This document shows positions 1-64,000 of a stretch of 64,000 bases of DNA, piece after piece. Below the pieces are notes generated by a model. It made no database searches, was not told the origin of the DNA, and was given only the letters and a program-made list of their open reading frames with translations. The translations under genes and the position numbers were made by a program. Each line of letters opens with the position of its first letter. The stretch's first letter is position 1. Origin of the DNA: Roseateles koreensis (lineage in GTDB: Bacteria > Pseudomonadota > Gammaproteobacteria > Burkholderiales > Burkholderiaceae_C); NCBI RefSeq assembly GCF_028595305.1, contig NZ_JAQQXS010000008.1, positions 124,001 through 188,000 of the forward strand. Reading direction: 5' to 3'.

Positions 1-123
1 GCTGACGGCCAAGTTGTCAATGACGATATCGTTGTACGGCCGGCGCCCAAGCGTGGTCTTGTCCTTTGTAATCTGGACATCTTTGATCACCACGCCGTCG
101 AGCGAAACCACCAGCTTGCCCAT
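1..123 (-). CDS. FHA domain protein, N-terminal part (runs off window)
   Basis: The 41 codons visible begin MGKLVVSLDGVVIKDVQITK and continue into TTLGRRPYNDIVIDN. This is the opening of a forkhead-associated domain: a beta-strand, then the G-R-x-x-x-N-D-I segment that helps bind phosphothreonine. The gene continues beyond base 1, so length and other domains are unknown. It lies downstream of a PP2C phosphatase and a Ser/Thr kinase on the same strand, 145 bases after the phosphatase stop. FHA proteins in such modules usually read out the kinase's phosphorylation; that role is inferred from context. The 145-base gap shows no gene or clear terminator. Confidence 0.8.
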   Translation of the reverse strand, partial: MGKLVVSLDGVVIKDVQITKDKTTLGRRPYNDIVIDNLAVS

Positions 124-268
124 CTTTGACCTCAAATCCTGTTGTCATATTTGCGTCCCCGCGCCCAGCACGGCTTGGCGCCGTTTGAGCGCCACCGGAT
201 GGGATGATAGCCGCCGTTCAGCAGCCGTCGACCGGGTTTGCGATGCGTTCGACCTTGTTTGACGTCCC

Positions 269-1057
269 CTAGCGACGCCCAAACGGCCACCAAGAGCGTC
301 CTTCGGCCTTGACCTTGCCTTCGGCGCGGACAAGTACCAGTGCAATATTGTCGCGTCCGCCCATTTCATTGGCCGCGTCAATCAAGGCGCGCGCGGCCTC
401 CGAGAGCGAGGGATGGCCCAGCATCAACTGGCGCAAGGTGTCGTCGTCCAGCATGTCGGACAACCCGTCGGAGCAGAAAAGGTAAAGGTCGCCCGGCTGG
501 CAATCGTGTGGGTGCAACTCGAGCATCACAGCATCTTCGACACCCACAGCACGGGTCACCAGATTCTTGTTGCTGGAATAGACGGCCTCTTCAGGGGTCA
601 ACAAGCCCGCGTCCAGTTGCTCTTGTAGCAGCGAGTGGTCGCGTGTGATTTGCATCAACTGGCCGCCACGCAGGCGATAGGCGCGCGAGTCGCCTACGTG
701 GCCCAGCAGCAGACCTTCTTCACGGAATACACCCAGCACCAGGGTCGTGCCCATGCCGGCGTAGCGGGGGTTGGTGTTGGCGGCGTTGAAGATGGCGCGG
801 TTGGCGTTGTCGACGCAGATGTCCATGGCGCGGCGCACGTCCGCATTGCTGGCTTCGGCGCCCGATTCTTTCAGCCAGCGGCCCAACTCGGCGCGCACGA
901 AGCTGGTGAGCATCTGGCTGGCCACCTCGCCGGCGTTGTAGCCGCCCATGCCATCGGCGAGCACGGCCAAGCCGACATCTTCGTCCAGTGCCACCGAATC
1001 TTCGTTGTTGTCACGCGCGCGCCCAACATCTGTGGCGCTGAAGAACTCCAAGCTCAT
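269..1057 (-). CDS. PP2C-family Ser/Thr protein phosphatase (Stp1-like)
   Basis: This 262-residue protein carries the bacterial PP2C motifs in order: DVGRARDNNEDS near the N-terminus, ADGMGG with metal-ligand Asp35, HVGDSRAYR, SDGLSDML and a late GGRDNIALV. These Asp residues bind the Mn/Mg centre that dephosphorylates phospho-Ser/Thr. There is no membrane segment, so it should be cytosolic. Its ATG overlaps the stop of the upstream kinase by four bases (ATGA), which implies translational coupling. The obvious substrate is that kinase and its targets, probably including the FHA protein downstream. The length is normal for the minimal Stp family. Confidence 0.93.
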   Translation of the reverse strand: MSLEFFSATDVGRARDNNEDSVALDEDVGLAVLADGMGGYNAGEVASQMLTSFVRAELGRWLKESGAEASNADVRRAMDICVDNANRAIFNAANTNPRYAGMGTTLVLGVFREEGLLLGHVGDSRAYRLRGGQLMQITRDHSLLQEQLDAGLLTPEEAVYSSNKNLVTRAVGVEDAVMLELHPHDCQPGDLYLFCSDGLSDMLDDDTLRQLMLGHPSLSEAARALIDAANEMGGRDNIALVLVRAEGKVKAEGRSWWPFGRR

Positions 1058-2127
1058 TTTGCTTCTGGGTGGTTGGCTGGAGGGGGATTCTGCACCGCTT
1101 CTTTAAGATCCAAACGTACAGTTTGTGCGAAAGCCGAGTCCAATTTGACAGATTCACCGCTTGAGTCGCCACTCGGCCCCGCTGTGGGGTGCTGCGCTGC
1201 ACGGGCAGGCATCTCCAACAATACCGCAGCCAGATCCTGTGCCATCTGCTGGCCACTGCCGTAGCGCAACTCCGGGCGCTTTTCGAGCGCAAGGGCCAAG
1301 ACCAGCGCCAGGCTCTCCGGCAAGTCTGCCCGGTACAAGCGGACATCGGGCGGCGCCTCGTTGGCGATCTTGTACATCAGCTGGGCCATGGAGTCGGTTT
1401 GATGCGGCAGGCGGCCCGTCAACAATTGAAACAGCATCACACCCAATGAGTACAGATCGCTGCGCCCGTCCACCTTCAGGCCGGCCAACTGTTCGGGCGA
1501 CATGAAGGAAGGCGTTCCCAAGACCAACCCGGTGCGCGTGCGACTGCCGTCGGCAATGCGGGCGATGCCGAAATCCATGATTTTCAACACATCATTGGCG
1601 CGATTCAACATCACATTGGCGGGCTTGATGTCGCGGTGCACTACGCCCTGGCTGTGCGCGAAATCCAAGGCCAAAGCCAGTCGCTGGCCCAACCGCAATA
1701 CCTCGACGACGGACAACAAGGTGCCGGCGCGGGTGAAGTGGCTGAGGTCCTGGCCTTGCACGTATTCCATGGCAATCCAGGTGTCTTGCCCGTCGACGCC
1801 AGCGTTCAACACCTGAAGGATATCGGGGTGTTGCAAGTGGCCAGCCGCGCGGGCTTCGCGCATGAAGCGTTGGCGAACATCGGCCAGATCTTCGGCAGCA
1901 AATTCACGCTGAAGCGCCAGCCGCTTGATGGCCACAGTGCGGCCGGTTTTGCGCTCGATGGCCAAATGGACCACCGCCATCGCACCCCGGCCCAACTCAC
2001 CTTGAATGTCATAGTCCGCCAAAACCGGCCCATTGAGCGCCGAATCAGGCACTAGGGCGTTGTGGGCTTCGCCGCCGTCGGTGGCCTCGGGGCCGCGACC
2101 CAGCAGTCGTTTCCAAAATCCGCTCAT
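1054..2127 (-). CDS. Soluble Ser/Thr protein kinase (Hanks type)
   Basis: The start chosen is the ATG at 2127 (MSGFWKRLLGR), because the upstream extension reads into the TerC gene. The 357-residue product has a glycine loop (GELGRGAMAVV), catalytic lysine (VAIKRL), HRDIKPANVM catalytic loop, DFG (MDFGIA) and the APE-equivalent SPEQ. All key kinase residues are therefore present. Unlike PknB types it has no transmembrane or PASTA region; after the kinase domain there is only a short polar tail containing FAQTVRLD, which resembles an FHA-recognised threonine. It is coupled to the PP2C gene by a four-base overlap and starts 11 bases after the TerC stop. Confidence 0.93.
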   Translation of the reverse strand: MSGFWKRLLGRGPEATDGGEAHNALVPDSALNGPVLADYDIQGELGRGAMAVVHLAIERKTGRTVAIKRLALQREFAAEDLADVRQRFMREARAAGHLQHPDILQVLNAGVDGQDTWIAMEYVQGQDLSHFTRAGTLLSVVEVLRLGQRLALALDFAHSQGVVHRDIKPANVMLNRANDVLKIMDFGIARIADGSRTRTGLVLGTPSFMSPEQLAGLKVDGRSDLYSLGVMLFQLLTGRLPHQTDSMAQLMYKIANEAPPDVRLYRADLPESLALVLALALEKRPELRYGSGQQMAQDLAAVLLEMPARAAQHPTAGPSGDSSGESVKLDSAFAQTVRLDLKEAVQNPPPANHPEAK

Positions 2128-2138
2128 CAGGTGCCTTT

Positions 2139-2861
2139 TCAAGCTGCAGCACTTGGTGCAGCTTTGCGCGCTGCCAACCATTTACCCAGGACCAGCACCA
2201 GCAAAGCTCCAGCGACAGCGACGCCATATTGCTGCGCTGGCGTCGGGCCAGCGTCCCAGTTTGGCAGCCAGCGCGCGAGCGCTGGGTCGCCGATCATCAT
2301 GGAACCGGCAATCCAGCCCAACAGCATGCCACCCAGGGTGATGACAAGCGGAAAACGGTCCATCAACTTGATCACCAACTGGCTGCCCCAAACGATGATG
2401 GGAATGGACACCAGAAGACCGAAGATGACCAGCGGCATTTGATGGTCGCCGCCCGCGCCTTGGGCTGCGCCAGCAATGGCGATGACGTTGTCCAGGCTCA
2501 TCACGAAGTCCGCCACGATGACGGTCTTGACGGCGGCCCAGAGCTTGTCGCTGGCTTGAATCGCGCCATGTTCGTCCTCGTCTTCAGGGACCAGCAATTT
2601 GACGCCGATCCACAGCAGCAAGAGGGCCCCAACCAGCTTGAGATAGGGTAGGTTCAACAGCGTCAGCGCGAAGAAAATCAACACCACCCGCAGCACGATG
2701 GCGCCGGCGGTTCCCCACAAAATGCCCTGTGTGCGCTGGGTATCTGGCAATTTGCGACAAGCCAGCGCGATGACAACGGCGTTGTCGCCGCCCAGCAGGA
2801 TGTCGATCATGATGATTTGACCGACGGCCAGCCAGAATTCAGGGGTTAGGAAATTTTCCAT
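2139..2861 (-). CDS. TerC/YjbE-type integral membrane protein
   Basis: A 240-residue polytopic protein that starts MENFLTPEFW and has the TerC hallmark segments DILLGGDNAVVIALA and ADFVMSLDNVIAIAGAA. Each carries an acidic residue and Asn inside a membrane helix. Family members export manganese or protect against tellurite and metal stress; the substrate here is unknown. About seven hydrophobic segments are visible. It heads the kinase-phosphatase-FHA run, which suggests co-transcription. Unlike the second TerC-family gene in this window (near 45.8 kb), no yybP-ykoY riboswitch is visible upstream. Confidence 0.88.
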   Translation of the reverse strand: MENFLTPEFWLAVGQIIMIDILLGGDNAVVIALACRKLPDTQRTQGILWGTAGAIVLRVVLIFFALTLLNLPYLKLVGALLLLWIGVKLLVPEDEDEHGAIQASDKLWAAVKTVIVADFVMSLDNVIAIAGAAQGAGGDHQMPLVIFGLLVSIPIIVWGSQLVIKLMDRFPLVITLGGMLLGWIAGSMMIGDPALARWLPNWDAGPTPAQQYGVAVAGALLVLVLGKWLAARKAAPSAAA

Positions 2862-2927
2862 GCAGCGAATGAAGATGAACCTTGGCCACTATACCGAGGG
2901 CGTCAAGGTACCCGGCGAGCAGCCATG

Positions 2928-2954
2928 AAAAAAGGGACCGAAGCCCCTTTTTTT
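2928..2954 (-). terminator. Rho-independent terminator after sucCD
   Basis: On the minus strand an A-run and GGGG precede a CTTCGGT loop, then CCC followed by six T. The stem (AAAAAAGGG against CCCTTTTTT) ends in a T-tract, and the TTCG-like loop is typical of strong intrinsic terminators. It sits 45 bases beyond the sucD stop and ahead of the TerC gene. The A-rich side means it may also work weakly on the plus strand. Confidence 0.85.
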
Positions 2955-2998
2955 GCACTCGCTCCAGGCGGTGAAGCCCGGGAACTTCGTTGACAGCT

Positions 2999-3892
2999 TT
3001 ACAGCAAGCCCTTGAGCAGCTTGGCCATTTCCGAAGGATTGCGGGTGATGGTGAAACCACACTCTTCCATGATCGCCAGCTTGGCATCAGCCGTGTCGGC
3101 GCCACCGGAGATCAAGGCACCTGCGTGGCCCATGCGCTTGCCGGCAGGAGCCGTCACGCCAGCGATGAAGCCGACCACGGGCTTCTTCATGTTCAGCTTG
3201 CACCAGCGAGCGGCTTCAGCCTCGTCCGGTCCGCCGATCTCACCGATCATGATGACGGCGTCAGTATCCGGATCGTCGTTGAAGGCTTGCATCACGTCGA
3301 TGTGCTTCAGGCCGTTGATCGGGTCGCCACCGATGCCGACAGCCGAAGACTGGCCCAGGCCGATTTCGGTCAGCTGTGCCACGGCTTCATACGTCAGGGT
3401 GCCCGAGCGCGAAACCACGCCGATGCGACCCTTGCGGTGGATGTGGCCGGGCATGATGCCGATCTTGATTTCTTCGGGCGTGATCAGGCCGGGGCAGTTG
3501 GGGCCCAGCAGCAGGGTGCGCTTGCCACCGGCGGCTTCCTTGGCCTTCATCTTGTTGCGCACTTCCAGCATGTCACGGACGGGGATGCCTTCGGTGATGC
3601 AGATGGCCAGGTCCAGATCGGCTTCAACAGCTTCCCAGATGGCGGCAGCAGCGCCGGCGGGCGGCACGTAGATCACCGACACGGTGGCGCCGGTCTGGTG
3701 CGCGGCTTCCTTGACGGTGGCGTAGATTGGGATGTCCGAGAACTTCTCGCCCGCCTTCTTGGGGTTCACGCCGGCGACAAAGGCGTTCTTGCCGTTCGCA
3801 TAGGCTTGGCAGCCCAGGGTGTGGAATTGACCGGTCTTGCCCGTGATGCCCTGGGTGATGACCTTGGTGTCTTTATTGATGTAGATGCTCAT
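2999..3892 (-). CDS. sucD: Succinyl-CoA synthetase alpha subunit
   Basis: This 297-residue protein is the CoA-binding and phosphohistidine subunit of the TCA-cycle enzyme that interconverts succinyl-CoA and succinate with NTP formation. It starts MSIYINKDTKVITQGITGK. The N-terminal Rossmann CoA-binding domain has GKTGQFHT, then GPNCPGLI follows. The active-site histidine lies in KRMGHAGALISGG (His256 by my count). Length is typical of the family. It follows sucC on the same strand after 33 bases and is closed by the terminator at 2928-2954. Confidence 0.98.
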   Translation of the reverse strand: MSIYINKDTKVITQGITGKTGQFHTLGCQAYANGKNAFVAGVNPKKAGEKFSDIPIYATVKEAAHQTGATVSVIYVPPAGAAAAIWEAVEADLDLAICITEGIPVRDMLEVRNKMKAKEAAGGKRTLLLGPNCPGLITPEEIKIGIMPGHIHRKGRIGVVSRSGTLTYEAVAQLTEIGLGQSSAVGIGGDPINGLKHIDVMQAFNDDPDTDAVIMIGEIGGPDEAEAARWCKLNMKKPVVGFIAGVTAPAGKRMGHAGALISGGADTADAKLAIMEECGFTITRNPSEMAKLLKGLL

Positions 3893-3925
3893 ATTCGTAT
3901 TCCTTGCTGGTCAGCAGTCAGGCGT

Positions 3926-5086
3926 TTAGGCGACAGCGGCGACGATCTTGGTCGCGGCTTCGGCCATCGAGTCGGCGGCAATGATGGGCAGGCCGGAGTC
4001 GGCCAGCATCTTCTTGCCCAGCTCTTCGTTGGTGCCCTTCATGCGAACGACCAGCGGCACGGACAGGTTCACGGCCTTGCAAGCGGTGATCACGCCTTCG
4101 GCGATGGTGTCGCATTTCATGATGCCGCCGAAGATGTTGACCAGAATGCCCTTGACTTCAGGGTTCTTCAACATGATCTTGAAGGCTTCAGTGACCTTCT
4201 CGGCTGTGGCGCCACCGCCCACGTCCAGGAAGTTGGCCGGCTCGCCGCCGAACAGCTTGATGGTGTCCATGGTGGCCATGGCCAAGCCAGCGCCGTTCAC
4301 CAAGCAGCCGATATTGCCGTCCAGCGAGATGTAAGCCAGGTCGAACTTGGAGGCTTCCACTTCGGCCGGATCTTCTTCGTCCAGGTCGCGGTAGGCGACG
4401 ATTTCTGGATGACGGAACAAGGCGTTGGCGTCGAAGTTGAACTTGGCGTCCAGGGCGATCAGATTGCCCTTGGAATCGCAGTTCAGCGGGTTGATTTCAA
4501 CCAGCGATGCGTCGGTGTCCATGTAGCACTTGTAGAGCTTGGCAAACAGGTCGACGGCTTGGTCCACCGAAGCGCCGGTCAGGCCGATGGCCGCAGCAAT
4601 CTTCTTCGATTGATCGGCGGTCAGGCCGGTCAGCGGATCGATCATCTCGGTGATGATCTTCTCGGGGGTGGAGTGAGCCACTTCCTCGATGTCCATGCCG
4701 CCTTCGCTCGAAGCGATGAAGGCTACCTTTTGCGTGCCACGGTCGGTCACCAGAGAAACGTAGAGTTCCTTCTTGATGTCGGCGCCGTCTTCGATGTAGA
4801 GGCGACGCACCTTCTGGCCTTCGGGGCCGGTTTGGTGCGTGATCAACTGCATGCCCAGAATCTCTTCGGACAGCTTCTTGACGTCTTCCAGCGAACGGCC
4901 CAGCTTGACGCCGCCGCCCTTGCCACGGCCACCGGCGTGGATTTGTGCCTTCACGACCCAGACCGGGCCGCCCAGCTTTTGTGCGGCTTCAACCGCTTCT
5001 TGCACCGTGAAAGCCGCATGGCCACGCGGCACCGGCACTCCGAATTGGCGCAGGATTTCCTTGGCCTGGTACTCGTGAATCTTCAT
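3926..5086 (-). CDS. sucC: Succinyl-CoA synthetase beta subunit
   Basis: The start is the ATG at 5086 ([20 protein letters not shown]), the universal N-terminus of SucC; longer readings only add unrelated residues. The 386-residue protein has an ATP-grasp domain ([11 protein letters not shown], then VEINPL near the metal site) and a C-terminal CoA-ligase domain with GGGA and NIFGGI. It grasps the nucleotide and pairs with SucD in the cytosolic heterotetramer or heterodimer. sucC precedes sucD in one operon, the usual order. Confidence 0.98.
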
Positions 5087-5111
5087 AGGGTTCTCACTTT
5101 TATGGGGAGGG

Positions 5112-5714
5112 TCAGAAAGAGGACGCAGGCGTCGCCAGAGGCTCGGTGGCCGTGGCCACCTCTGCCGACTTGCGATACCAGCGAGGGTAATGAGTCTGGA
5201 CGATCTCGCCATCACGCCGCAAGGCATGACAGCGATCGATTTGGAATGGCGCACTGCCGTCGGCCCGGCCTTCTTGGGTGTCGATCACCACGCCTGCAAA
5301 GGCCTGAATCACCGCAGTGGGCAAAATTTGACACAGTTCGGTCAGGTGCGTGCAGGCCTTGACGCCGCCGACGCGGTCTTTGACACCCAGGCGAAAGCCG
5401 TGGAGTAGATTCAAGCCCACCAGCTTTTTGTAGACATCGCCATGCTGGTCGCAGGTGCCGGGATAGGGCATTCCTAGCGTGCGGGAGTTGGCTTCGAGAA
5501 TGGTGAGGTGTGCGTCGACGACCAAGCTCAGCAGCATGTCGTGGATCGGCTCACCCGCAGGGCGAACGCCACCGGCCAAGGCCATATCTTGTGTCTTGGT
5601 ATCCACCAACCGGGCTTCAACGTCATACAACTGGTCATCGCGCGCAAAAATTTGCACGTCAATGGCGCGGCGGTGTATCAGACGGCGCGAGGGGGTGGAA
5701 GGGGGTGGAAACAT
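5112..5714 (-). CDS. DUF2889 domain-containing protein
   Basis: A protein of about 200 residues, starting [20 protein letters not shown] if the ATG at 5714 is used. An ATG four codons upstream (5726) is equally possible; neither has a clear ribosome site. Recognisable DUF2889 signatures are the ARLVDTK segment, [21 protein letters not shown] and [13 protein letters not shown]. The biochemical role of the family is not established. Members are common beside fatty-acid or housekeeping genes in Burkholderiales. It precedes sucC by 25 bases on the same strand and may be co-transcribed with it. Confidence 0.85.
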
Positions 5715-5828
5715 GGGCAACAACATCAATGGCGCAGCGCCCAGCCGCCAGAACCACATCCTGACACGGGGCGCAACACAGGGCAGCAATGTAACATGTT
5801 GCGCTGCCGCAAGCCTTTCACGAGACTT

Positions 5829-6485
5829 TCAAGCGTGCAGACCCGCCAACCCTCCGTGGGTTGGACTTGAGCGAGCAGCGGGTTCCACGGCTTCGTCCTT
5901 GGCCCGTGCTTGAACTTGTCGCAACACCTGATTCACGAGTTCTGGTGAAAATCCGCGTTGTACCAAAAAACGTGTGTGTTTGACGCGTTCTGACAACTGT
6001 TCGGCACTGTTGTTGAATTTTGCCGGCCGGGTGGCTGTCTCGTCTGGGCCGCTGAGGCGACTGCCGAATTTTCGACGCCAAACCTCCATGGCGCGATCAA
6101 ATTCACTGGCTTTGAGCTCATTCAGATAATCTGGGCTGAGACTCAACCCATGTTGCGCCAACTCTTGTTTGATACGGGTGGTGCCCCATCGACGGCTGCG
6201 GGCATTGACGCGCGACTCGACAAACCGTTGCTCATCCAGATAGCCCTGGCTTTGCAAACAGAGCAGCAAGGCGTCTACGGCCTCTGCAATGGCAGGCGGC
6301 GAGTCAGCGTCCGCGGGGCCAGGATCGTCCTCATCAACATTTGGTGTGACCTCATGGCGAAGTCGCAAGGACTCGATGCGCAGTAGCTTGCGACGCAACT
6401 CCGCCACGCTGTGCTCCCGCTGCGCCAACAGGGCGATGGCCCGGGCCTTCAAAGACAAAGGCTTGGATTTCATTGTTGGCGCCAT
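5829..6485 (-). CDS. recX: RecX, RecA regulatory protein
   Basis: This 218-residue protein lies directly downstream of recA on the same strand. It shows the RecX tandem three-helix pattern: LKARAIALLAQREHSVAELRRKL, then GYLDEQRFVESRVNARSRRWGTTRIKQELAQHGLS, and a third repeat before the C-terminus. RecX caps or destabilises RecA filaments and restrains recombination and the SOS response. It is longer than E. coli RecX because of an acidic insert (around NVDEDDPGPADADSP) and a C-terminal tail. An internal ATG at 6473 is an alternative start. Intact recA-recX order supports the call. Confidence 0.92.
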   Translation of the reverse strand: MAPTMKSKPLSLKARAIALLAQREHSVAELRRKLLRIESLRLRHEVTPNVDEDDPGPADADSPPAIAEAVDALLLCLQSQGYLDEQRFVESRVNARSRRWGTTRIKQELAQHGLSLSPDYLNELKASEFDRAMEVWRRKFGSRLSGPDETATRPAKFNNSAEQLSERVKHTRFLVQRGFSPELVNQVLRQVQARAKDEAVEPAARSSPTHGGLAGLHA

Positions 6486-6565
6486 TCAATACTGTTCAAT
6501 ACAGGTACAGGCCCTTGGCGGGAGGGGGGGGCGTGTCGCGATGCACAAGCCTCGCGAGCAAGTCC

Positions 6566-7606
6566 TTACGCGCCTTGCACTTCGGCCAAGAGCGGCACGC
6601 CCAGGGAGTCGCGCACCTTGTTCTCGATTTCTCGGGCAACGTCAGGGTTCTCGCGCAGGAACTCGCGGGCGTTGTCCTTGCCTTGGCCAATCTTTTCGCC
6701 GTTGTAGGCGTACCAGGAGCCTGACTTCTCAACCACCTTGGCAACCACGCCCATGTCGATGATTTCACCCTCGCGGCTAATGCCTTCACCGTAGAGGATG
6801 TCGAATTCCGCGGTCTTGAAGGGCGAGGCTACTTTGTTCTTCACCACCTTGACCTTGGTCTCGCTGCCAATGACTTCATCGCCCTTCTTGATGGATCCGA
6901 TACGGCGGATGTCCAGACGCACGGAGGCGTAGAACTTCAGCGCATTGCCGCCGGTGGTGGTTTCAGGGCTGCCAAACATCACGCCGATCTTCATGCGGAT
7001 TTGGTTGATGAAGATGACCATGCAGTTGGTCTTCTTGATGGTGGCTGTCAGCTTGCGCAGGGCTTGGCTCATCAGGCGAGCCTGCAGGCCGGGCAGGGAG
7101 TCGCCCATTTCACCTTCAAGCTCGGCCTTGGGGGTTAGCGCGGCGACCGAGTCGACCACGATCAAGTCCACGGAGCCGGAGCGCACCAGCGCATCAACGA
7201 TTTCAAGGGCTTGTTCGCCGGTGTCAGGTTGGCTGATCAGCAGGTCTTGCAGATTGACGCCCAATTTTTGCGCGTACTGGATGTCCAGGGCATGCTCGGC
7301 GTCAATGAAGGCGCACACGCCGCTGACTTTTTGCATTTCAGCAATGACTTGCAGGGTCAGGGTCGTTTTGCCAGAAGATTCAGGACCGTAGATTTCGACC
7401 ACCCGGCCGCGTGGAAGGCCGCCAACGCCCAAGGCAATGTCCAGGCCCAGAGAGCCGGTGGAAACCACTTGAATGTCTTCAATCACCTCGCCTTCGCCCA
7501 GGCGCATGATGGACCCCTTGCCAAATTGCTTTTCAATTTGTGACAGGGCGGCTTGCAGGGCCTTGGCTTTTTCGGTGTTGATGGTGGGCTTGACGGGGGC
7601 GTCCAT
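6566..7606 (-). CDS. recA: Recombinase RecA
   Basis: The start is the ATG at 7606 ([15 protein letters not shown]), preceded by a clear AAGAGGAGAAA ribosome site; the longer reading uses a non-ATG codon across the promoter. The 346-residue protein has Walker [10 protein letters not shown], Walker [11 protein letters not shown], the L2-adjacent [17 protein letters not shown] segment and a normal acidic C-terminal domain. It polymerises on single-stranded DNA, catalyses strand exchange and triggers LexA self-cleavage. A LexA box lies about 40 bases upstream of the start, so it should be SOS-inducible. Confidence 0.99.
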
Positions 7607-7631
7607 GTGTTTCTCCTCTTGGGCTGGCCGG

Positions 7632-7660
7632 ATTATGGCGCAATCTGTATGTTTGTACAG
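7632..7660 (-). promoter_or_regulatory. recA promoter with LexA (SOS) box
   Basis: Bases 7645-7660 read CTGTATGTTTGTACAG, an exact CTGT-N8-ACAG match to the LexA operator. On the minus strand a CATAAT (7632-7637) is a good -10, and the operator covers the -35 region, as in other recA genes. The spacing to the recA start and ribosome site is natural. LexA binding here would block polymerase until SOS induction. Confidence 0.9.
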
Positions 7661-7853
7661 TACTTTTGTTGAGCTGCGCAATGTGGGCGCAAATTTCTAG
7701 GTTGCGAATTTCGGCATGAAGTTTTTTCGCAGTGGTCTCATCGTAGGTGGACACTCGCTCATGGGATGAGCCAGCGCAAACCGGTCAAAAAAATTTCCTG
7801 GCGCAACTCCCTAGAATGCACCTACAAGAACGCTGTGACATACGGAGACTTCG

Positions 7854-8525
7854 ATGCGCATCCTGATTGCGGAAGATGACCAGGTGTTGGCCGATGCGCT
7901 GTTGCGCTCGTTGCGGGCCTCCGGCTATGCGGTGGACCAGGTGGGCAGTGGGACCGAGGCGGATGCCGCACTGGCTTCGCATGAGTTTGATCTGGTGATT
8001 CTGGACCTGGGGCTGCCTCGCCTGCATGGCCTGGAGGTGTTGCGCAAGCTGCGCGCGCGCGGGTCGTCCATGCCGGTGCTGATCTTGACCGCCGCTGACA
8101 GCGTCGAGCAACGGGTCAAAGGCTTGGATCTCGGTGCGGACGATTACATGGCCAAGCCTTTTTCCTTGCAGGAGCTGGAGGCGCGAGTGCGGGCCCTTAC
8201 TCGACGGGGTCTGGGCACGGCGTCCAGCATCATCAAACACGGGCCTTTGTCTTTCGACGCCACGGGCCGTGTCGCCTACATCAACGAGCAGATGGTGGAG
8301 TTGTCAGCGCGCGAGCTGAGCCTGCTGGAGGTGCTGCTGCAGCGAGCTGGCCGGCTGGTCAGCAAAGACCAGTTGGTGGAGCGCTTGTGTGAGTGGGGCG
8401 AGGAGGTGAGCAACAACGCCATCGAGGTGTATATCCACCGCCTGCGCAAGAAGATCGAGCAGGGGCCGATTCGCATCGCCACGGTGCGCGGCCTGGGCTA
8501 CTGCCTGGAAAAGATCCCGGGTTGA
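7854..8525 (+). CDS. OmpR-family response regulator (TctD/QseB-like)
   Basis: A 223-residue regulator: receiver domain with acidic pocket AEDD, phosphoacceptor Asp51 (LVILDLGLP) and KPFSLQELEAR switch lysine, then a winged helix (VYIHRLRKKIE, TVRGLGYCLE). It divides from recA by about 250 bases and transcribes the other way. The partner sensor starts 45 bases downstream. The sequence style matches TctD and QseB regulators; since no tctCBA transporter is next to it, the target genes are not known from this window. Confidence 0.93.
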   Translation: MRILIAEDDQVLADALLRSLRASGYAVDQVGSGTEADAALASHEFDLVILDLGLPRLHGLEVLRKLRARGSSMPVLILTAADSVEQRVKGLDLGADDYMAKPFSLQELEARVRALTRRGLGTASSIIKHGPLSFDATGRVAYINEQMVELSARELSLLEVLLQRAGRLVSKDQLVERLCEWGEEVSNNAIEVYIHRLRKKIEQGPIRIATVRGLGYCLEKIPG

Positions 8526-8570
8526 TGTTGCACTCCCGCCCGTTGGTCGGCTGCTTCTCTGGGTCAAAAA

Positions 8571-10076
8571 ATGGCTGTTGATTCCGGCCAACGCTCTCTG
8601 TTCGGCGAGATTCTTGATTGGATGCTCGCGCCGCTGCTGCTGATCTGGCCGATCAGCGTGGCCTTGACTTGGTTGGTGGCCCAAGGTATTGCCAGCCGGC
8701 CCTATGACCGGGAGTTGGGCGAGATGGCCCGCACGCTGGGCCTGCAGGTGGCGTCCACGTCTGCGGCTCAGGTCGCGGGGCGCACTGGCAAGGCGCAGTA
8801 CGCGCTGGCCCCGGAGGCTGCGGCTTTGCTGCGCGCGGATGAGTCCGACACGGTGTTTTTTCAGGTGCTGGGCCTGCGCGGCGAGTTGCTCAGCGGTGAT
8901 GCCGCCTTGCCGGTGCCGGCGGATGAAGATTTGATCGTGCCGTGGGAGCTGCACTTTCGGGACGACGAGGTCGCGAATGAGCGGGTACGGGTGGCCTATC
9001 TGTGGGTCTCGCCCGAGGGCATGGCGGGCGCCAGCAAGACGATGTTGGTCCAGGTGGCTGAAACCCTGGGCAAGCGCAGCAAGCTGACGAATGAAATCAT
9101 CAAGGGCGTGATCCTGCCGCAGTTTGTCATCTTGCCCTTGGCGGTGTTGCTGGTGTGGCTGGCTCTGGCGCGGGGCATTGCGCCGCTGAACGAATTGCAA
9201 CGGCGCATCCGCTCGCGCGAGAGCTCGGATTTGAGCCCGATCGATGAGCGACGCATTCCCGAGGAAGTGGCGCCCTTGGTGCGCGCCATCAACGATTTGC
9301 TGGCTCGGTTGGATCAATCCATCAGCAGCCAGAAGCATTTTTTGGCCGACGCGGCCCATCAACTTAAGACGCCCCTGGCGGGCTTGCGCTCCCAAGCCGA
9401 ATTGGCGCAGCGCGAGATTGATGAAGGGCGCAGCGACCCCGCTGAGTTGAAGCGTTCGCTGCAGCAAATTTCACTCTCCAGCCAGCGTGCTGCGCACATG
9501 GTCAACCAGTTGCTTGCCATGGCGCGCGCGGAAGACCAAGAACACGCGGCCCGGCGTGAGGACGTCAACCTGCCGGACATCGCCATCGAGACGGTGCGGG
9601 ACTTTGTGCCGCGGGCGTTTGACAAGCGCATTGACCTCGGATTTGAAGGGCCCGATCAGGACCAAAGCAGCCTGCGTGTACTGGGCCATCCGCTGCTGAT
9701 TCGCGAGTTGATTCGCAATCTGGTGGACAACGCCCTGCTCTACACGCCCTTTGGCGGCACGGTGACCGTGCGGGTGGTGGAAGACCCCTTCGGCCAGGTC
9801 AGCGTGCTTCAGGTCGAAGATTCAGGCCCGGGCGTACCGGAGTCTGAGCGTGAAAAGGTGTTTCAACCCTTCTACCGGGCTTTGGGCACGAACGTGGACG
9901 GCTCCGGGTTGGGCCTGGCCATCGTGCGTGAAATTGCCCAACAGCATGAGGCCGAAGTGTCGCTGGACGACACGCGCTTGCGGCGCCCGGGTCAAGTGGA
10001 CCCCGATGGCCATGGGCCGGGCGCACGCTTCACGGTGCGCTTTCACGCCCACCCGGCAGACAAACCGGCTCAGTAG
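8571..10076 (+). CDS. Sensor histidine kinase, TctE-like
   Basis: A 501-residue membrane kinase. It has a first membrane helix near residues 18-40, a periplasmic 2CSK_N-type sensor region to about 180, and a second helix (FVILPLAVLLVWLALARG) followed by a HAMP-like linker. The catalytic core carries KHFLADAAHQLKTPL with the phosphoacceptor His, an N-box (RNLVDNALLYTP), EDSGPGVP and GSGLGLAIV. All kinase motifs are intact. It pairs with the regulator just upstream. TctE proteins sense tri- or dicarboxylates; the ligand here is an inference by family only. Its 3' end overlaps the convergent rodA gene by seven bases. Confidence 0.93.
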   Translation: MAVDSGQRSLFGEILDWMLAPLLLIWPISVALTWLVAQGIASRPYDRELGEMARTLGLQVASTSAAQVAGRTGKAQYALAPEAAALLRADESDTVFFQVLGLRGELLSGDAALPVPADEDLIVPWELHFRDDEVANERVRVAYLWVSPEGMAGASKTMLVQVAETLGKRSKLTNEIIKGVILPQFVILPLAVLLVWLALARGIAPLNELQRRIRSRESSDLSPIDERRIPEEVAPLVRAINDLLARLDQSISSQKHFLADAAHQLKTPLAGLRSQAELAQREIDEGRSDPAELKRSLQQISLSSQRAAHMVNQLLAMARAEDQEHAARREDVNLPDIAIETVRDFVPRAFDKRIDLGFEGPDQDQSSLRVLGHPLLIRELIRNLVDNALLYTPFGGTVTVRVVEDPFGQVSVLQVEDSGPGVPESEREKVFQPFYRALGTNVDGSGLGLAIVREIAQQHEAEVSLDDTRLRRPGQVDPDGHGPGARFTVRFHAHPADKPAQ

Positions 10077-11224
10077 CGGATGCGGCGGGTCTTGGCAATG
10101 GACATCAGCAAGCCCAGGCCAAAGCCCAGCGTGACCATGGCGGTGCCGCCATAACTGATGAAAGGCAGGGGCACGCCCACCACGGGCAAGATGCCGCTGA
10201 CCATGCCCATATTGACGAACACGTAGGTGAAAAAGCTCAAGGTGACCGCCCCGGCGATCAGGCGGGAGAACAGGGTCGGCGCCTCGGAGGCAATCATCAA
10301 GCCACGCAGAATCAGCGCGGTGAAGCCCCCCAGCAAGGCCAAGGCGCCCACCAGCCCGAACTCTTCGCCAAAGGCTGCAAAGATGAAGTCAGTGGTGCGC
10401 TCGGGAATGAATTCCAGGTGGGTCTGCGTGCCCTTCATGAAGCCCTTGCCGGGAATGCCACCGCTGCCAATGGCGATTTCACCCTGAATGATGTGAAAGC
10501 CCTTGCCCAGAGGGTCTTTGGTGGGGTCCAGCAAGGTGCAGACGCGGTTCTTTTGGTATTCTCGCAGCACCGGCCATTGCACATCGGGCTGGCAGATCTT
10601 GTCTTCGCTCATCACCAGGGCGGTGATGCTGGCCGCGCCGATCACGAAGGCAGGGATGATGAGCTTCCACGACAGCCCGGCGAAGAAGATGACGTAGAGC
10701 CCGGCGGACAGCACCAGAATGGCCGTTCCCAGGTCGGGCTGTTTGGCGATCAACCCCACCGGCACCACCAGCAGCCCAAAGGCGGCCAGAAAATCGGGTA
10801 GCCGTAGCAGCCCCTCGCGCTTTTGAAACCACCAGGCCAGCATCAGGGGCGTGGCGATTTTCATGATTTCCGAGGGCTGGATCTGTGTCACACCGATGCT
10901 CAGCCAGCGCGTGGCGCCCTTCTTGGTCACGCCAAAAACGGCCGTGGCCACCAGCAGCATGATGCCGACGGTGTACAGCGGGATGGCCAACTGCATGATG
11001 CGCTGCGGCGGAATCTGCGCGACGACGAAGATGATGCCTACCGACAGCAACATGTTGCGGGCGTGGTCGACAAAGCGCGTGCCGTGGTCATAGCCCGCTG
11101 AGTACATGCACAGCAAACCGAGCGCCATGATCCAGGCGAGGGCCGACAGCAAGGGCAGATCGAAGCTCTTGAACCAGGGCCGCAAGCGCTGCCACAGGCT
11201 GGGTTTTTCAAAGACGGCGTTCAA
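10070..11224 (-). CDS. rodA: Peptidoglycan glycosyltransferase RodA (SEDS)
   Basis: This 384-residue SEDS protein has about ten membrane helices and the family segments GVTKKGATRWLSIG, FAAFGEEFGLVGAL and GILPVVGVPLPFISYGG near the C-terminus. RodA polymerises lipid II glycan strands during lateral-wall growth and works with PBP2. Its ATG overlaps the mrdA stop by four bases, so the two partners are translationally coupled. It ends the mreBCD-mrdA-rodA operon and is convergent with the sensor kinase gene. Confidence 0.97.
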   Translation of the reverse strand: MNAVFEKPSLWQRLRPWFKSFDLPLLSALAWIMALGLLCMYSAGYDHGTRFVDHARNMLLSVGIIFVVAQIPPQRIMQLAIPLYTVGIMLLVATAVFGVTKKGATRWLSIGVTQIQPSEIMKIATPLMLAWWFQKREGLLRLPDFLAAFGLLVVPVGLIAKQPDLGTAILVLSAGLYVIFFAGLSWKLIIPAFVIGAASITALVMSEDKICQPDVQWPVLREYQKNRVCTLLDPTKDPLGKGFHIIQGEIAIGSGGIPGKGFMKGTQTHLEFIPERTTDFIFAAFGEEFGLVGALALLGGFTALILRGLMIASEAPTLFSRLIAGAVTLSFFTYVFVNMGMVSGILPVVGVPLPFISYGGTAMVTLGFGLGLLMSIAKTRRIRY

Positions 11225-13344
11225 TGCGAAGCTCCGCTGGACGGCCGGGGTAGGGGCAAACGTGCCGCCGCACTGGCCTTGAGCGCGGGTGGTGGAATCT
11301 GGGCCGTCGATGTCGATGCCGATGTTGATGCGGACGCTGCAGAGGCCGCTGCTGATGCAGCCGAGGCTGCTGAGACCGATGAAGCCGCAGGCACGGGCAT
11401 GCCGGGCAAGGGCACGTCGAGGGGGTTGCGCGCTGCGCCGACGGGTGCGGTGGTTTTGCCCGCTTGTGTCAGCGCCATGTCTTCCTCGCTTGGATATTGA
11501 CCCGATAGCACGTAGTCGAAAACGCGGCGCGCAATGGGCGCCGCCGAAGTCGAACCCCAGCCAGCATTCTCGACGATCAGCGCCAGCGCAATGCGGGGCT
11601 GATCCACGGGTGCGAATGCCACGTACAGCGAGTGGTCGCGTTTGCGTTCATCCGCTTTCACGTCCTTGTATTTCTCGCCGGCACGCAAACCCACCGCCTG
11701 AGCGGTGCCGGTCTTGCCGCCGCTTTGGTAGGGCGCGCCCGCGAAAACCTGGCGCGAGGTGCCCTCCTGGGTCACACCATTCATGGCGTTGAGCACCACA
11801 TCGACCTGTTCACGCTTGAGCGGCAAAGGCTCCATGGCGTCACTGGCCACGCGGCGGCGCTCGTGCTTGACGACGTCTTCGATCTCGCTCACCAGGCGTG
11901 GGCGAAAGCGCTGACCGCCGGTGGACAAGGTGGCGTAGGCGGACGCCATCTGTAGCATGGTGAAGTTGTTGTAGCCCTGGCCGATGCCCAGTGAAATGGT
12001 TTCGCCGGCGTACCATTTTTGCTGCTCGGGGCGCTTGAATTTCTTGCGCTTCCAGGCGGTGGAAGGCAGGTCGCCCGTGACCTCGCCTTGCAGGTCAATC
12101 TCAGTGCGGCGGCCCAGGCCGAAGGGTTCCAGCTGCTCATGAATCAGGTCCACGCCCATCTCGTTGGCCAAGCTGTAGAAGTACACATTGCTGGAGGTGA
12201 CGATGGCCAGGCGCATGTCTTTGGGGCCAGGGCGGTCGGTTTCCGGGCTGCCAAAGGTGCGCCCGCCGAAGCTGAACGTCAGGTTGTCCTGGATGATGGT
12301 GCTGGGCGAGCGCTTGCCGGTGTTCAAGGCCGCCATGGCCATCAGCGGTTTGAAGGTGGAGCCCGGGGGGTAGGTGCCGCGCAGGGCGCGGTTGAGCATG
12401 GGCTTGTCGGGGTTTTCGTTCAGGTCGCGCCAGCTCTCGGTGTCGATGCCGTCGACGAAAAGATTCGGGTCGAAGTTGGGCTTGGACACAAAGGCCAGCA
12501 CCTCGCCGTTGCGGGGGTCGATGGCCACCAGGGCCCCGCGGCGGTCTTTGTAAAGCTCTTCCACTAGCGCTTGCAGACGGATGTCGATGGACAGGCGCAG
12601 CGTGTTGCCGGGGGTGGGTGGGCGGTAGGCGAGGCGGCGCACGGCGCGGCCTGCGGCGCTGGTTTCCATCTGTTCGAAGCCGGTGATGCCGTGCAACTCG
12701 CGTTCGTAGCTTTGCTCAATGCCGAGCTTGCCGATGTATTCGGTGCCGCGGTAGTTGGCGATGTCTTCTTCTTCCCAATCATCCATGGCCTTTTTCTCGG
12801 CCTGGTTGATGCGCCCGATATAGCCCAGCAGATGGCTGCCTACTTCGCCCAAGGGGTAGTTGCGGAACAGCCGCGCCTTGATGTCCACGCCAGGAAAGCG
12901 AAAACGCTGCGCCGTGAAGCGGGCCACCTCGGCATCGCTCAGCTTGGTGCGGATGGGCAGCGACTCGAAGTTCTTGCTTTCTTCCATCAAGCGCTTGAAG
13001 CGGCGTCGATCCCGGGCTTGGACTTCGATCACTTGCGACAACTCATCGATGGTGGCGTCGAGATCGGTGACTTTGGAGGGGGTGATCTCGAGCGTATAGG
13101 CCGAGTAGTTGCTCGCCAGCACGACGCCGTTGCGGTCCACGATCAACCCCCGATTGGGCACGATGGGTACGACGCTGGTACGGTTGGATTCTGCGCGGTC
13201 CAGCAGGCTGTCGTGCTGAATCACTTGCAGAAACACCAGGCGCGCCACCAACAAGCCGAAGCAGAACAGCACAAAGCCTGCCGCTGCGACAAGGCGTAGG
13301 CGGAAGCGGGACAACTCCTGTTCGACGTTTTTTAGGGGGGTCAT
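11221..13344 (-). CDS. mrdA: Penicillin-binding protein 2 (transpeptidase)
   Basis: The start is the ATG at 13344 (MTPLKNVEQELSRFRLRL); the upstream extension overlaps mreD. The 707-residue protein has one N-terminal membrane helix, a dimerisation domain and a transpeptidase domain. Active-site motifs are STFK (in PPGSTFKPLMA), SSN and KTG (GGKTGTAQ). It cross-links peptidoglycan with RodA in the elongasome. The last roughly 60 residues are an Ala/Ser/Pro-rich tail beyond the usual family end, encoded by a low-complexity stretch. This tail is probably a flexible periplasmic extension. Confidence 0.97.
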   Translation of the reverse strand: MTPLKNVEQELSRFRLRLVAAAGFVLFCFGLLVARLVFLQVIQHDSLLDRAESNRTSVVPIVPNRGLIVDRNGVVLASNYSAYTLEITPSKVTDLDATIDELSQVIEVQARDRRRFKRLMEESKNFESLPIRTKLSDAEVARFTAQRFRFPGVDIKARLFRNYPLGEVGSHLLGYIGRINQAEKKAMDDWEEEDIANYRGTEYIGKLGIEQSYERELHGITGFEQMETSAAGRAVRRLAYRPPTPGNTLRLSIDIRLQALVEELYKDRRGALVAIDPRNGEVLAFVSKPNFDPNLFVDGIDTESWRDLNENPDKPMLNRALRGTYPPGSTFKPLMAMAALNTGKRSPSTIIQDNLTFSFGGRTFGSPETDRPGPKDMRLAIVTSSNVYFYSLANEMGVDLIHEQLEPFGLGRRTEIDLQGEVTGDLPSTAWKRKKFKRPEQQKWYAGETISLGIGQGYNNFTMLQMASAYATLSTGGQRFRPRLVSEIEDVVKHERRRVASDAMEPLPLKREQVDVVLNAMNGVTQEGTSRQVFAGAPYQSGGKTGTAQAVGLRAGEKYKDVKADERKRDHSLYVAFAPVDQPRIALALIVENAGWGSTSAAPIARRVFDYVLSGQYPSEEDMALTQAGKTTAPVGAARNPLDVPLPGMPVPAASSVSAASAASAAASAASASTSASTSTAQIPPPALKASAAARLPLPRPSSGASH

Positions 13345-13385
13345 GGCGGGCGAGCGGACGGGCAATGGGCGGGGCGAAGGGCCCG

Positions 13386-13907
13386 TCAGAGCGGCCGGTT
13401 GGCGTCGCGGTCCGGGGCGCGGCGTTGGGGCGCCAGCAAGAACACGGTGGCAATCGGCCACAGCATGGCTTCAAACACCGGCGCGAGGGCCAGCGTCCAA
13501 CCCGGCCACATGCCGCCCACCATCATGCGCACCGCCAGGGACACCGCATGCGCGAGGGCGAGCAGCGGCAACACCTGCAAGGCCTGCACCAGCGGGGTGA
13601 AGTGCGCCAGGCGGCGATGCAGGCTGACAGCGCCGTAGTTCAGCACGCTGTAGGCCAAGGCATGTTGCCCCAGCAAGGAGCCGTGATGCACGTCGATCAG
13701 CAGGCCGAAGGCGAAGGCCCAGCCCACGCCGACCCGGCGCGGCTGGTGCACGCCCCAGAAGACCAGCACCACGGCCAGCACATCGGGCATCAGGGCGGAG
13801 CGGCCGATGGGCACCAGATCGGCGATCAAGGCCAGAAGCAGGGTCAGGGCGATGAACAGAGGGTTGGCCGGCAGCAGCAATTGCCCGGAGCCACGCGGCA
13901 TGATCAT
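13386..13907 (-). CDS. mreD: Rod shape-determining protein MreD
   Basis: A 173-residue protein with five or six hydrophobic helices, starting MIMPRGSGQLLLPANP. The segment GLLIDVHHGSLLGQHALAY is the characteristic MreD region (family form G-L-x-x-D-x-x-x-x-x-x-x-G). MreD is the small membrane partner that helps connect MreC with the cytoplasmic MreB filament and RodA/PBP2. Its ATG overlaps the mreC stop by four bases. Sequence conservation in MreD is low, so position in the operon is part of the evidence. Confidence 0.93.
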   Translation of the reverse strand: MIMPRGSGQLLLPANPLFIALTLLLALIADLVPIGRSALMPDVLAVVLVFWGVHQPRRVGVGWAFAFGLLIDVHHGSLLGQHALAYSVLNYGAVSLHRRLAHFTPLVQALQVLPLLALAHAVSLAVRMMVGGMWPGWTLALAPVFEAMLWPIATVFLLAPQRRAPDRDANRPL

Positions 13908-14881
13908 GGGGCTTTGCCTCCCGAGGCGGGTTTGGCCGCAGCGTTGGCCGCTTTGCGGGTCGCCTTGGCGCTGGCATTGGCGGCGGCCTGCGAGGCGGCC
14001 GCATCAGCAGCTTCCGCCTGGGCGGCTTCATGCAGGGTCAGGGGCTTGAGGACCAGCACATGGCGGACACTGTCCAGCCGAGCCACGGGGCTGAGGTCCA
14101 CGCGTGCAAAGCTGCTGTCGCCGCGCCGCTCCACCTGCGTCACCTTGGCCACCGGCAAACCGGGGGGGTAAACGCCGTCCAGGCCCGAGGTCATCAAGGT
14201 GTCGCCCACCTTGACATCGGCGTTGGCGGCCAAGAACCGCAGCTCCATGCCACTGCCGTCGCTGTTGCCGAAGGCGGCGTTGCGCTGCTGGGTGCGCGTA
14301 TTGAGCACGGGAATGGCCGCGTCCTTGTCATTCAGCAGTGTGACTTCGGCGGACAGGCGATAAACCCGCGTCACCTGGCCGAGCACGCCTTCGTCGTTGA
14401 TCACGGGCGCGCCGAGTTGCACGTCGTTGCGGCTCCCGCGGTCGATGACGAGCCGGCGGGAGTAGGCGTCGGGCGCTTCATACAGCACCTCGGCCGATTG
14501 CGAACTCACTGCGACGGCGGGGCGCAATTCGAGCAGCGCGCGCAGCCGTTGATTCTCGGCTTGCAGTTGCTCGACGCGCGACAGCTTTTCGGCTTGCTGA
14601 ACCAGTTGCCGGCGCGCCAGCCGCTCCGCCTCCATCGCCCGCTGCGTACCGCGAAAGTAGTCTTGCAGCGTGTCCCAAGCGTCCACCGGCGTCAGCAGCA
14701 GGCGTTGCACCGGGTGCAGCGCCAGTGCCAAAACTTGCCGGGCCGGGTCCACCATTTTGAAACGCGCGTCCGCCACCATCAAAAAGATGGCCGCCGCGGC
14801 GCACAGCACAAGCTTGGTCAGGGCCGAGGGGCCTTGACGAAAGATGGGCGGCGTCGTGCGATCTGGGGGACCGAGGGGCAT
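13904..14881 (-). CDS. mreC: Rod shape-determining protein MreC
   Basis: A 325-residue bitopic protein: short cytoplasmic N-terminus, one membrane helix (KLVLCAAAAIFLMVADA), a coiled coil at about residues 75-120 (LARRQLVQQAEKLSRVEQLQ and onward), then the MreC double beta-barrel with DRGSRNDVQLGAPV and GLDGVYPPGLPVAKV. It scaffolds the elongasome in the periplasm and activates PBP2/RodA. The final 50 residues are an Ala/Lys-rich tail not seen in E. coli MreC. It is coupled to mreD and lies 156 bases beyond mreB. Confidence 0.96.
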   Translation of the reverse strand: MPLGPPDRTTPPIFRQGPSALTKLVLCAAAAIFLMVADARFKMVDPARQVLALALHPVQRLLLTPVDAWDTLQDYFRGTQRAMEAERLARRQLVQQAEKLSRVEQLQAENQRLRALLELRPAVAVSSQSAEVLYEAPDAYSRRLVIDRGSRNDVQLGAPVINDEGVLGQVTRVYRLSAEVTLLNDKDAAIPVLNTRTQQRNAAFGNSDGSGMELRFLAANADVKVGDTLMTSGLDGVYPPGLPVAKVTQVERRGDSSFARVDLSPVARLDSVRHVLVLKPLTLHEAAQAEAADAAASQAAANASAKATRKAANAAAKPASGGKAP

Positions 14882-15037
14882 GGAGAGAATGGAATCAGCT
14901 TGGCCAGCCGCAGCGAGCCAAGGTTAGGCCAGATGGCCGGAGCGCAGGAACCGAAGCGACCTTGTGGGGCGCGAGGATTCCGAGTACCGCCCGACAACGC
15001 ATGGCCTTGGCGCTGTAGGTCTGGGCCTGGCCCGTGC

Positions 15038-16345
<1,308 letters not shown>

Positions 16346-16429
16346 TTACCGATTCCACGGGCTTTTTGCCGCGTGGTGGGGCGCCGCTTGCCGACCCGTG
16401 TTTTGCCAACTTCGGACCTTGTTTAGCCC

Positions 16430-16729
16430 ATGGCTCTGACCTCACAAGACGTAAGCCGCATCGCCCACCTGGCGCGGCTTGAATTGCAGCCCGCTGAGAG
16501 CAGCGAATTGCTGACCCAGTTGAATGGGTTTTTCAAGATCGTGGAACAGATGAGCGCTGTCGATACAGGGGGCATCGAGCCCCTGTACACGCCTCTTTCT
16601 GCGGTACAGGAGGTGGCCTTGCGCTTGCGCGAAGACGCGGTCACCGAATCGAACCAGCGTGAGCTGAATCAGCGCAGCGCTCCGGCGGTGGAAGATGGTT
16701 TGTTCCTCGTTCCCAAGGTCATCGAATAA
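16430..16729 (+). CDS. gatC: Asp/Glu-tRNA amidotransferase subunit C
   Basis: A 99-residue protein starting [19 protein letters not shown], the standard GatC N-terminus, with [16 protein letters not shown] and RLREDAV downstream. GatC is the small belt subunit that stabilises GatA on GatB in the enzyme that converts Glu-tRNA(Gln) or Asp-tRNA(Asn) to the amidated form. Its stop codon overlaps the gatA ATG by one base (TAATG). The presence of GatCAB indicates indirect aminoacylation of at least one of these tRNAs. Confidence 0.97.
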
Positions 16730-18240
16730 TGACAACGACAAAAGACTCATTGCATGATTTGGGTGTGGCCGATTTGGGCCGCGCATTGGCCGCCAAGCGC
16801 GTTTCCAGCCTTGAAGTCACGCAACATCTGCTTGCACGTGTTACTTCCCACGCCGAGTTGGGTTGCTTCTTGCATGTGGACGAAGCGCAGTCTCTGGCTG
16901 CCGCCCAGGCTGCGGATGCCCGCCGTGCTGCCGGCCAATTGGGCCCCTTGGGCGGTGCCTTGCTGGGTGTACCCCTCGCCCACAAAGACATCTTCGTGAC
17001 CCGGGACATGCCCACCACGGCGGGTTCCAAGATATTGGCGGATTACCGCAGCCCCTTCGATGCCACCGTGCTGGCACGTTTGTTCGATGCGGGCACCGTG
17101 TCTTTGGGCAAGCTCAACTGCGATGAGTTCGCCATGGGTTCTGCCAATGAAAACTCCGCCTACGCGCCGGTGATGAACCCTTGGGATCACGGCCGCGTAC
17201 CGGGGGGCTCTTCCGGCGGTTCGGCCGCTGCTGTGGCCGCCCGCCTCGTGCCCGCCGCCACCGGTACCGACACCGGGGGCTCCATTCGCCAACCGGCCAG
17301 CTTCACCGGCATCACCGGTATCAAGCCGACCTATGGCGTGTGCTCGCGTTTCGGCATGATCGCCTTCGCCTCCAGTCTCGACCAAGCCGGCCCCATGGCC
17401 CGCTCGGCTGAAGACTGTGCCCTGCTGCTGTCCGCCATGAGCGGCTTCGACGAGCGGGACGCCACCAGCATCCAGCAGCCGCCGCAAGACTTTTCGGCGC
17501 AGATGCTGCAGGTGCGTGAGGGCGCCACAGCGGCGCAACCGCTCAAGGGCCTGCGCATTGGCCTGCCGCGCGAGTTCTTCCCCGAGGGCCTGGCTGGCGA
17601 TGTCGACAAGGCCGTGCGCCAAGGTCTGGCGGAACTGGAAAAGCTGGGCGCCACCCTGGTGGACGTGAGCTTGCCGCGCACCGAGTTGGCCATTCCGGTC
17701 TACTACATCATTGCGCCGGCTGAAGCCAGTTCGAACCTGAGTCGCTTTGACGGCGTGCGCTTCGGCCACCGTGCAGCTCAGTACGACGACCTGCTGGACA
17801 TGTACAAGAAGACCCGCGCCGAGGGCTTTGGCGCGGAGGTCAAGCGCCGCATCATGATCGGCAGCTACGTACTGTCTCACGGTTATTACGACGCTTACTA
17901 CCTGCAGGCGCAGAAGCTGCGCCGCATGATTGCGGACGACTTCCAGCAGTGCTTCACCCAGTGCGACCTGATCGCCGGCCCGGTGGCCCCCACCGTGGCC
18001 TGGAAGCACGGTGAAGGCAAGGACGACCCCGTCAAGGCCTACCTGGCGGACATCTTCACCTTGCCCGGTTCACTGGCCGGCCTGCCCGGCATGAGTGTGC
18101 CAGTGGGAACCGGCGAGGGCGGCATGCCGGTGGGCCTGCAATTGCTGGGCAATTATTTCAAGGAAGGCATGCTGCTGCACGCAGCCCACGCCCTGCAACA
18201 AGCGACCGACTGGCACCAGCGTGCGCCGGGAGGCATCTGA
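16729..18240 (+). CDS. gatA: Asp/Glu-tRNA amidotransferase subunit A
   Basis: This 503-residue amidase-signature enzyme hydrolyses glutamine and delivers ammonia to GatB. It shows the catalytic Lys in PLAHKDIFV, the Ser-rich stretch [17 protein letters not shown] and the nucleophile region [12 protein letters not shown], giving a complete Ser-cisSer-Lys triad. Length and order between gatC and gatB are standard. It overlaps gatC by one base and ends one base before gatB, so all three are translated together. Confidence 0.98.
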
Positions 18241-18241
18241 C

Positions 18242-19699
18242 ATGACAACGACAGCAAGCAAACTCATCCGCGGTTACGAAGTCGTGATCGGCCTGGAAAA
18301 CCACGTCCAGCTTTCCACCCAGTCCAAGATCTTCAGCGGCTCGTCCACCGCTTTTGGCGCCGAGCCCAACACCCAGGCCTCACCGGTGGACCTGGCCTTG
18401 CCCGGCACGCTGCCGGTGCTGAACCGAGGCGCCGTCGAGCGCGCCATCCGCTTCGGCCTTGCCGTGGGCGCCAAGGTGGCACCACTTTCGATCTTTGCCC
18501 GCAAGAACTACTTCTACCCCGACCTGCCCAAGGGCTACCAGATCAGTCAGTACGAGATCCCGGTGGTGCAGGGCGGCAAGCTTGAATTCTTCGTCGGTGA
18601 GAAAAAGCACGTGGTGCAACTCACGCGTGCACACCTGGAAGAAGACGCCGGCAAGAGCCTGCACGAGGACTACCACGGCCTCACCGGCATCGACTTGAAC
18701 CGTGCCGGTACCCCGCTGCTGGAGATCGTGAGCGAGCCCGATATGCGTTCCGGCGCTGAGGCCTGTGAATACGCCAAAACCCTGCACGCACTGGTGATGT
18801 GGCTGGGCATCTGTGACGGCAATATGCAGGAAGGCTCTTTCCGCTGCGATGTCAACGTGTCGGTGCGCAAGCCCGGCGAGCCCTATGGCACGCGGCGCGA
18901 GATCAAGAACCTCAACAGCTTCCGCAACCTGATCCAGGCGGTGGACTACGAGGTGAACTGGCAGATCGACGAGATTGAAGACGGCCGCGCCATTCAACAA
19001 GCGACCGTGCTCTTCAACCCCGACAGCGGTCAGACCCGTGCCATGCGCAGCAAAGAAGACGCTGCGGACTACCGCTATTTCCCCGACCCTGACCTGCCGC
19101 CTCTGGTGATCGCCCCCGAATGGGTGGAGCGCGTGCGCGGTGAAATGCCCGAGTTGCCCGCCGTGATGGCGGCGCGGTTCGAACAAATCGATGGCCTGCC
19201 CGCCTACGACGCCGCGCTCATGACTCAAAGCTTGGCAGTCGCCCGGTTTTACGAAGCAGCACGCGAGGCCTGCAAGGCGCCCAAGCTCGTGGCCAACTGG
19301 CTACAAGGCGAATTCTCACGCCGCTTGAATGCCGAGGAACGTGGCATCGAATCCAGCCCCGTTTCGGCGGAAACCTTGGCCGTACTCATTGCCCGCATCC
19401 AGGACGGCACCATCTCCAACAATGCCGCCCGCCAAGTCTTCGAGGCCTTGTGGAGTGGTGAGGGCATGGAAGTGGACGCGGTGATCGACGCCAAGGGCCT
19501 CAAGCAGATGAGTGATAGCTCAGAGCTAGAGCGCATCCTCGACGAGGTGCTGGCCGCCAATGCCAAGTCGGTGGAAGAGTTCCGCGCCGGCAAGGAAAAA
19601 GCCTTCAACGCGCTCGTCGGTCAGGCCATGAAAGCCACCAAGGGCAAGGCCAACCCGACCGCAGTCAACGATTTGCTGAAGAAGAAGCTGAGCAGCTGA
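18242..19699 (+). CDS. gatB: Asp/Glu-tRNA amidotransferase subunit B
   Basis: The start is the ATG at 18242 ([20 protein letters not shown]), immediately after the gatA stop; the longer frame overlaps gatA. The 485-residue protein has the GatB kinase-like cradle ([45 protein letters not shown]) and a C-terminal YqeY-like tail domain ending [15 protein letters not shown]. GatB phosphorylates and transamidates the misacylated tRNA. It closes the gatCAB operon. Confidence 0.98.
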
Positions 19700-19742
19700 C
19701 CCCGCGCAGTTTCGGGGTTGGGGGCGCTCCGTTTGCCCATCA

Positions 19743-19772
19743 GCCCTGAGACCGTGTGAAGGAACTCAGGGC
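19743..19772. terminator. Possible bidirectional hairpin between gatB and the DUF4124 gene
   Basis: GCCCTGAG (19743-19750) and CTCAGGGC (19765-19772) form a perfect 8-base stem with a 14-base loop between two convergent genes. A second short stem (CCCCG/CGGGG, 19699-19716) sits at the gatB end. Neither is followed by a T-tract, so an intrinsic terminator is only a weak proposal. Confidence 0.35.
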
Positions 19773-20503
19773 GTGTCGATGGGCCCCAGGCTACCAGGCG
19801 TAGCGCCATTCCAGAGCTTTTTGAGCCGGGCGAGTTCGGCGTCGTAGCGGGTGTTGATGCGCACCAACTCGGCCTTTTGGTTTTCAATCAACTGTTGCTG
19901 CGCCAGGACGGAGGCGTCGTTGGCATCCAACTGCTGTTTCAATTTGGCGGGCAGTTGGCGGTTTTTGTAAAACTCGGCCTCGTCCGTCAGCGGCTTGCGT
20001 TCCAGCGCCAAATCCTTGATGCGGCGCTCAGAAATGAGTCGAGCCTTGTTGGCGTCGTCGAGCGCCGCAGCACGTGCCCGCTGATGGGCTGCCTGGTTAG
20101 GAAAGCGCAACATCAAGGTGCGGTCGCGCCGCACGGCGTCTTTCTGCGCAGCACGCTCGGCGACCAGTTGGCGCTCGTGCGCTTCGTGCAGAGCCATCTC
20201 CTCAGGCGAGAGCGCGGGGGGCAGGGTGGCGCGTTGAGAGCCGTCGGTATTCAGAATGCGCTGCTCCCGCCCACTGCATTCAGCGATGGGGCGATCGGAG
20301 GTCAGCTTGCGACCGTCCAAGGTGGTGCAGGTGTAAATGGAAATCGACTTCTTGGCATCGGGCGCGGGCTGAGCTTCAGCCTTGATCGGCGCCGCGATCG
20401 GCATGAGCGCAATCAAGAGGCCGGCCACCCGCAATGCCCAGCGCCCCGTCACGGGCGCATGGCGCATGAGCCTTACTTGATGAATCGCGCCAGTGTTGCG
20501 CAT
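19766..20503 (-). CDS. DUF4124 domain-containing secreted protein
   Basis: A 245-residue protein with an N-terminal signal peptide (hydrophobic LRVAGLLIALMPIAAPIKAEA), a DUF4124-like module (SIYTCTTLDGRKLTSDRPIAEC, two Cys) and a long charged helical C-terminal half with coiled-coil character. Its role is unknown. The first ATG overlaps the pyrE stop codon (TGATG), which implies coupling to pyrE. An ATG at 20467 (MRHAPVTGRW) would give a more standard signal peptide. Related envelope proteins are common and uncharacterised in Burkholderiales. Confidence 0.8.
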   Translation of the reverse strand: MRNTGAIHQVRLMRHAPVTGRWALRVAGLLIALMPIAAPIKAEAQPAPDAKKSISIYTCTTLDGRKLTSDRPIAECSGREQRILNTDGSQRATLPPALSPEEMALHEAHERQLVAERAAQKDAVRRDRTLMLRFPNQAAHQRARAAALDDANKARLISERRIKDLALERKPLTDEAEFYKNRQLPAKLKQQLDANDASVLAQQQLIENQKAELVRINTRYDAELARLKKLWNGATPGSLGPIDTP

Positions 20504-21180
20504 CAGACCCCGTATTTGTCTCGATAAGCTTGAACGGCCGCTGCGTGAGCAGTGACCGAGCTATCGTCAGCCGAGCGCAGATACTGAAGCAAATCCGCCA
20601 GCCCGGCAATCGCCACGACCGGCATTTTCAGCTGCTGCGTGACGTATTGCACCGCCGAGTGCGGCAGATCCACACCGTTTTCGGCGGCCATTTCTTGGCG
20701 ATCCAGCGCAATCGTGACACCGCAGGGCGTGGCACCGGCTGCGGTAATCATGGCGATGGATTCACGCACTGAGGTACCCGCTGAAATCACATCGTCAATG
20801 ATGAGCACGCGGCCCTGCACCTTGGCGCCAACCAAGGTGCCGCCCTCACCGTGATCTTTGGCTTCTTTGCGGTTGTAGGCAAAGGGCTTGTTGTGGCCCA
20901 AACGTGCCAATTCGACGGACAGGGCGGCGGCCAGCGTGATGCCTTTGTAGGCGGGGCCGAAAATCATGTCGAACTCCAGGCCGGAGGCGATCAGGCGCTT
21001 GGCGTAGAACGCTGCCAGGCGGCCCAGCTTGGCGCCATCATCGAACAGCCCGGCATTGAAGAAGTATGGGCTCAGTCGCCCGGCCTTGGTCTTGAATTCA
21101 CCAAAGCGCAGCACGCCGGACTCGACCGCGAAGGCGACGAAATCTTGGGCCAGTTGATCGGGGGATTGGGCAGTGCTCAT
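20503..21180 (-). CDS. pyrE: Orotate phosphoribosyltransferase
   Basis: The ATG at 21180 (MSTAQSPDQLAQDFVAFAV) gives a 225-residue enzyme; an earlier in-frame codon adds only non-conserved residues. FKTKAGRLSPYFFNAG is the classic PyrE N-terminus, and VLIIDDVISAGTSVRESI is the PRPP-binding loop. GEGGTLVGA corresponds to the flexible catalytic loop. It converts orotate and PRPP to OMP in pyrimidine synthesis. It is followed by an overlapping DUF4124 gene. Confidence 0.97.
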   Translation of the reverse strand: MSTAQSPDQLAQDFVAFAVESGVLRFGEFKTKAGRLSPYFFNAGLFDDGAKLGRLAAFYAKRLIASGLEFDMIFGPAYKGITLAAALSVELARLGHNKPFAYNRKEAKDHGEGGTLVGAKVQGRVLIIDDVISAGTSVRESIAMITAAGATPCGVTIALDRQEMAAENGVDLPHSAVQYVTQQLKMPVVAIAGLADLLQYLRSADDSSVTAHAAAVQAYRDKYGV

Positions 21181-21221
21181 GGGGTCGAATCTCAGATGGT
21201 TTGACTTCATTGTAGAGGCGC

Positions 21222-21260
21222 AAAAAGCCCGGTCTGCGTGGGCGCAGGGCCGGGCTTTAA
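21222..21260 (-). terminator. Strong intrinsic terminator of the TonB receptor gene
   Basis: AAAGCCCGG (21224-21232) pairs with CCGGGCTTT (21250-21258), and inner bases CTGCG/CGCAG extend the stem. On the minus strand the stem is followed by TTTTT. It lies just after the receptor stop and before pyrE, so it separates the two transcripts. Confidence 0.88.
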
Positions 21261-21285
21261 AGGCACATCCCGTGCAGCTAACGCG

Positions 21286-23541
21286 TCAGAACAGGGCTTT
21301 GAACTGCACGCCGTAGGTGCGTGGGTCGTTGATGAAGCCGGTCAGGTTGATGAAGTTGATGCCGCCGGTGACGCGAATCTGGTTGGTGATGTTGCGCACG
21401 AAGCCGGCCACTTCGTACTTGCCGTTGTTCCAGATATAGCCGGTGCGCAGCCCGCCTTCGGTCAGCGCCTTGCCCGTAAATTCCTTGGAAGTGAACAAGA
21501 AGAAGCTCACCTCGCTGCGGTAGGCCCAGTCGGTGTAGACGTAGAACTCGTTGCCGTCCTTGGTCGGGATACCGTAGCGGGCGGTCAGGTTGCCGACCCA
21601 TTTCGGTGCGTTCGGGAGTTGGTTGCCATTGACAAAGTATTGCCCGCCGCCCGCAGCGGGACTGGTGACAATGCAGCCGTCGCCGCAGCCACCCACGGTC
21701 AGGCCGCTGTCACGGATGGTGGCGTCGTTGTAGCTGCCACCCAGCGTGAGGACCAGGTTGTCGATGGGCAGCAGGTCAAGGTTGAGCTCCACGCCCTGGC
21801 CAGTGGCCTTGTTGGCGCTCTTCACGGTGTTGGAGTTGCCGCTGCCACCCACTTCGGTCAACTGCAGACCGTTGACGTCATAACGGAACACACTGGCTGA
21901 CAGCCGTGCACGGCGGTTCCAAAAGTCACCCTTGATGCCGAACTCATAGGAGGTCAGTGTTTCGGGCTTGGCAATACTCATCGGGCTGAACGCCGAGGCA
22001 GGCAAGATGGCCGCACCCCGGAAGCCCGTGCCCACGCGCGCGTAGACATTGGTGTTCTTGTCCAGTGCATAGGTGCCCGAAAGATCCCAAGTCCAGTTGG
22101 AATCGTTGGTTTTGGCGCTCAGGCCGTTCGATGTATCCAGGGACACATCGGCCGAGTCAGTCGACAAAGTCTTCTTGTCCTGGGTATAGCGCAGGCCACC
22201 GCGCAACTTGAAGCGTTCGGTCAGGTCGTAGTTGACCGAGCCGAACACCGCATAGGCGGTGTTGGACTGGTGGGTACGTGCCGAGGTGGTGGGGCTGTGG
22301 AAGATGGTGTCGTAATTGATACTCTCCACGGTATAGCGCTCGTCAAACAGGTACAAGCCACCTTGCCAGCGCAAGGGGCCTGAGGCGTTCGATTCCAGGC
22401 GGAATTCCTGGCTGAGTTGCCGGTGATCATGCAAGGCGTCCGACGTTTCAGAGGAGAAGGGAATCGTGCCGGGGCCGAATTTGCCGTCCGGCGCATAGGG
22501 GGCGCCATAACCACCATCCACATCGCCACGGCTGAAGGGCTGAACGGCTTCAACCGCCGTGATCGAGTGCAGCGTGGCCTCGCCCAGATTGAGCTTCAGG
22601 CGCAAACTGGCGCCGCTGGCATGGAGTCGCTGCTCGTTCGTGCCGTCGATGGACATTTTGGCCGGGTCAAAGCCGTCCACCAAGTCGTTGGTGCCCGGCT
22701 TGATGATGTTGGCCCTGAACAGGCGAGGGCTGCCTTTCAACTCGCGGTTGTGGAAGTTAACCAAGGCGCTGAAGTCCTTGCTCGGTTCGTACAGCGCTTG
22801 CACGCGCACCGCGCGGTCGTCATAGCCTTCCGTGGCCTGAGTGCCTGTGCTTTGGGTGTTGTGCACCCAGTCATCGCGGTGCTGGACCTGGGCCGAGATG
22901 CGCAGGGCAAACTGCTCATTCACCGGCACATTGAAAGCGCCTTCCACATTGGAGGTGCCATACGTGCCGTAGGACAGGTTGACATAGCCTTCTTGGGTCT
23001 TGCCCGGCTTGACCGAATCAAACTTCACCACGCCAGCGGGCGTGTTGCGGCCAAACAGCGTGCCCTGTGGGCCAGCGATCACTTCAACTGCCTTCATGTC
23101 GAAGACCGGGAAGCCTTTCAGAATGGGGTTCTCCTGCACCACATCGTCGTAGATCAGCGAGACGGGTTGGGAGGCGTTGAGCCGGAAGTCAACGTTGCCG
23201 TAGCCACGGATGTAGAAACGCGGAAAGGCGCGGCCAAAGGACGACTCGATATTCAGGCTGGGCACGCGGCCTGACAAAAAGCGCACGTCTTGGCCACCGG
23301 AGTTCAGTACATCGAGTTTTTCGCCGCTGATGCTGGAGACAGCGGTTGGCACATCCTTGATGTTTTCAGTGCGCCGCTCGGCGGTGATGGTGACCGTTTC
23401 AAGCTGGGTTTTTTCCAGCGACTTTTCTTGCGCCTGCGCCAAAGCCTGGCTGGCTGGCCATGCTGCCAAGGCCAGTGCAATCGACAGTGCCAAATGACCT
23501 GGGGCGGCCAAGGCGGGCGAAGACAAGTTGAACTTGTTCAT
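21286..23541 (-). CDS. TonB-dependent outer-membrane receptor
   Basis: A 751-residue receptor with a signal peptide cut near ASQALAQAQ, a TonB-box-like ETVTITAERR, a plug domain (DVPTAVSSISGEKL, FYIRGYGNVDFRLNASQPV, EVIAGPQGTLFGRNTPAGVV) and a 22-strand barrel that ends in Phe (VQFKALF). It imports a ligand with energy from TonB-ExbBD. The plug style matches receptors for organic or iron-chelate substrates often labelled FecA/FhuA-like, but the substrate cannot be read from the sequence. No FecIR pair is adjacent. Confidence 0.93.
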   Translation of the reverse strand: MNKFNLSSPALAAPGHLALSIALALAAWPASQALAQAQEKSLEKTQLETVTITAERRTENIKDVPTAVSSISGEKLDVLNSGGQDVRFLSGRVPSLNIESSFGRAFPRFYIRGYGNVDFRLNASQPVSLIYDDVVQENPILKGFPVFDMKAVEVIAGPQGTLFGRNTPAGVVKFDSVKPGKTQEGYVNLSYGTYGTSNVEGAFNVPVNEQFALRISAQVQHRDDWVHNTQSTGTQATEGYDDRAVRVQALYEPSKDFSALVNFHNRELKGSPRLFRANIIKPGTNDLVDGFDPAKMSIDGTNEQRLHASGASLRLKLNLGEATLHSITAVEAVQPFSRGDVDGGYGAPYAPDGKFGPGTIPFSSETSDALHDHRQLSQEFRLESNASGPLRWQGGLYLFDERYTVESINYDTIFHSPTTSARTHQSNTAYAVFGSVNYDLTERFKLRGGLRYTQDKKTLSTDSADVSLDTSNGLSAKTNDSNWTWDLSGTYALDKNTNVYARVGTGFRGAAILPASAFSPMSIAKPETLTSYEFGIKGDFWNRRARLSASVFRYDVNGLQLTEVGGSGNSNTVKSANKATGQGVELNLDLLPIDNLVLTLGGSYNDATIRDSGLTVGGCGDGCIVTSPAAGGGQYFVNGNQLPNAPKWVGNLTARYGIPTKDGNEFYVYTDWAYRSEVSFFLFTSKEFTGKALTEGGLRTGYIWNNGKYEVAGFVRNITNQIRVTGGINFINLTGFINDPRTYGVQFKALF

Positions 23542-23865
23542 GCGTGAACTCCAAAATTTGGGGCGGTTGAATGCAATGTTGAGTTGGGGCGCGCAAACGT
23601 TTGACAGGTTGCTGCGGCGCCGGCCAAGCTTTGCAATCTAGCAAGCAACGTGCCGGAATATTGGGTTGCCCTGCCAAACTAGGGGCTTGGCCGACACAAT
23701 GTTGTCAAAAAGCAGCAAGTTTGGAGGCGATGCCTGCATTTTGAGCGTTAGGCGGGCAGGGCTGAGCGGACTGGGCGTGGATCTTCCAAACGCCCCGTGG
23801 GCCGACTCGGCATGTGAACTGCGATACTTTCAGCCCCCAACGATCAGCAGGAACGGACGTCACAC
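23542..23865. other. Divergent intergenic region, receptor and exonuclease III
   Basis: These 324 bases separate the TonB receptor (minus) from the exonuclease gene (plus) and hold no convincing gene. Near 23630 a TTGC-N6-GCAA dyad occurs in an AT-richer stretch that could carry the receptor promoter. A purine-rich ribosome site (AGGAACGGA) precedes the exonuclease start. No Fur box was recognised. Confidence 0.5.
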
Positions 23866-24666
23866 ATGCGCTTCATTACCGCCAATCTGAACGGCATCCG
23901 TTCGGCTGCCACCAAAGGTTTTTTCGACTGGTTGCCGCAGCAAAACGCTGACGCGCTTGGTGTGCAGGAAGTCAAGGCGCAGGACGAACATGTGGCCGGC
24001 GTATTCTGCACTTCGGGCCCCTTGAAAGGCGACTTTCACTACGCACAGAAGAAGGGTTACTCGGGTGTCGGCCTGTACACCCGCGAGTCCCCCAGCGACG
24101 TCATCGTCGGACTGGGCGTGCAAGAGTTCGATGACGAAGGCCGCTACATCGAAAAGCGTTTTGACAAGCCTGGCCGCAAGCTCAGCCTGATCAGCTGCTA
24201 TTTCCCCAGCGGCAGCAGTGGCGAGGAGCGCCAGCAAGCCAAGTTTCGCTTTCTTGCCGCCATGCTGCCGCATTTGCAGGCGCTGAAGGCCGAGCGTGAA
24301 TTCATTCTGGTGGCTGATGTCAACATCGCCCACAAAGAGGCCGACCTGAAAAACTGGAAGGGCAACCTGAAGAACAGCGGCTTTCTGCCCGAAGAGCGCG
24401 CCTGGATGACCCAGTTGCTAGACAGCAGCAAATCCGGCGGCGGCTTGGTGGACGTCTACCGCGCCCTTCAACCTGACACCACCGACGCTTGCTACACCTG
24501 GTGGAGCAACCGCGGCCAGGCCTACGCCAAGAACGTGGGCTGGCGCCTGGACTACCATTTGGCAACTCCAGGCCTCGCCGCCCTGGCCCAGCGCGAGTCC
24601 ATCTACAAAGACCAGAAGTTCAGCGATCACGCCCCGCTGACGATTGATTACGACTTCAGCTTGTAG
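23866..24666 (+). CDS. xth: Exonuclease III family AP endonuclease
   Basis: This 266-residue protein has the EEP-fold motifs in order: NLNGIRSAATKGFFDWL, the catalytic Glu in GVQEVKAQ, FPSGSSGEERQQAKF, ADVNIAH with Asp and Asn, and a terminal SDHAPLTIDY. These residues form the metal-dependent site that nicks DNA at abasic sites and trims 3' blocks in base-excision repair. Length is typical. It stands alone, transcribed away from the TonB receptor. Confidence 0.95.
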   Translation: MRFITANLNGIRSAATKGFFDWLPQQNADALGVQEVKAQDEHVAGVFCTSGPLKGDFHYAQKKGYSGVGLYTRESPSDVIVGLGVQEFDDEGRYIEKRFDKPGRKLSLISCYFPSGSSGEERQQAKFRFLAAMLPHLQALKAEREFILVADVNIAHKEADLKNWKGNLKNSGFLPEERAWMTQLLDSSKSGGGLVDVYRALQPDTTDACYTWWSNRGQAYAKNVGWRLDYHLATPGLAALAQRESIYKDQKFSDHAPLTIDYDFSL

Positions 24667-24719
24667 GCTTGGCTGGCATTCGTTGAAATCTGACCCGTCT
24701 GGCCTGCATTGGGTGGGCC

Positions 24720-24800
24720 ATGAATACGTGGCAGATGCAAGAAGCGAAAGCGCGCTTGTCTGAACGGGTGAAACTCGCGGAAGCTGAGGCTGTTTCCTGA
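24720..24800 (+). pseudogene. Truncated Phd/YefM-type antitoxin remnant
   Basis: An ATG at 24720 opens the 26-residue peptide MNTWQMQEAKARLSERVKLA followed by EAEAVS and a stop. The first 20 residues match the usual N-terminus of Phd/YefM antitoxins (family form W-Q-x-Q-x-A-K-A-R-x-S-E-x-V), the DNA-binding half. The rest of the antitoxin and any toxin are missing. It therefore looks like a decayed toxin-antitoxin locus rather than a working small gene. Confidence 0.7.
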
Positions 24801-24895
24801 ACGTCGCCAGCGCCGACCGGTGTGGGCGCCCTCTCAATCGGGCTGGCAGCGATCGCGAAACAGCCCCATGTGTTCAAGACGCAGTGGTTCAGTGA

Positions 24896-25026
24896 CCATG
24901 CCACTATGCAGTGGCTGTGCGCGCCGGGGATGTGGCTGCTGCGGCGCCAGAACCACAGACATTGGCCTTGTCACTGCTGGCTTTGGGGGCGCGGCCGTGG
25001 CGGCCCGCCGCAAGCGGCAATTTTGA
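24896..25026 (+). pseudogene. Frameshifted PEP-CTERM tail fossil
   Basis: One frame reads AAAAPEPQTLALSLLALG, the PEP motif and hydrophobic helix of a PEP-CTERM sorting signal. A one-base shift at about 24990 moves to a frame reading GAAVAARRKRQF and then stop (25024-25026), the basic end such signals require. No upstream protein body remains open; a stop lies just ahead at 24893. This is best explained as the 3' relic of a lost surface-protein gene. The 95 bases before it (24801-24895) hold nothing recognisable. Confidence 0.65.
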
Positions 25027-25063
25027 GGGCTGGACGCGGGGTGTTGGCCCTTGCGTTGCTCCT

Positions 25064-26530
25064 TCAGCGCGTCAAAAACGCCAGCATCTTGTCGGCGAAT
25101 TTGCCGTAGGGCGGCATCATGAATTTCATACTGGCAAAGCGCGCCTGGTAGAAGACCGGGCGCAGTTTGGAGAAGGTGTCGAAGCCCTCGCGGCCGTGAT
25201 AGTGGCCCATGCCAGATTCGCCCACACCGCCGAAGGGCAGGTCGTGTTGACCGACATGGAACAGGGCGTCGTTCACCGACACACCACCTGACATGACCCG
25301 ATCCAGCAGCATTTGCACGGTGCCGGCGTTGTTGCTGAAGGGGTAGATCGCCAGGGGGCGGGGGCCGGCGTTGATGGTCTGGACCACTTGTTCGAGTTGG
25401 TGGTAGCCGTGGATGGGCAGCAGGGGGCCGAAGATTTCGCGCCGCGCCAGTGCACAATCGGCAGGCAGATTCAACACGATGTGGGGTGTGATCTTGCGTG
25501 TGGCTTCGTCGTGGGGTGGGCCCGGGATCAGCGGGATCAATTGGGCGCCGCCAGCGCGCGCCTCTTCCATCGCATCCAGCAGGCGCCGGAAGGCGCGCTC
25601 GTCGATCACGCAGGTGTAGTCCGGCGAGGCCAGGGTGGGGTAGCGTTGGCTGACGATTTGGCGGGCTTCCTGGACGAAGTCGGCGATGCGGGATTCAGGC
25701 ATCCATAGGTGGTCGACGGTGGTGCAGATTTGCCCGGCATTCAGGCATTTGACAAAGAGGATGCGCTCGGCCGCCAGGCGCAGCGGAAAGTCTTCACACA
25801 AAATGGCCGGCGCTTTGCCGCCTAACTCCAAGGTCACCGGGCACAGATTGCGTGCAGCGGCGGCCATCACGGCTCTGCCGGTCTGGCCCGACCCGGTGAA
25901 CAGCAAGTGGTCGAAGGGGAGTTTGGAAAACGCCACGCCCACGCCGCCGGTTTCGTCGAAGAACTGCAATTTCTCGGGCGGAAAGTAGGCCGGCATGCGC
26001 TCGATCAGCAGCCGGGCGAGATGGCGCGAGTTTTCGCTCATCTTGACCATGGCGCGGTTGCCGGCGGCAAAGATGAAGGTGAGGGGCACCAGGCTCAAGT
26101 TGATGGGAAAGTTCCAGGGCACGATCACACCCACCACGCCCAGCGGTTGCGGAATGACGCGGTTGCGTGCGCCGAAGAAGTTGCGCAGGTCCACGGCACG
26201 ACGCTGGGGCTTCATCCAGCGCTTCAGGTGTTTGATGACTTGATCAATGCCGTCGATGGCGGGGAAAATTTCTGCCAGCAAGGTCTCATGGACGGAGCGG
26301 TGGCCGTAGTCGGCGCTGATGGCCGTGCACAGGTCGTGCTTGTTCTCACGGATGAAGCGCTGCAGGGTTCGCAGATCGGCCCGCCGCTCGGCCAAGGTGG
26401 GGACCGGCGCGGCGAAGTAGGCCGCACGTTGCTGTTTCAAGGCAGCTTGCAGGCTCGCCTCTGTGGCGGAGGCTTCGGTGGCGGTGATTGCCGCGATGGA
26501 GACGGCTGGGGTTTGGAGGTTTTGGCTCAT
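25064..26530 (-). CDS. Coniferyl-aldehyde-type dehydrogenase
   Basis: The ATG at 26530 (MSQNLQTPAVSIAAITATEA) gives a 488-residue NAD(P)-dependent aldehyde dehydrogenase. Key segments are PWNFPINLSLVPL, the cofactor loop FTGSGQTGRAVM, the catalytic Glu in TLELGGKAP and the nucleophile Cys in LNAGQICTTVDH. The C-terminal hydrophobic stretch and the pattern GESGMGHYHGREGFDTFS are typical of the CalB/ALDH3-like group acting on aromatic or fatty aldehydes. It lies downstream of the AraC regulator on the same strand, and a motif shared with the HD operon precedes it. Confidence 0.9.
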   Translation of the reverse strand: MSQNLQTPAVSIAAITATEASATEASLQAALKQQRAAYFAAPVPTLAERRADLRTLQRFIRENKHDLCTAISADYGHRSVHETLLAEIFPAIDGIDQVIKHLKRWMKPQRRAVDLRNFFGARNRVIPQPLGVVGVIVPWNFPINLSLVPLTFIFAAGNRAMVKMSENSRHLARLLIERMPAYFPPEKLQFFDETGGVGVAFSKLPFDHLLFTGSGQTGRAVMAAAARNLCPVTLELGGKAPAILCEDFPLRLAAERILFVKCLNAGQICTTVDHLWMPESRIADFVQEARQIVSQRYPTLASPDYTCVIDERAFRRLLDAMEEARAGGAQLIPLIPGPPHDEATRKITPHIVLNLPADCALARREIFGPLLPIHGYHQLEQVVQTINAGPRPLAIYPFSNNAGTVQMLLDRVMSGGVSVNDALFHVGQHDLPFGGVGESGMGHYHGREGFDTFSKLRPVFYQARFASMKFMMPPYGKFADKMLAFLTR

Positions 26531-26624
26531 CGGGAGTCTCGGGCCTGCAGCCGCGATGGCAACTGCGATTCTGCGAGGATGCGGCAGAAACGCCGGTCTT
26601 GCAGCGGCTTTGCAAGACAAAATA

Positions 26625-26640
26625 TTGTCATTTGGCGACA
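26625..26640 (-). promoter_or_regulatory. Shared regulatory motif ahead of the aldehyde dehydrogenase
   Basis: Read toward the dehydrogenase the site is TGTCGCCAAATGACAA. It differs at one base in 16 from the site at 27716-27731 ahead of the HD operon and has the same orientation relative to the gene downstream. It ends 94 bases before the dehydrogenase ATG and overlaps the araC-type gene's stop codon. The likely binder is the AraC regulator encoded between the two sites. Confidence 0.6.
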
Positions 26641-27671
26641 GTGCGGGAAAGTCCCGACGCCCGGGCGTGCTGCCGGCGCAGCTGGGTGGGGGACAGCCCA
26701 AACCAGCGCTGGGCGCTGCGGGTCAGTGCCGACGGAGCGGCGTAGCCCAGCAGGTCGGCGAGTGCACTCACCGAGGGGCCGTGGGGGTGGGTGATCAGCT
26801 GCTCGAACAGCGCGCGGCGCTCCTGGTCTTTGAGCTGCTCGAAGCTGGTGCCCTCGGCGCTCAGCCGCCGCTGCATGGTGCGGGGATGCACCGACAGCAT
26901 CTTCGACACCTGCTCATGCGATGCCTGTCCGGTCGCCAGCAATTGGCGCATCAAGGCCCGGACCCGGTCTGAAAACGCGAGTTCGGGCTGACTGAATTGC
27001 TGGTCCAGATAGGCTTGTGCCAGTTTGCGCAGCAGATCGTTGCGTTTGGGCAGGGCTTGTTCGAGCATGTGTGCGTTCAGGCGCACCGCCGCACGGTTTT
27101 GCTCAAACAGGCATGCCGTACCCAAGGACTGCGCGTATTGGGCGGGGCTGCCCTGACGAGGATGGGGCATGAGTACCGCGATGAGGGGGATGGCGCTTTG
27201 GCTGAGCAGGCGCAGACACCGCACGATCACCCCCAATGCCAACTCGACAGCCTGGGCGCTGGCCGGTGGATCGGGCAGGTCGAAGTGATAGCAAAGGTCC
27301 AGCTGATCGGGCTGACCCGGCACAGCCTCGACTTTCAAACGGGCCGCCGAGCTGTGCACGAAGACGTAGCGCGTGGCCAGTTGGATGGCCTCTTGCAGGT
27401 TGGCCGCGTGCTCCATCACCACGGCCAGCGGGCCGAATTTTTCCGGACCCTGGCTGCTGGCCAGGCGCAGTCCGAAGTCCGGGCAGGCCGATGCGGCGGC
27501 CGAGTGCTCGAGCAACTCGATCATGGCGCGGTAGGGGATCAGATGGTCCGGGTCGTCCAGCACCTCGCGACTCAGGCCAAACCGCCGCAAAAGACGCGCG
27601 GCATCCAGGCCTTGTGCCTGGGCAAGCGCTTCATAACCGGAAAGGCCGGCGGCTCTGATGAGGTGGTTCAT
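26628..27671 (-). CDS. AraC-family transcriptional regulator
   Basis: A 347-residue regulator with an N-terminal Arabinose_bd-type sensor (PF12625-like; FGLRLASSQGPEKFGPLAV) and a C-terminal double helix-turn-helix. Segments such as SVHPRTMQRRLSAEGTSFEQL and ALADLLGYAAPSALTRSAQR plus FGLSPTQLRRQ mark the DNA-binding half. This subclass includes OruR/ArgR-like activators of catabolic genes. It sits between a divergent HD-desaturase-aldolase operon and a co-directional aldehyde dehydrogenase, each preceded by a nearly identical 16-base motif, so local control is likely. Confidence 0.92.
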   Translation of the reverse strand: MNHLIRAAGLSGYEALAQAQGLDAARLLRRFGLSREVLDDPDHLIPYRAMIELLEHSAAASACPDFGLRLASSQGPEKFGPLAVVMEHAANLQEAIQLATRYVFVHSSAARLKVEAVPGQPDQLDLCYHFDLPDPPASAQAVELALGVIVRCLRLLSQSAIPLIAVLMPHPRQGSPAQYAQSLGTACLFEQNRAAVRLNAHMLEQALPKRNDLLRKLAQAYLDQQFSQPELAFSDRVRALMRQLLATGQASHEQVSKMLSVHPRTMQRRLSAEGTSFEQLKDQERRALFEQLITHPHGPSVSALADLLGYAAPSALTRSAQRWFGLSPTQLRRQHARASGLSRTVAK

Positions 27672-27715
27672 CGTGGATTAGGGTGTTCCAAGGGTGCCAT
27701 CCCAGGGCAACTATT

Positions 27716-27731
27716 TGTCGCCAAATGATAA
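27716..27731 (+). promoter_or_regulatory. Shared regulatory motif ahead of the HD operon
   Basis: TGTCGCCAAATGATAA, nearly identical to the site at 26625-26640. The core is part of a small dyad ATTTG-TCGC-CAAAT (27713-27726). It ends 80 bases upstream of the HD gene ATG, a natural distance for an activator, and lies 45 bases from the AraC gene start, so it could also mediate autoregulation. Confidence 0.6.
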
Positions 27732-27811
27732 GCGTTTCTGGAGGCTCCGCCGCAAAATGCCAAGCAAGACGCCGATCAAAGAATCTGCGCGCCCCCATTT
27801 TGGAGACCGCC

Positions 27812-28405
27812 ATGAATGCTCACGCCCAATTCACCCGCATGGAAGACAGCACCGCCGCCGATTGGCGCTTGATCGGTGGTGAGTTTATGCAGTTCGCCAG
27901 CCACCTGCCGGACCGGGTGATGGCACACCTCAAACTGCTGGAGAACGACTACGGCGGTTTTCCCATTGACCGCTACACCCACTGCCTGCAAACGGCTACC
28001 CGTGCGTTGCGCGATGGGCGTGACGAAGAGTATGTGGTGTGCGCGCTGCTTCACGATGTGGGCGATACGCTGGGCACGTTCAACCATGCCGATATCGCGG
28101 CAGCCCTGCTTAAACCCTTTGTGAGTGAAGAAAACCACTGGATGGTGGCGCAGCACGCGATTTTCCAGGGGCACTATTTCTTTCACCACCTGGGCATGGA
28201 CCGCGACATGCGGGATCAATTCAAGGCGCATCCTGCTTATGAACGCACGGCAGAGTTCTGCGCGCTCTACGACAACCCGGCCTTTGACCCGAAGGGTGAA
28301 ACGCTGCCCTTGAGTGAATTCGAGCCCATGCTGCGACGCGTTCTGGCCCAGCCCAGGCAGTCGCTCTACAAGGCCGCGCTGGCTCAAAACCAGTCATTGG
28401 CCTGA
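27812..28405 (+). CDS. HD-domain protein, PhnZ/MIOX-like di-iron oxygenase candidate
   Basis: A 197-residue protein starting MNAHAQFTRMEDSTAADWRL with a TTTTGGAGA ribosome site. The metal-ligand pattern is complete: His57, His81-Asp82 (CALLHDVGDTLG), His92, His115 and Asp154. Tyr47 lies ten residues before His57 in NDYGGFPIDRYTHCLQTA, the arrangement I recall for PhnZ (Tyr24/His34), an HD oxygenase that cleaves C-P bonds. Ordinary HD phosphohydrolases remain possible. It heads an operon with a membrane hydroxylase and an aldolase, a context that favours oxidative catabolism over nucleotide hydrolysis. Confidence 0.75.
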   Translation: MNAHAQFTRMEDSTAADWRLIGGEFMQFASHLPDRVMAHLKLLENDYGGFPIDRYTHCLQTATRALRDGRDEEYVVCALLHDVGDTLGTFNHADIAAALLKPFVSEENHWMVAQHAIFQGHYFFHHLGMDRDMRDQFKAHPAYERTAEFCALYDNPAFDPKGETLPLSEFEPMLRRVLAQPRQSLYKAALAQNQSLA

Positions 28406-28435
28406 CGCCGGTCAGAATACTGGGTAGGGATCATC

Positions 28436-29341
28436 ATGTCTCAGACACAGTACATCCAGCTGATCGCGCTGTTCCTGGGTTTCACCTTGCTGGAATTTTT
28501 GTTGGGCCGGGCGAAGGGATTCAAGGCGACGGCGTCAGACAACCTCCTGGACCTGGTCGGCTTCGCGCTGCTGGCGGCGGTGACGCAGCCGGCGGTGTTC
28601 TGGTTGGTCCAGGTGATCGGTCATGCCGTGGCACCGGGCGCTCAGAATGCCTGGGCCGGCTTGCCTTGGATCGCCGGCTTTGCGCTTTTTTTGGTGGGTG
28701 ACGACATGCTGCAGTATGGGTGGCACCGCGCCTCTCACAAACCGTTGCTGTGGCCCTTGCACCGAGCCCATCATTCGGCGCAATACATGAGCGCGCGCAT
28801 CATCTATCGCAACAATTTTTTCTATTACTTCGGCATGCCGGCCATCTGGGTGTCGGGCCTCCTGATCTATCTGGGCCTGGGGCCCATCTACATGGTCTAT
28901 ATCGTGATCAAGCTGGCGGTGATCACGGGGGCGCACTCCGCTGTGCGCTGGGATGAGCCGCTCTACCGCATCAAAGCGCTCAAGCCCTTGATGTGGCTGG
29001 TGCAGCGCACGATCTCGACCCCCGCGACCCACTTTGCCCACCATGCGATGAGCAATGCCGACGGCATCGGCCATTACACGGGCAACTACGGCAATTTGCT
29101 CTTCTTCTGGGACGTGCTGTTTGGCACGGCGCACATCACGCAGCAGTACCCGGCCGAGATCGGTTTGCGCGACGATCAGCTGTTTGGCAAGGAGGCGTGG
29201 TGGGCTGAATTGTTCTACCCCATCTTTCGCTCCAAACGGCAGCACACGGCCTTGACACCGGGCGGCAAGCCTTACGACCACCCGACCGACCGGGCACCTT
29301 CACAGCAGCCTGCGGCGTCACAGGTTCGTATCACCGGCTAA
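28436..29341 (+). CDS. Sterol desaturase/fatty acid hydroxylase family protein
   Basis: A 301-residue membrane enzyme with at least four hydrophobic helices and the His boxes of the di-iron FA_hydroxylase superfamily: GWHRASHK, HRAHHSAQ and HFAHHAMSN. These histidines bind two irons for O2-dependent C-H hydroxylation or desaturation of lipids and related molecules. The substrate is unknown. It lies 30 bases after the HD gene and 33 before the aldolase on the same strand, so the three are probably one transcript. No ferredoxin or reductase is adjacent. Confidence 0.88.
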   Translation: MSQTQYIQLIALFLGFTLLEFLLGRAKGFKATASDNLLDLVGFALLAAVTQPAVFWLVQVIGHAVAPGAQNAWAGLPWIAGFALFLVGDDMLQYGWHRASHKPLLWPLHRAHHSAQYMSARIIYRNNFFYYFGMPAIWVSGLLIYLGLGPIYMVYIVIKLAVITGAHSAVRWDEPLYRIKALKPLMWLVQRTISTPATHFAHHAMSNADGIGHYTGNYGNLLFFWDVLFGTAHITQQYPAEIGLRDDQLFGKEAWWAELFYPIFRSKRQHTALTPGGKPYDHPTDRAPSQQPAASQVRITG

Positions 29342-29374
29342 GGATCCCCGCCCCAATTCACGAAAGCTCCGAGC

Positions 29375-30148
29375 ATGAATATCAACGAATCCCTGCATAT
29401 TTCATCCCTGCAAGGCAAGGTCAGCGAGGCTGAATGGAAGCTGCGCTGCGACTTGGCGGCGGCCTACCGATTGGTGGCGCTGTACGGCTGGAGCGATCTG
29501 GTGTTCACCCACATCAGCGCGCGCATTCCAGGGCCGGAACATCACTTCTTGATCAACCCCTACGGCGTGATGTTCGATGAAATTACCGCGTCGAGCCTGA
29601 TCAAGATTGATCAGTCCTGCAACAAGCTCAGCGAGTCGCCCTACCCGGTGAACCCTGCCGGCTTCACGATCCACAGTTGCATCCATCAGGTGCGCGACGA
29701 TGCCGCTTGCGTGCTGCACACGCACAGCCGCGCTGGCGTGGCGGTGGCGGCGCAGAAGTGCGGTGTGCTGCCGATCAGCCAGCAATCCACCTTGGTGCTG
29801 AGTTCACTGGCCTATCACGACTACGAGGGCGTCGCCCTGCGAGCCGAGGAGCAACCGCGCCTGCAGGCTGATCTGGGCACGCGGCGCTTTTTGATGTTGC
29901 GCAATCATGGCCTGCTGACGGTGGGCAGCAGCATCGCCGACGCCTTTTTGTCGATGTACATCTTCGAGAGCACCTGCCGCATCCAGATCGACGCCCAAGC
30001 CGGCGGTGAGTTGCATCAGGTCAACCCCCAAATTCTCGAAGGCATTGCCAACGTGATGAAGGTGGCCAGCGCAGGTATGGGTGCGGAAATTGCGTGGCCC
30101 GCCCTGCTGCGCAAGCTTGAGCGTTTGGATCCCAGCTATCGCACTTGA
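29375..30148 (+). CDS. Class II aldolase/adducin family protein
   Basis: A 257-residue protein with zinc-ligand histidines in VLHTHSRAGVAV and LRNHGLLTVG, plus the N-terminal GWSDLVFTHISARIPG that shapes the substrate pocket. This fold contains fuculose- and ribulose-phosphate aldolases and epimerases; many bacterial members lack a known substrate. As the third gene of the HD-hydroxylase operon it could cleave or decarboxylate the oxidised product. That role is inferred from position only. Confidence 0.9.
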   Translation: MNINESLHISSLQGKVSEAEWKLRCDLAAAYRLVALYGWSDLVFTHISARIPGPEHHFLINPYGVMFDEITASSLIKIDQSCNKLSESPYPVNPAGFTIHSCIHQVRDDAACVLHTHSRAGVAVAAQKCGVLPISQQSTLVLSSLAYHDYEGVALRAEEQPRLQADLGTRRFLMLRNHGLLTVGSSIADAFLSMYIFESTCRIQIDAQAGGELHQVNPQILEGIANVMKVASAGMGAEIAWPALLRKLERLDPSYRT

Positions 30149-30296
30149 GAGTCGAAGCCCCCTCTTTGGTGAAGATAACGGGGGAAAACCCCAATCATCT
30201 GACGTCCGACATTTCGCCGGACCAGCGGTGACAATGCGCCCTCGCCGCGCGGCCACAAGTCGTGCTGCTGTGCACCAATTTTCCGAGGGTCTTTCA

Positions 30297-31811
<1,515 letters not shown>

Positions 31812-31831
31812 TTCAGGGCATTGACGCTGCA

Positions 31832-31861
31832 AAAAGACCGGGTTTTGCACCCGGTTTTTTT
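31832..31861 (+). terminator. Rho-independent terminator after the POT transporter
   Basis: AAAAAG precedes ACCGGGT (31837-31843), a five-base loop, ACCCGGT (31849-31855) and a run of seven T. A textbook intrinsic terminator 25 bases past the stop codon. Confidence 0.93.
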
Positions 31862-32058
31862 GATTGTGCGGCAGGTGTTTCGGGGTGAAGCATTCCTTTG
31901 CTCCCTGTAAAGCGTGACAAAACGCACGTAAATTCACGTGAATTGATCACAAAATAGTGCTCTGAAGATTTACGACTGCTGGGCCCCCGCGCGGCCTACC
32001 CTTGTCTGTCTGCGTGTCACGGCATCTGCCATGGCGCCGGTATATGGTGGAGGCGGGC

Positions 32059-32733
32059 ATGGATACAGCGACAGGAAATTTCGCGGGGGCGCTTGCGCCG
32101 ACGCCGGGTCAGCTTGAGCGGCGCCAAGCCGACTCGCTCAGCAGCCATTGGATGAGCCTGGTGCTGGAGGAGTTGGACTACGGCGTTTTGCTCCTCAATG
32201 CAGCGGGCCGTGTGCTGCACTGCAATCTGATCGCGCGGCGCAGCCTGGACGACAGCCATCCCCTGGAGATCGTCGGCAATCAGGTGCGTGCCCGCGATCC
32301 GCATGATGTTGCGCCGCTTGCCGAGGCTTTGCTGCACGCCGAACGCGACGGCCGGCGCTGCCTCTTGCGTTTGGGCGAGGGCGGCGAAAGGTGCCAACGG
32401 GCCAATGTGGTCGTGGTGCCGTTGAATCGTGATGTTTCCCGTGCCGCCGTTTTGCTGGTGTTGGAACGTGGCCAGTTGTGCGGCGATCTGGCGGCGCAGT
32501 GGTTTGCCTTGCGCTATGGGCTGACGCCCACGGAGACCGAAGTGCTCAAGGCACTCAGCGCAGGAATACGCCCCAATTTTGTGGCCGAACAGCAAGGCGT
32601 GGCCATCTCGACGGTGCGCACGCAGATTCAAAGCATTCGCGCCAAATCGGGCGCCGACAGCATTGGCGAGTTGATGCGCCAGCTGGCCATGCTGCCGCCG
32701 CTGATGTCGACGCTGCGGATGGAGGTCGGCTAA
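32059..32733 (+). CDS. LuxR-family transcriptional regulator
   Basis: The ATG at 32059 (MDTATGNFAGALAPTPGQLE) has GGAGG six bases upstream and is preferred to an ATG at 32044. The 224-residue protein has a PAS-like N-terminal half (LDYGVLLLNAAGRVLHCN) and a C-terminal LuxR helix-turn-helix (GLTPTETEVLKALSAG ... ISTVRTQIQSIRAKSG). There is no receiver domain or phosphoacceptor. It may sense a small molecule or redox state through the PAS fold. A Crp-type regulator gene follows after 128 bases. Confidence 0.88.
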   Translation: MDTATGNFAGALAPTPGQLERRQADSLSSHWMSLVLEELDYGVLLLNAAGRVLHCNLIARRSLDDSHPLEIVGNQVRARDPHDVAPLAEALLHAERDGRRCLLRLGEGGERCQRANVVVVPLNRDVSRAAVLLVLERGQLCGDLAAQWFALRYGLTPTETEVLKALSAGIRPNFVAEQQGVAISTVRTQIQSIRAKSGADSIGELMRQLAMLPPLMSTLRMEVG

Positions 32734-32861
32734 GCACGGATTGAAGGGCGGCTGGAGGGCAAATCCTCACGCTCTTTTGTGGCAAGCCTGCCACGGCGGA
32801 GGGCACCGACTCTCGTAACATCCGGGCGCGACCCCGGCCCTCTGCCGTGGCGCCCTCTCGC

Positions 32862-33500
32862 ATGGATACTCAATCGCTGGCCTTGTCCTCAGAATACGCC
32901 GACCTTCCCGGCAATTTGCGCAGCCTTGCCTTGCGTGGCGTGGCGCGCAATTACCGTCGCGGTACCGTGCTGATCGAAGAAGGCTCGCAAGGTGACGCCA
33001 TTTATTTGGTGCTGTCGGGTAGTTTGCGCGTCTACGGCTGCGACGCCCGAGGGCGTGAAGTGACCTACGGCATCTATGGCGTCGGCGAATATGTGGGTGA
33101 AATGAGCCTGGACGGCGGCCCCCGTTCTGCCAGCGTCATCACCGAGCAGGCGTCACGCTGCGTGATGCTCACCCGGGCCAGTCTGCTGGAACACATCACC
33201 GCGCACCCCGAATTCGCCTTTGAGCTGTTGACCAAAGTGATCCGTCGCGCTCGGGCCGCTACCTTGTCCACCAAGCAGTTGGCGCTCAACGACGTGTATG
33301 GCCGCCTGAAGGCCTTGCTGGACAGCGCCACCTTGACGGGGGACGAAGTCCAACTCACCCACCAGGCCATGGCCCAGCGCCTGGGTTGCTCGCGGGAAAT
33401 GGTCTCCAAACTGGTCAAGGACCTGGAGCTTGGGGGCTATTTGACCCGGGTGGCCAACGGCCGTTATCGCAAGCTCAAACCGCTGCCGGCGCGCTGGTAA
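32862..33500 (+). CDS. Crp/Fnr-family transcriptional regulator
   Basis: A 212-residue protein starting MDTQSLALSSEYADLPGNLR. The cNMP-type beta-roll occupies residues 25-115 (VLIEEGSQGDAIYLVLSGSL, GEYVGEMSLDGGPRSASVI), followed by a dimer helix and a winged helix (LTHQAMAQRLGCSREMVSKL). No N-terminal Cys cluster is present, so it is not an FNR oxygen sensor. The phosphate-cassette segment GEMSLDGGPRSASV resembles cAMP-binding forms, so cyclic nucleotide binding is plausible. This is notable given the two cyclase-domain genes further along. Confidence 0.9.
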   Translation: MDTQSLALSSEYADLPGNLRSLALRGVARNYRRGTVLIEEGSQGDAIYLVLSGSLRVYGCDARGREVTYGIYGVGEYVGEMSLDGGPRSASVITEQASRCVMLTRASLLEHITAHPEFAFELLTKVIRRARAATLSTKQLALNDVYGRLKALLDSATLTGDEVQLTHQAMAQRLGCSREMVSKLVKDLELGGYLTRVANGRYRKLKPLPARW

Positions 33501-33547
33501 ACACGTTCTTGGCGCTCGGGGCGCAGCATCTAGATCTGGGCTGGGCT

Positions 33548-34516
33548 TTAGCGGCTTGGCAGGGGCGGCGCCACCTCAAAACGCTGGGTCGGCTTGGCCG
33601 CACTGGCGTACAAGCCTTCCACCTTGGGCAAATTGGCTTGAATGTCGCGGATGCGTGTCGGCCCGGCCGGGTGCGTTGAAAGCCATTGGGGTGGCGCGCC
33701 ATTCGAGACCTCGCCCATCTTCGTCCACAGGCTGACGCCGGCCTGGGGGTTGTAGCCGGCCCGCGCCGCCAATTCCATACCCACCAGATCAGCCTCGCTT
33801 TCGTCCTCGCGGCTGAAGGTCAGGGTCAGCAATTGCCCGCCCATGTTCAACAAGGTGTCGCCCACGCCGCCCAGGCCCAGCAAGCTCGAAATGAGGCTGG
33901 CCCCCAGGCGCGTGGCCTGCGTCTTGGCCATGCGCTCGCGGGCATGTTCGCGCAGAGCGTGCGCCACTTCATGGCCCATGATGGTGGCGACCTCATCGTC
34001 GGTGAGTTTGAGTTTTTCGAGAATGCCGTAATAAAACGCAATCTTGCCGCCGGGCATGCAGAAGGCGTTCAGTTGCGGGCTGGCAATCAGGTTCACCTCC
34101 CAGCGCCATTGCTGGGCACGCGGATTCCAGGGGACGGCCTGCGGAATGATGCGCTTGGCGATCTCACGCAGACGGATCAGCTGGCGGTTGCTCATGGGCG
34201 CGAGCGCGTGCTGGCCGGCGGCTTCTTTCATCATCTGCTGGTACTGCTGTGCGCCAGCCGCCTCGACCTGTTCGGCGGGCACGAGCTTGGCCAGGGCGCT
34301 GGTGTCGCCCACCTCCACGCCGTCCCGGGCCCAGGCGGCAGAAGCCAGCGCGGAGGACATGCCCAGCCCTCCCAGCAAGCGGGTGAACAGGCGGCGCGGG
34401 TGCTGTGTCTGGGCGCAGGGGCCAACAGGGTCCGAGTGACAGTCACAGCGCCCGAAGCCGTAGTGCGGCGCGCTGGGCAGATGGGGGGCGGCGTGGGGAT
34501 TGAAAGAATCGCTCAT
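33548..34516 (-). CDS. M48-family zinc metalloprotease
   Basis: The ATG at 34516 (MSDSFNPHAAPHLPSAPH) gives 322 residues. The zinc motif is HEVAHALREHARERM with the third ligand in EDESEADLVGMELAARAGY. A hydrophobic, Arg-Arg-preceded segment (RRLFTRLLGGLGMSSALASA) looks like a signal or Tat-like sequence ending in AWA. It is preceded by an unusual Cys/His-rich leader (CDCHSDPVGPC). Related LoiP/BepA-type enzymes act in envelope quality control. The gene is divergent from the flavin reductase gene. Confidence 0.88.
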   Translation of the reverse strand: MSDSFNPHAAPHLPSAPHYGFGRCDCHSDPVGPCAQTQHPRRLFTRLLGGLGMSSALASAAWARDGVEVGDTSALAKLVPAEQVEAAGAQQYQQMMKEAAGQHALAPMSNRQLIRLREIAKRIIPQAVPWNPRAQQWRWEVNLIASPQLNAFCMPGGKIAFYYGILEKLKLTDDEVATIMGHEVAHALREHARERMAKTQATRLGASLISSLLGLGGVGDTLLNMGGQLLTLTFSREDESEADLVGMELAARAGYNPQAGVSLWTKMGEVSNGAPPQWLSTHPAGPTRIRDIQANLPKVEGLYASAAKPTQRFEVAPPLPSR

Positions 34517-34599
34517 GGGTCGGCAGCTTAATGCCTGTGGCTGCACTCCAAAACCCCCAAGGGTACAGACAAAGGCGCGACAAGGGCGACAATGCAGTC

Positions 34600-35142
34600 A
34601 TGCCTCAAAAGCCTAACGTCATATTGCCTGTGAACCCACCTCCGGGGCAGCTGCAAGCGCAACAACAGGCGCAGCATGAATTTCGTGCCGCTCTGGGCAT
34701 GTTCGCCACCGGCGTCACCATCGTCACCGCCCGTGCGCCCGACGGCAGCCTGGTCGGCTTGACCGCCAATTCATTCAACTCGGTGTCGCTGTCGCCCCGG
34801 CTGGTGTTGTGGAGCCTGGGCCGACGCGCCGGCTCGATGCCGGTGTTTGCCGCAGGCTCACACTACGCCATCAATATTTTGGCGGCAGACCAAAAGGAGC
34901 TGGCCCAGCGCTTTGCTACCCGTGATATCGACCGCTTTGCGGGCGTGGCCTGGCGCGAAGGCGCGGGTGGTGCGCCCGTGCTGGACGGCGTGGCTGCGGT
35001 GTTCGAGTGCGCTAATCGAAGCCGTTATGAGGAAGGCGACCATGTCATCTTCGTCGGCGAGGTGGAAGATTGCAGCTGGCGCCAAGGCGCTCAGCCCTTG
35101 ATCTTCCATGGCGGGCGGTACTTCACCGAGCTGCCCATTTGA
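34600..35142 (+). CDS. Flavin reductase domain protein
   Basis: A 180-residue protein starting MPQKPNVILPVNPPPG. FRAALGMFATGVTIVTARAP, VGLTANSFNSVSLSPRLVLW and HYAINILAADQ are the hallmarks of HpaC/RutF-type FMN-binding reductases. These supply reduced flavin to a two-component monooxygenase. No partner oxygenase is adjacent, so the physiological pairing is unknown. Length is typical. Confidence 0.92.
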   Translation: MPQKPNVILPVNPPPGQLQAQQQAQHEFRAALGMFATGVTIVTARAPDGSLVGLTANSFNSVSLSPRLVLWSLGRRAGSMPVFAAGSHYAINILAADQKELAQRFATRDIDRFAGVAWREGAGGAPVLDGVAAVFECANRSRYEEGDHVIFVGEVEDCSWRQGAQPLIFHGGRYFTELPI

Positions 35143-35185
35143 GCGGACTCCGCTGAGTTCTAGTTAAGCCGGGGCGGCACAGGGT

Positions 35186-37120
35186 TCAGATTTGTACGCG
35201 GGTGCCCAGCTCCACTACCGCGTTGTCGGGCAGGCAGAAAAACTCGGCCACGCTGCCGGCGTTGCGGCTCATGGCCGCGAAGAGATGTTCACGCCAGTCG
35301 GCCATGCCCGCGCCCGGCGTTGGTATAACGGTTTCCCGGCTCAGAAAGTAGCTCGTTTCGAAGGCGGGAATCGTCAGGCCTTTGGCCGCGCACAGCGTCA
35401 AGGCATGCGGCACATCGGGCTGGTCCATGAAGCCGAAATGCAGCTTCACCCGCCAGAAGCCGGGCGCCATCGCCTCGACTTCCACACGCTGGCTGTCGGG
35501 CACCCACGGCACCTCCTGAAACATCACGGTCATGATGACATTGCATTCGTGCAGCACCTGGTTGTGCTTGAGGTTGTGCAGCAAGGCCTGCGGCACGGTG
35601 TGTGGGTTGGCCACGGCATAAACCGCGGTGCGGGAAGCGCGGTTGCAGTTGTCGGCCGCCAAGCTCTCGACGAAGGGCTCCAGCTCCATGCCGTCACGCT
35701 GAATACTCTTCATCAGGAGGTGGCGGCCCGTGGCCCAGGTGCTCATGACGACGAACAGCGCCAGGCCCATCGCCAGCGGGAACCAGCCACCGTCAAGCAG
35801 CTTGATCGCACAGCCCGCCACCAGCAAGACGTCCAGCGTCAGGAAGAACAGCGTGGCGGGTACCGCAACAGCCATGGGCAGGCGCCAACCGTCCCGCACC
35901 ACGAAAAAGGTCAGCACCGTGGTGATCATCATGGTCAGCGTGACCGCCATGCCATAGGCCCCCGCCAAGGCGGATGAACTGCCAAACATCAGCACAGCTG
36001 CCACCACGCCCACCAACAGGGCCCAATTGACGCCTGGCACGTAAATCTGCCCCATCTCGCGGGCGGAGGTGTAGCGCACCTCCATGCGCGGCAAAAAGCC
36101 AAGTTGGATGGCCTGCTTGGTCATCGAGTACGCCCCTGAAATCACGGCCTGCGAAGCGATCACCGCCGCCATTGCGGCCAGCACCACCATGGGCACCAGG
36201 AGGCTGCTCGGGAACATTCTGAAAAACGGGTTGGCGATGGCATCGGGTTCGCTGATCAACAGCGCGCCCTGGCCCATGTAGTTGAGCACCAGAGACGGAA
36301 ACACCAAGCCCGTCCAGGCCAGCCGGATCGGCTTGGCGCCGAAGTGGCCCATGTCGGCATACAGTGCCTCCGCCCCGGTCAATGCCAGCACAATTGCACC
36401 CAAGGTGGCCAAGACTTGCCATCCTCGGTGGGTCAAAAAGTCCCAGGCCACCAGCGGGTTCAAGGCCGCCAGCACCTGCGGTTGCGCACGAATGTGCTGC
36501 AGACCCGACAGGGCCAGCACCACAAACCACAGGCCCAGCACGGGCCCGAACACCTTGCCGACCGAGTGGGTGCCCAGGCGTTGAATCAGAAAGAGCGCGA
36601 GCAGCACGCCCAGCGACACCGGCAGCACAAAAGTCTTGAGCGCCGGGTTGATGACCTCCAGCCCTTCGATTGCGCCCATCACCGAAACTGCGGGCGTAAT
36701 CACGCTGTCGCCATAAAACAAGGTGGCACCGAAGACGCCCATCAGCAGCAAAAACTTTCGCAAGCCCGGTCGGCCATTGCCCACGGCCCGCGTGGCCAGT
36801 GCTGTGAGCGCCAGCCCGCCGCCTTCACCCCGGTTGTCGGCACGCAGGATCAGCACCACGTACTTGAGTGTGACGATCAGCATCAAGGCCCACACGATGG
36901 CCGAGATGGCGCCGGTGATATTGGCCGCATTGAGCGTCACGCCCGTGGCGGGCTGAAAAATCTCCTGCACCGTGTACAGCGGGCTGGTGCCGATGTCGCC
37001 ATACACGACGCCCAATGCGCCCAGCGCCAGCATGCCCAGGCCTTGTCGGGCGGGTGTGTGAGCGGCATCGGCGGCGGCGCCGTGGCTTTCGGCGGACGAG
37101 AGCGGGTTGGGCGTTGGCAT
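35186..37120 (-). CDS. kup: Low-affinity K+ uptake protein Kup
   Basis: The ATG at 37120 ([20 protein letters not shown]) gives 644 residues. The KUP signature [20 protein letters not shown] and [16 protein letters not shown] follow, then about 12 helices and a cytoplasmic C-terminal domain ending in [17 protein letters not shown]. Kup imports potassium with protons. The gene is downstream of the permease of the YtrA-type ABC operon. As sequenced, the permease frame runs 184 bases into kup, probably through a frameshift. Confidence 0.97.
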
Positions 37121-38511
37121 ATCAGGTACAACCGAGGTCTGAGCTCCGCACCATTTGCGGCAAGGCGCGAGCATCGCACAAGTGTGTGTACTGCGTTTGC
37201 GCTAGAAGGGCTGAATTTTCGGCCCTGGCGCCGCAATGAATCGACCGGCTTGCCTCTTTCAGGCCCAGCGGCCGACGGGCATCGCTTGCGGGCTGCCCGA
37301 CACAAATCGCGGCCAACGCCCCAGGATTGCAGCGCTGCCAGCAGCGCCGATAAGAGGATCAGGGCTGGAAACACCAAGCCCCAAAAATTGCTGCTGGGCG
37401 CCGGCAGGCGTGACCCGTCGCGCAGCAGCAGGCCGCACAAAGGCAGGCTGGCCAGCAGCACATGCAGGCCGTTGAACGACGTCAATGGTGCGCCGCCGCT
37501 CTGCCGCACGATCCACAACACCAGCAGGAAGGCGCCGCCCCATTGTGCAAAAAATTGGATCAAGACGCGCCGCGCCATTTGCGTGTTCAACGCCGTGCCG
37601 CGCGGCATGCCTGGCAGCAACATCAGCAACGTCTGTTCTCGCCGGTTGCGGTGGAGGTTGGCCGCCAGGCCCAGCAAGGGATTGATCGCCGAACCTCCGA
37701 TGGTCAACTGAATACCCAGGGTGCCGTGCTGCCAGGCTTGCTGCCAGTTCCAGAGCGGCGACGGCCAGGTGAATGCACGCCAGAGCCCGAAGGCAAGGGG
37801 CCCGAACAGCTTCGGGTTGTATTTGCTACCCCCGGCCTGCTGCAACAGCAACGCACGTGCGCGTTCTTGTTGACGATAACTTTCGAAATGAGCGGCTCCC
37901 CCGGCTTGAAGCAAACGCGTGACGCACCAGGGCAGCACAAGCACCGCGACAAGAGCAAGTGACGCGGGCTGGGTGGTGTACCAAGTTTGCAGGCCTTGCC
38001 ACAGGGTTCGCCACGGCGTGGTCGCGGTCCACCAGCCCGCCGTGGCCACCCCCAGCCAGATCAACAGGCTCAGGCGGATCCAGCGCATGCAGGCGGCAAT
38101 CAGCAGCATCAGCAGGCCCGCGCCCAAGCTCCAGGCCAGCGCCTCGCCGAAGTTCTCCCTCACGCTCACGCTCAGCAACAGGCCGATCACGCTGCCGGTC
38201 AGCAGCATGCTGCCGGCGGCCACGCCACGCAGCCGTGGCAGATGTGCGGGAAGCAGATGCGCCCGGATGGGATGGTTTTGCTGCCGCAGGCTGGCAAAGA
38301 GCACGCACCACAAGGTCAGCAGGCCGATGCCTGAAAAGCCGCCGAGCAGGCGCGGCACAAGCGCAGCCGAGCCTTGTAGAAAACTGAGGGTCAGAGCGAT
38401 CAACACCATGCCGCTCAGGAGGCCCGGCAGCAGCCAGCGCGGCCCCAGATTGCGATGCTGTTGCCAGACCGTGAGCAGGATGGACCGATAGGCTGGATGG
38501 AGTGTGCCCAT
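36937..38511 (-). CDS. Putative ABC transporter permease, probable 3' frameshift
   Basis: A multi-helix membrane protein ([20 protein letters not shown]...) with at least nine hydrophobic segments and no family I can name firmly. It directly follows the ABC ATPase, whose stop is two bases before this ATG. The natural body ends near residue 398 ([13 protein letters not shown]). After that the open frame turns Arg/Pro/Cys-rich and overlaps kup by 184 bases. One extra base in the C-run at 37319-37322 restores a plausible end ([19 protein letters not shown]) with a stop at 37259, 138 bases before kup. Export or antibiotic-response roles of YtrA-type systems are suggested by context only. Confidence 0.7.
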
Positions 38512-38513
38512 GT

Positions 38514-39392
38514 TCAAGTCAACTCCATGAACAGGTCTTCGATGTTCACCGTTTGCAATGCCGCTGAAGGGGGCGGCTCGCAGCCGGCGGGCAGGCGAAT
38601 CAACCAGCGCTCAAGCCCATCGTCCAGGACATGGTTGCGCAGCCGCTGCGCCTCCAGACATGCCGTCAAGGCTTGCAGTTCGGGCCGGCTGCCTTGCACG
38701 CTGCGCACGGTTTCAATCAACTCGTCGAGGGGGGCCTGGCAGGTGATGCGCCCCTCGCTCATGAACGCGAGGTTGAAGGCCACGCGCTCCAGGTCGGAGA
38801 GGATGTGGGTGGAGAACACCACCGTGGTGCCGCGATCGAGCACCTGCCCCACCAATTCGCGCAAGAAGTCGCGGCGGCCGGCGGGGTCGAGGCTGGCGAC
38901 CGGCTCGTCGAGAACGAGCAAATCAGGCTCGTGCGCCAGCGCCCGGATGATGCTCAAGCGTTGTTGTTGGCCGCCCGAGAGGCGGGCGATGGGCTTGTCG
39001 GCGGTAATGTCCCAGCGCGACATCAGGCCTTCGACCTTGGCCTCGTTCCAGCGGGGGTAAAAGCTTTTGAAATAGGCCAGCAACTGCCGTGCGGTGAAGC
39101 CCTCGAATAGATCGCTTTGCTGAGGCACATAGCCGATGCGCGCGCGGCTGGCGTCATCGATGGTGCAGGCGGCTTGCCCGAAGAGTTGAACCTGGCCGGC
39201 CCGTGCCTCCCGCAATCCCAGCAAGACCTCCAGCAGGCTTGTTTTTCCCGCACCGTTGCGGCCCAGCAAACCCACCACTTGACCCGGCAGCAAAGACCAG
39301 TCCAGACCCGTCAGCACTTGTTGCCGGCCGTAGCTCAGGGTCACTCCGGTGAGTTGTGCGGTGATTTCGGGGAGGTCTACCGCCGGGTGCAC
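38514..39392 (-). CDS. ABC transporter ATP-binding protein (YtrB-like)
   Basis: An ATPase of about 292 residues with Walker A GLLGRNGAGKTSLLEV, Q-loop YVPQQSDLF, signature ARLSGGQQQRLSI, Walker B LLVLDEPVASLDP and the switch His in VFSTHILSDLE. It should power the membrane protein downstream. The start is uncertain. GTG 39392 is the in-frame choice used here, but the best ribosome site (GAGGGAG) precedes an ATG at 39460 that overlaps the GntR stop and lies in another frame, which closes after 27 codons. A one-base frameshift near the start is likely. Confidence 0.8.
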   Translation of the reverse strand: MHPAVDLPEITAQLTGVTLSYGRQQVLTGLDWSLLPGQVVGLLGRNGAGKTSLLEVLLGLREARAGQVQLFGQAACTIDDASRARIGYVPQQSDLFEGFTARQLLAYFKSFYPRWNEAKVEGLMSRWDITADKPIARLSGGQQQRLSIIRALAHEPDLLVLDEPVASLDPAGRRDFLRELVGQVLDRGTTVVFSTHILSDLERVAFNLAFMSEGRITCQAPLDELIETVRSVQGSRPELQALTACLEAQRLRNHVLDDGLERWLIRLPAGCEPPPSAALQTVNIEDLFMELT

Positions 39393-39456
39393 TGCCAAAG
39401 GTGCTGCGAAGACGGGCCGGTATGGGACGCTGAATGGGCCGTGGAGATGCTGGCGC

Positions 39457-39870
39457 TCATGGGGTGTCTCCCTCGTCAAGAATTTGTTTGAACAATTGCA
39501 GGGCTTGTTCGGGCTTGAGTTCCAACTCACGTGCCTGCCGGGCGGCTTGCTCCAGGCTGGGCCGCAAGAGTTCGACGCGTGAGGTGGTGGACTGCGCACG
39601 CTTGTGCTGGGGCGCGATGCGCATGGCCAAGCCGCGCCGTCGTTCAAGCAGACCCTCGCTCTCCAGAAGGCTGTAGGCCTTGGAGATGGTCATGGGGTGC
39701 ACCGCCAGGGCTTGCGCCAGCTCTCGCACGGACGGAATTTCTTGGCCCGCCACCAACTGCCCGCTGGCCACGCGGCGGCGCAGTTGTTCCGTCAACTGGC
39801 GATAGATGGGTTCGGTTGAGCCCGTGTTGACGCTGAGAAAGTTGGAGTTTGGCTTCAAGTCGTCCACCAT
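39457..39870 (-). CDS. GntR-family repressor, YtrA subfamily
   Basis: A 137-residue protein with a winged helix ([40 protein letters not shown]) and a short C-terminal dimer region, the compact YtrA layout. Such regulators repress their own operon with ABC genes, often in response to cell-wall antibiotics. Its stop overlaps a start signal for the ATPase gene. The ATG directly abuts a 22-base operator-like palindrome that also contains the promoter, so the mRNA should be nearly leaderless. Confidence 0.93.
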   Translation of the reverse strand: MVDDLKPNSNFLSVNTGSTEPIYRQLTEQLRRRVASGQLVAGQEIPSVRELAQALAVHPMTISKAYSLLESEGLLERRRGLAMRIAPQHKRAQSTTSRVELLRPSLEQAARQARELELKPEQALQLFKQILDEGDTP

Positions 39871-39908
39871 GTGTATCGGTATAGTCGTACACGCGGACGG
39901 ACTGTCAA
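39871..39908 (-). promoter_or_regulatory. GntR operon promoter and operator
   Basis: On the minus strand a perfect TTGACA (-35, bases 39903-39908) is followed by a 17-base spacer and ACTATA (-10, 39880-39885). The palindrome GTGTA-N4-TATA-N4-TACAC (39871-39892) covers the -10 and touches the start codon. The predicted transcription start is near 39873, leaving a leader of about three bases. The symmetry suits GntR/YtrA binding and autorepression. Confidence 0.75.
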
Positions 39909-39917
39909 TCCCTTTCC

Positions 39918-39940
39918 AACCCGCCCATGAGGGGCGGGTT
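39918..39940 (-). terminator. Hairpin after the binding-protein gene
   Basis: AACCCGCC (39918-39925) and GGCGGGTT (39933-39940) form a perfect stem 20 bases beyond the stop of the minus-strand binding-protein gene and just ahead of the GntR promoter. The T-run on the minus strand is poor, so strength is uncertain. Confidence 0.5.
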
Positions 39941-39960
39941 TAAACAAGATTCAAAGGGGT

Positions 39961-40746
39961 TCAAGGACGACGAGCGGATGCTGGCTCGGTTGACTGCACT
40001 TGGGGCAATAAATTCAGGTCAAGGGGGAGACCTTGCTTTTTGTAGATTTCGTGCCAGCCCTCCACCCAGCGGCCGTCGCGCAGCCAGCGGTCGACCACCT
40101 GGCGCAAAGGTGCCTCAAAGCTGGCTTTGCTGGGGTGAAGCACTAGCACCAATTGGTCTTCAAACAGCGGTGGTTCGATTTTGCGAACCTGCTGATCCAG
40201 GCCGTTAGCAACCAGGTAGGCGAGTGCGTATCGTTCTTCGTCGATGACGGCGGGGGCGCGGCCTGCCATCAACATCTTGTACAGGCTTGGGCGCTGCCCG
40301 ATGGCCTTGGCGTCAAGTTGGTGTTCGGTGGCAAAGCGCTCGCTTTGGCTGTTGCCGTTCAAATAGATCAAGGGCTGTCTGAGCCAGTCCTCCCTCTTGC
40401 GGGTCGGGGCACTCTTGAGAACGAAGAGGTAGCCGCGGGTATTCATCACCGGGCCGATCGTGATCATGTTTTTTGGATAAATGGCCTTGACGATCGAATT
40501 TGCGCGAAGAATTTCCAGATCGACATTTCCCGCCAACAACTCATTGCGGGAACGGACGATTGGGAAGACGAAGGTTTTCGGCTCGAACCCCGCTTCTTTC
40601 GCAATGCTGCTGATCATGCCGAGAACCGGCGCATTGGCATCGCTGGCTGCAATCCGTAACTCAGGCATTGCGGCGCGGGCGCAGGCACATAACGCCAGCA
40701 GGGCGCTCAAAGCGATTGCAGCTCTTCGGAACTGACGCCACACCAT
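39961..40746 (-). CDS. Periplasmic solute-binding protein, family 3-like
   Basis: A 261-residue protein starting MVWRQFRRAAIALSALLALC with a signal peptide that may end at a Cys (a non-ideal lipobox). The body (ELRIAASDANAPVLGMISSI, GNVDLEILRANSIVKAIYP, LVLVLHPSKASFEAPLRQVV) follows the SBP_bac_3 fold used by polar amino-acid transporters and by sensors. No permease or ATPase for it is adjacent, so it may be an orphan binding or signalling protein. Confidence 0.8.
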   Translation of the reverse strand: MVWRQFRRAAIALSALLALCACARAAMPELRIAASDANAPVLGMISSIAKEAGFEPKTFVFPIVRSRNELLAGNVDLEILRANSIVKAIYPKNMITIGPVMNTRGYLFVLKSAPTRKREDWLRQPLIYLNGNSQSERFATEHQLDAKAIGQRPSLYKMLMAGRAPAVIDEERYALAYLVANGLDQQVRKIEPPLFEDQLVLVLHPSKASFEAPLRQVVDRWLRDGRWVEGWHEIYKKQGLPLDLNLLPQVQSTEPASARRP

Positions 40747-40915
40747 GGACTTTCTCAATTATGTGTTTCCGCCATGCTGACTTGAGGGGGGCATGACGGT
40801 TGTCTCAATATTCATGCGGCTATGCCCTGTAGTTAGAAGGTTAGCAGCTTGTTCGCTTTTCGTCTTGGTCTGCATGCCACAGGGTGTGCGTTGCCCATGA
40901 TGCGATGATTCGACC

Positions 40916-42703
40916 ATGTCCCGTCGAACTGCACCCATGCTTACCCGTCCCCACGCTCTGTTGCCGGTGCCCTGGCCCGCCTTTTTTGTCATGCTTCTGG
41001 CCTGTGTTGTGCCACCTTTGCTGGCTTTCAACCTGTCGCCTTCAGCCACCTTGTTCAACCAGTTGGCAGCCCTGGCGGGATGGGGCAGCGTTTTGATATT
41101 GTTGGCGGGCGCCGCGCCGCGCCTGCGCCCCAGTGCGGCCCTGGTGGCGATGCTGATGCTGGCATTGGCGCCGATGGTTTCGCATTTCTGGACCGGCCTG
41201 CCTTTGTCATTGGCGCTCTCGAACACGGCCTTGCTGGGGGGCGCCACCTTGCTGCTGATGGCCGGGGAAGGCGCCAGCCCGGGTGCCCGCTTGGCGTGGT
41301 TTGAAATCTTGTGTTGGGGTTTGCTGCTGGCAGGGCTGCTCAGTGTGGTGGTGAGCGTGGTGCAGGTGTTTGTGCCGCAATGGGCCGACGGCACCGTCAT
41401 TGCGCGCAGCGGGGTGCCGGGGCGGGCGGTAGGCAATATGCGTCAGCCCAACCATCTGGCCAGCCTTTTGATGTGGTCATGCGTGGCGGCCGTCTACCTG
41501 GTGGAGGCCGGCACGCGGCGCCTGCCGTTGGGCCGGGTCTGGGTTTTGGGTTTGCCCGCCGTGCTGGCGGCGTTGATTTTTGCGGTGGTGTTGAGTGGCT
41601 CCCGTACCGGGGTGATTGGGGTGCTGATTTTGGCGATTTGGGGTGCCCTGGACCGCCGCATGCTGCGCGCCTCGCGCCTGGCTTTGCTAGCCACCCCTGT
41701 CATGCTGGGCTTGTGCTGGGGCGGGGTGGCCCTGTGGTCGGCCAGCAGCGGCCATGCGTTGGGCGTGGAGTCGCGCTTGGCCGAGGGCGCAGGGTCGCCG
41801 GCACGGCTGGCTATTCTTGCCAACAGTTGGGCGCTGTTGAAGCACAACCCCTTGTGGGGGGTGGGCTGGGGTGAGTTCAATCTGGCGTGGACCTTCAGCG
41901 AGTTTGCGCAACGCCCGGTGGCATTTTTCGACCACTGCCACAACCTGCCCATGCAGTTGGCGGTGGAGTTGGGCCTGCCGGTTAGCTTGACGATCTTGGG
42001 CTTGCTCAGTTGGTCTTTGTGGCGTGCGTTTTGTTTGAGCACCCAGGCCTCGGACGTTGGGCTGGCGGTGATGCGCCGATGCGCCTTCATGCTGGTGCTG
42101 ATGATTGGCCTGCACAGCCTGCTGGAGTACCCGCTCTGGTACGCCTACTTTCTGCTGCCGACGGCATTCGCTTTTGGTCTGGCGCTGGGCGATGACGATG
42201 AACCGCAAGTCACGGCTGTTGCCACCCCCTCGTCCGCTGGTGTGGCCTTGGCACCGCTGTTGGGCCTGGGCGGTATGGTCTTGGCGCTGGGGGTCGTCTT
42301 TGCCGTGTGGGACTACCACCGCGTGGTGGTGATCTACGCACCGGGCGCAAACGCTGCGCCGCTGGCCGAGCGTATCAGCCTGGGCCAGCGCTCGGTGTTT
42401 TTCTCAACCCAGGCCGACTACGCCGCAGCCACCAGCCTTGAGTCTGGCCCCGAGGCGCTGGCCGCAGCCCGGCGCAGCGGCCATCAGCTCATTGATGCGC
42501 GTTTGATGATGGCCTGGGCCAAGTCGCTGCATGCGGTGGGCGACGATGACAAAGCCCGTTATGTGGTCGATCGCTTGCGTGAGTTCCACAACGCCAGCGC
42601 CGCTGGTTTTTTGGGTGAATGCGAGGTGCCGGAGTTGACATCGCTGCAGCTCTTTCAGTGCCAGGCAGGCCCGCAAACCCTGGATTGGCGCGCCCTGCGT
42701 TAA
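40916..42703 (+). CDS. PglL/Wzy-type O-oligosaccharyltransferase
   Basis: A 595-residue inner-membrane protein with about 12 helices. The segments VGNMRQPNHLASLLMW, VLSGSRTGVIGVLIL and GWGEFNLAW followed by HCHNLPMQLAVELGLP match the Wzy_C/PglL_A families. The long periplasmic C-terminal domain fits Wzy_C_2. Such enzymes transfer glycan from a lipid carrier to proteins, often type IV pilin. No pilin or glycan-assembly genes are adjacent, so the acceptor is unknown and an O-antigen ligase role cannot be excluded. Confidence 0.85.
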   Translation: MSRRTAPMLTRPHALLPVPWPAFFVMLLACVVPPLLAFNLSPSATLFNQLAALAGWGSVLILLAGAAPRLRPSAALVAMLMLALAPMVSHFWTGLPLSLALSNTALLGGATLLLMAGEGASPGARLAWFEILCWGLLLAGLLSVVVSVVQVFVPQWADGTVIARSGVPGRAVGNMRQPNHLASLLMWSCVAAVYLVEAGTRRLPLGRVWVLGLPAVLAALIFAVVLSGSRTGVIGVLILAIWGALDRRMLRASRLALLATPVMLGLCWGGVALWSASSGHALGVESRLAEGAGSPARLAILANSWALLKHNPLWGVGWGEFNLAWTFSEFAQRPVAFFDHCHNLPMQLAVELGLPVSLTILGLLSWSLWRAFCLSTQASDVGLAVMRRCAFMLVLMIGLHSLLEYPLWYAYFLLPTAFAFGLALGDDDEPQVTAVATPSSAGVALAPLLGLGGMVLALGVVFAVWDYHRVVVIYAPGANAAPLAERISLGQRSVFFSTQADYAAATSLESGPEALAAARRSGHQLIDARLMMAWAKSLHAVGDDDKARYVVDRLREFHNASAAGFLGECEVPELTSLQLFQCQAGPQTLDWRALR

Positions 42704-42741
42704 TTTGCGCTAAGGCGCCGGTTACGCGGGTAGGTCGGCGT

Positions 42742-43224
42742 TCACGGCGCCGACCAGTCCCCCGACTTGCCGCCATGCTTTTCGACCACGCGGATCTGGC
42801 CCATGACCATGCCGCGATCGACCGCCTTGCACATGTCGTAGATGGTCAGCAGGCCGATTTGCACGGCCGTCAGCGCCTCCATTTCAACCCCGGTGCGCCC
42901 GAGCGTTTCAACCTGAGCGCTGCAGTTCACGATATTGTTGGGAGCATCCACCTTAAATTCCACGCTCACCCGGGTGAGGGGCAGTGGATGGCAAAGTGGG
43001 ATCAAGTCCGCCGTGCGTTTGGACGCTTGAATCGCGGCGATGCGCGCAATGCCAAGCACGTCGCCTTTTTTGGCCGTGCCGCTGGTGATCAGCGCCAGCG
43101 TGGCGGGCAGCATCTGGATCTGCCCGGTGGCGCGGGCAATGCGGTGCGTGACGTCTTTGGCGGCAACATCCACCATATGGGCTTGGCCTTGGGCGTCAAA
43201 ATGGGTGAGTTGTGCGCGGGTCAT
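42742..43224 (-). CDS. moaC: Cyclic pyranopterin monophosphate synthase
   Basis: A 160-residue MoaC starting [20 protein letters not shown]. Active-site segments are [35 protein letters not shown] and [11 protein letters not shown]. It makes cyclic pyranopterin in molybdenum cofactor synthesis, acting after MoaA. It is convergent with the oligosaccharyltransferase gene and divergent from the BepA-like protease. No other moa genes lie in the window. Confidence 0.97.
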
Positions 43225-43389
43225 GGCATTGAATTTCTGGGTTCAGCAACAATCAAGCAGTGATTGGGAAACGATACTGGCCGCATCATAGTGAGTGCTG
43301 CTTTGCCAGCACTTGTCGGAGATTTCTCTTTGTTGAAGCAAAACCGGTTTTTTAGTGCGTCCGGCTTTCATGGCCGGTCGCGCCGCGCC

Positions 43390-44967
43390 ATGCCGTCGAG
43401 ATTCGTGGTCAGCACGCTGGCTGCTGTACTTTGGGTGACAAGCCCGCCGGGGCTTCAGGCGCAGGTTAATTTGCCCACGCTGGGCGACTCGGTTTCGCAA
43501 GATCTCGACGTGGGCGCAGAGCGCCGGTTCGGCGATCAGATCATGCGGCAAATCCGCCCTGATCCGGACTTCATTGACGACCCCATCCTGCTGGAGTATG
43601 TGCAGAACATCTGGGCGCCCTTGGTGGCGGCCGGTGTCCGCTTGGGCAATATCAGCGACGAGACGCGGGATCGTTTTGCCTGGGAAATTTTTCTTGTGCG
43701 CGACAAGAGCGTCAACGCTTTTGCCTTGCCGGGCGGCTTTGTCGGGGTGCATCTGGGCCTGATCGCGATGACGGTTTCACGCGATGAGCTGGCCTCGGTG
43801 CTGGGGCACGAAATGTCGCACGTGACCCAGCGCCATATTGCGCGGCGCATTGCTGGTGATTCACGCAACAACTTGCTGGCCACAGCCGCCATGATCGCAG
43901 GCTTGATCGTCGCCGCGCGCAGCGGCAGCATTGATGGGGCCAATGCGGCCATCGTGGGCAGCCAAGCGGCTGCGGCTGCGGCCTCTTTGAGTTTTTCGCG
44001 CGATATGGAGCGTGAGGCCGACCGTGTGGGTTTCAACGTGATGTCGCAGGCGGGCTTTGCGCCAGCGGGCATGCTCAGCATGTTCGAGCGGATGGAACAG
44101 GCCTATCACCTGATGGATGCGGGCAACTACCCCTACTTGCGCTCTCACCCGCTGACCAGCGAGCGCATTGGCGATGCGCGCACGCGCTTGGGTACCGAGG
44201 CTTTTGTGCGGCCCCTTGGCTTGGCCGAGCACGCATTGATGGCCGCCCGCGCCCGCGTGTTGATGGACCCGCGGGCGGAGGCCTGGGCGCAATTGCAGAA
44301 CCTGGACGCCGGTGTTCGCGACACCAGTACCAAGGCGGGTGGTAAGGGGTTTGAGCAGCTCGGTGCGCGCTATGCCGCTGCCTTGGCGTCGATCAAGATG
44401 CGTGATTTTGGGCGTGCTGAAAATGCGTTGCGCAGCGCTGAACTCACGCTGGACTTGCTGGGCGAAGACGCGCGGGCGCGGCGTGATTTGCGCTATTTGC
44501 GAGCTGAGCTGGCGCAGGCCAAAGGCCAGGCGGCGGACGGCTTTGCCGCACTCGCCCCGCTGGCCGGCGAGCGCTCACGGGCGTTGTTGCTGCAGCGCGC
44601 GCAACTGGCCATGGTAGACAGCACCGGCCTGGCGTCGGCACGCCAGGTGGCTGAAGACCTGCAAACCTATGTGAGCCTGGTGCCCCATGACGCTGGCGCC
44701 TGGGCGCAATTGGCGCAACTTTGGGACCGCCTGCAGCAACCCCTTCGAGCCGTGCGGGCGCAAGGTGAGGTGCGCGCAGCCATGGGTGATTTGAATGGCG
44801 CGATCGATCGCCTGCGTTCAGGTTTGCGGCAATCGGGCGGGCGGGATGCTGACCAGATTGAAGCGGCGGTGATCGACTCGCGCCTGCGCGCCCTCACCTA
44901 TGAGCGCCGCCAACTGCTGGCCGAGTTGTACCCCCGCGGCGCGCCACCGGGGGCCGAGTTGCCTTGA
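43390..44967 (+). CDS. BepA/YfgC-like M48 protease with TPR domain
   Basis: The ATG at 43390 (MPSRFVVSTLAAVLWVTSPP) opens a signal peptide ending LQAQ. The 525-residue protein has the zinc motif VLGHEMSHVTQRHIARR with ligand Glu in MEREADRVGF, then a C-terminal TPR-like region from about residue 310. The architecture equals E. coli BepA, a periplasmic protease and chaperone for outer-membrane proteins and LptD. It is distinct from the shorter M48 protein at 33.5-34.5 kb. Confidence 0.92.
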   Translation: MPSRFVVSTLAAVLWVTSPPGLQAQVNLPTLGDSVSQDLDVGAERRFGDQIMRQIRPDPDFIDDPILLEYVQNIWAPLVAAGVRLGNISDETRDRFAWEIFLVRDKSVNAFALPGGFVGVHLGLIAMTVSRDELASVLGHEMSHVTQRHIARRIAGDSRNNLLATAAMIAGLIVAARSGSIDGANAAIVGSQAAAAAASLSFSRDMEREADRVGFNVMSQAGFAPAGMLSMFERMEQAYHLMDAGNYPYLRSHPLTSERIGDARTRLGTEAFVRPLGLAEHALMAARARVLMDPRAEAWAQLQNLDAGVRDTSTKAGGKGFEQLGARYAAALASIKMRDFGRAENALRSAELTLDLLGEDARARRDLRYLRAELAQAKGQAADGFAALAPLAGERSRALLLQRAQLAMVDSTGLASARQVAEDLQTYVSLVPHDAGAWAQLAQLWDRLQQPLRAVRAQGEVRAAMGDLNGAIDRLRSGLRQSGGRDADQIEAAVIDSRLRALTYERRQLLAELYPRGAPPGAELP

Positions 44968-44990
44968 GGAGGGGGTAGCACACCTTTGCC

Positions 44991-45347
44991 TCAATCAACC
45001 GAGGGAAACAACCGCTCCATCACTACGTCGATCATCATGCCGCACAGGCTGTAGATCAGCGAGCCGATCAGCGCCGCGGTGAAGTTGGCCACCACAAATC
45101 CACCCATCAAATAGGCGGCCGCCCAGAACATCAAGGCGTTGATGACAAACAAGAAGAGCCCCATGCTGATTACGGTAACCGGCAAGGTCAGCAGGACCAG
45201 AACCGGCCGCAGCAAGGTGTTGAGCAGGCCGAGCACCAGGGCCGCGATCAGCGCAGATGTGAAGTTAGCGATCACCACGCCCGAATAGAGATGCGCCACC
45301 AGCAGCAAGGCACCGGCCAGCAAGCCCCAACGAATCAAAGTTTTCAT
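44991..45347 (-). CDS. Small four-helix membrane protein (phage holin 4 superfamily)
   Basis: A 118-residue protein starting MKTLIRWGLLAGALLLVAHL with four hydrophobic helices (LIAALVLGLLNTLLRPVLVL; LTLPVTVISMGLFLFVINAL). This is the Phage_holin_4_2 (PF04020-like) pattern, common as a chromosomal gene without any prophage. The role is unknown. It is convergent with the BepA-like gene. Nothing around it suggests a phage. Confidence 0.88.
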   Translation of the reverse strand: MKTLIRWGLLAGALLLVAHLYSGVVIANFTSALIAALVLGLLNTLLRPVLVLLTLPVTVISMGLFLFVINALMFWAAAYLMGGFVVANFTAALIGSLIYSLCGMMIDVVMERLFPSVD

Positions 45348-45567
45348 AGACCTCTTCCCCTTATTTTTCATGGTTGAGTCTGGCCGCAGGCTTCAGTTGC
45401 CGCTGTAAGACGCAGATGCAAGCGTAATGCATCCGCATGACCTGACTTGGCTTGGTGATTCGATGAGCTGTCAGACGGCGTTGCGTGCCAAGTGTCACAC
45501 CGGTTGGAGGCTTATGTGTGCCAGGCGCTGCTTGGCGAACCTGTCAACGGGCATAATGCGAAGCTTC

Positions 45568-45711
45568 CGAAAGGGGAGTAGCTACGTGGTGTGTTCAAGC
45601 CCTGACACACCTCGGCGGTCGCCCGTCAACACGGTGCTTGAGAAAGCATCCGGGCCCCGCGACTGGGTTTGAGCGTGCATCGCTCGGTACCTGTTTCGCA
45701 AGACTTTTCGA
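45568..45711 (+). promoter_or_regulatory. yybP-ykoY (manganese) riboswitch
   Basis: The 452-base gap before the Alx-like gene contains AAAGGGGAGTAGC (45570-45582), the signature of the yybP-ykoY aptamer. It is followed by a hairpin (GGTGTG/CACACC), the second conserved loop in CCGTCAACACGG (45623-45634) and a closing GCAAGACTTTTCG (45699-45711) that can pair with the 5' CCGAAAG. A -10-like CATAAT (45552-45557) lies just upstream, although no good -35 accompanies it. The class binds Mn2+ and controls TerC, Alx and MntP genes, as found here. The first 200 bases of the gap show nothing else. Confidence 0.88.
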
Positions 45712-45799
45712 CCTGTTCCTGATGCGCGTCCCTTCCAGAGTTTGGTTGGGCTGCGTGCGGGCTTGTTCGGTCGTTCCTTGTGCAATCAGGAGACTCTCA

Positions 45800-46765
45800 A
45801 TGAGTACGGTAGCGCCTTTGTGGCTGTGGTTTTTCTTTGCGGGCTCGGTGCTCGCCGCCCTGTTCGTCGATTTCGTGGTGCTGCGCAAGCAAGGTGCCCA
45901 CGAGGTGTCCGTCAAGGAGGCCGTCCAATGGTCCGCGGTCTGGGTGGCCCTGAGCATGGCCTTCAATGGTTTGTTCTGGTGGGCGGTGAAAGACTCAACC
46001 GGCGATGTGGCGCTGGCCAACGCCAAGGCCCTGGAGTTTTTGACCGGCTATCTCATCGAGAAATCGCTAGCGGTCGACAACATCTTTGTCTTCCTGATGA
46101 TCTTCACCTACTTCGCCGTGCCCGTGGCCTATCAGAAGCGGGTGTTGATGTTCGGCATCATCGGCGCCATTGTGCTGCGCACCGCCATGATTCTGGTGGG
46201 GGGCTGGCTGATCGCTGAATTCCACTGGGTGCTCTATCTCTTTGGTGCGTTCCTGCTGCTCACAGGCATCAAGATGTGGTGGGCTGCGGGACAGGAGCCC
46301 GACCTGGAAGCCAACCCCGCGCTCAAACTGCTGCGCCGAACGCTGCCGGTGAGTGCTAACTTTGACGGCGAGCGGTTTTTCACCGTTGCACAAGGCAAGA
46401 AGATGGCCACACCGCTGCTGTTGGTGATTGCGCTGGTGGGCATGACGGACGTGATCTTTGCGGTTGACTCGATTCCGGCGATCTTTGCGATCACCAGCGA
46501 TCCGTTCATCGTGCTGACGTCCAATATCTTCGCCATCCTGGGCTTGCGAGCCATGTACTTTTTGCTCAGCGCAATGGCCACCCAATTCCACTTGCTCAGT
46601 TATGGGTTGGCGGTCATCCTTGTCTTCATCGGCAGCAAGATGATGTTGATCGATGTGGTGAAGATTCCGGTGTTTGCCTCGCTGGGCGTGGTTGTCATGA
46701 TCCTTGCCATCACCATGGTCTGGAGCGTGCGCACCGCGCCTAACATCCAATCTGACCGCTCTTGA
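45800..46765 (+). CDS. alx: Alx/TerC-family membrane protein
   Basis: The ATG at 45800 follows a clear CAGGAGACT ribosome site. The 321-residue, roughly nine-helix protein has LIEKSLAVDNIFVFLMIFTY and GMTDVIFAVDSIPAIFAIT, the two TerC repeats each with an acidic residue and Asn or Ser in the membrane. The layout with GIKMWWAAGQEPDLEANP matches E. coli Alx, implicated in manganese export. The yybP-ykoY riboswitch in its leader supports Mn2+-dependent control. Confidence 0.92.
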   Translation: MSTVAPLWLWFFFAGSVLAALFVDFVVLRKQGAHEVSVKEAVQWSAVWVALSMAFNGLFWWAVKDSTGDVALANAKALEFLTGYLIEKSLAVDNIFVFLMIFTYFAVPVAYQKRVLMFGIIGAIVLRTAMILVGGWLIAEFHWVLYLFGAFLLLTGIKMWWAAGQEPDLEANPALKLLRRTLPVSANFDGERFFTVAQGKKMATPLLLVIALVGMTDVIFAVDSIPAIFAITSDPFIVLTSNIFAILGLRAMYFLLSAMATQFHLLSYGLAVILVFIGSKMMLIDVVKIPVFASLGVVVMILAITMVWSVRTAPNIQSDRS

Positions 46766-47019
46766 AGGGGTGGCGTGAGCCGCTGACGTGTCTGTAAAAA
46801 GGCCTGCAGTTCACCCCAAGTGATGCGGGTGCGCGACACCCAGGGTAAACAAGGGTCATTTCCTTGTGCGATAGGGCCCGCTTCCTCTATGAAAGCCTTC
46901 TCAATGCCAGAGGGGCGCAGTACCATTGCCCTCGCTAGGTGCTAGAGAGAATTGAAGGCTTATGCGGTCTTCACCCAGGCCCGGCACATCAACAACGTTT
47001 TGTGATGGAGAGAATTGAA

Positions 47020-47448
47020 ATGGCAACTGCGAAGAAGGCCGCGCCCGCTACAAAAGTGGCAGCGGCAACCAAGGCCCCAGCGGCTAAAAAGGCAGCCGTG
47101 AAGGCTGCGGCTCCGGCGAAGAAAGCAGCCCCCGCGAAGAAGGTTGCAGCCGCTGCCAAGGCTCCTGCAGCCAAGAAGGCTGCGACGCCCGCCAAGAAGC
47201 GCACGCCCAACGCTGCTTTCATGAAGGCACTGACCCCGAGCGCTGCATTGGCCGCGATCGTCGGCGCAGCCCCGCTGCCCCGTACGGACGTGACCAAGAA
47301 GGTCTGGGAGTACATCAAGAAGCACAAGCTGCAAGACGAAGTGCAAAAGCGCGTCATCGTGGCCGATGCTGCGCTGAAGGAAATCTTCGGCAAGGCCAAG
47401 GCCGACATGTTCGAGATGACCAAGCTGATCAACAGCCACCTGAAGTAA
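47020..47448 (+). CDS. SWIB/MDM2-domain protein with histone H1-like tail
   Basis: The ATG at 47020 (MATAKKAAPATKVAAATKAP) follows a GGAGAG site. The 142-residue product has an N-terminal tail of about 65 residues of Lys/Ala/Pro repeats, like bacterial histone H1 homologues. A complete SWIB domain follows (LPRTDVTKKVWEYIKKHKLQ, then IVADAALKEIFGKAKADMFEM). SWIB domains are eukaryotic chromatin modules also found in Chlamydia and some proteobacteria. The tail suggests nucleoid binding. A terminator follows. Confidence 0.93.
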   Translation: MATAKKAAPATKVAAATKAPAAKKAAVKAAAPAKKAAPAKKVAAAAKAPAAKKAATPAKKRTPNAAFMKALTPSAALAAIVGAAPLPRTDVTKKVWEYIKKHKLQDEVQKRVIVADAALKEIFGKAKADMFEMTKLINSHLK

Positions 47449-47498
47449 TGCGTCAGCTCGACGCCGGTCTTTCGGGGCTGGCGGGCGATGCAGGTCTG

Positions 47499-47523
47499 GC
47501 CCGGCCTTGTTGCCGGGCTTTTT
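47499..47523 (+). terminator. Rho-independent terminator after the SWIB gene
   Basis: GCCCGGC (47499-47505), a six-base loop and GCCGGGC (47512-47518) are followed by TTTTTGCTTTTT. It lies 50 bases past the stop and separates the SWIB gene from the convergent receiver gene. Confidence 0.9.
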
Positions 47524-47563
47524 GCTTTTTGGCCCAGTCAGGCCGCGTATCAAGCCACAGGCA

Positions 47564-47974
47564 TCAAGCCGGCTGGGTCAGCAAGGGGGTCTGCAGATGA
47601 GATTGCAGCAGCGTCACGAATCGACGCACCTCGATGGGCTTGGGCCAGTAGTCGCAGAACCCGGCATTCTTGGCCGCTTCGATGGTGGCAAGATCGTCGT
47701 CGGCGGAGAGGGCCACGCAGCGCAGCGTTTCCAGGTGCGGGTCGCGTTGTAGGCGTCGCCGCAACTCCAGGCCGCTGGTGTCCGGCAGGTTCATGTCGAT
47801 CAGCGCCAACACGGGAATCGGGCCGGCTTGCAGCAGTTGGAGCGCCTCGGCACCCGTTTCAGCGCAAATCAGCTGCCAGTCGGGCAGGTGCCGAAATACC
47901 TCTTCCATCAGGACGATGTTGATGCGGTCGTCCTCGACATAAAGCACTCGCTGCGGTGCTGAATCCTGCTGCAT
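47564..47974 (-). CDS. Single-domain response regulator
   Basis: A 136-residue receiver protein: acidic pair in RVLYVEDDRINIVLMEEVF, phosphoacceptor Asp in LALIDMNLPDTSG, and the conserved Lys in YWPKPIEVRRFVTLLQ. It has no output domain, so it probably relays or scavenges phosphate, or acts by protein contact. No histidine kinase is adjacent; the nearest is the hybrid sensor kinase at 52.5 kb. Confidence 0.92.
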   Translation of the reverse strand: MQQDSAPQRVLYVEDDRINIVLMEEVFRHLPDWQLICAETGAEALQLLQAGPIPVLALIDMNLPDTSGLELRRRLQRDPHLETLRCVALSADDDLATIEAAKNAGFCDYWPKPIEVRRFVTLLQSHLQTPLLTQPA

Positions 47975-48373
47975 GGGTGCGGTGGGGGAAGCTGTTGAAT
48001 GAAACGGCGCACAGAGTAGCAGTGAATTGCCCCCGCGATATCAAAACCCTGCACGGCGACGTCCTAAATCTGCGCGGGCCTTGTTTTTTGGCATGAATTG
48101 ATGCTGTTGCTTGCACACGTGCCATCTGCGAAGGCTGGGGCAGAACCCTCAAACAAGGGGGTGATGAATTGCGCTGAATCGTGAATTTGCTCACCCCTTG
48201 GAGCGACGGAGGATGGGGTGAGCCACGGCTTTGGCGCAGCCACTTTGTACACTAGAGTCCTGGCAGTTTCTTGACGAACTACAGGGAAATCACAAGCCAA
48301 AAGCCCAAGAGCTTCGACCGCGCCGCCAGTCACATTCGGCGCTGTGGTCAGATTGAACGGAACAGGAACCAAC
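47975..48373. other. Intergenic region with a perfect inverted repeat
   Basis: These 399 bases lie between the divergent receiver and PEP-CTERM genes and hold no convincing gene. GCTCACCCC (48189-48197) and GGGGTGAGC (48215-48223) form a perfect 9-base dyad with a 17-base loop. A TACACT at about 48248 could be a -10 for the PEP-CTERM gene, but I see no good -35. Confidence 0.5.
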
Positions 48374-49141
48374 ATGTCTTTGCTCGCATCGATTGCACTC
48401 GCGGCCTCCGGCGCGGCGTCTGGCGCCGTGCTGCCGCATTGCTCATGGGACAAGCCGGGGGTGAACCCGTTCATGGGCGATGTGGTGGCCGCGGTTGACC
48501 GCTACACCGATATTCCCGCCGACACCCGGGCGCGTTTGAAAGAGCGCATGAAGAAGCGCGACTACGACGAACTCGTGAGCATTCAGCGCGACGGCATTGT
48601 TGGCAAAGCGCAGTACGGCAGCGAAATTCGCGACATGTATTTCGGCGCCAACAATGTTTGCAAGACGGTGAGCCGAGCCAAGTGGTCGCTCAAGGCCGAG
48701 GAGCGTGGCTTGGTGTATTGCGAAGATGGGCAGTGCATTCTGGTGCCGACGGTCTGCCGCAACGTCAGCCGTATCACCCGTTTGCCCTCCAAGGCGGCGC
48801 CCGTCGCTGCAGCCAATTCACCGGCGAATGATTCGCAGGCGCCCCTGGAGTTGGAGCCTACATCAGCCGGCCCCTTGGCCACTGGTGGCCCCGCTGCGCC
48901 AGGCAGCTTTGCACAACTTGCGGGTGCGGGTTCGGGGCTGGAAGGCTTGCCACCCACCTCGGCAGGCCCCCTCGGCACCGCCCTTCAGGGGCCAACGACG
49001 GGCGCAACCAGCGTCCCGAGCCTGCCCGCAGGTACCGCCACGCCACAGACAGTGGTGCCGGGTGTGCCAGAGCCGGGCACCTGGGCGATGTTGTTGTCGG
49101 GGCTGTTTGCCGTGGGTTTCGTGGCCCGCCGCCGTGCCTGA
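48374..49141 (+). CDS. PEP-CTERM surface protein (MHFG-like family)
   Basis: The ATG at 48374 (MSLLASIALAASGAASGAVL) gives 255 residues with a short hydrophobic N-terminus, a Cys-containing domain (SEIRDMYFGANNVCKTVSRA, YCEDGQCILVPTVC) and a Pro/Ala/Gly-rich linker with two PTSAGPL repeats. The sorting signal VPEPGTWAMLLSGLF ends in VARRRA. The IRDMYFG stretch resembles the motif after which the MHFG PEP-CTERM family is named. The tail would be cut by exosortase, implying an eps/exosortase locus elsewhere. Function is unknown. Confidence 0.85.
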   Translation: MSLLASIALAASGAASGAVLPHCSWDKPGVNPFMGDVVAAVDRYTDIPADTRARLKERMKKRDYDELVSIQRDGIVGKAQYGSEIRDMYFGANNVCKTVSRAKWSLKAEERGLVYCEDGQCILVPTVCRNVSRITRLPSKAAPVAAANSPANDSQAPLELEPTSAGPLATGGPAAPGSFAQLAGAGSGLEGLPPTSAGPLGTALQGPTTGATSVPSLPAGTATPQTVVPGVPEPGTWAMLLSGLFAVGFVARRRA

Positions 49142-49178
49142 TCCGCGGCTCTTCGCCTGCACGGCCCTTTGATCGCAT

Positions 49179-49216
49179 CTGCTGCATCTGCCGCCTCAGC
49201 GCAGCAGATGCAGCAG
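49179..49216. terminator. Long hairpin between the PEP-CTERM gene and uvrA
   Basis: CTGCTGCATCTGC (49179-49191) and GCAGATGCAGCAG (49204-49216) are perfect 13-base complements around a 12-base loop. The genes on both sides converge on it. An alternative register of 11 bases (GCATCTGCTGC/GCAGCAGATGC) exists. T-tracts are weak, so it may stop transcription with Rho or protect 3' ends. Confidence 0.6.
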
Positions 49217-49231
49217 CAGTTCCTCCGCCTT

Positions 49232-52162
<2,931 letters not shown>

Positions 52163-52453
52163 GGCTTTGACAGCGGGTGCGGGCTGAGAGAAAACAACTG
52201 GACATCATAGGCCGCTTGCCTATCCGCCGCTGATGGGGTGTGTGCGCCGCAGGTTTCAAGGGCACTTCATGGCGGTGCCCGTCGTCAATCGCACGGGTCA
52301 TCGGAGCCGCGTCCTTCATTTTGGGGACAAACGACTCAAGTCTTCATGAGTCGCACCGAAGTGCATGGAGGAGGCTTGGCTGACCCAAGGTCAAGCTGCG
52401 TGGACGTTCTGAATGCAGACCGCTGTCCTGGGGCAGCGCAAGGAGAACCGGCA

Positions 52454-54532
52454 ATGGCTGTTGTGACCCGGATGCGGACGGATGATCGCCACGCGTTGGA
52501 CCAGCGCTTGTTGCAGATCGCGGCGCGCTTGTCCGAGCTGGGGGCGTGGATTCAGGAGCGCGGCCCGGCCGGGCGTTTCCATGCCAGCGGCAAGGCGCAC
52601 GATATTTTGAACGTGCCCTCCGGCAGTCTTCAATCCTTGGCCGACTGCTGGGCCGTGTTGCAGGACCAAGATCGCGCTGCGGCCGAGCTGGCCCAAGCTC
52701 AGTGCGAGGCCGGCGGGCGCGCCTACACCCTGGAGTTCCGCTTGCCGGAGCTTGCGCGCTCAGGGCCGCAGGACGCCGATGTGGGGCCGGTCTGGTTGCG
52801 TGTTCAGGCGGTGCCGATGTTTGGGCCTGACGGCAGTGTCAGCCGGGTGGAGGGTGCATTCTTTGACATCAGTGCCGCCAAATCGGCCGAACTGGCGCTG
52901 CAAGATAGTGACATGCGTTTTCGTGCTTTGATCGAAGGGGTCGAGCGCGTCTCCGTGCAAGGTTATGACAGCCAGCGCCGGGTGATCTTCTGGAACAAAG
53001 CCAGCGAGCGCTTGTACGGCTACAGCGCAGACGAAGCCATCGGGCGCCAGCTTGAAGACCTCATCATCCCCGGCACGATGCGTGCGCAGGTGATTGAAGG
53101 CACCCAGCAATGGCTGCAGTCGGGCGTTGTCTCGGCGCCGGCAGAGGAGCTGGTGCTGTGTGACAAGGCCGGCGCACCGGTACCCGTTTTTTCCAGTCAC
53201 ACCCTGCAGTACAGCCGCAGCGGCGAGCCCTTGCTGTTCTGCGTGGACATTGACCTGCGTGAACGAGTCAAGGCCGAGGCGCTGCGCCACCAGTTGGAGT
53301 CACAGTTGCGGGAGGCGCAAAAAATTGAGGCGCTCGGCATCATGGCGGGTGGCATCGCCCATGATTTCAACAACGTGCTGGGCGCCATCTTGTCCAACGT
53401 CAATCTGGCCAGCGCCCTGTTGGGGGCAAGCCACCCCAGCGAGCGCCACCTGCGCCTGATCACCCAGGGTGCCGAGCGGGCCCGCAGCATGGTGAAGAAA
53501 CTGCTCACCTTCAGCCGCCGAGATGCTCCTCATCCGCAATGGCTGGCGCTGGCGGAACAACTGCGAGACACCCTGGACCTGCTGCGCGCGGGGCTACCGT
53601 CGCAGGTGACTTTGAGCCTGGGTGAATTGGATGAAACCTTGCAGGTGGAGGCCGATGCGGCTGAGCTGCAGCAAGTCCTGTTCAATCTTTGCACCAACGC
53701 CTCGCAGGCCTTGCCGCCCGAAGGTGGCACGGTGCGTGTGAGTTTGTACCGCTGTCAATTGCCGGAGGATCGGCCGCTGCTTCAGCTGCCCCCGGGGCTA
53801 TACGCGCAGCTGTCAGTGTGTGACAACGGCAGCGGCATCAGCGAGGCCCAACAGGCGCGGATTTTCGAGCCCTTTTTCACCACCAAGCCGGCAGGTGAGG
53901 GTACGGGCCTGGGTTTGTCGGTGGTGCACGGCATCGTCCATCGCCATCAAGGCAGCATCGTGCTGGACAGCAGGGAAGGCGAAGGCAGCTGCTTTCATGT
54001 GCTCTTGCCCTGCGCGACGGCGGTCAATTTTCCGGCGAACCTGTCGCCGCCCGATCCTCCGGGTATCTCCAGACCCAGCGAGAAAGGCGACAAGAACACC
54101 ATGGACGAGTGGGGGCATCGGGTGCCGCGCTTGCTCTACGTCGACGACGATGAAGTGATGCGACTGACGGCGCAGAGCCTGCTGCAGCGCGCGGGCTATC
54201 AGGTGGAAACCTGTGCGTCAGCGGATGCGGCCATGCACTGCCTGGGTGAAGCGAACGGCCCGTCAGCGTTGCTGGCTGGGTCGCCCTTTGCTGCCGTCAT
54301 CAGCGACTACAACATGCCGGACCGCGACGGTTTTAGCTTGGCAGACGCCTTGCGTCAGACGTACCCGGGCCTGCCGGTGATCCTGGCTTCGGGTCACGTG
54401 AGCGACAGCATGCAATTGCAGGCCCATGCGCTGGGCCTGGCCCCGCTCATCAAAAAAGAGAATTTGCTGGAAGAGCTGGTAGCTGCGGTTGATCGGCGCC
54501 TGGTTGAAATGGGGCGGCGAATGCCGACATGA
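52454..54532 (+). CDS. Hybrid PAS sensor histidine kinase with receiver
   Basis: The ATG at 52454 follows AAGGAGAA and is preferred to the longer frame. The 692 residues hold a first PAS-like region (about 1-145), a second PAS (MRFRALIEGVERVSVQGYDS), a HisKA with AGGIAHDFNNVLGAILSNVN, an HATPase (NLCTNASQAL, FEPFFTTKPAGEGTGLGLSV) and a C-terminal receiver with Asp in FAAVISDYNMPDRDG. There is no membrane helix, so it is a cytosolic sensor. It is followed by two cyclase-domain genes on the same strand. Confidence 0.92.
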   Translation: MAVVTRMRTDDRHALDQRLLQIAARLSELGAWIQERGPAGRFHASGKAHDILNVPSGSLQSLADCWAVLQDQDRAAAELAQAQCEAGGRAYTLEFRLPELARSGPQDADVGPVWLRVQAVPMFGPDGSVSRVEGAFFDISAAKSAELALQDSDMRFRALIEGVERVSVQGYDSQRRVIFWNKASERLYGYSADEAIGRQLEDLIIPGTMRAQVIEGTQQWLQSGVVSAPAEELVLCDKAGAPVPVFSSHTLQYSRSGEPLLFCVDIDLRERVKAEALRHQLESQLREAQKIEALGIMAGGIAHDFNNVLGAILSNVNLASALLGASHPSERHLRLITQGAERARSMVKKLLTFSRRDAPHPQWLALAEQLRDTLDLLRAGLPSQVTLSLGELDETLQVEADAAELQQVLFNLCTNASQALPPEGGTVRVSLYRCQLPEDRPLLQLPPGLYAQLSVCDNGSGISEAQQARIFEPFFTTKPAGEGTGLGLSVVHGIVHRHQGSIVLDSREGEGSCFHVLLPCATAVNFPANLSPPDPPGISRPSEKGDKNTMDEWGHRVPRLLYVDDDEVMRLTAQSLLQRAGYQVETCASADAAMHCLGEANGPSALLAGSPFAAVISDYNMPDRDGFSLADALRQTYPGLPVILASGHVSDSMQLQAHALGLAPLIKKENLLEELVAAVDRRLVEMGRRMPT

Positions 54533-54662
54533 CCCTTTTCTGGGGCTCATGATCGAATGAATCGGGCGCCGGCGCCGCCCTCGCGTCGCCGGGTATCTCC
54601 GACAATGCCCCTGGCTGCATGCCGCAGGCCGCCCATCAAAAGAACCGGATCGGAGACTTGAG

Positions 54663-55883
54663 TTGAAGGACGCGCGACGCCAAAGAAAAAGCTGGCTGGA
54701 TGGCTTCATGGCCTATGCCTGGCCCCTGGGCCTGAATGAAGCCCAACTGCGCGAACACATCATGCAGCTCGACCAGCGCCTCTACGGGCTTTGGGATCTG
54801 GGCCAGAACCTGGTGTACGGCTGGGCCCCGGCGCCTCACGGCTTGCGGCTTATTGTGGCCCCCCATGTGTTGTTGACAGAGTTTGTGCACGGCGGCGGGC
54901 ATGCCCAGACCCCAGAAGAACGCGCACGGCGCGCTCATCTGCTGGATGCCGTGCTGGCGGAGCCGGGGCCCCTGCCCGACGCGCAGCTTGACGCGCTGGC
55001 GGCTGAGTTTGGCCTCGAGCCGCTGGCGCTGGCCCTGCCTTTCGCGCCGGAGAAGGGGCTGGGCCTGGAACTGCTGGCCGCTATCGTTGCGCGTTATGGC
55101 ATTCGGCTGGTGGAAGACCGGGCGGTCATTTTGCTCGACACCGTGGGGTTTTCATTGCTGACGCCCTTGCAGCAAGTGGTGCAGCTGGCGAGTTTGTCGT
55201 GCTCGGTCAATGCGGCCTATGCGAAGCTGCTGGACCGCGAAATCAATATCAACTTTGCGCGGACCACCACGGGTGACGGTTTTTATATCTGGAACCGCAT
55301 GCGTGGCATCGAAGCCAATGTGGAGCTGTATCAGCTGCTGCAATTCATTCTGGCCGACAACGCATTGGCGCGTGAACGGGCCTTGCGACCCGAGTCGGTG
55401 CCGCGTCTGCGGGCGGGCTTTCATGTGGGCTCACATTACGAGTTCTATCAATCCGAAGGGCTCAATCCCACCTCATTCAGCTACTTGGTCGGGCAAGTCA
55501 CCATTGAGCTGGCGCGCATGCTGGACCGTGCCCTGCCCGGTCAGATCCTGGTGGGCAAATTCAACACCGTGATGCATGAGCAGACGGGCGGAGTCAGCCG
55601 CCGTGTGAACAGCATGGACTTCGTTGATCGCGCCCGGCACCCGCTCAAGCAACTCGGTGGGTTGGCCCTAGGCGGAGCCGAAATCGATGAAATCGCCTGT
55701 TACCTGACCGGCCGCCGCGACGCACAAGAGCAATTCGGCGTCAGCGAATTTGAGATCAATGACAAGCATGGTTTGGCGCATCGGGTCTACAACGCCAAGA
55801 TCAACATCCATCGCCGCCACGGCGAACCGATATATCTGGGTCTGCGAGAAGAAGATTTGCAAAGTTTTGCTGCGCCCTTGTAA
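54663..55883 (+). CDS. Protein with class III nucleotidyl-cyclase-like domain
   Basis: A 406-residue protein; start TTG 54663 (GGAG eight bases upstream), with ATG 54711 as alternative. The first 150 residues are unrecognised, with no signal peptide. The C-terminal part shows cyclase-like metal segments: ILLDTVGFSLLTPLQQV with the first Asp, and RTTTGDGFYIWNRMRG with the second. The NxxxR transition-state pair seen in active cyclases is not evident; NPTSFSYLVGQVTIELARML replaces it. It may be a degenerate or regulatory cyclase, and it precedes a canonical cyclase-domain gene. Confidence 0.7.
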   Translation: MKDARRQRKSWLDGFMAYAWPLGLNEAQLREHIMQLDQRLYGLWDLGQNLVYGWAPAPHGLRLIVAPHVLLTEFVHGGGHAQTPEERARRAHLLDAVLAEPGPLPDAQLDALAAEFGLEPLALALPFAPEKGLGLELLAAIVARYGIRLVEDRAVILLDTVGFSLLTPLQQVVQLASLSCSVNAAYAKLLDREININFARTTTGDGFYIWNRMRGIEANVELYQLLQFILADNALARERALRPESVPRLRAGFHVGSHYEFYQSEGLNPTSFSYLVGQVTIELARMLDRALPGQILVGKFNTVMHEQTGGVSRRVNSMDFVDRARHPLKQLGGLALGGAEIDEIACYLTGRRDAQEQFGVSEFEINDKHGLAHRVYNAKINIHRRHGEPIYLGLREEDLQSFAAPL

Positions 55884-55960
55884 CGGTAAATAATGCCAAT
55901 TTCCCAGTCTCGCGTTAGGATTAGCCCTTAAATGCCGGCAAAAAAGATCGGCCAGGGAGT

Positions 55961-55981
55961 GGGTGTGAAATTCACACCCAG
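55961..55981. promoter_or_regulatory. Perfect palindrome upstream of the cyclase-ATPase gene
   Basis: TGGGTGTGA-AAT-TCACACCCA, a perfect 9+9 dyad with a 3-base centre. It contains TGTGA and TCACA half-sites as in Crp operators, but they are separated by 3 bases, not 6. It lies 33 bases before the likely GTG start. An operator role is plausible; the binder is unknown. Confidence 0.55.
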
Positions 55982-56014
55982 TGGAATTAAAAAAACTAGA
56001 ACTGGGGCTTGACT

Positions 56015-59000
56015 GTGCAGTCCGATTTCAAGCCAGAGGCGAAAGCCTCGGGCCAGCGACGCAATTTGACGCTGCTGTTTGTTGATTTGTCCGAATCGAC
56101 ACGCTTGGCGGAAGCCATGGAGGCGGAGGATTACGCCCTGATGCTGGCTGAGTTGCGCCAGCTCTACCAGAGCGCGGTGGCCCGTCAGGGCGGCACGGTC
56201 GTGCGCATCCAGGGCGATGGCATGTTGGCCATCTTCGGCCATCCTCAGGCCGATGAAGAAGACGGGCGCCGCGCGGCCACGGCCGCGCTTGAGTTGCATG
56301 AAGCGGTGCGCTCGATGCGCCCGCCCTCGGGCCAGCCCTATTGGCCCCACCGCCAAGTCTTGACCCTGCACTCGGGCATTCATGCTGGCATGGTGCTGAT
56401 GGAGGCCGGCGACGAGGTGCGCGGCCGCTTCGAGTTGCTGGGCAACGTGCCCAATATCGCGGCTCGCCTGTGCGACGCGGCGGGGCCGGACGAAATCGTG
56501 GTCAGCGAATCCAGCCTGGGATTGCACTGCCATTTCTTTCAGGTGAGCGAGCGCCGGGCCTTGTTGGTCAAAGGCAGGGGGACGCCGCTGTCGGTCGTCA
56601 ACATACTCGGCCGGGCAGCCATCACCCGCCGTTTCGAGGCCAGCCAGCAGCGCGGCCTCGCGCCATTTGTGGGCCGGGGGGCTGAGTTGAATCTGCTGGA
56701 GCAAGCCCTGGCGGCGGCCAGCCATGGCCGACCCCGTTGGATCAGCGTGCAAGCGGGGCCCGGCTTGGGCAAGACCCGTTTGACCGAAGAATTTTTGCAG
56801 CGCGCGATGGACGAAAACTGCCAAATCCATCGCGGTTATTGTGAAAGCCATCTCAGCGCCGAGCCACTGCAGCCCTATCTGCAAATGCTCCGCACCCTGC
56901 AGGCCATGGGCTGCGCGGACGTCGACAAGATCATGCAGCTGCCGCCGAAGTCGCGAGCGGATGCCGTGTTGGCCTACTTTTTAAGCCAAGCCGAGCGACA
57001 GCCCCAATTGCTCTTCATCGACGACCTGCATTGGGCGGACGACGCGAGCCTGGCCCTGCTGCATCGCCTGCGCGGGGCGGCCTTGCAGGCACGCCTGCCG
57101 GTGTTTCTGCTCACGGCCAGCCGCCCGCTGGAGCAAGGTTCGATGGCTGCCATGCCTGAGCTTCTCAGCACAGCCAATGCGCCGCTCCAAGAAGATGTGC
57201 AGGTGTGTGAACTGCAGCCTTTCAATCTCCAGGAAGCCCGTGCCGCCACCGCACAGTTGCTGCCCCGGGTGGATCCATTCTGGGCCTTGGAGATTCAGCG
57301 TCACGCCGGCGGAAACCCCCTGTTCATCGAGGAGCTGTGCCACGCCCTCGCCCATCAGGGAGACGATCAAGATGCCGCCCGCAACTTCGGCGCCTTTGTG
57401 GCCAAAGTGACGCCGGCTGGTGCCACGGCGGCCAGTCCGCTGGGCAGTGGCAGTGCCTGGTTGTCGGCCCTGGTTGAATCACGGGTGGCACGCTTGCTGC
57501 CCGAAGAGGCCGAACTCTTGCGCATTGCCGCGGTGATCGGTAACGTGATCCCGTCGTGGCTGCTGCACCGTTTGACGGGCTGTGATGAAGACCACCCGGC
57601 GGTGCGCAGTCTGGCCGCGCAAGACTTCGTGTTTCCTGCGCAGCGGCAAGGCTATCTCCGTTTCAAACACGGCATCGCACGCGACGTGGTCTACGAGTCC
57701 ACCGGCATGCAGAGCCGCCAGGCCCTGCACCACCGCATCTTGTCGGAGCTGCACGAGCGCAGCCAGGCGGGCGAAGAACCCGCCCATGAATTGCTGGCCT
57801 ATCACAGCCGAGCCGCGCGCCAATGGGAGGCCGCCGCGCGCCACGCCGAACAAGCCGGTGATCTCGCCCTTGCTGGCTCCGCGCTGGACCGCGCCAAACA
57901 ACAGTACCGCGCTGTGCTGGAGGCGTTGGAGCATTTGCCGCCCAGCGACGACATTGCGTTGCGCTGGATCTCCATCGCCCAGCGCTTTGGCATGGCCTGC
58001 GTTTTTGACGCGTCAGTGGCCGATTTGCGTGTGCTGCAACATGCCGCCAAATTGGCGCAAATGAGCGGCGACCGCGAGCTGATTGCCCGTGCCGAGTACT
58101 GGATGGGTTATGTCAGCTACGCGCTGGGGCAATCCCGGTCAGGCGCCTTGCATTGCGAGAACGGTCTGACGGCTTCCCTACACGGTGTCGACGAGGCGCT
58201 GACGGCGCAACTGAGCGGCGCTTTGGGGCAGATCCGTGCCGCCGCAGCCGACTATGCGTCGGCCCTCGAATTGTTGGATCAGGCCATTGCCTTTCAGCGC
58301 CCGCGTCAGCGCCCAGGGCGGGCGCCCATCGGGCTGGCTTATTCGCTGGCGTGCCGGGCCTATGTGCTGGGCGACCAGGGCGATTTCAAAAGCGCGCATG
58401 AAGCCTTTGAAGAGGCCTTGTCCGGCATCCTGGGCAGCAACCATGCCGTCGAGGCCTCGATCCAGGGCTGGCGTGCCGCCGTGCTGCTCTGGCAAGGGCG
58501 TTGGGCTGAGGCGCAGGTTTGCGGCAGCGAGGCGCGGCGTATCGGCACCCAGGTGCGGAGCTTGTTCACCTGCGCCATGGGCCACGCTGCGCAGGCCTAT
58601 GGCGCCTGGAAGATGACGGGCTCCGAAGCTGCCTGCGACGCCTTGATCAACGCCACCCATTGGCTGACGCCGCGTGGCGGCGGCTTGTTCAACTCGCTCA
58701 ATCATGGCTGGTTGGCCGAGATCAGCGCCGGGCGCGGGGAGTTTGCAAAGGCGCGGCACCATCAGGCCGAAGCGCTCATGCGCGCGCGCAGCAATGATTT
58801 GATTGGCGTGGCCATGGCCCATCGCGCCGGTGCGCGGGTGGCTGCGCAGATGGGCCGTGCGGTGCATGTAAAACGTTATCTCGACAGCGCTTTCCGGGTG
58901 GCGGAGCGCCGCCAATCCTTGCATGAGCAGGCCGTGACCTGGCTTTGCAGTGCGGAGCTCGCGGCCGTACCAGGGGGGGCATCGGGTGCAGCTTCGGGGC

Positions 59001-59101
59001 GCGACGCGCAGCGTGATCTGGACGCTGCAGAGCGCGCCTTCGAGCGCATGGGCATGAGCTGGCACCTGGGTGAAGTCGCCCGTTTGCGCCAGCGGGGCTG
59101 A
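56015..59101 (+). CDS. Class III adenylate cyclase-AAA ATPase-TPR signalling protein
   Basis: A protein of about 1028 residues; GTG 56015 has GGGG seven bases upstream, and a TTG at 56009 is the alternative. Residues 15-180 form a class III cyclase domain: TLLFVDLSESTRL and RIQGDGMLAIFGHPQ carry the metal Asp residues, and GNVPNIAARLCDAAG keeps the Asn-Arg pair. An AAA/STAND-type ATPase follows (Walker A QAGPGLGKTRLTEEF, Walker B LLFIDDLHWADDASL). The C-terminal half is Ala-rich helical repeat, probably TPR. This layout suggests ligand-gated cyclase or scaffold signalling. Confidence 0.9.
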   Translation: MQSDFKPEAKASGQRRNLTLLFVDLSESTRLAEAMEAEDYALMLAELRQLYQSAVARQGGTVVRIQGDGMLAIFGHPQADEEDGRRAATAALELHEAVRSMRPPSGQPYWPHRQVLTLHSGIHAGMVLMEAGDEVRGRFELLGNVPNIAARLCDAAGPDEIVVSESSLGLHCHFFQVSERRALLVKGRGTPLSVVNILGRAAITRRFEASQQRGLAPFVGRGAELNLLEQALAAASHGRPRWISVQAGPGLGKTRLTEEFLQRAMDENCQIHRGYCESHLSAEPLQPYLQMLRTLQAMGCADVDKIMQLPPKSRADAVLAYFLSQAERQPQLLFIDDLHWADDASLALLHRLRGAALQARLPVFLLTASRPLEQGSMAAMPELLSTANAPLQEDVQVCELQPFNLQEARAATAQLLPRVDPFWALEIQRHAGGNPLFIEELCHALAHQGDDQDAARNFGAFVAKVTPAGATAASPLGSGSAWLSALVESRVARLLPEEAELLRIAAVIGNVIPSWLLHRLTGCDEDHPAVRSLAAQDFVFPAQRQGYLRFKHGIARDVVYESTGMQSRQALHHRILSELHERSQAGEEPAHELLAYHSRAARQWEAAARHAEQAGDLALAGSALDRAKQQYRAVLEALEHLPPSDDIALRWISIAQRFGMACVFDASVADLRVLQHAAKLAQMSGDRELIARAEYWMGYVSYALGQSRSGALHCENGLTASLHGVDEALTAQLSGALGQIRAAAADYASALELLDQAIAFQRPRQRPGRAPIGLAYSLACRAYVLGDQGDFKSAHEAFEEALSGILGSNHAVEASIQGWRAAVLLWQGRWAEAQVCGSEARRIGTQVRSLFTCAMGHAAQAYGAWKMTGSEAACDALINATHWLTPRGGGLFNSLNHGWLAEISAGRGEFAKARHHQAEALMRARSNDLIGVAMAHRAGARVAAQMGRAVHVKRYLDSAFRVAERRQSLHEQAVTWLCSAELAAVPGGASGAASGRDAQRDLDAAERAFERMGMSWHLGEVARLRQRG

Positions 59102-59121
59102 AGCGCCGGCGGCCCGGCGCT
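59102..59121 (+). terminator. Hairpin abutting the cyclase-ATPase stop codon
   Basis: AGCGCCGG, a 4-base loop and CCGGCGCT form a perfect 8-base stem that starts right after the TGA. No T-tract follows, so termination would be Rho-assisted at best. Confidence 0.4.
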
Positions 59122-59294
59122 CTGCGGCGGGCGATGCTGGCCGTCGCACCGTCGCGATCAAGCTATATTTCAGCCCGAAACAAGTGCAGGAAATTGCGCA
59201 GTAAAACGGTCAAGCAACTGCGTCGTAACGCAGCCGGCCCACGGCGTGCTGACTCGTTTGCGCCCGAACCCCAAACACAAGCAGGAGACATGAC

Positions 59295-60311
59295 ATGACC
59301 CTCAATCGTCGACAACTCATCATCCAGGGCACTGGCGCGCTCGTGCTGCCCGCCCTGACCATTCCCAAGGCGTTTGCCGCCGCGGAATTCACCTTCAAAT
59401 ACGGCAATAACCTGCCGGTGACGCACCCGATGAATGTGCGTGCCGCCGAAATGGCCGCCGCCATCAATGCCGAGTCAAAAGGGCGCATCGATTTTCAGGT
59501 CTACCCCAACAATCAGTTGGGCAACGACACCGACATGCTGTCGCAGGTACGCTCGGGCGCGCTGGATTTCTTGAGCTTCTCGCCACTGATTCTTGGCACG
59601 CTGGTGCCGGCAGCCCAGATCAGCGGTGTCGGGTTTGCGTTCAAGGACTATGGCCAAGTGTGGGGCGCGATGGACGGCGAGTTGGGCGCGCATGTGCGCC
59701 GCCAGATCGCCGCGTCCAGCAGCCTCTTCGCGTTTGAAAAAATCTGGGACAACGGCTACCGTCAGGTGACCACCAGCACGACCGCCATCAACAAGCCGGA
59801 AGACTTGAAGGGCTTGAAGATCCGCATCCCGCCCAGCCCGTTCTGGGTGTCCATGTTCAAGGCCTTCGAGGCGTCGCCGCAGACCATCAACTTCGCTGAG
59901 GTGTACTCCGCCTTGCAGACCAAGGTCGCTGACGCGCAGGAGAACCCGCTGGCCGTCATCGCCACCGCCAAGCTCAACGAGGTGCAAAAGTACTGCTCGC
60001 TCACCAATCACATGTGGGACGGCTTTTGGGTGCTGGGCAACAAGAAGTCTTTCGACCGCCTGCCGCAGGATTTGAAGGATTTGGTCTCCCGCCATATCAA
60101 TGCCGCCGGCATGAAGCAGCGCGAGGATGTGAAGAAGCTCAACGATTCCCTGCAGGCCGATCTCAAAGCCAAGGGCATGGTCTTCAACGGCACCGACGCC
60201 GAGCTGTTCCGCAACAAGCTGCGCGCTGCGGGCTTTTATGCCGATTGGCACAAGAAATTTGGCGCTGAAGCCTGGGCGCTGCTGGAGAAGTACACGGGCA
60301 AGCTGGTATGA
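59295..60311 (+). CDS. dctP: TRAP transporter solute-binding protein (DctP family)
   Basis: A 338-residue periplasmic receptor. The N-terminus MTLNRRQLIIQGTGALVLPA has a twin-arginine and hydrophobic run, so Tat export is possible. The DctP fold is shown by NQLGNDTDMLSQVRSGALDF, DLKGLKIRIPPSPFWVSMFK (with the Arg that binds the substrate carboxylate) and FAEVYSALQTKVADAQENP. It captures an organic acid for the membrane subunits encoded next, whose ATG overlaps its stop by four bases. Confidence 0.95.
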   Translation: MTLNRRQLIIQGTGALVLPALTIPKAFAAAEFTFKYGNNLPVTHPMNVRAAEMAAAINAESKGRIDFQVYPNNQLGNDTDMLSQVRSGALDFLSFSPLILGTLVPAAQISGVGFAFKDYGQVWGAMDGELGAHVRRQIAASSSLFAFEKIWDNGYRQVTTSTTAINKPEDLKGLKIRIPPSPFWVSMFKAFEASPQTINFAEVYSALQTKVADAQENPLAVIATAKLNEVQKYCSLTNHMWDGFWVLGNKKSFDRLPQDLKDLVSRHINAAGMKQREDVKKLNDSLQADLKAKGMVFNGTDAELFRNKLRAAGFYADWHKKFGAEAWALLEKYTGKLV

Positions 60312-62164
60312 GTTCAGGGGTCGGGGTCGCGGTGGCCCCACAGGGATGGCTGACCCGCCTGGAGACGGGCTTGGGCTGGCTGGTGGAGGTGCCGGCGGCT
60401 TTGCTGGTGCTGGCCGATATCCTCGTGCTGTTTGCCGGTGTGGTGGCACGTTATGTCTTGCACGACCCCTTGCTGTGGTCGGACGAGCTGGCGTCCATCT
60501 TGTTCTTGTGGCTGGCGATGTTGGGGTCGGTAGTGGCCTTGCGGCGCGGCGAGCACATGCGCATGACGGCATGGGTTGGCCGTGCGGCCCCCGCGCGCCG
60601 GGCGCAGCTGGAGCTGCTGGCCACCTTTGCTTGTCTGGCCTTTCTTGCCCTGGTCGCGGCACCCGCGTGGGAATACGCGGCCGATGAGCAGGCCATCACC
60701 ACGCCGGCGCTGGAAATCTCCAATCTGTGGCGGGCCGCGGCCCTGCCTGTGGGCATTGGCTTGATGGGCTTGTTCGCGGTGCTGCGGCTGGCGCGTAGTG
60801 GCACGGTGGGGCAACGGCTCAAAGTGGCGGTGGCTTTGGCGGCGGTCATCGGCCTGTTCTGGTGGGCTGGCCCGGTTCTGGCGCCGCTGGGCCGCTGGAA
60901 TTTGCTGATCTTTTTTGTCGGGGTGGCGGGCGGCTGCGTGCTTGCCGGCATTCCGATTGCCTTTGCCTTTGGGCTGGCGACGTTTGGTTATCTGGCTTTG
61001 ACGACGCAAACGCCGATGATGGCGCTGGTGGGTCGCATGGATGAAGGCATGTCGCACCTGATCCTGCTGGCCGTGCCCTTGTTTGTGTTTTTGGGCCTGC
61101 TGATCGAAATGACCGGCATGGCGCGCGCCATGATTGCATTTCTCGCCGCGTTGCTGGGGCATGTGCGGGGTGGGTTGTCCTATGTGCTGGTGGGGGCGAT
61201 GTATCTGGTCTCGGGGATTTCAGGCTCCAAGGCGGCGGATATGGCGGCCATCGCGCCGGCGTTGTTCCCTGAGATGAAGGCACGCGGCGCCAGGCCCGGC
61301 GATCTGGTGGCCTTGCTGGCCGCCACCGGGGCGCAGACCGAGACGGTGCCGCCCAGCCTGGTGTTGATCACCATCGGTTCGGTCACGGGGGTGTCGATCG
61401 CCGCACTGTTCACCGGCGGCCTGCTGCCGGCCCTGGTGCTGGGTGCTTTGCTGTGCGCCGTGGTGTGGCACCGCTACCAGGGCGAGGATTTGAGCGGCGT
61501 GCAGCGCCGGCCGCGCGCCGAAGTGTTCAAGCTGTTCTTGATCGCCCTGCCGGCGCTGGCCTTGCCCTTTGTGATCCGGGCCGCCGTGGTGCAGGGCGTG
61601 GCCACCGCCACCGAGGTATCCACATTGGGCATTGCCTACGCGGTGCTGGCTGGCTTGTTGATCTACCGGCAGTTCGACCTGAGGCGCCTGCTGCCCATGC
61701 TGGTGGATACCGCGGCATTGTCGGGCGCCATTTTGTTGATCATCGGCACGGCCACGGGCATGGCCTGGGGGCTCACGCAGTCGGGTTTCTCACGCTGGCT
61801 GGCGCAGTCCATGGCGGCCTTGCCCGGGGGAGCGCCCATGTTCATGGCAGTGTCGGTGCTGGCCTTTGTGGTGCTGGGCTCGGTGCTGGAGGGCATTCCG
61901 GCCATCGTGCTGTTCGGGCCCTTGTTGTTTCCGATCGCACGGCAATTGGGCATCCACGAGGTGCACTACGCCATGGTGGTGGTGCTCTCCATGGGCCTGG
62001 GCCTCTTCGCGCCACCTTTGGGCGTGGGCTATTACGCCGCCTGTGCCATCGGGCGCGTCAGCCCCGATTTGGGCTTGCGCCCCATCGTGGGCTACCTGGC
62101 CGCCCTGCTGGTGGGCGTTGTCGTTGTGGCGGCCGTGCCCTGGATTTCGATCGGGTTTTTGTGA
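60308..62164 (+). CDS. TRAP transporter fused small and large permease (DctQM)
   Basis: A 618-residue fusion: residues 1-170 are the four-helix DctQ part (LWSDELASILFLWLAMLGSV), and residues 195-618 are the DctM part (IPIAFAFGLATFGYLAL, GISGSKAADMAAIAPALFPE, GLGLFAPPLGVGYYAACAIG). The large subunit carries Na+ and the substrate; the small one supports the complex. The fusion removes the need for a separate dctQ gene. It is coupled to dctP and converges with the peroxidase-P450 gene, one base away. Confidence 0.94.
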   Translation: MSSGVGVAVAPQGWLTRLETGLGWLVEVPAALLVLADILVLFAGVVARYVLHDPLLWSDELASILFLWLAMLGSVVALRRGEHMRMTAWVGRAAPARRAQLELLATFACLAFLALVAAPAWEYAADEQAITTPALEISNLWRAAALPVGIGLMGLFAVLRLARSGTVGQRLKVAVALAAVIGLFWWAGPVLAPLGRWNLLIFFVGVAGGCVLAGIPIAFAFGLATFGYLALTTQTPMMALVGRMDEGMSHLILLAVPLFVFLGLLIEMTGMARAMIAFLAALLGHVRGGLSYVLVGAMYLVSGISGSKAADMAAIAPALFPEMKARGARPGDLVALLAATGAQTETVPPSLVLITIGSVTGVSIAALFTGGLLPALVLGALLCAVVWHRYQGEDLSGVQRRPRAEVFKLFLIALPALALPFVIRAAVVQGVATATEVSTLGIAYAVLAGLLIYRQFDLRRLLPMLVDTAALSGAILLIIGTATGMAWGLTQSGFSRWLAQSMAALPGGAPMFMAVSVLAFVVLGSVLEGIPAIVLFGPLLFPIARQLGIHEVHYAMVVVLSMGLGLFAPPLGVGYYAACAIGRVSPDLGLRPIVGYLAALLVGVVVVAAVPWISIGFL

Positions 62165-62165
62165 C

Positions 62166-64000
62166 TCAGGTCTGCACGGCCAGCACCGTGGGTGAGCCCG
62201 TATAGCGCAAGGTGCCGGCCTCCAGCACGCCTGCGATCACGCCCATCATCACGCCGATGGCCATGGCGTAGCCGGGGCAGGCGTGCAGGGGAGCGGGTTT
62301 GACGGGGTCGTGGCGATCGCCGCCGAACATGGGGTAATGCTCGCCGGGGCTTTGCTGCGTGGCTGAGCCGATGCCGACGATCACTGTGTCGCCCGTGTCC
62401 AGCGCGAGCGGCCCGAGTGAATGGGGCTTGCGCACCTTGCGCCACACGGCGCCGGGCACGGGCCGCCCCACCATGGTGGCAATCAAGGCGGGGCGCAAGA
62501 CGGCCACAGCCTGTTGATGAACTTGCGCGGCGGCTGCGTCCGGGCTGTGGTGGGGCCAGGCTTGCTGAAAATCCCACAGCTTGCGGCTCACCACCCAGGC
62601 GCCCAGGGTGGACAAGGTGTTGCCGTGTACCGTGGGTGGGAAGCCCAGCATGATGCCGGCGATGGTGCGGGGAACGATGTCGGCATCGGCACCACTCATA
62701 CCGTGCAGGGCCGCCCGTATGGCCTCGCTCAGCACTGGCAACGGGGCGCCCGCAGGTTGATTGGCCAGCCATTGGCGAACAGCGGCGAACAGTGCCTGCC
62801 CAGTCTGCGGCGCTACCTGTTGAACCACGTCGTTAGGGTGAGGGCCAAACACAAACCGGGACACCGCTAGAAAGCCCTGCGGGCAGCGCGGCGCCTTGGC
62901 TAGGCCGGCGGCATGCCACTCCATGCCCCACATGTGCAGGCCATCGGGCAGGCCAAACCAGGTTGTGCACAGCGCCGCCAGCACTTGCTCGGACAACTGC
63001 TCCATGTCCAGCAACGCTTCTTTCAACTGCAATTGCCGTGCTCCGGCGAGCACGTGGCCCACCACGGTGTTGGCCACGCTGCGCGCCAGGGTGAAGGCGG
63101 TGCCTTCGTCGATGGCTTCGATGGCCGCGTTGATCAACGGTGCCTGCTCGCGGTGGCCCGTGTCTTCGTCCATGCCGAGATAGCCGCGCCCGATGGACGC
63201 TGCCATGCGCTCGCCGTACCCGCTGACCGAGTAGCGGGCATCCGGGTCGCGGAACACCTCGCACACTCGCGCCGCCTCGCCCACCAGCACGCCATAGGCC
63301 GTGCGCAGCACCCCACCGGGCTGGCTGCGCACATAGGCCCAGGCCGCGTCGTGGGTGGCCGGGTCTTCCAGCCATTGCTGCCAGGCGGCGAAGTTGTCGA
63401 GATCGGGCGCAGCCATGGGCGTGGCGATGGAGGCGGGAAAGGTCGGCAACTCAACCCAAGCCGGCAATTGCCGCAGCGCTGTCATCGCTGGTACGAAGAA
63501 GTACGCCCCCCACTGCAGTTCGACAAAAGGCTGATCGCCCAGGTTCAGATGAATCGGCTTGCCTTCATGTTCGAAGCGGAACACGCGCGGCGCAGCGCCG
63601 GGCAGGCGGTCGGTTGCGGGCGTCTTGGGCACTGCCACGCCAAGAAAGGGGTCGGACTGGCCGGCATAGCCGCCGCTGCTGTTGCCGCCGGCAATCCAGC
63701 GCTGCACGGTTTCAAACTGCTCGGCCAGATTGGCGTTGTAGGCCATGAAGACCAAGCCCCGGTCCGCTTCGTCTTGCGTGTCCTCCTGGCCGCCCTGCTG
63801 ATAGGCCGGGCCGTAGGACATGCCGCGCCGCAGCAGTCGGGGGACGGCCGGTGCCTTGATCGGATCTGTGCGTGGGTTGGCGCGGCGGATATGGGCGTGG
63901 AAGGGGCACTTTGCGCCTTGCTTGTCGTCGGCATAACTGAAGGTATTGGCGGCGCCGATTTCAGGCGCAGCAAGGGGGCGGCCGTCGGGCCAGCGGCCCA
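62166..64000 (-). CDS. DyP-type peroxidase fused to a P450-like domain (partial)
   Basis: The reading frame enters from beyond base 64000, so only the last 610 residues are visible. Residues 1-180 are the DyP C-terminal part: CPFHAHIRRANPR with the haem-ligand His (codon 63891-63893), LLRRGMSYG with the distal Arg, and the family end LQWGAYFFVPAMTALR. Residues 200-610 resemble a cytochrome P450: IAGIMLGFPPTVHGN where the I-helix lies, and the haem-thiolate loop APLHACPGYAMAIG (Cys codon 62277-62279). The usual ExxR and I-helix acid-Thr motifs are not evident. The apparent start at 63821 is internal. Confidence 0.85.
   Translation of the reverse strand, partial: GRWPDGRPLAAPEIGAANTFSYADDKQGAKCPFHAHIRRANPRTDPIKAPAVPRLLRRGMSYGPAYQQGGQEDTQDEADRGLVFMAYNANLAEQFETVQRWIAGGNSSGGYAGQSDPFLGVAVPKTPATDRLPGAAPRVFRFEHEGKPIHLNLGDQPFVELQWGAYFFVPAMTALRQLPAWVELPTFPASIATPMAAPDLDNFAAWQQWLEDPATHDAAWAYVRSQPGGVLRTAYGVLVGEAARVCEVFRDPDARYSVSGYGERMAASIGRGYLGMDEDTGHREQAPLINAAIEAIDEGTAFTLARSVANTVVGHVLAGARQLQLKEALLDMEQLSEQVLAALCTTWFGLPDGLHMWGMEWHAAGLAKAPRCPQGFLAVSRFVFGPHPNDVVQQVAPQTGQALFAAVRQWLANQPAGAPLPVLSEAIRAALHGMSGADADIVPRTIAGIMLGFPPTVHGNTLSTLGAWVVSRKLWDFQQAWPHHSPDAAAAQVHQQAVAVLRPALIATMVGRPVPGAVWRKVRKPHSLGPLALDTGDTVIVGIGSATQQSPGEHYPMFGGDRHDPVKPAPLHACPGYAMAIGVMMGVIAGVLEAGTLRYTGSPTVLAVQT

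Follow-up and report, generated by a model that had tools for sequence, protein, structure and literature searches.

A conserved bacterial gene joining a DyP peroxidase to a divergent P450-fold domain, possibly acting on lipid hydroperoxides

The minus-strand gene at the end of the 64,000-nucleotide stretch of Roseateles koreensis DNA analysed here (the window) is a real, conserved bacterial gene that fuses a DyP peroxidase to a P450-like domain. With a probability of about 0.5, we propose that its product is a multidomain enzyme of the cytoplasm acting on lipid hydroperoxides, which are probably fatty-acyl ones, and that its P450 part would be driven by peroxide rather than by O2. The features on which this proposal draws are collected in Table 1.

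Table 1. Positions of the fusion gene, its domains and motifs, and a neighbouring gene (window coordinates)
Feature	Position	Strand	Evidence or remark
Fusion gene, part within the window	62166..64000	-	Open frame, cut by the window end
P450-fold domain, residues 835-1246	62169..63404	-	AlphaFold, VIA, hhalign
Putative haem thiolate ligand, Cys1210 in HACPG	62277..62279	-	Invariant 32/32; aligns with the Cys of canonical FGxGxHxCxG
K-helix ExxR positions, residues 1143-1146, A..V here	62469..62480	-	E..R pair absent 32/32
I-helix GFPPT, residues 1088-1092, at the monooxygenase acid-Thr place	62631..62645	-	Alignment
DyP domain, C-terminal segments in the window	63447..64000	-	Whole domain residues ~355-820, to window 64844
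GxxDG of DyP	64266-64280, just beyond the window	-	Asp in 27/27
DyP proximal haem His672	63891..63893	-	27/27
DyP distal Arg693/Arg694 (RRGMSYGP)	63825..63830	-	27/27
Class III nucleotide cyclase-like - AAA_16 - TPR protein	56009..59101	+	Pfam; family in 29/32 loci

An earlier note on this DNA, made from the window alone, had placed the DyP and P450-like halves in one frame, and this was confirmed on the genome contig, where the frame runs on past base 64000 without a stop to C34:189906 as a single open reading frame that includes the GxxDG motif. The halves are joined without a stop in more than 30 independent assemblies, including those of Roseateles, Paucibacter, Ideonella, Xenophilus and Variovorax, and an assembly artefact was rejected on this ground. 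The longest open reading frame covers 1246 codons (window 62166-65906, minus strand). The ATG at window 65717, which gives approximately 1183 residues, is the likelier start, as it is preceded by “agggagac” and agrees with the starts of homologues. Three modules make up the protein, an N-terminal domain of approximately 300 amino acids followed by the DyP and P450-fold domains, and no obvious signal peptide was seen by eye.

Of 100 genera sampled in the family, 13 were tallied as having the fusion; the weakest of these matches (G763) is a normal P450, unfused and with the canonical Cys loop. The fusion also occurs in distant proteobacteria, and no match to it was found in phages. A copy on a Sphingopyxis plasmid (L033 7965-10394) begins inside the DyP domain directly after a Tn3 transposase and is thus truncated at its N-terminus, with HACPA in its Cys loop. 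Across eight pairs, dN/dS of the P450 domain was 0.05-0.31, similar to that of the DyP domain, indicating purifying selection; a pseudogene was rejected on these values.

The DyP half is readily recognized. As the earlier note had suggested checking, the fusion protein matches a Pfam DyP profile, Dyp_perox_C (PF20628), at 31.3 bits against a gathering score of 20, with TIGR01413 slightly below its cut-off (95.5 vs 100.5). A single-sequence search of the PDB returned solved DyPs led by the Deinococcus enzyme (E 5.6e-33), and a 10-row profile reached E 3e-65. In addition, residues 305-750 of a modelled relative (L037, mean pLDDT 76) superposed on D. radiodurans DyP with Z 31.9 over 394 aligned residues (rmsd 3.3). 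The GxxDG Asp, haem His and distal Arg are shared by all 27 sequences carrying a DyP domain.

The C-terminal half is far more divergent. The Pfam p450 profile gave zero matches to the window protein and 25 relatives, a result that the earlier note had equated with refutation of a P450 domain; that reading is overridden here by structural and profile-profile evidence. An AlphaFold model of this half (pLDDT 93, pTM 0.92) matched only P450s among the Foldseek hits listed. In VIA-align, 1000 of 1000 compared chains scored at least Z 8, those listed all being P450s, and the best match was P450BioI (Z 32.6, 340 aligned, rmsd 2.5). Comparison by hhalign with the Pfam-recognized P450 of fusions with the reverse domain order, a profile that itself matches solved P450s at 1.6e-26, gave E 2.8e-15 over 320 columns with the I-helix, K-helix and Cys in register. 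Because of these matches, the C-terminal domain is read as a clear but divergent P450 fold, as the earlier note's P450-like domain with a Cys loop implied. Searches of the PDB by sequence profile reach it only faintly: a 4-row profile found only chance matches, and 25 rows were needed for mostly P450 matches, all weak and none significant alone (best E 0.012). CYP74 was absent from the matches of this 25-row profile, which reaches all P450s weakly, and no CYP74 structure was among the fold matches listed.

The catalytic motifs of this domain are altered in a consistent way. The earlier note had seen neither an acid-Thr pair nor a clear ExxR in the window copy, and both absences extend to the family: the acid position holds P, L, V, I or N in 31 sequences, the Thr position is Pro in 30 of 31, and as ExxR is found in 0 of 32 we class the domain no further than as a divergent P450 fold. 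The HACP motif is shared by all 32, with the following Gly replaced by Ala in the Sphingopyxis copy, and haem binding through Cys1210 is putative; occupancy of both domains by haem is predicted. The conserved Phe lies 13-22 residues from the Cys, compared with the usual 7 (16, or +9, in the window copy), and whether this is an insertion in the Cys loop is uncertain because the FGG may be part of the meander. Calling these motifs “eroded”, as the earlier note had done, is misleading, as the altered forms are themselves conserved (GFxPT, HACP, RPxPxxxWR) under purifying selection, which argues for a domain that is specialized rather than decaying.

The N-terminal domain has no Pfam match and no sequence match in the PDB, and a profile comparison with the DyP half was not significant (Prob 6.6). 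By DSSP its order is beta-alpha-beta-beta-alpha, for which “ferredoxin-like” is only a suggestion. This module served as the lead to reversed fusions and to clusters in which the parts are separate genes. In the reversed fusions, found in Alphaproteobacteria (L076, L083-L085, L077), the order is P450, transmembrane segments, relative of the N-terminal module, DyP, in proteins of 1408-1535 residues; examples are Pararhizobium qamdonense WP_276121424.1, Novosphingobium aromaticivorans pNL2 SARO_RS19865 and copies on Sulfitobacter plasmids. Their P450 matches Pfam (E 6.5e-10) and keeps ExxR and the canonical Cys loop, and four of the five genomes have an adjoining gene of the Guanylate_cyc-TPR type.

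In the separate-gene clusters, a relative of the N-terminal module and a DyP are encoded side by side with a catalase-like gene, which was assigned by eye and has no Pfam match. One such cluster has an oleate hydratase nearby (MCRA, E 4.5e-196), and others have c-type cytochrome or RoxA-like genes. These clusters (L075, L078, L079, L081), made up of the module relative, the DyP, the catalase-like gene and genes for a RoxA-like or c-type cytochrome, a GMC oxidoreductase or an oleate hydratase, could represent a wider lipid-peroxide system. In two alphaproteobacterial loci (L055, L060) the P450 domain occurs on its own, with no DyP, and a gene for a RoxA-like di-haem protein is found nearby. The fatty-acid 10S-dioxygenase PA2077 and the diol synthase PA2078 of P. 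aeruginosa are members of the RoxA-like group (PMC4496055).

In order to place the fusion in its genomic context, 32 loci were compared, a few of which duplicate one assembly. A cyclase-AAA-TPR gene lies near the fusion in 29 of them, mostly adjacent and convergent. Both metal Asp residues are retained in the cyclase centre of its product, but Arg, Gln or another residue stands in for the base-selecting Lys, and members of the Xenophilus group lack the Asn/Arg pair; cyclase activity is doubtful because of these changes, and the protein is possibly a non-cyclase sensor. In the window this gene is split from the fusion by TRAP transporter genes (DctP and a fused DctQ-DctM, window 59295-62164), an insertion absent from the other 31 loci. 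A 406-amino-acid protein without a Pfam match (window 54663-55883), which on inspection looks like a class III cyclase that has degenerated, is kept beside the cyclase gene in nine related loci.

Lipases are the most informative partners of the fusion's relatives. An SGNH/GDSL lipase forms a fourth, C-terminal domain in seven relatives (L052, L053, L057, L062/L082, L094, L096, L097), with the hydrolase blocks GDSW, GGND and, mostly, [DN]ExHP, and in L051 the SGNH hydrolase is a separate gene adjoining the fusion. In four independent loci (L044, L046, L049, L050) a patatin-like lipase, in which GxSxG and DGG are kept, is encoded immediately upstream in the same orientation. No lipase gene adjoins the fusion in the window's own lineage, which counts against our proposal. 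It is the association with lipases in relatives that points to a lipid as the substrate and suggests that the fusion probably processes lipid peroxides.

Taken together, we envisage the following mechanism. The DyP peroxidase would form one unit with the module that precedes it, and the P450-fold domain, its O2-activating residues gone, would bind haem through Cys1210. With those residues lost, this domain most likely needs no electron-transfer partners and instead uses the O-O bond of a hydroperoxide, isomerizing it, cleaving it or inserting its oxygen, in the manner of CYP74 and of the P450 halves of fungal Ppo/LDS enzymes. A lipid hydroperoxide would most economically serve it as substrate and oxidant both, which we infer from the lost acid-Thr pair, the lack of any other Pfam P450 in the same genome, and the ties to peroxidase and lipase. 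The acyl chain would be released or trimmed by a lipase, either the SGNH C-terminal fusion or the adjoining patatin, and the cyclase-AAA-TPR neighbour may sense or regulate. The hydroperoxide substrate, its lipid identity, the cytoplasmic location and the regulation are thus all put forward as presumptive.

Several other explanations share part of this evidence. A possible, if rather unlikely, one is that the system repairs or detoxifies lipid peroxides, with the lipase excising oxidized acyl chains and the DyP and P450 domains destroying the hydroperoxide without any signalling product. DyP chemistry uses up peroxide, the P450 half has no O2 machinery and related clusters include catalase-like partners, all as expected for such a role; however, a further haem domain of its own and the conservation of a cyclase-type neighbour seem elaborate for that purpose. 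The earlier note had proposed instead that the DyP half makes a hydroperoxide that the P450 half rearranges, a dioxygenase and isomerase in one chain, by general analogy with the Ppo/LDS enzymes (PMC13049297). This we consider most improbable, since the DyP catalytic residues are ordinary, dioxygenase features are absent and nothing shows dioxygenase chemistry. Peroxide is consumed, not made, by DyP peroxidases, and the RoxA-like di-haem protein present in some related clusters is a better candidate for the peroxide maker.

The loss of the acid-Thr pair, in which Pro has taken the place of Thr, would also fit an H2O2-driven peroxygenase, in which the P450 domain hydroxylates or decarboxylates fatty acids and the DyP buffers H2O2. 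The CYP152 enzymes likewise have Pro at this I-helix position, but theirs is an Arg-Pro pair in which the Arg binds the carboxylate, whereas none of our 31 sequences has Arg at the acid position (P, L, V, I or N), and we regard this explanation as unlikely. Loss of ExxR, of the acid-Thr pair and of Pfam recognition could alternatively mean that the P450-fold domain has no catalytic role and instead binds haem or a ligand to regulate the DyP. Against this stand the Cys invariant in 32 of 32 sequences and the reversed sister fusion, which retains ExxR and a canonical Cys loop, and such a role appears very unlikely. The reading we prefer, peroxide-driven processing of lipid hydroperoxides, also has a more ambitious form: a bacterial one-polypeptide oxylipin factory in which a lipase, a DyP that handles peroxide and a P450 acting as hydroperoxide isomerase are united, evolved independently of fungal Ppo and assembled in two domain orders, whose product is sensed by the cyclase-type regulator. 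This form is doubtful.

Finally, the fusion was compared with known systems. The earlier note knew of no characterized bacterial example, and the open-access PMC papers searched likewise hold none; no published description of a DyP-P450 fusion and no characterization of the reversed P450-module-DyP fusions were found. Databases already name such proteins “Dyp-type peroxidase domain-containing protein” or “cytochrome P450”. The components are known, and what is new to the searches made is that a DyP and a P450 are combined, that ExxR is lost and that a lipase can join them in a trifusion. The reversed fusions resemble ours in their three modules, the I-helix GFxPT and a cyclase-TPR or SARP regulator nearby, and differ in their opposite order, transmembrane segments and retained ExxR and canonical Cys loop. 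The closest solved DyP, that of Deinococcus radiodurans (8re2/8re3), stands alone as a peroxidase, whereas ours is fused. Few physiological roles have been assigned in the DyP family, and we are not aware of any DyP that acts on a fatty acid, which counts against our proposal; if the proposal is true, the family gains a concrete, testable lipid substrate.

Members of the CYP74 clan (allene oxide synthase and hydroperoxide lyase, with proteobacterial members too) require no O2 and no redox partner, and their haem-binding segment is longer by nine residues; like our domain they lack the O2-activation pair and show extended Cys-loop spacing (PMC10813956). Ours differs in its missing ExxR and its fusion to a DyP, and the hydroperoxide chemistry that is CYP74's is only proposed for it. 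The fungal Ppo and linoleate diol synthases, whose CYP halves act on the hydroperoxide made by the partner, share with our fusion two haem domains per chain, a C-terminal P450 and an HxC Cys pocket (PMC13049297). Their partner is a cyclooxygenase-type animal haem peroxidase, whereas ours is a DyP, which sets the fusion apart from them, and ours has in addition a module at its N-terminus, to which some relatives add a lipase. The functional parallel to dioxygenase-P450 enzymes that the earlier note drew is nonetheless supported, and it is strengthened by the lipases fused or adjacent in relatives. Prostaglandin and fungal Ppo pathways follow the logic of letting a haem peroxidase or dioxygenase and a P450 work on the same lipid. 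If our proposal is true, a bacterial DyP with a P450 stripped of its O2 machinery, joined in some relatives by a lipase, would show that this logic has also arisen separately.
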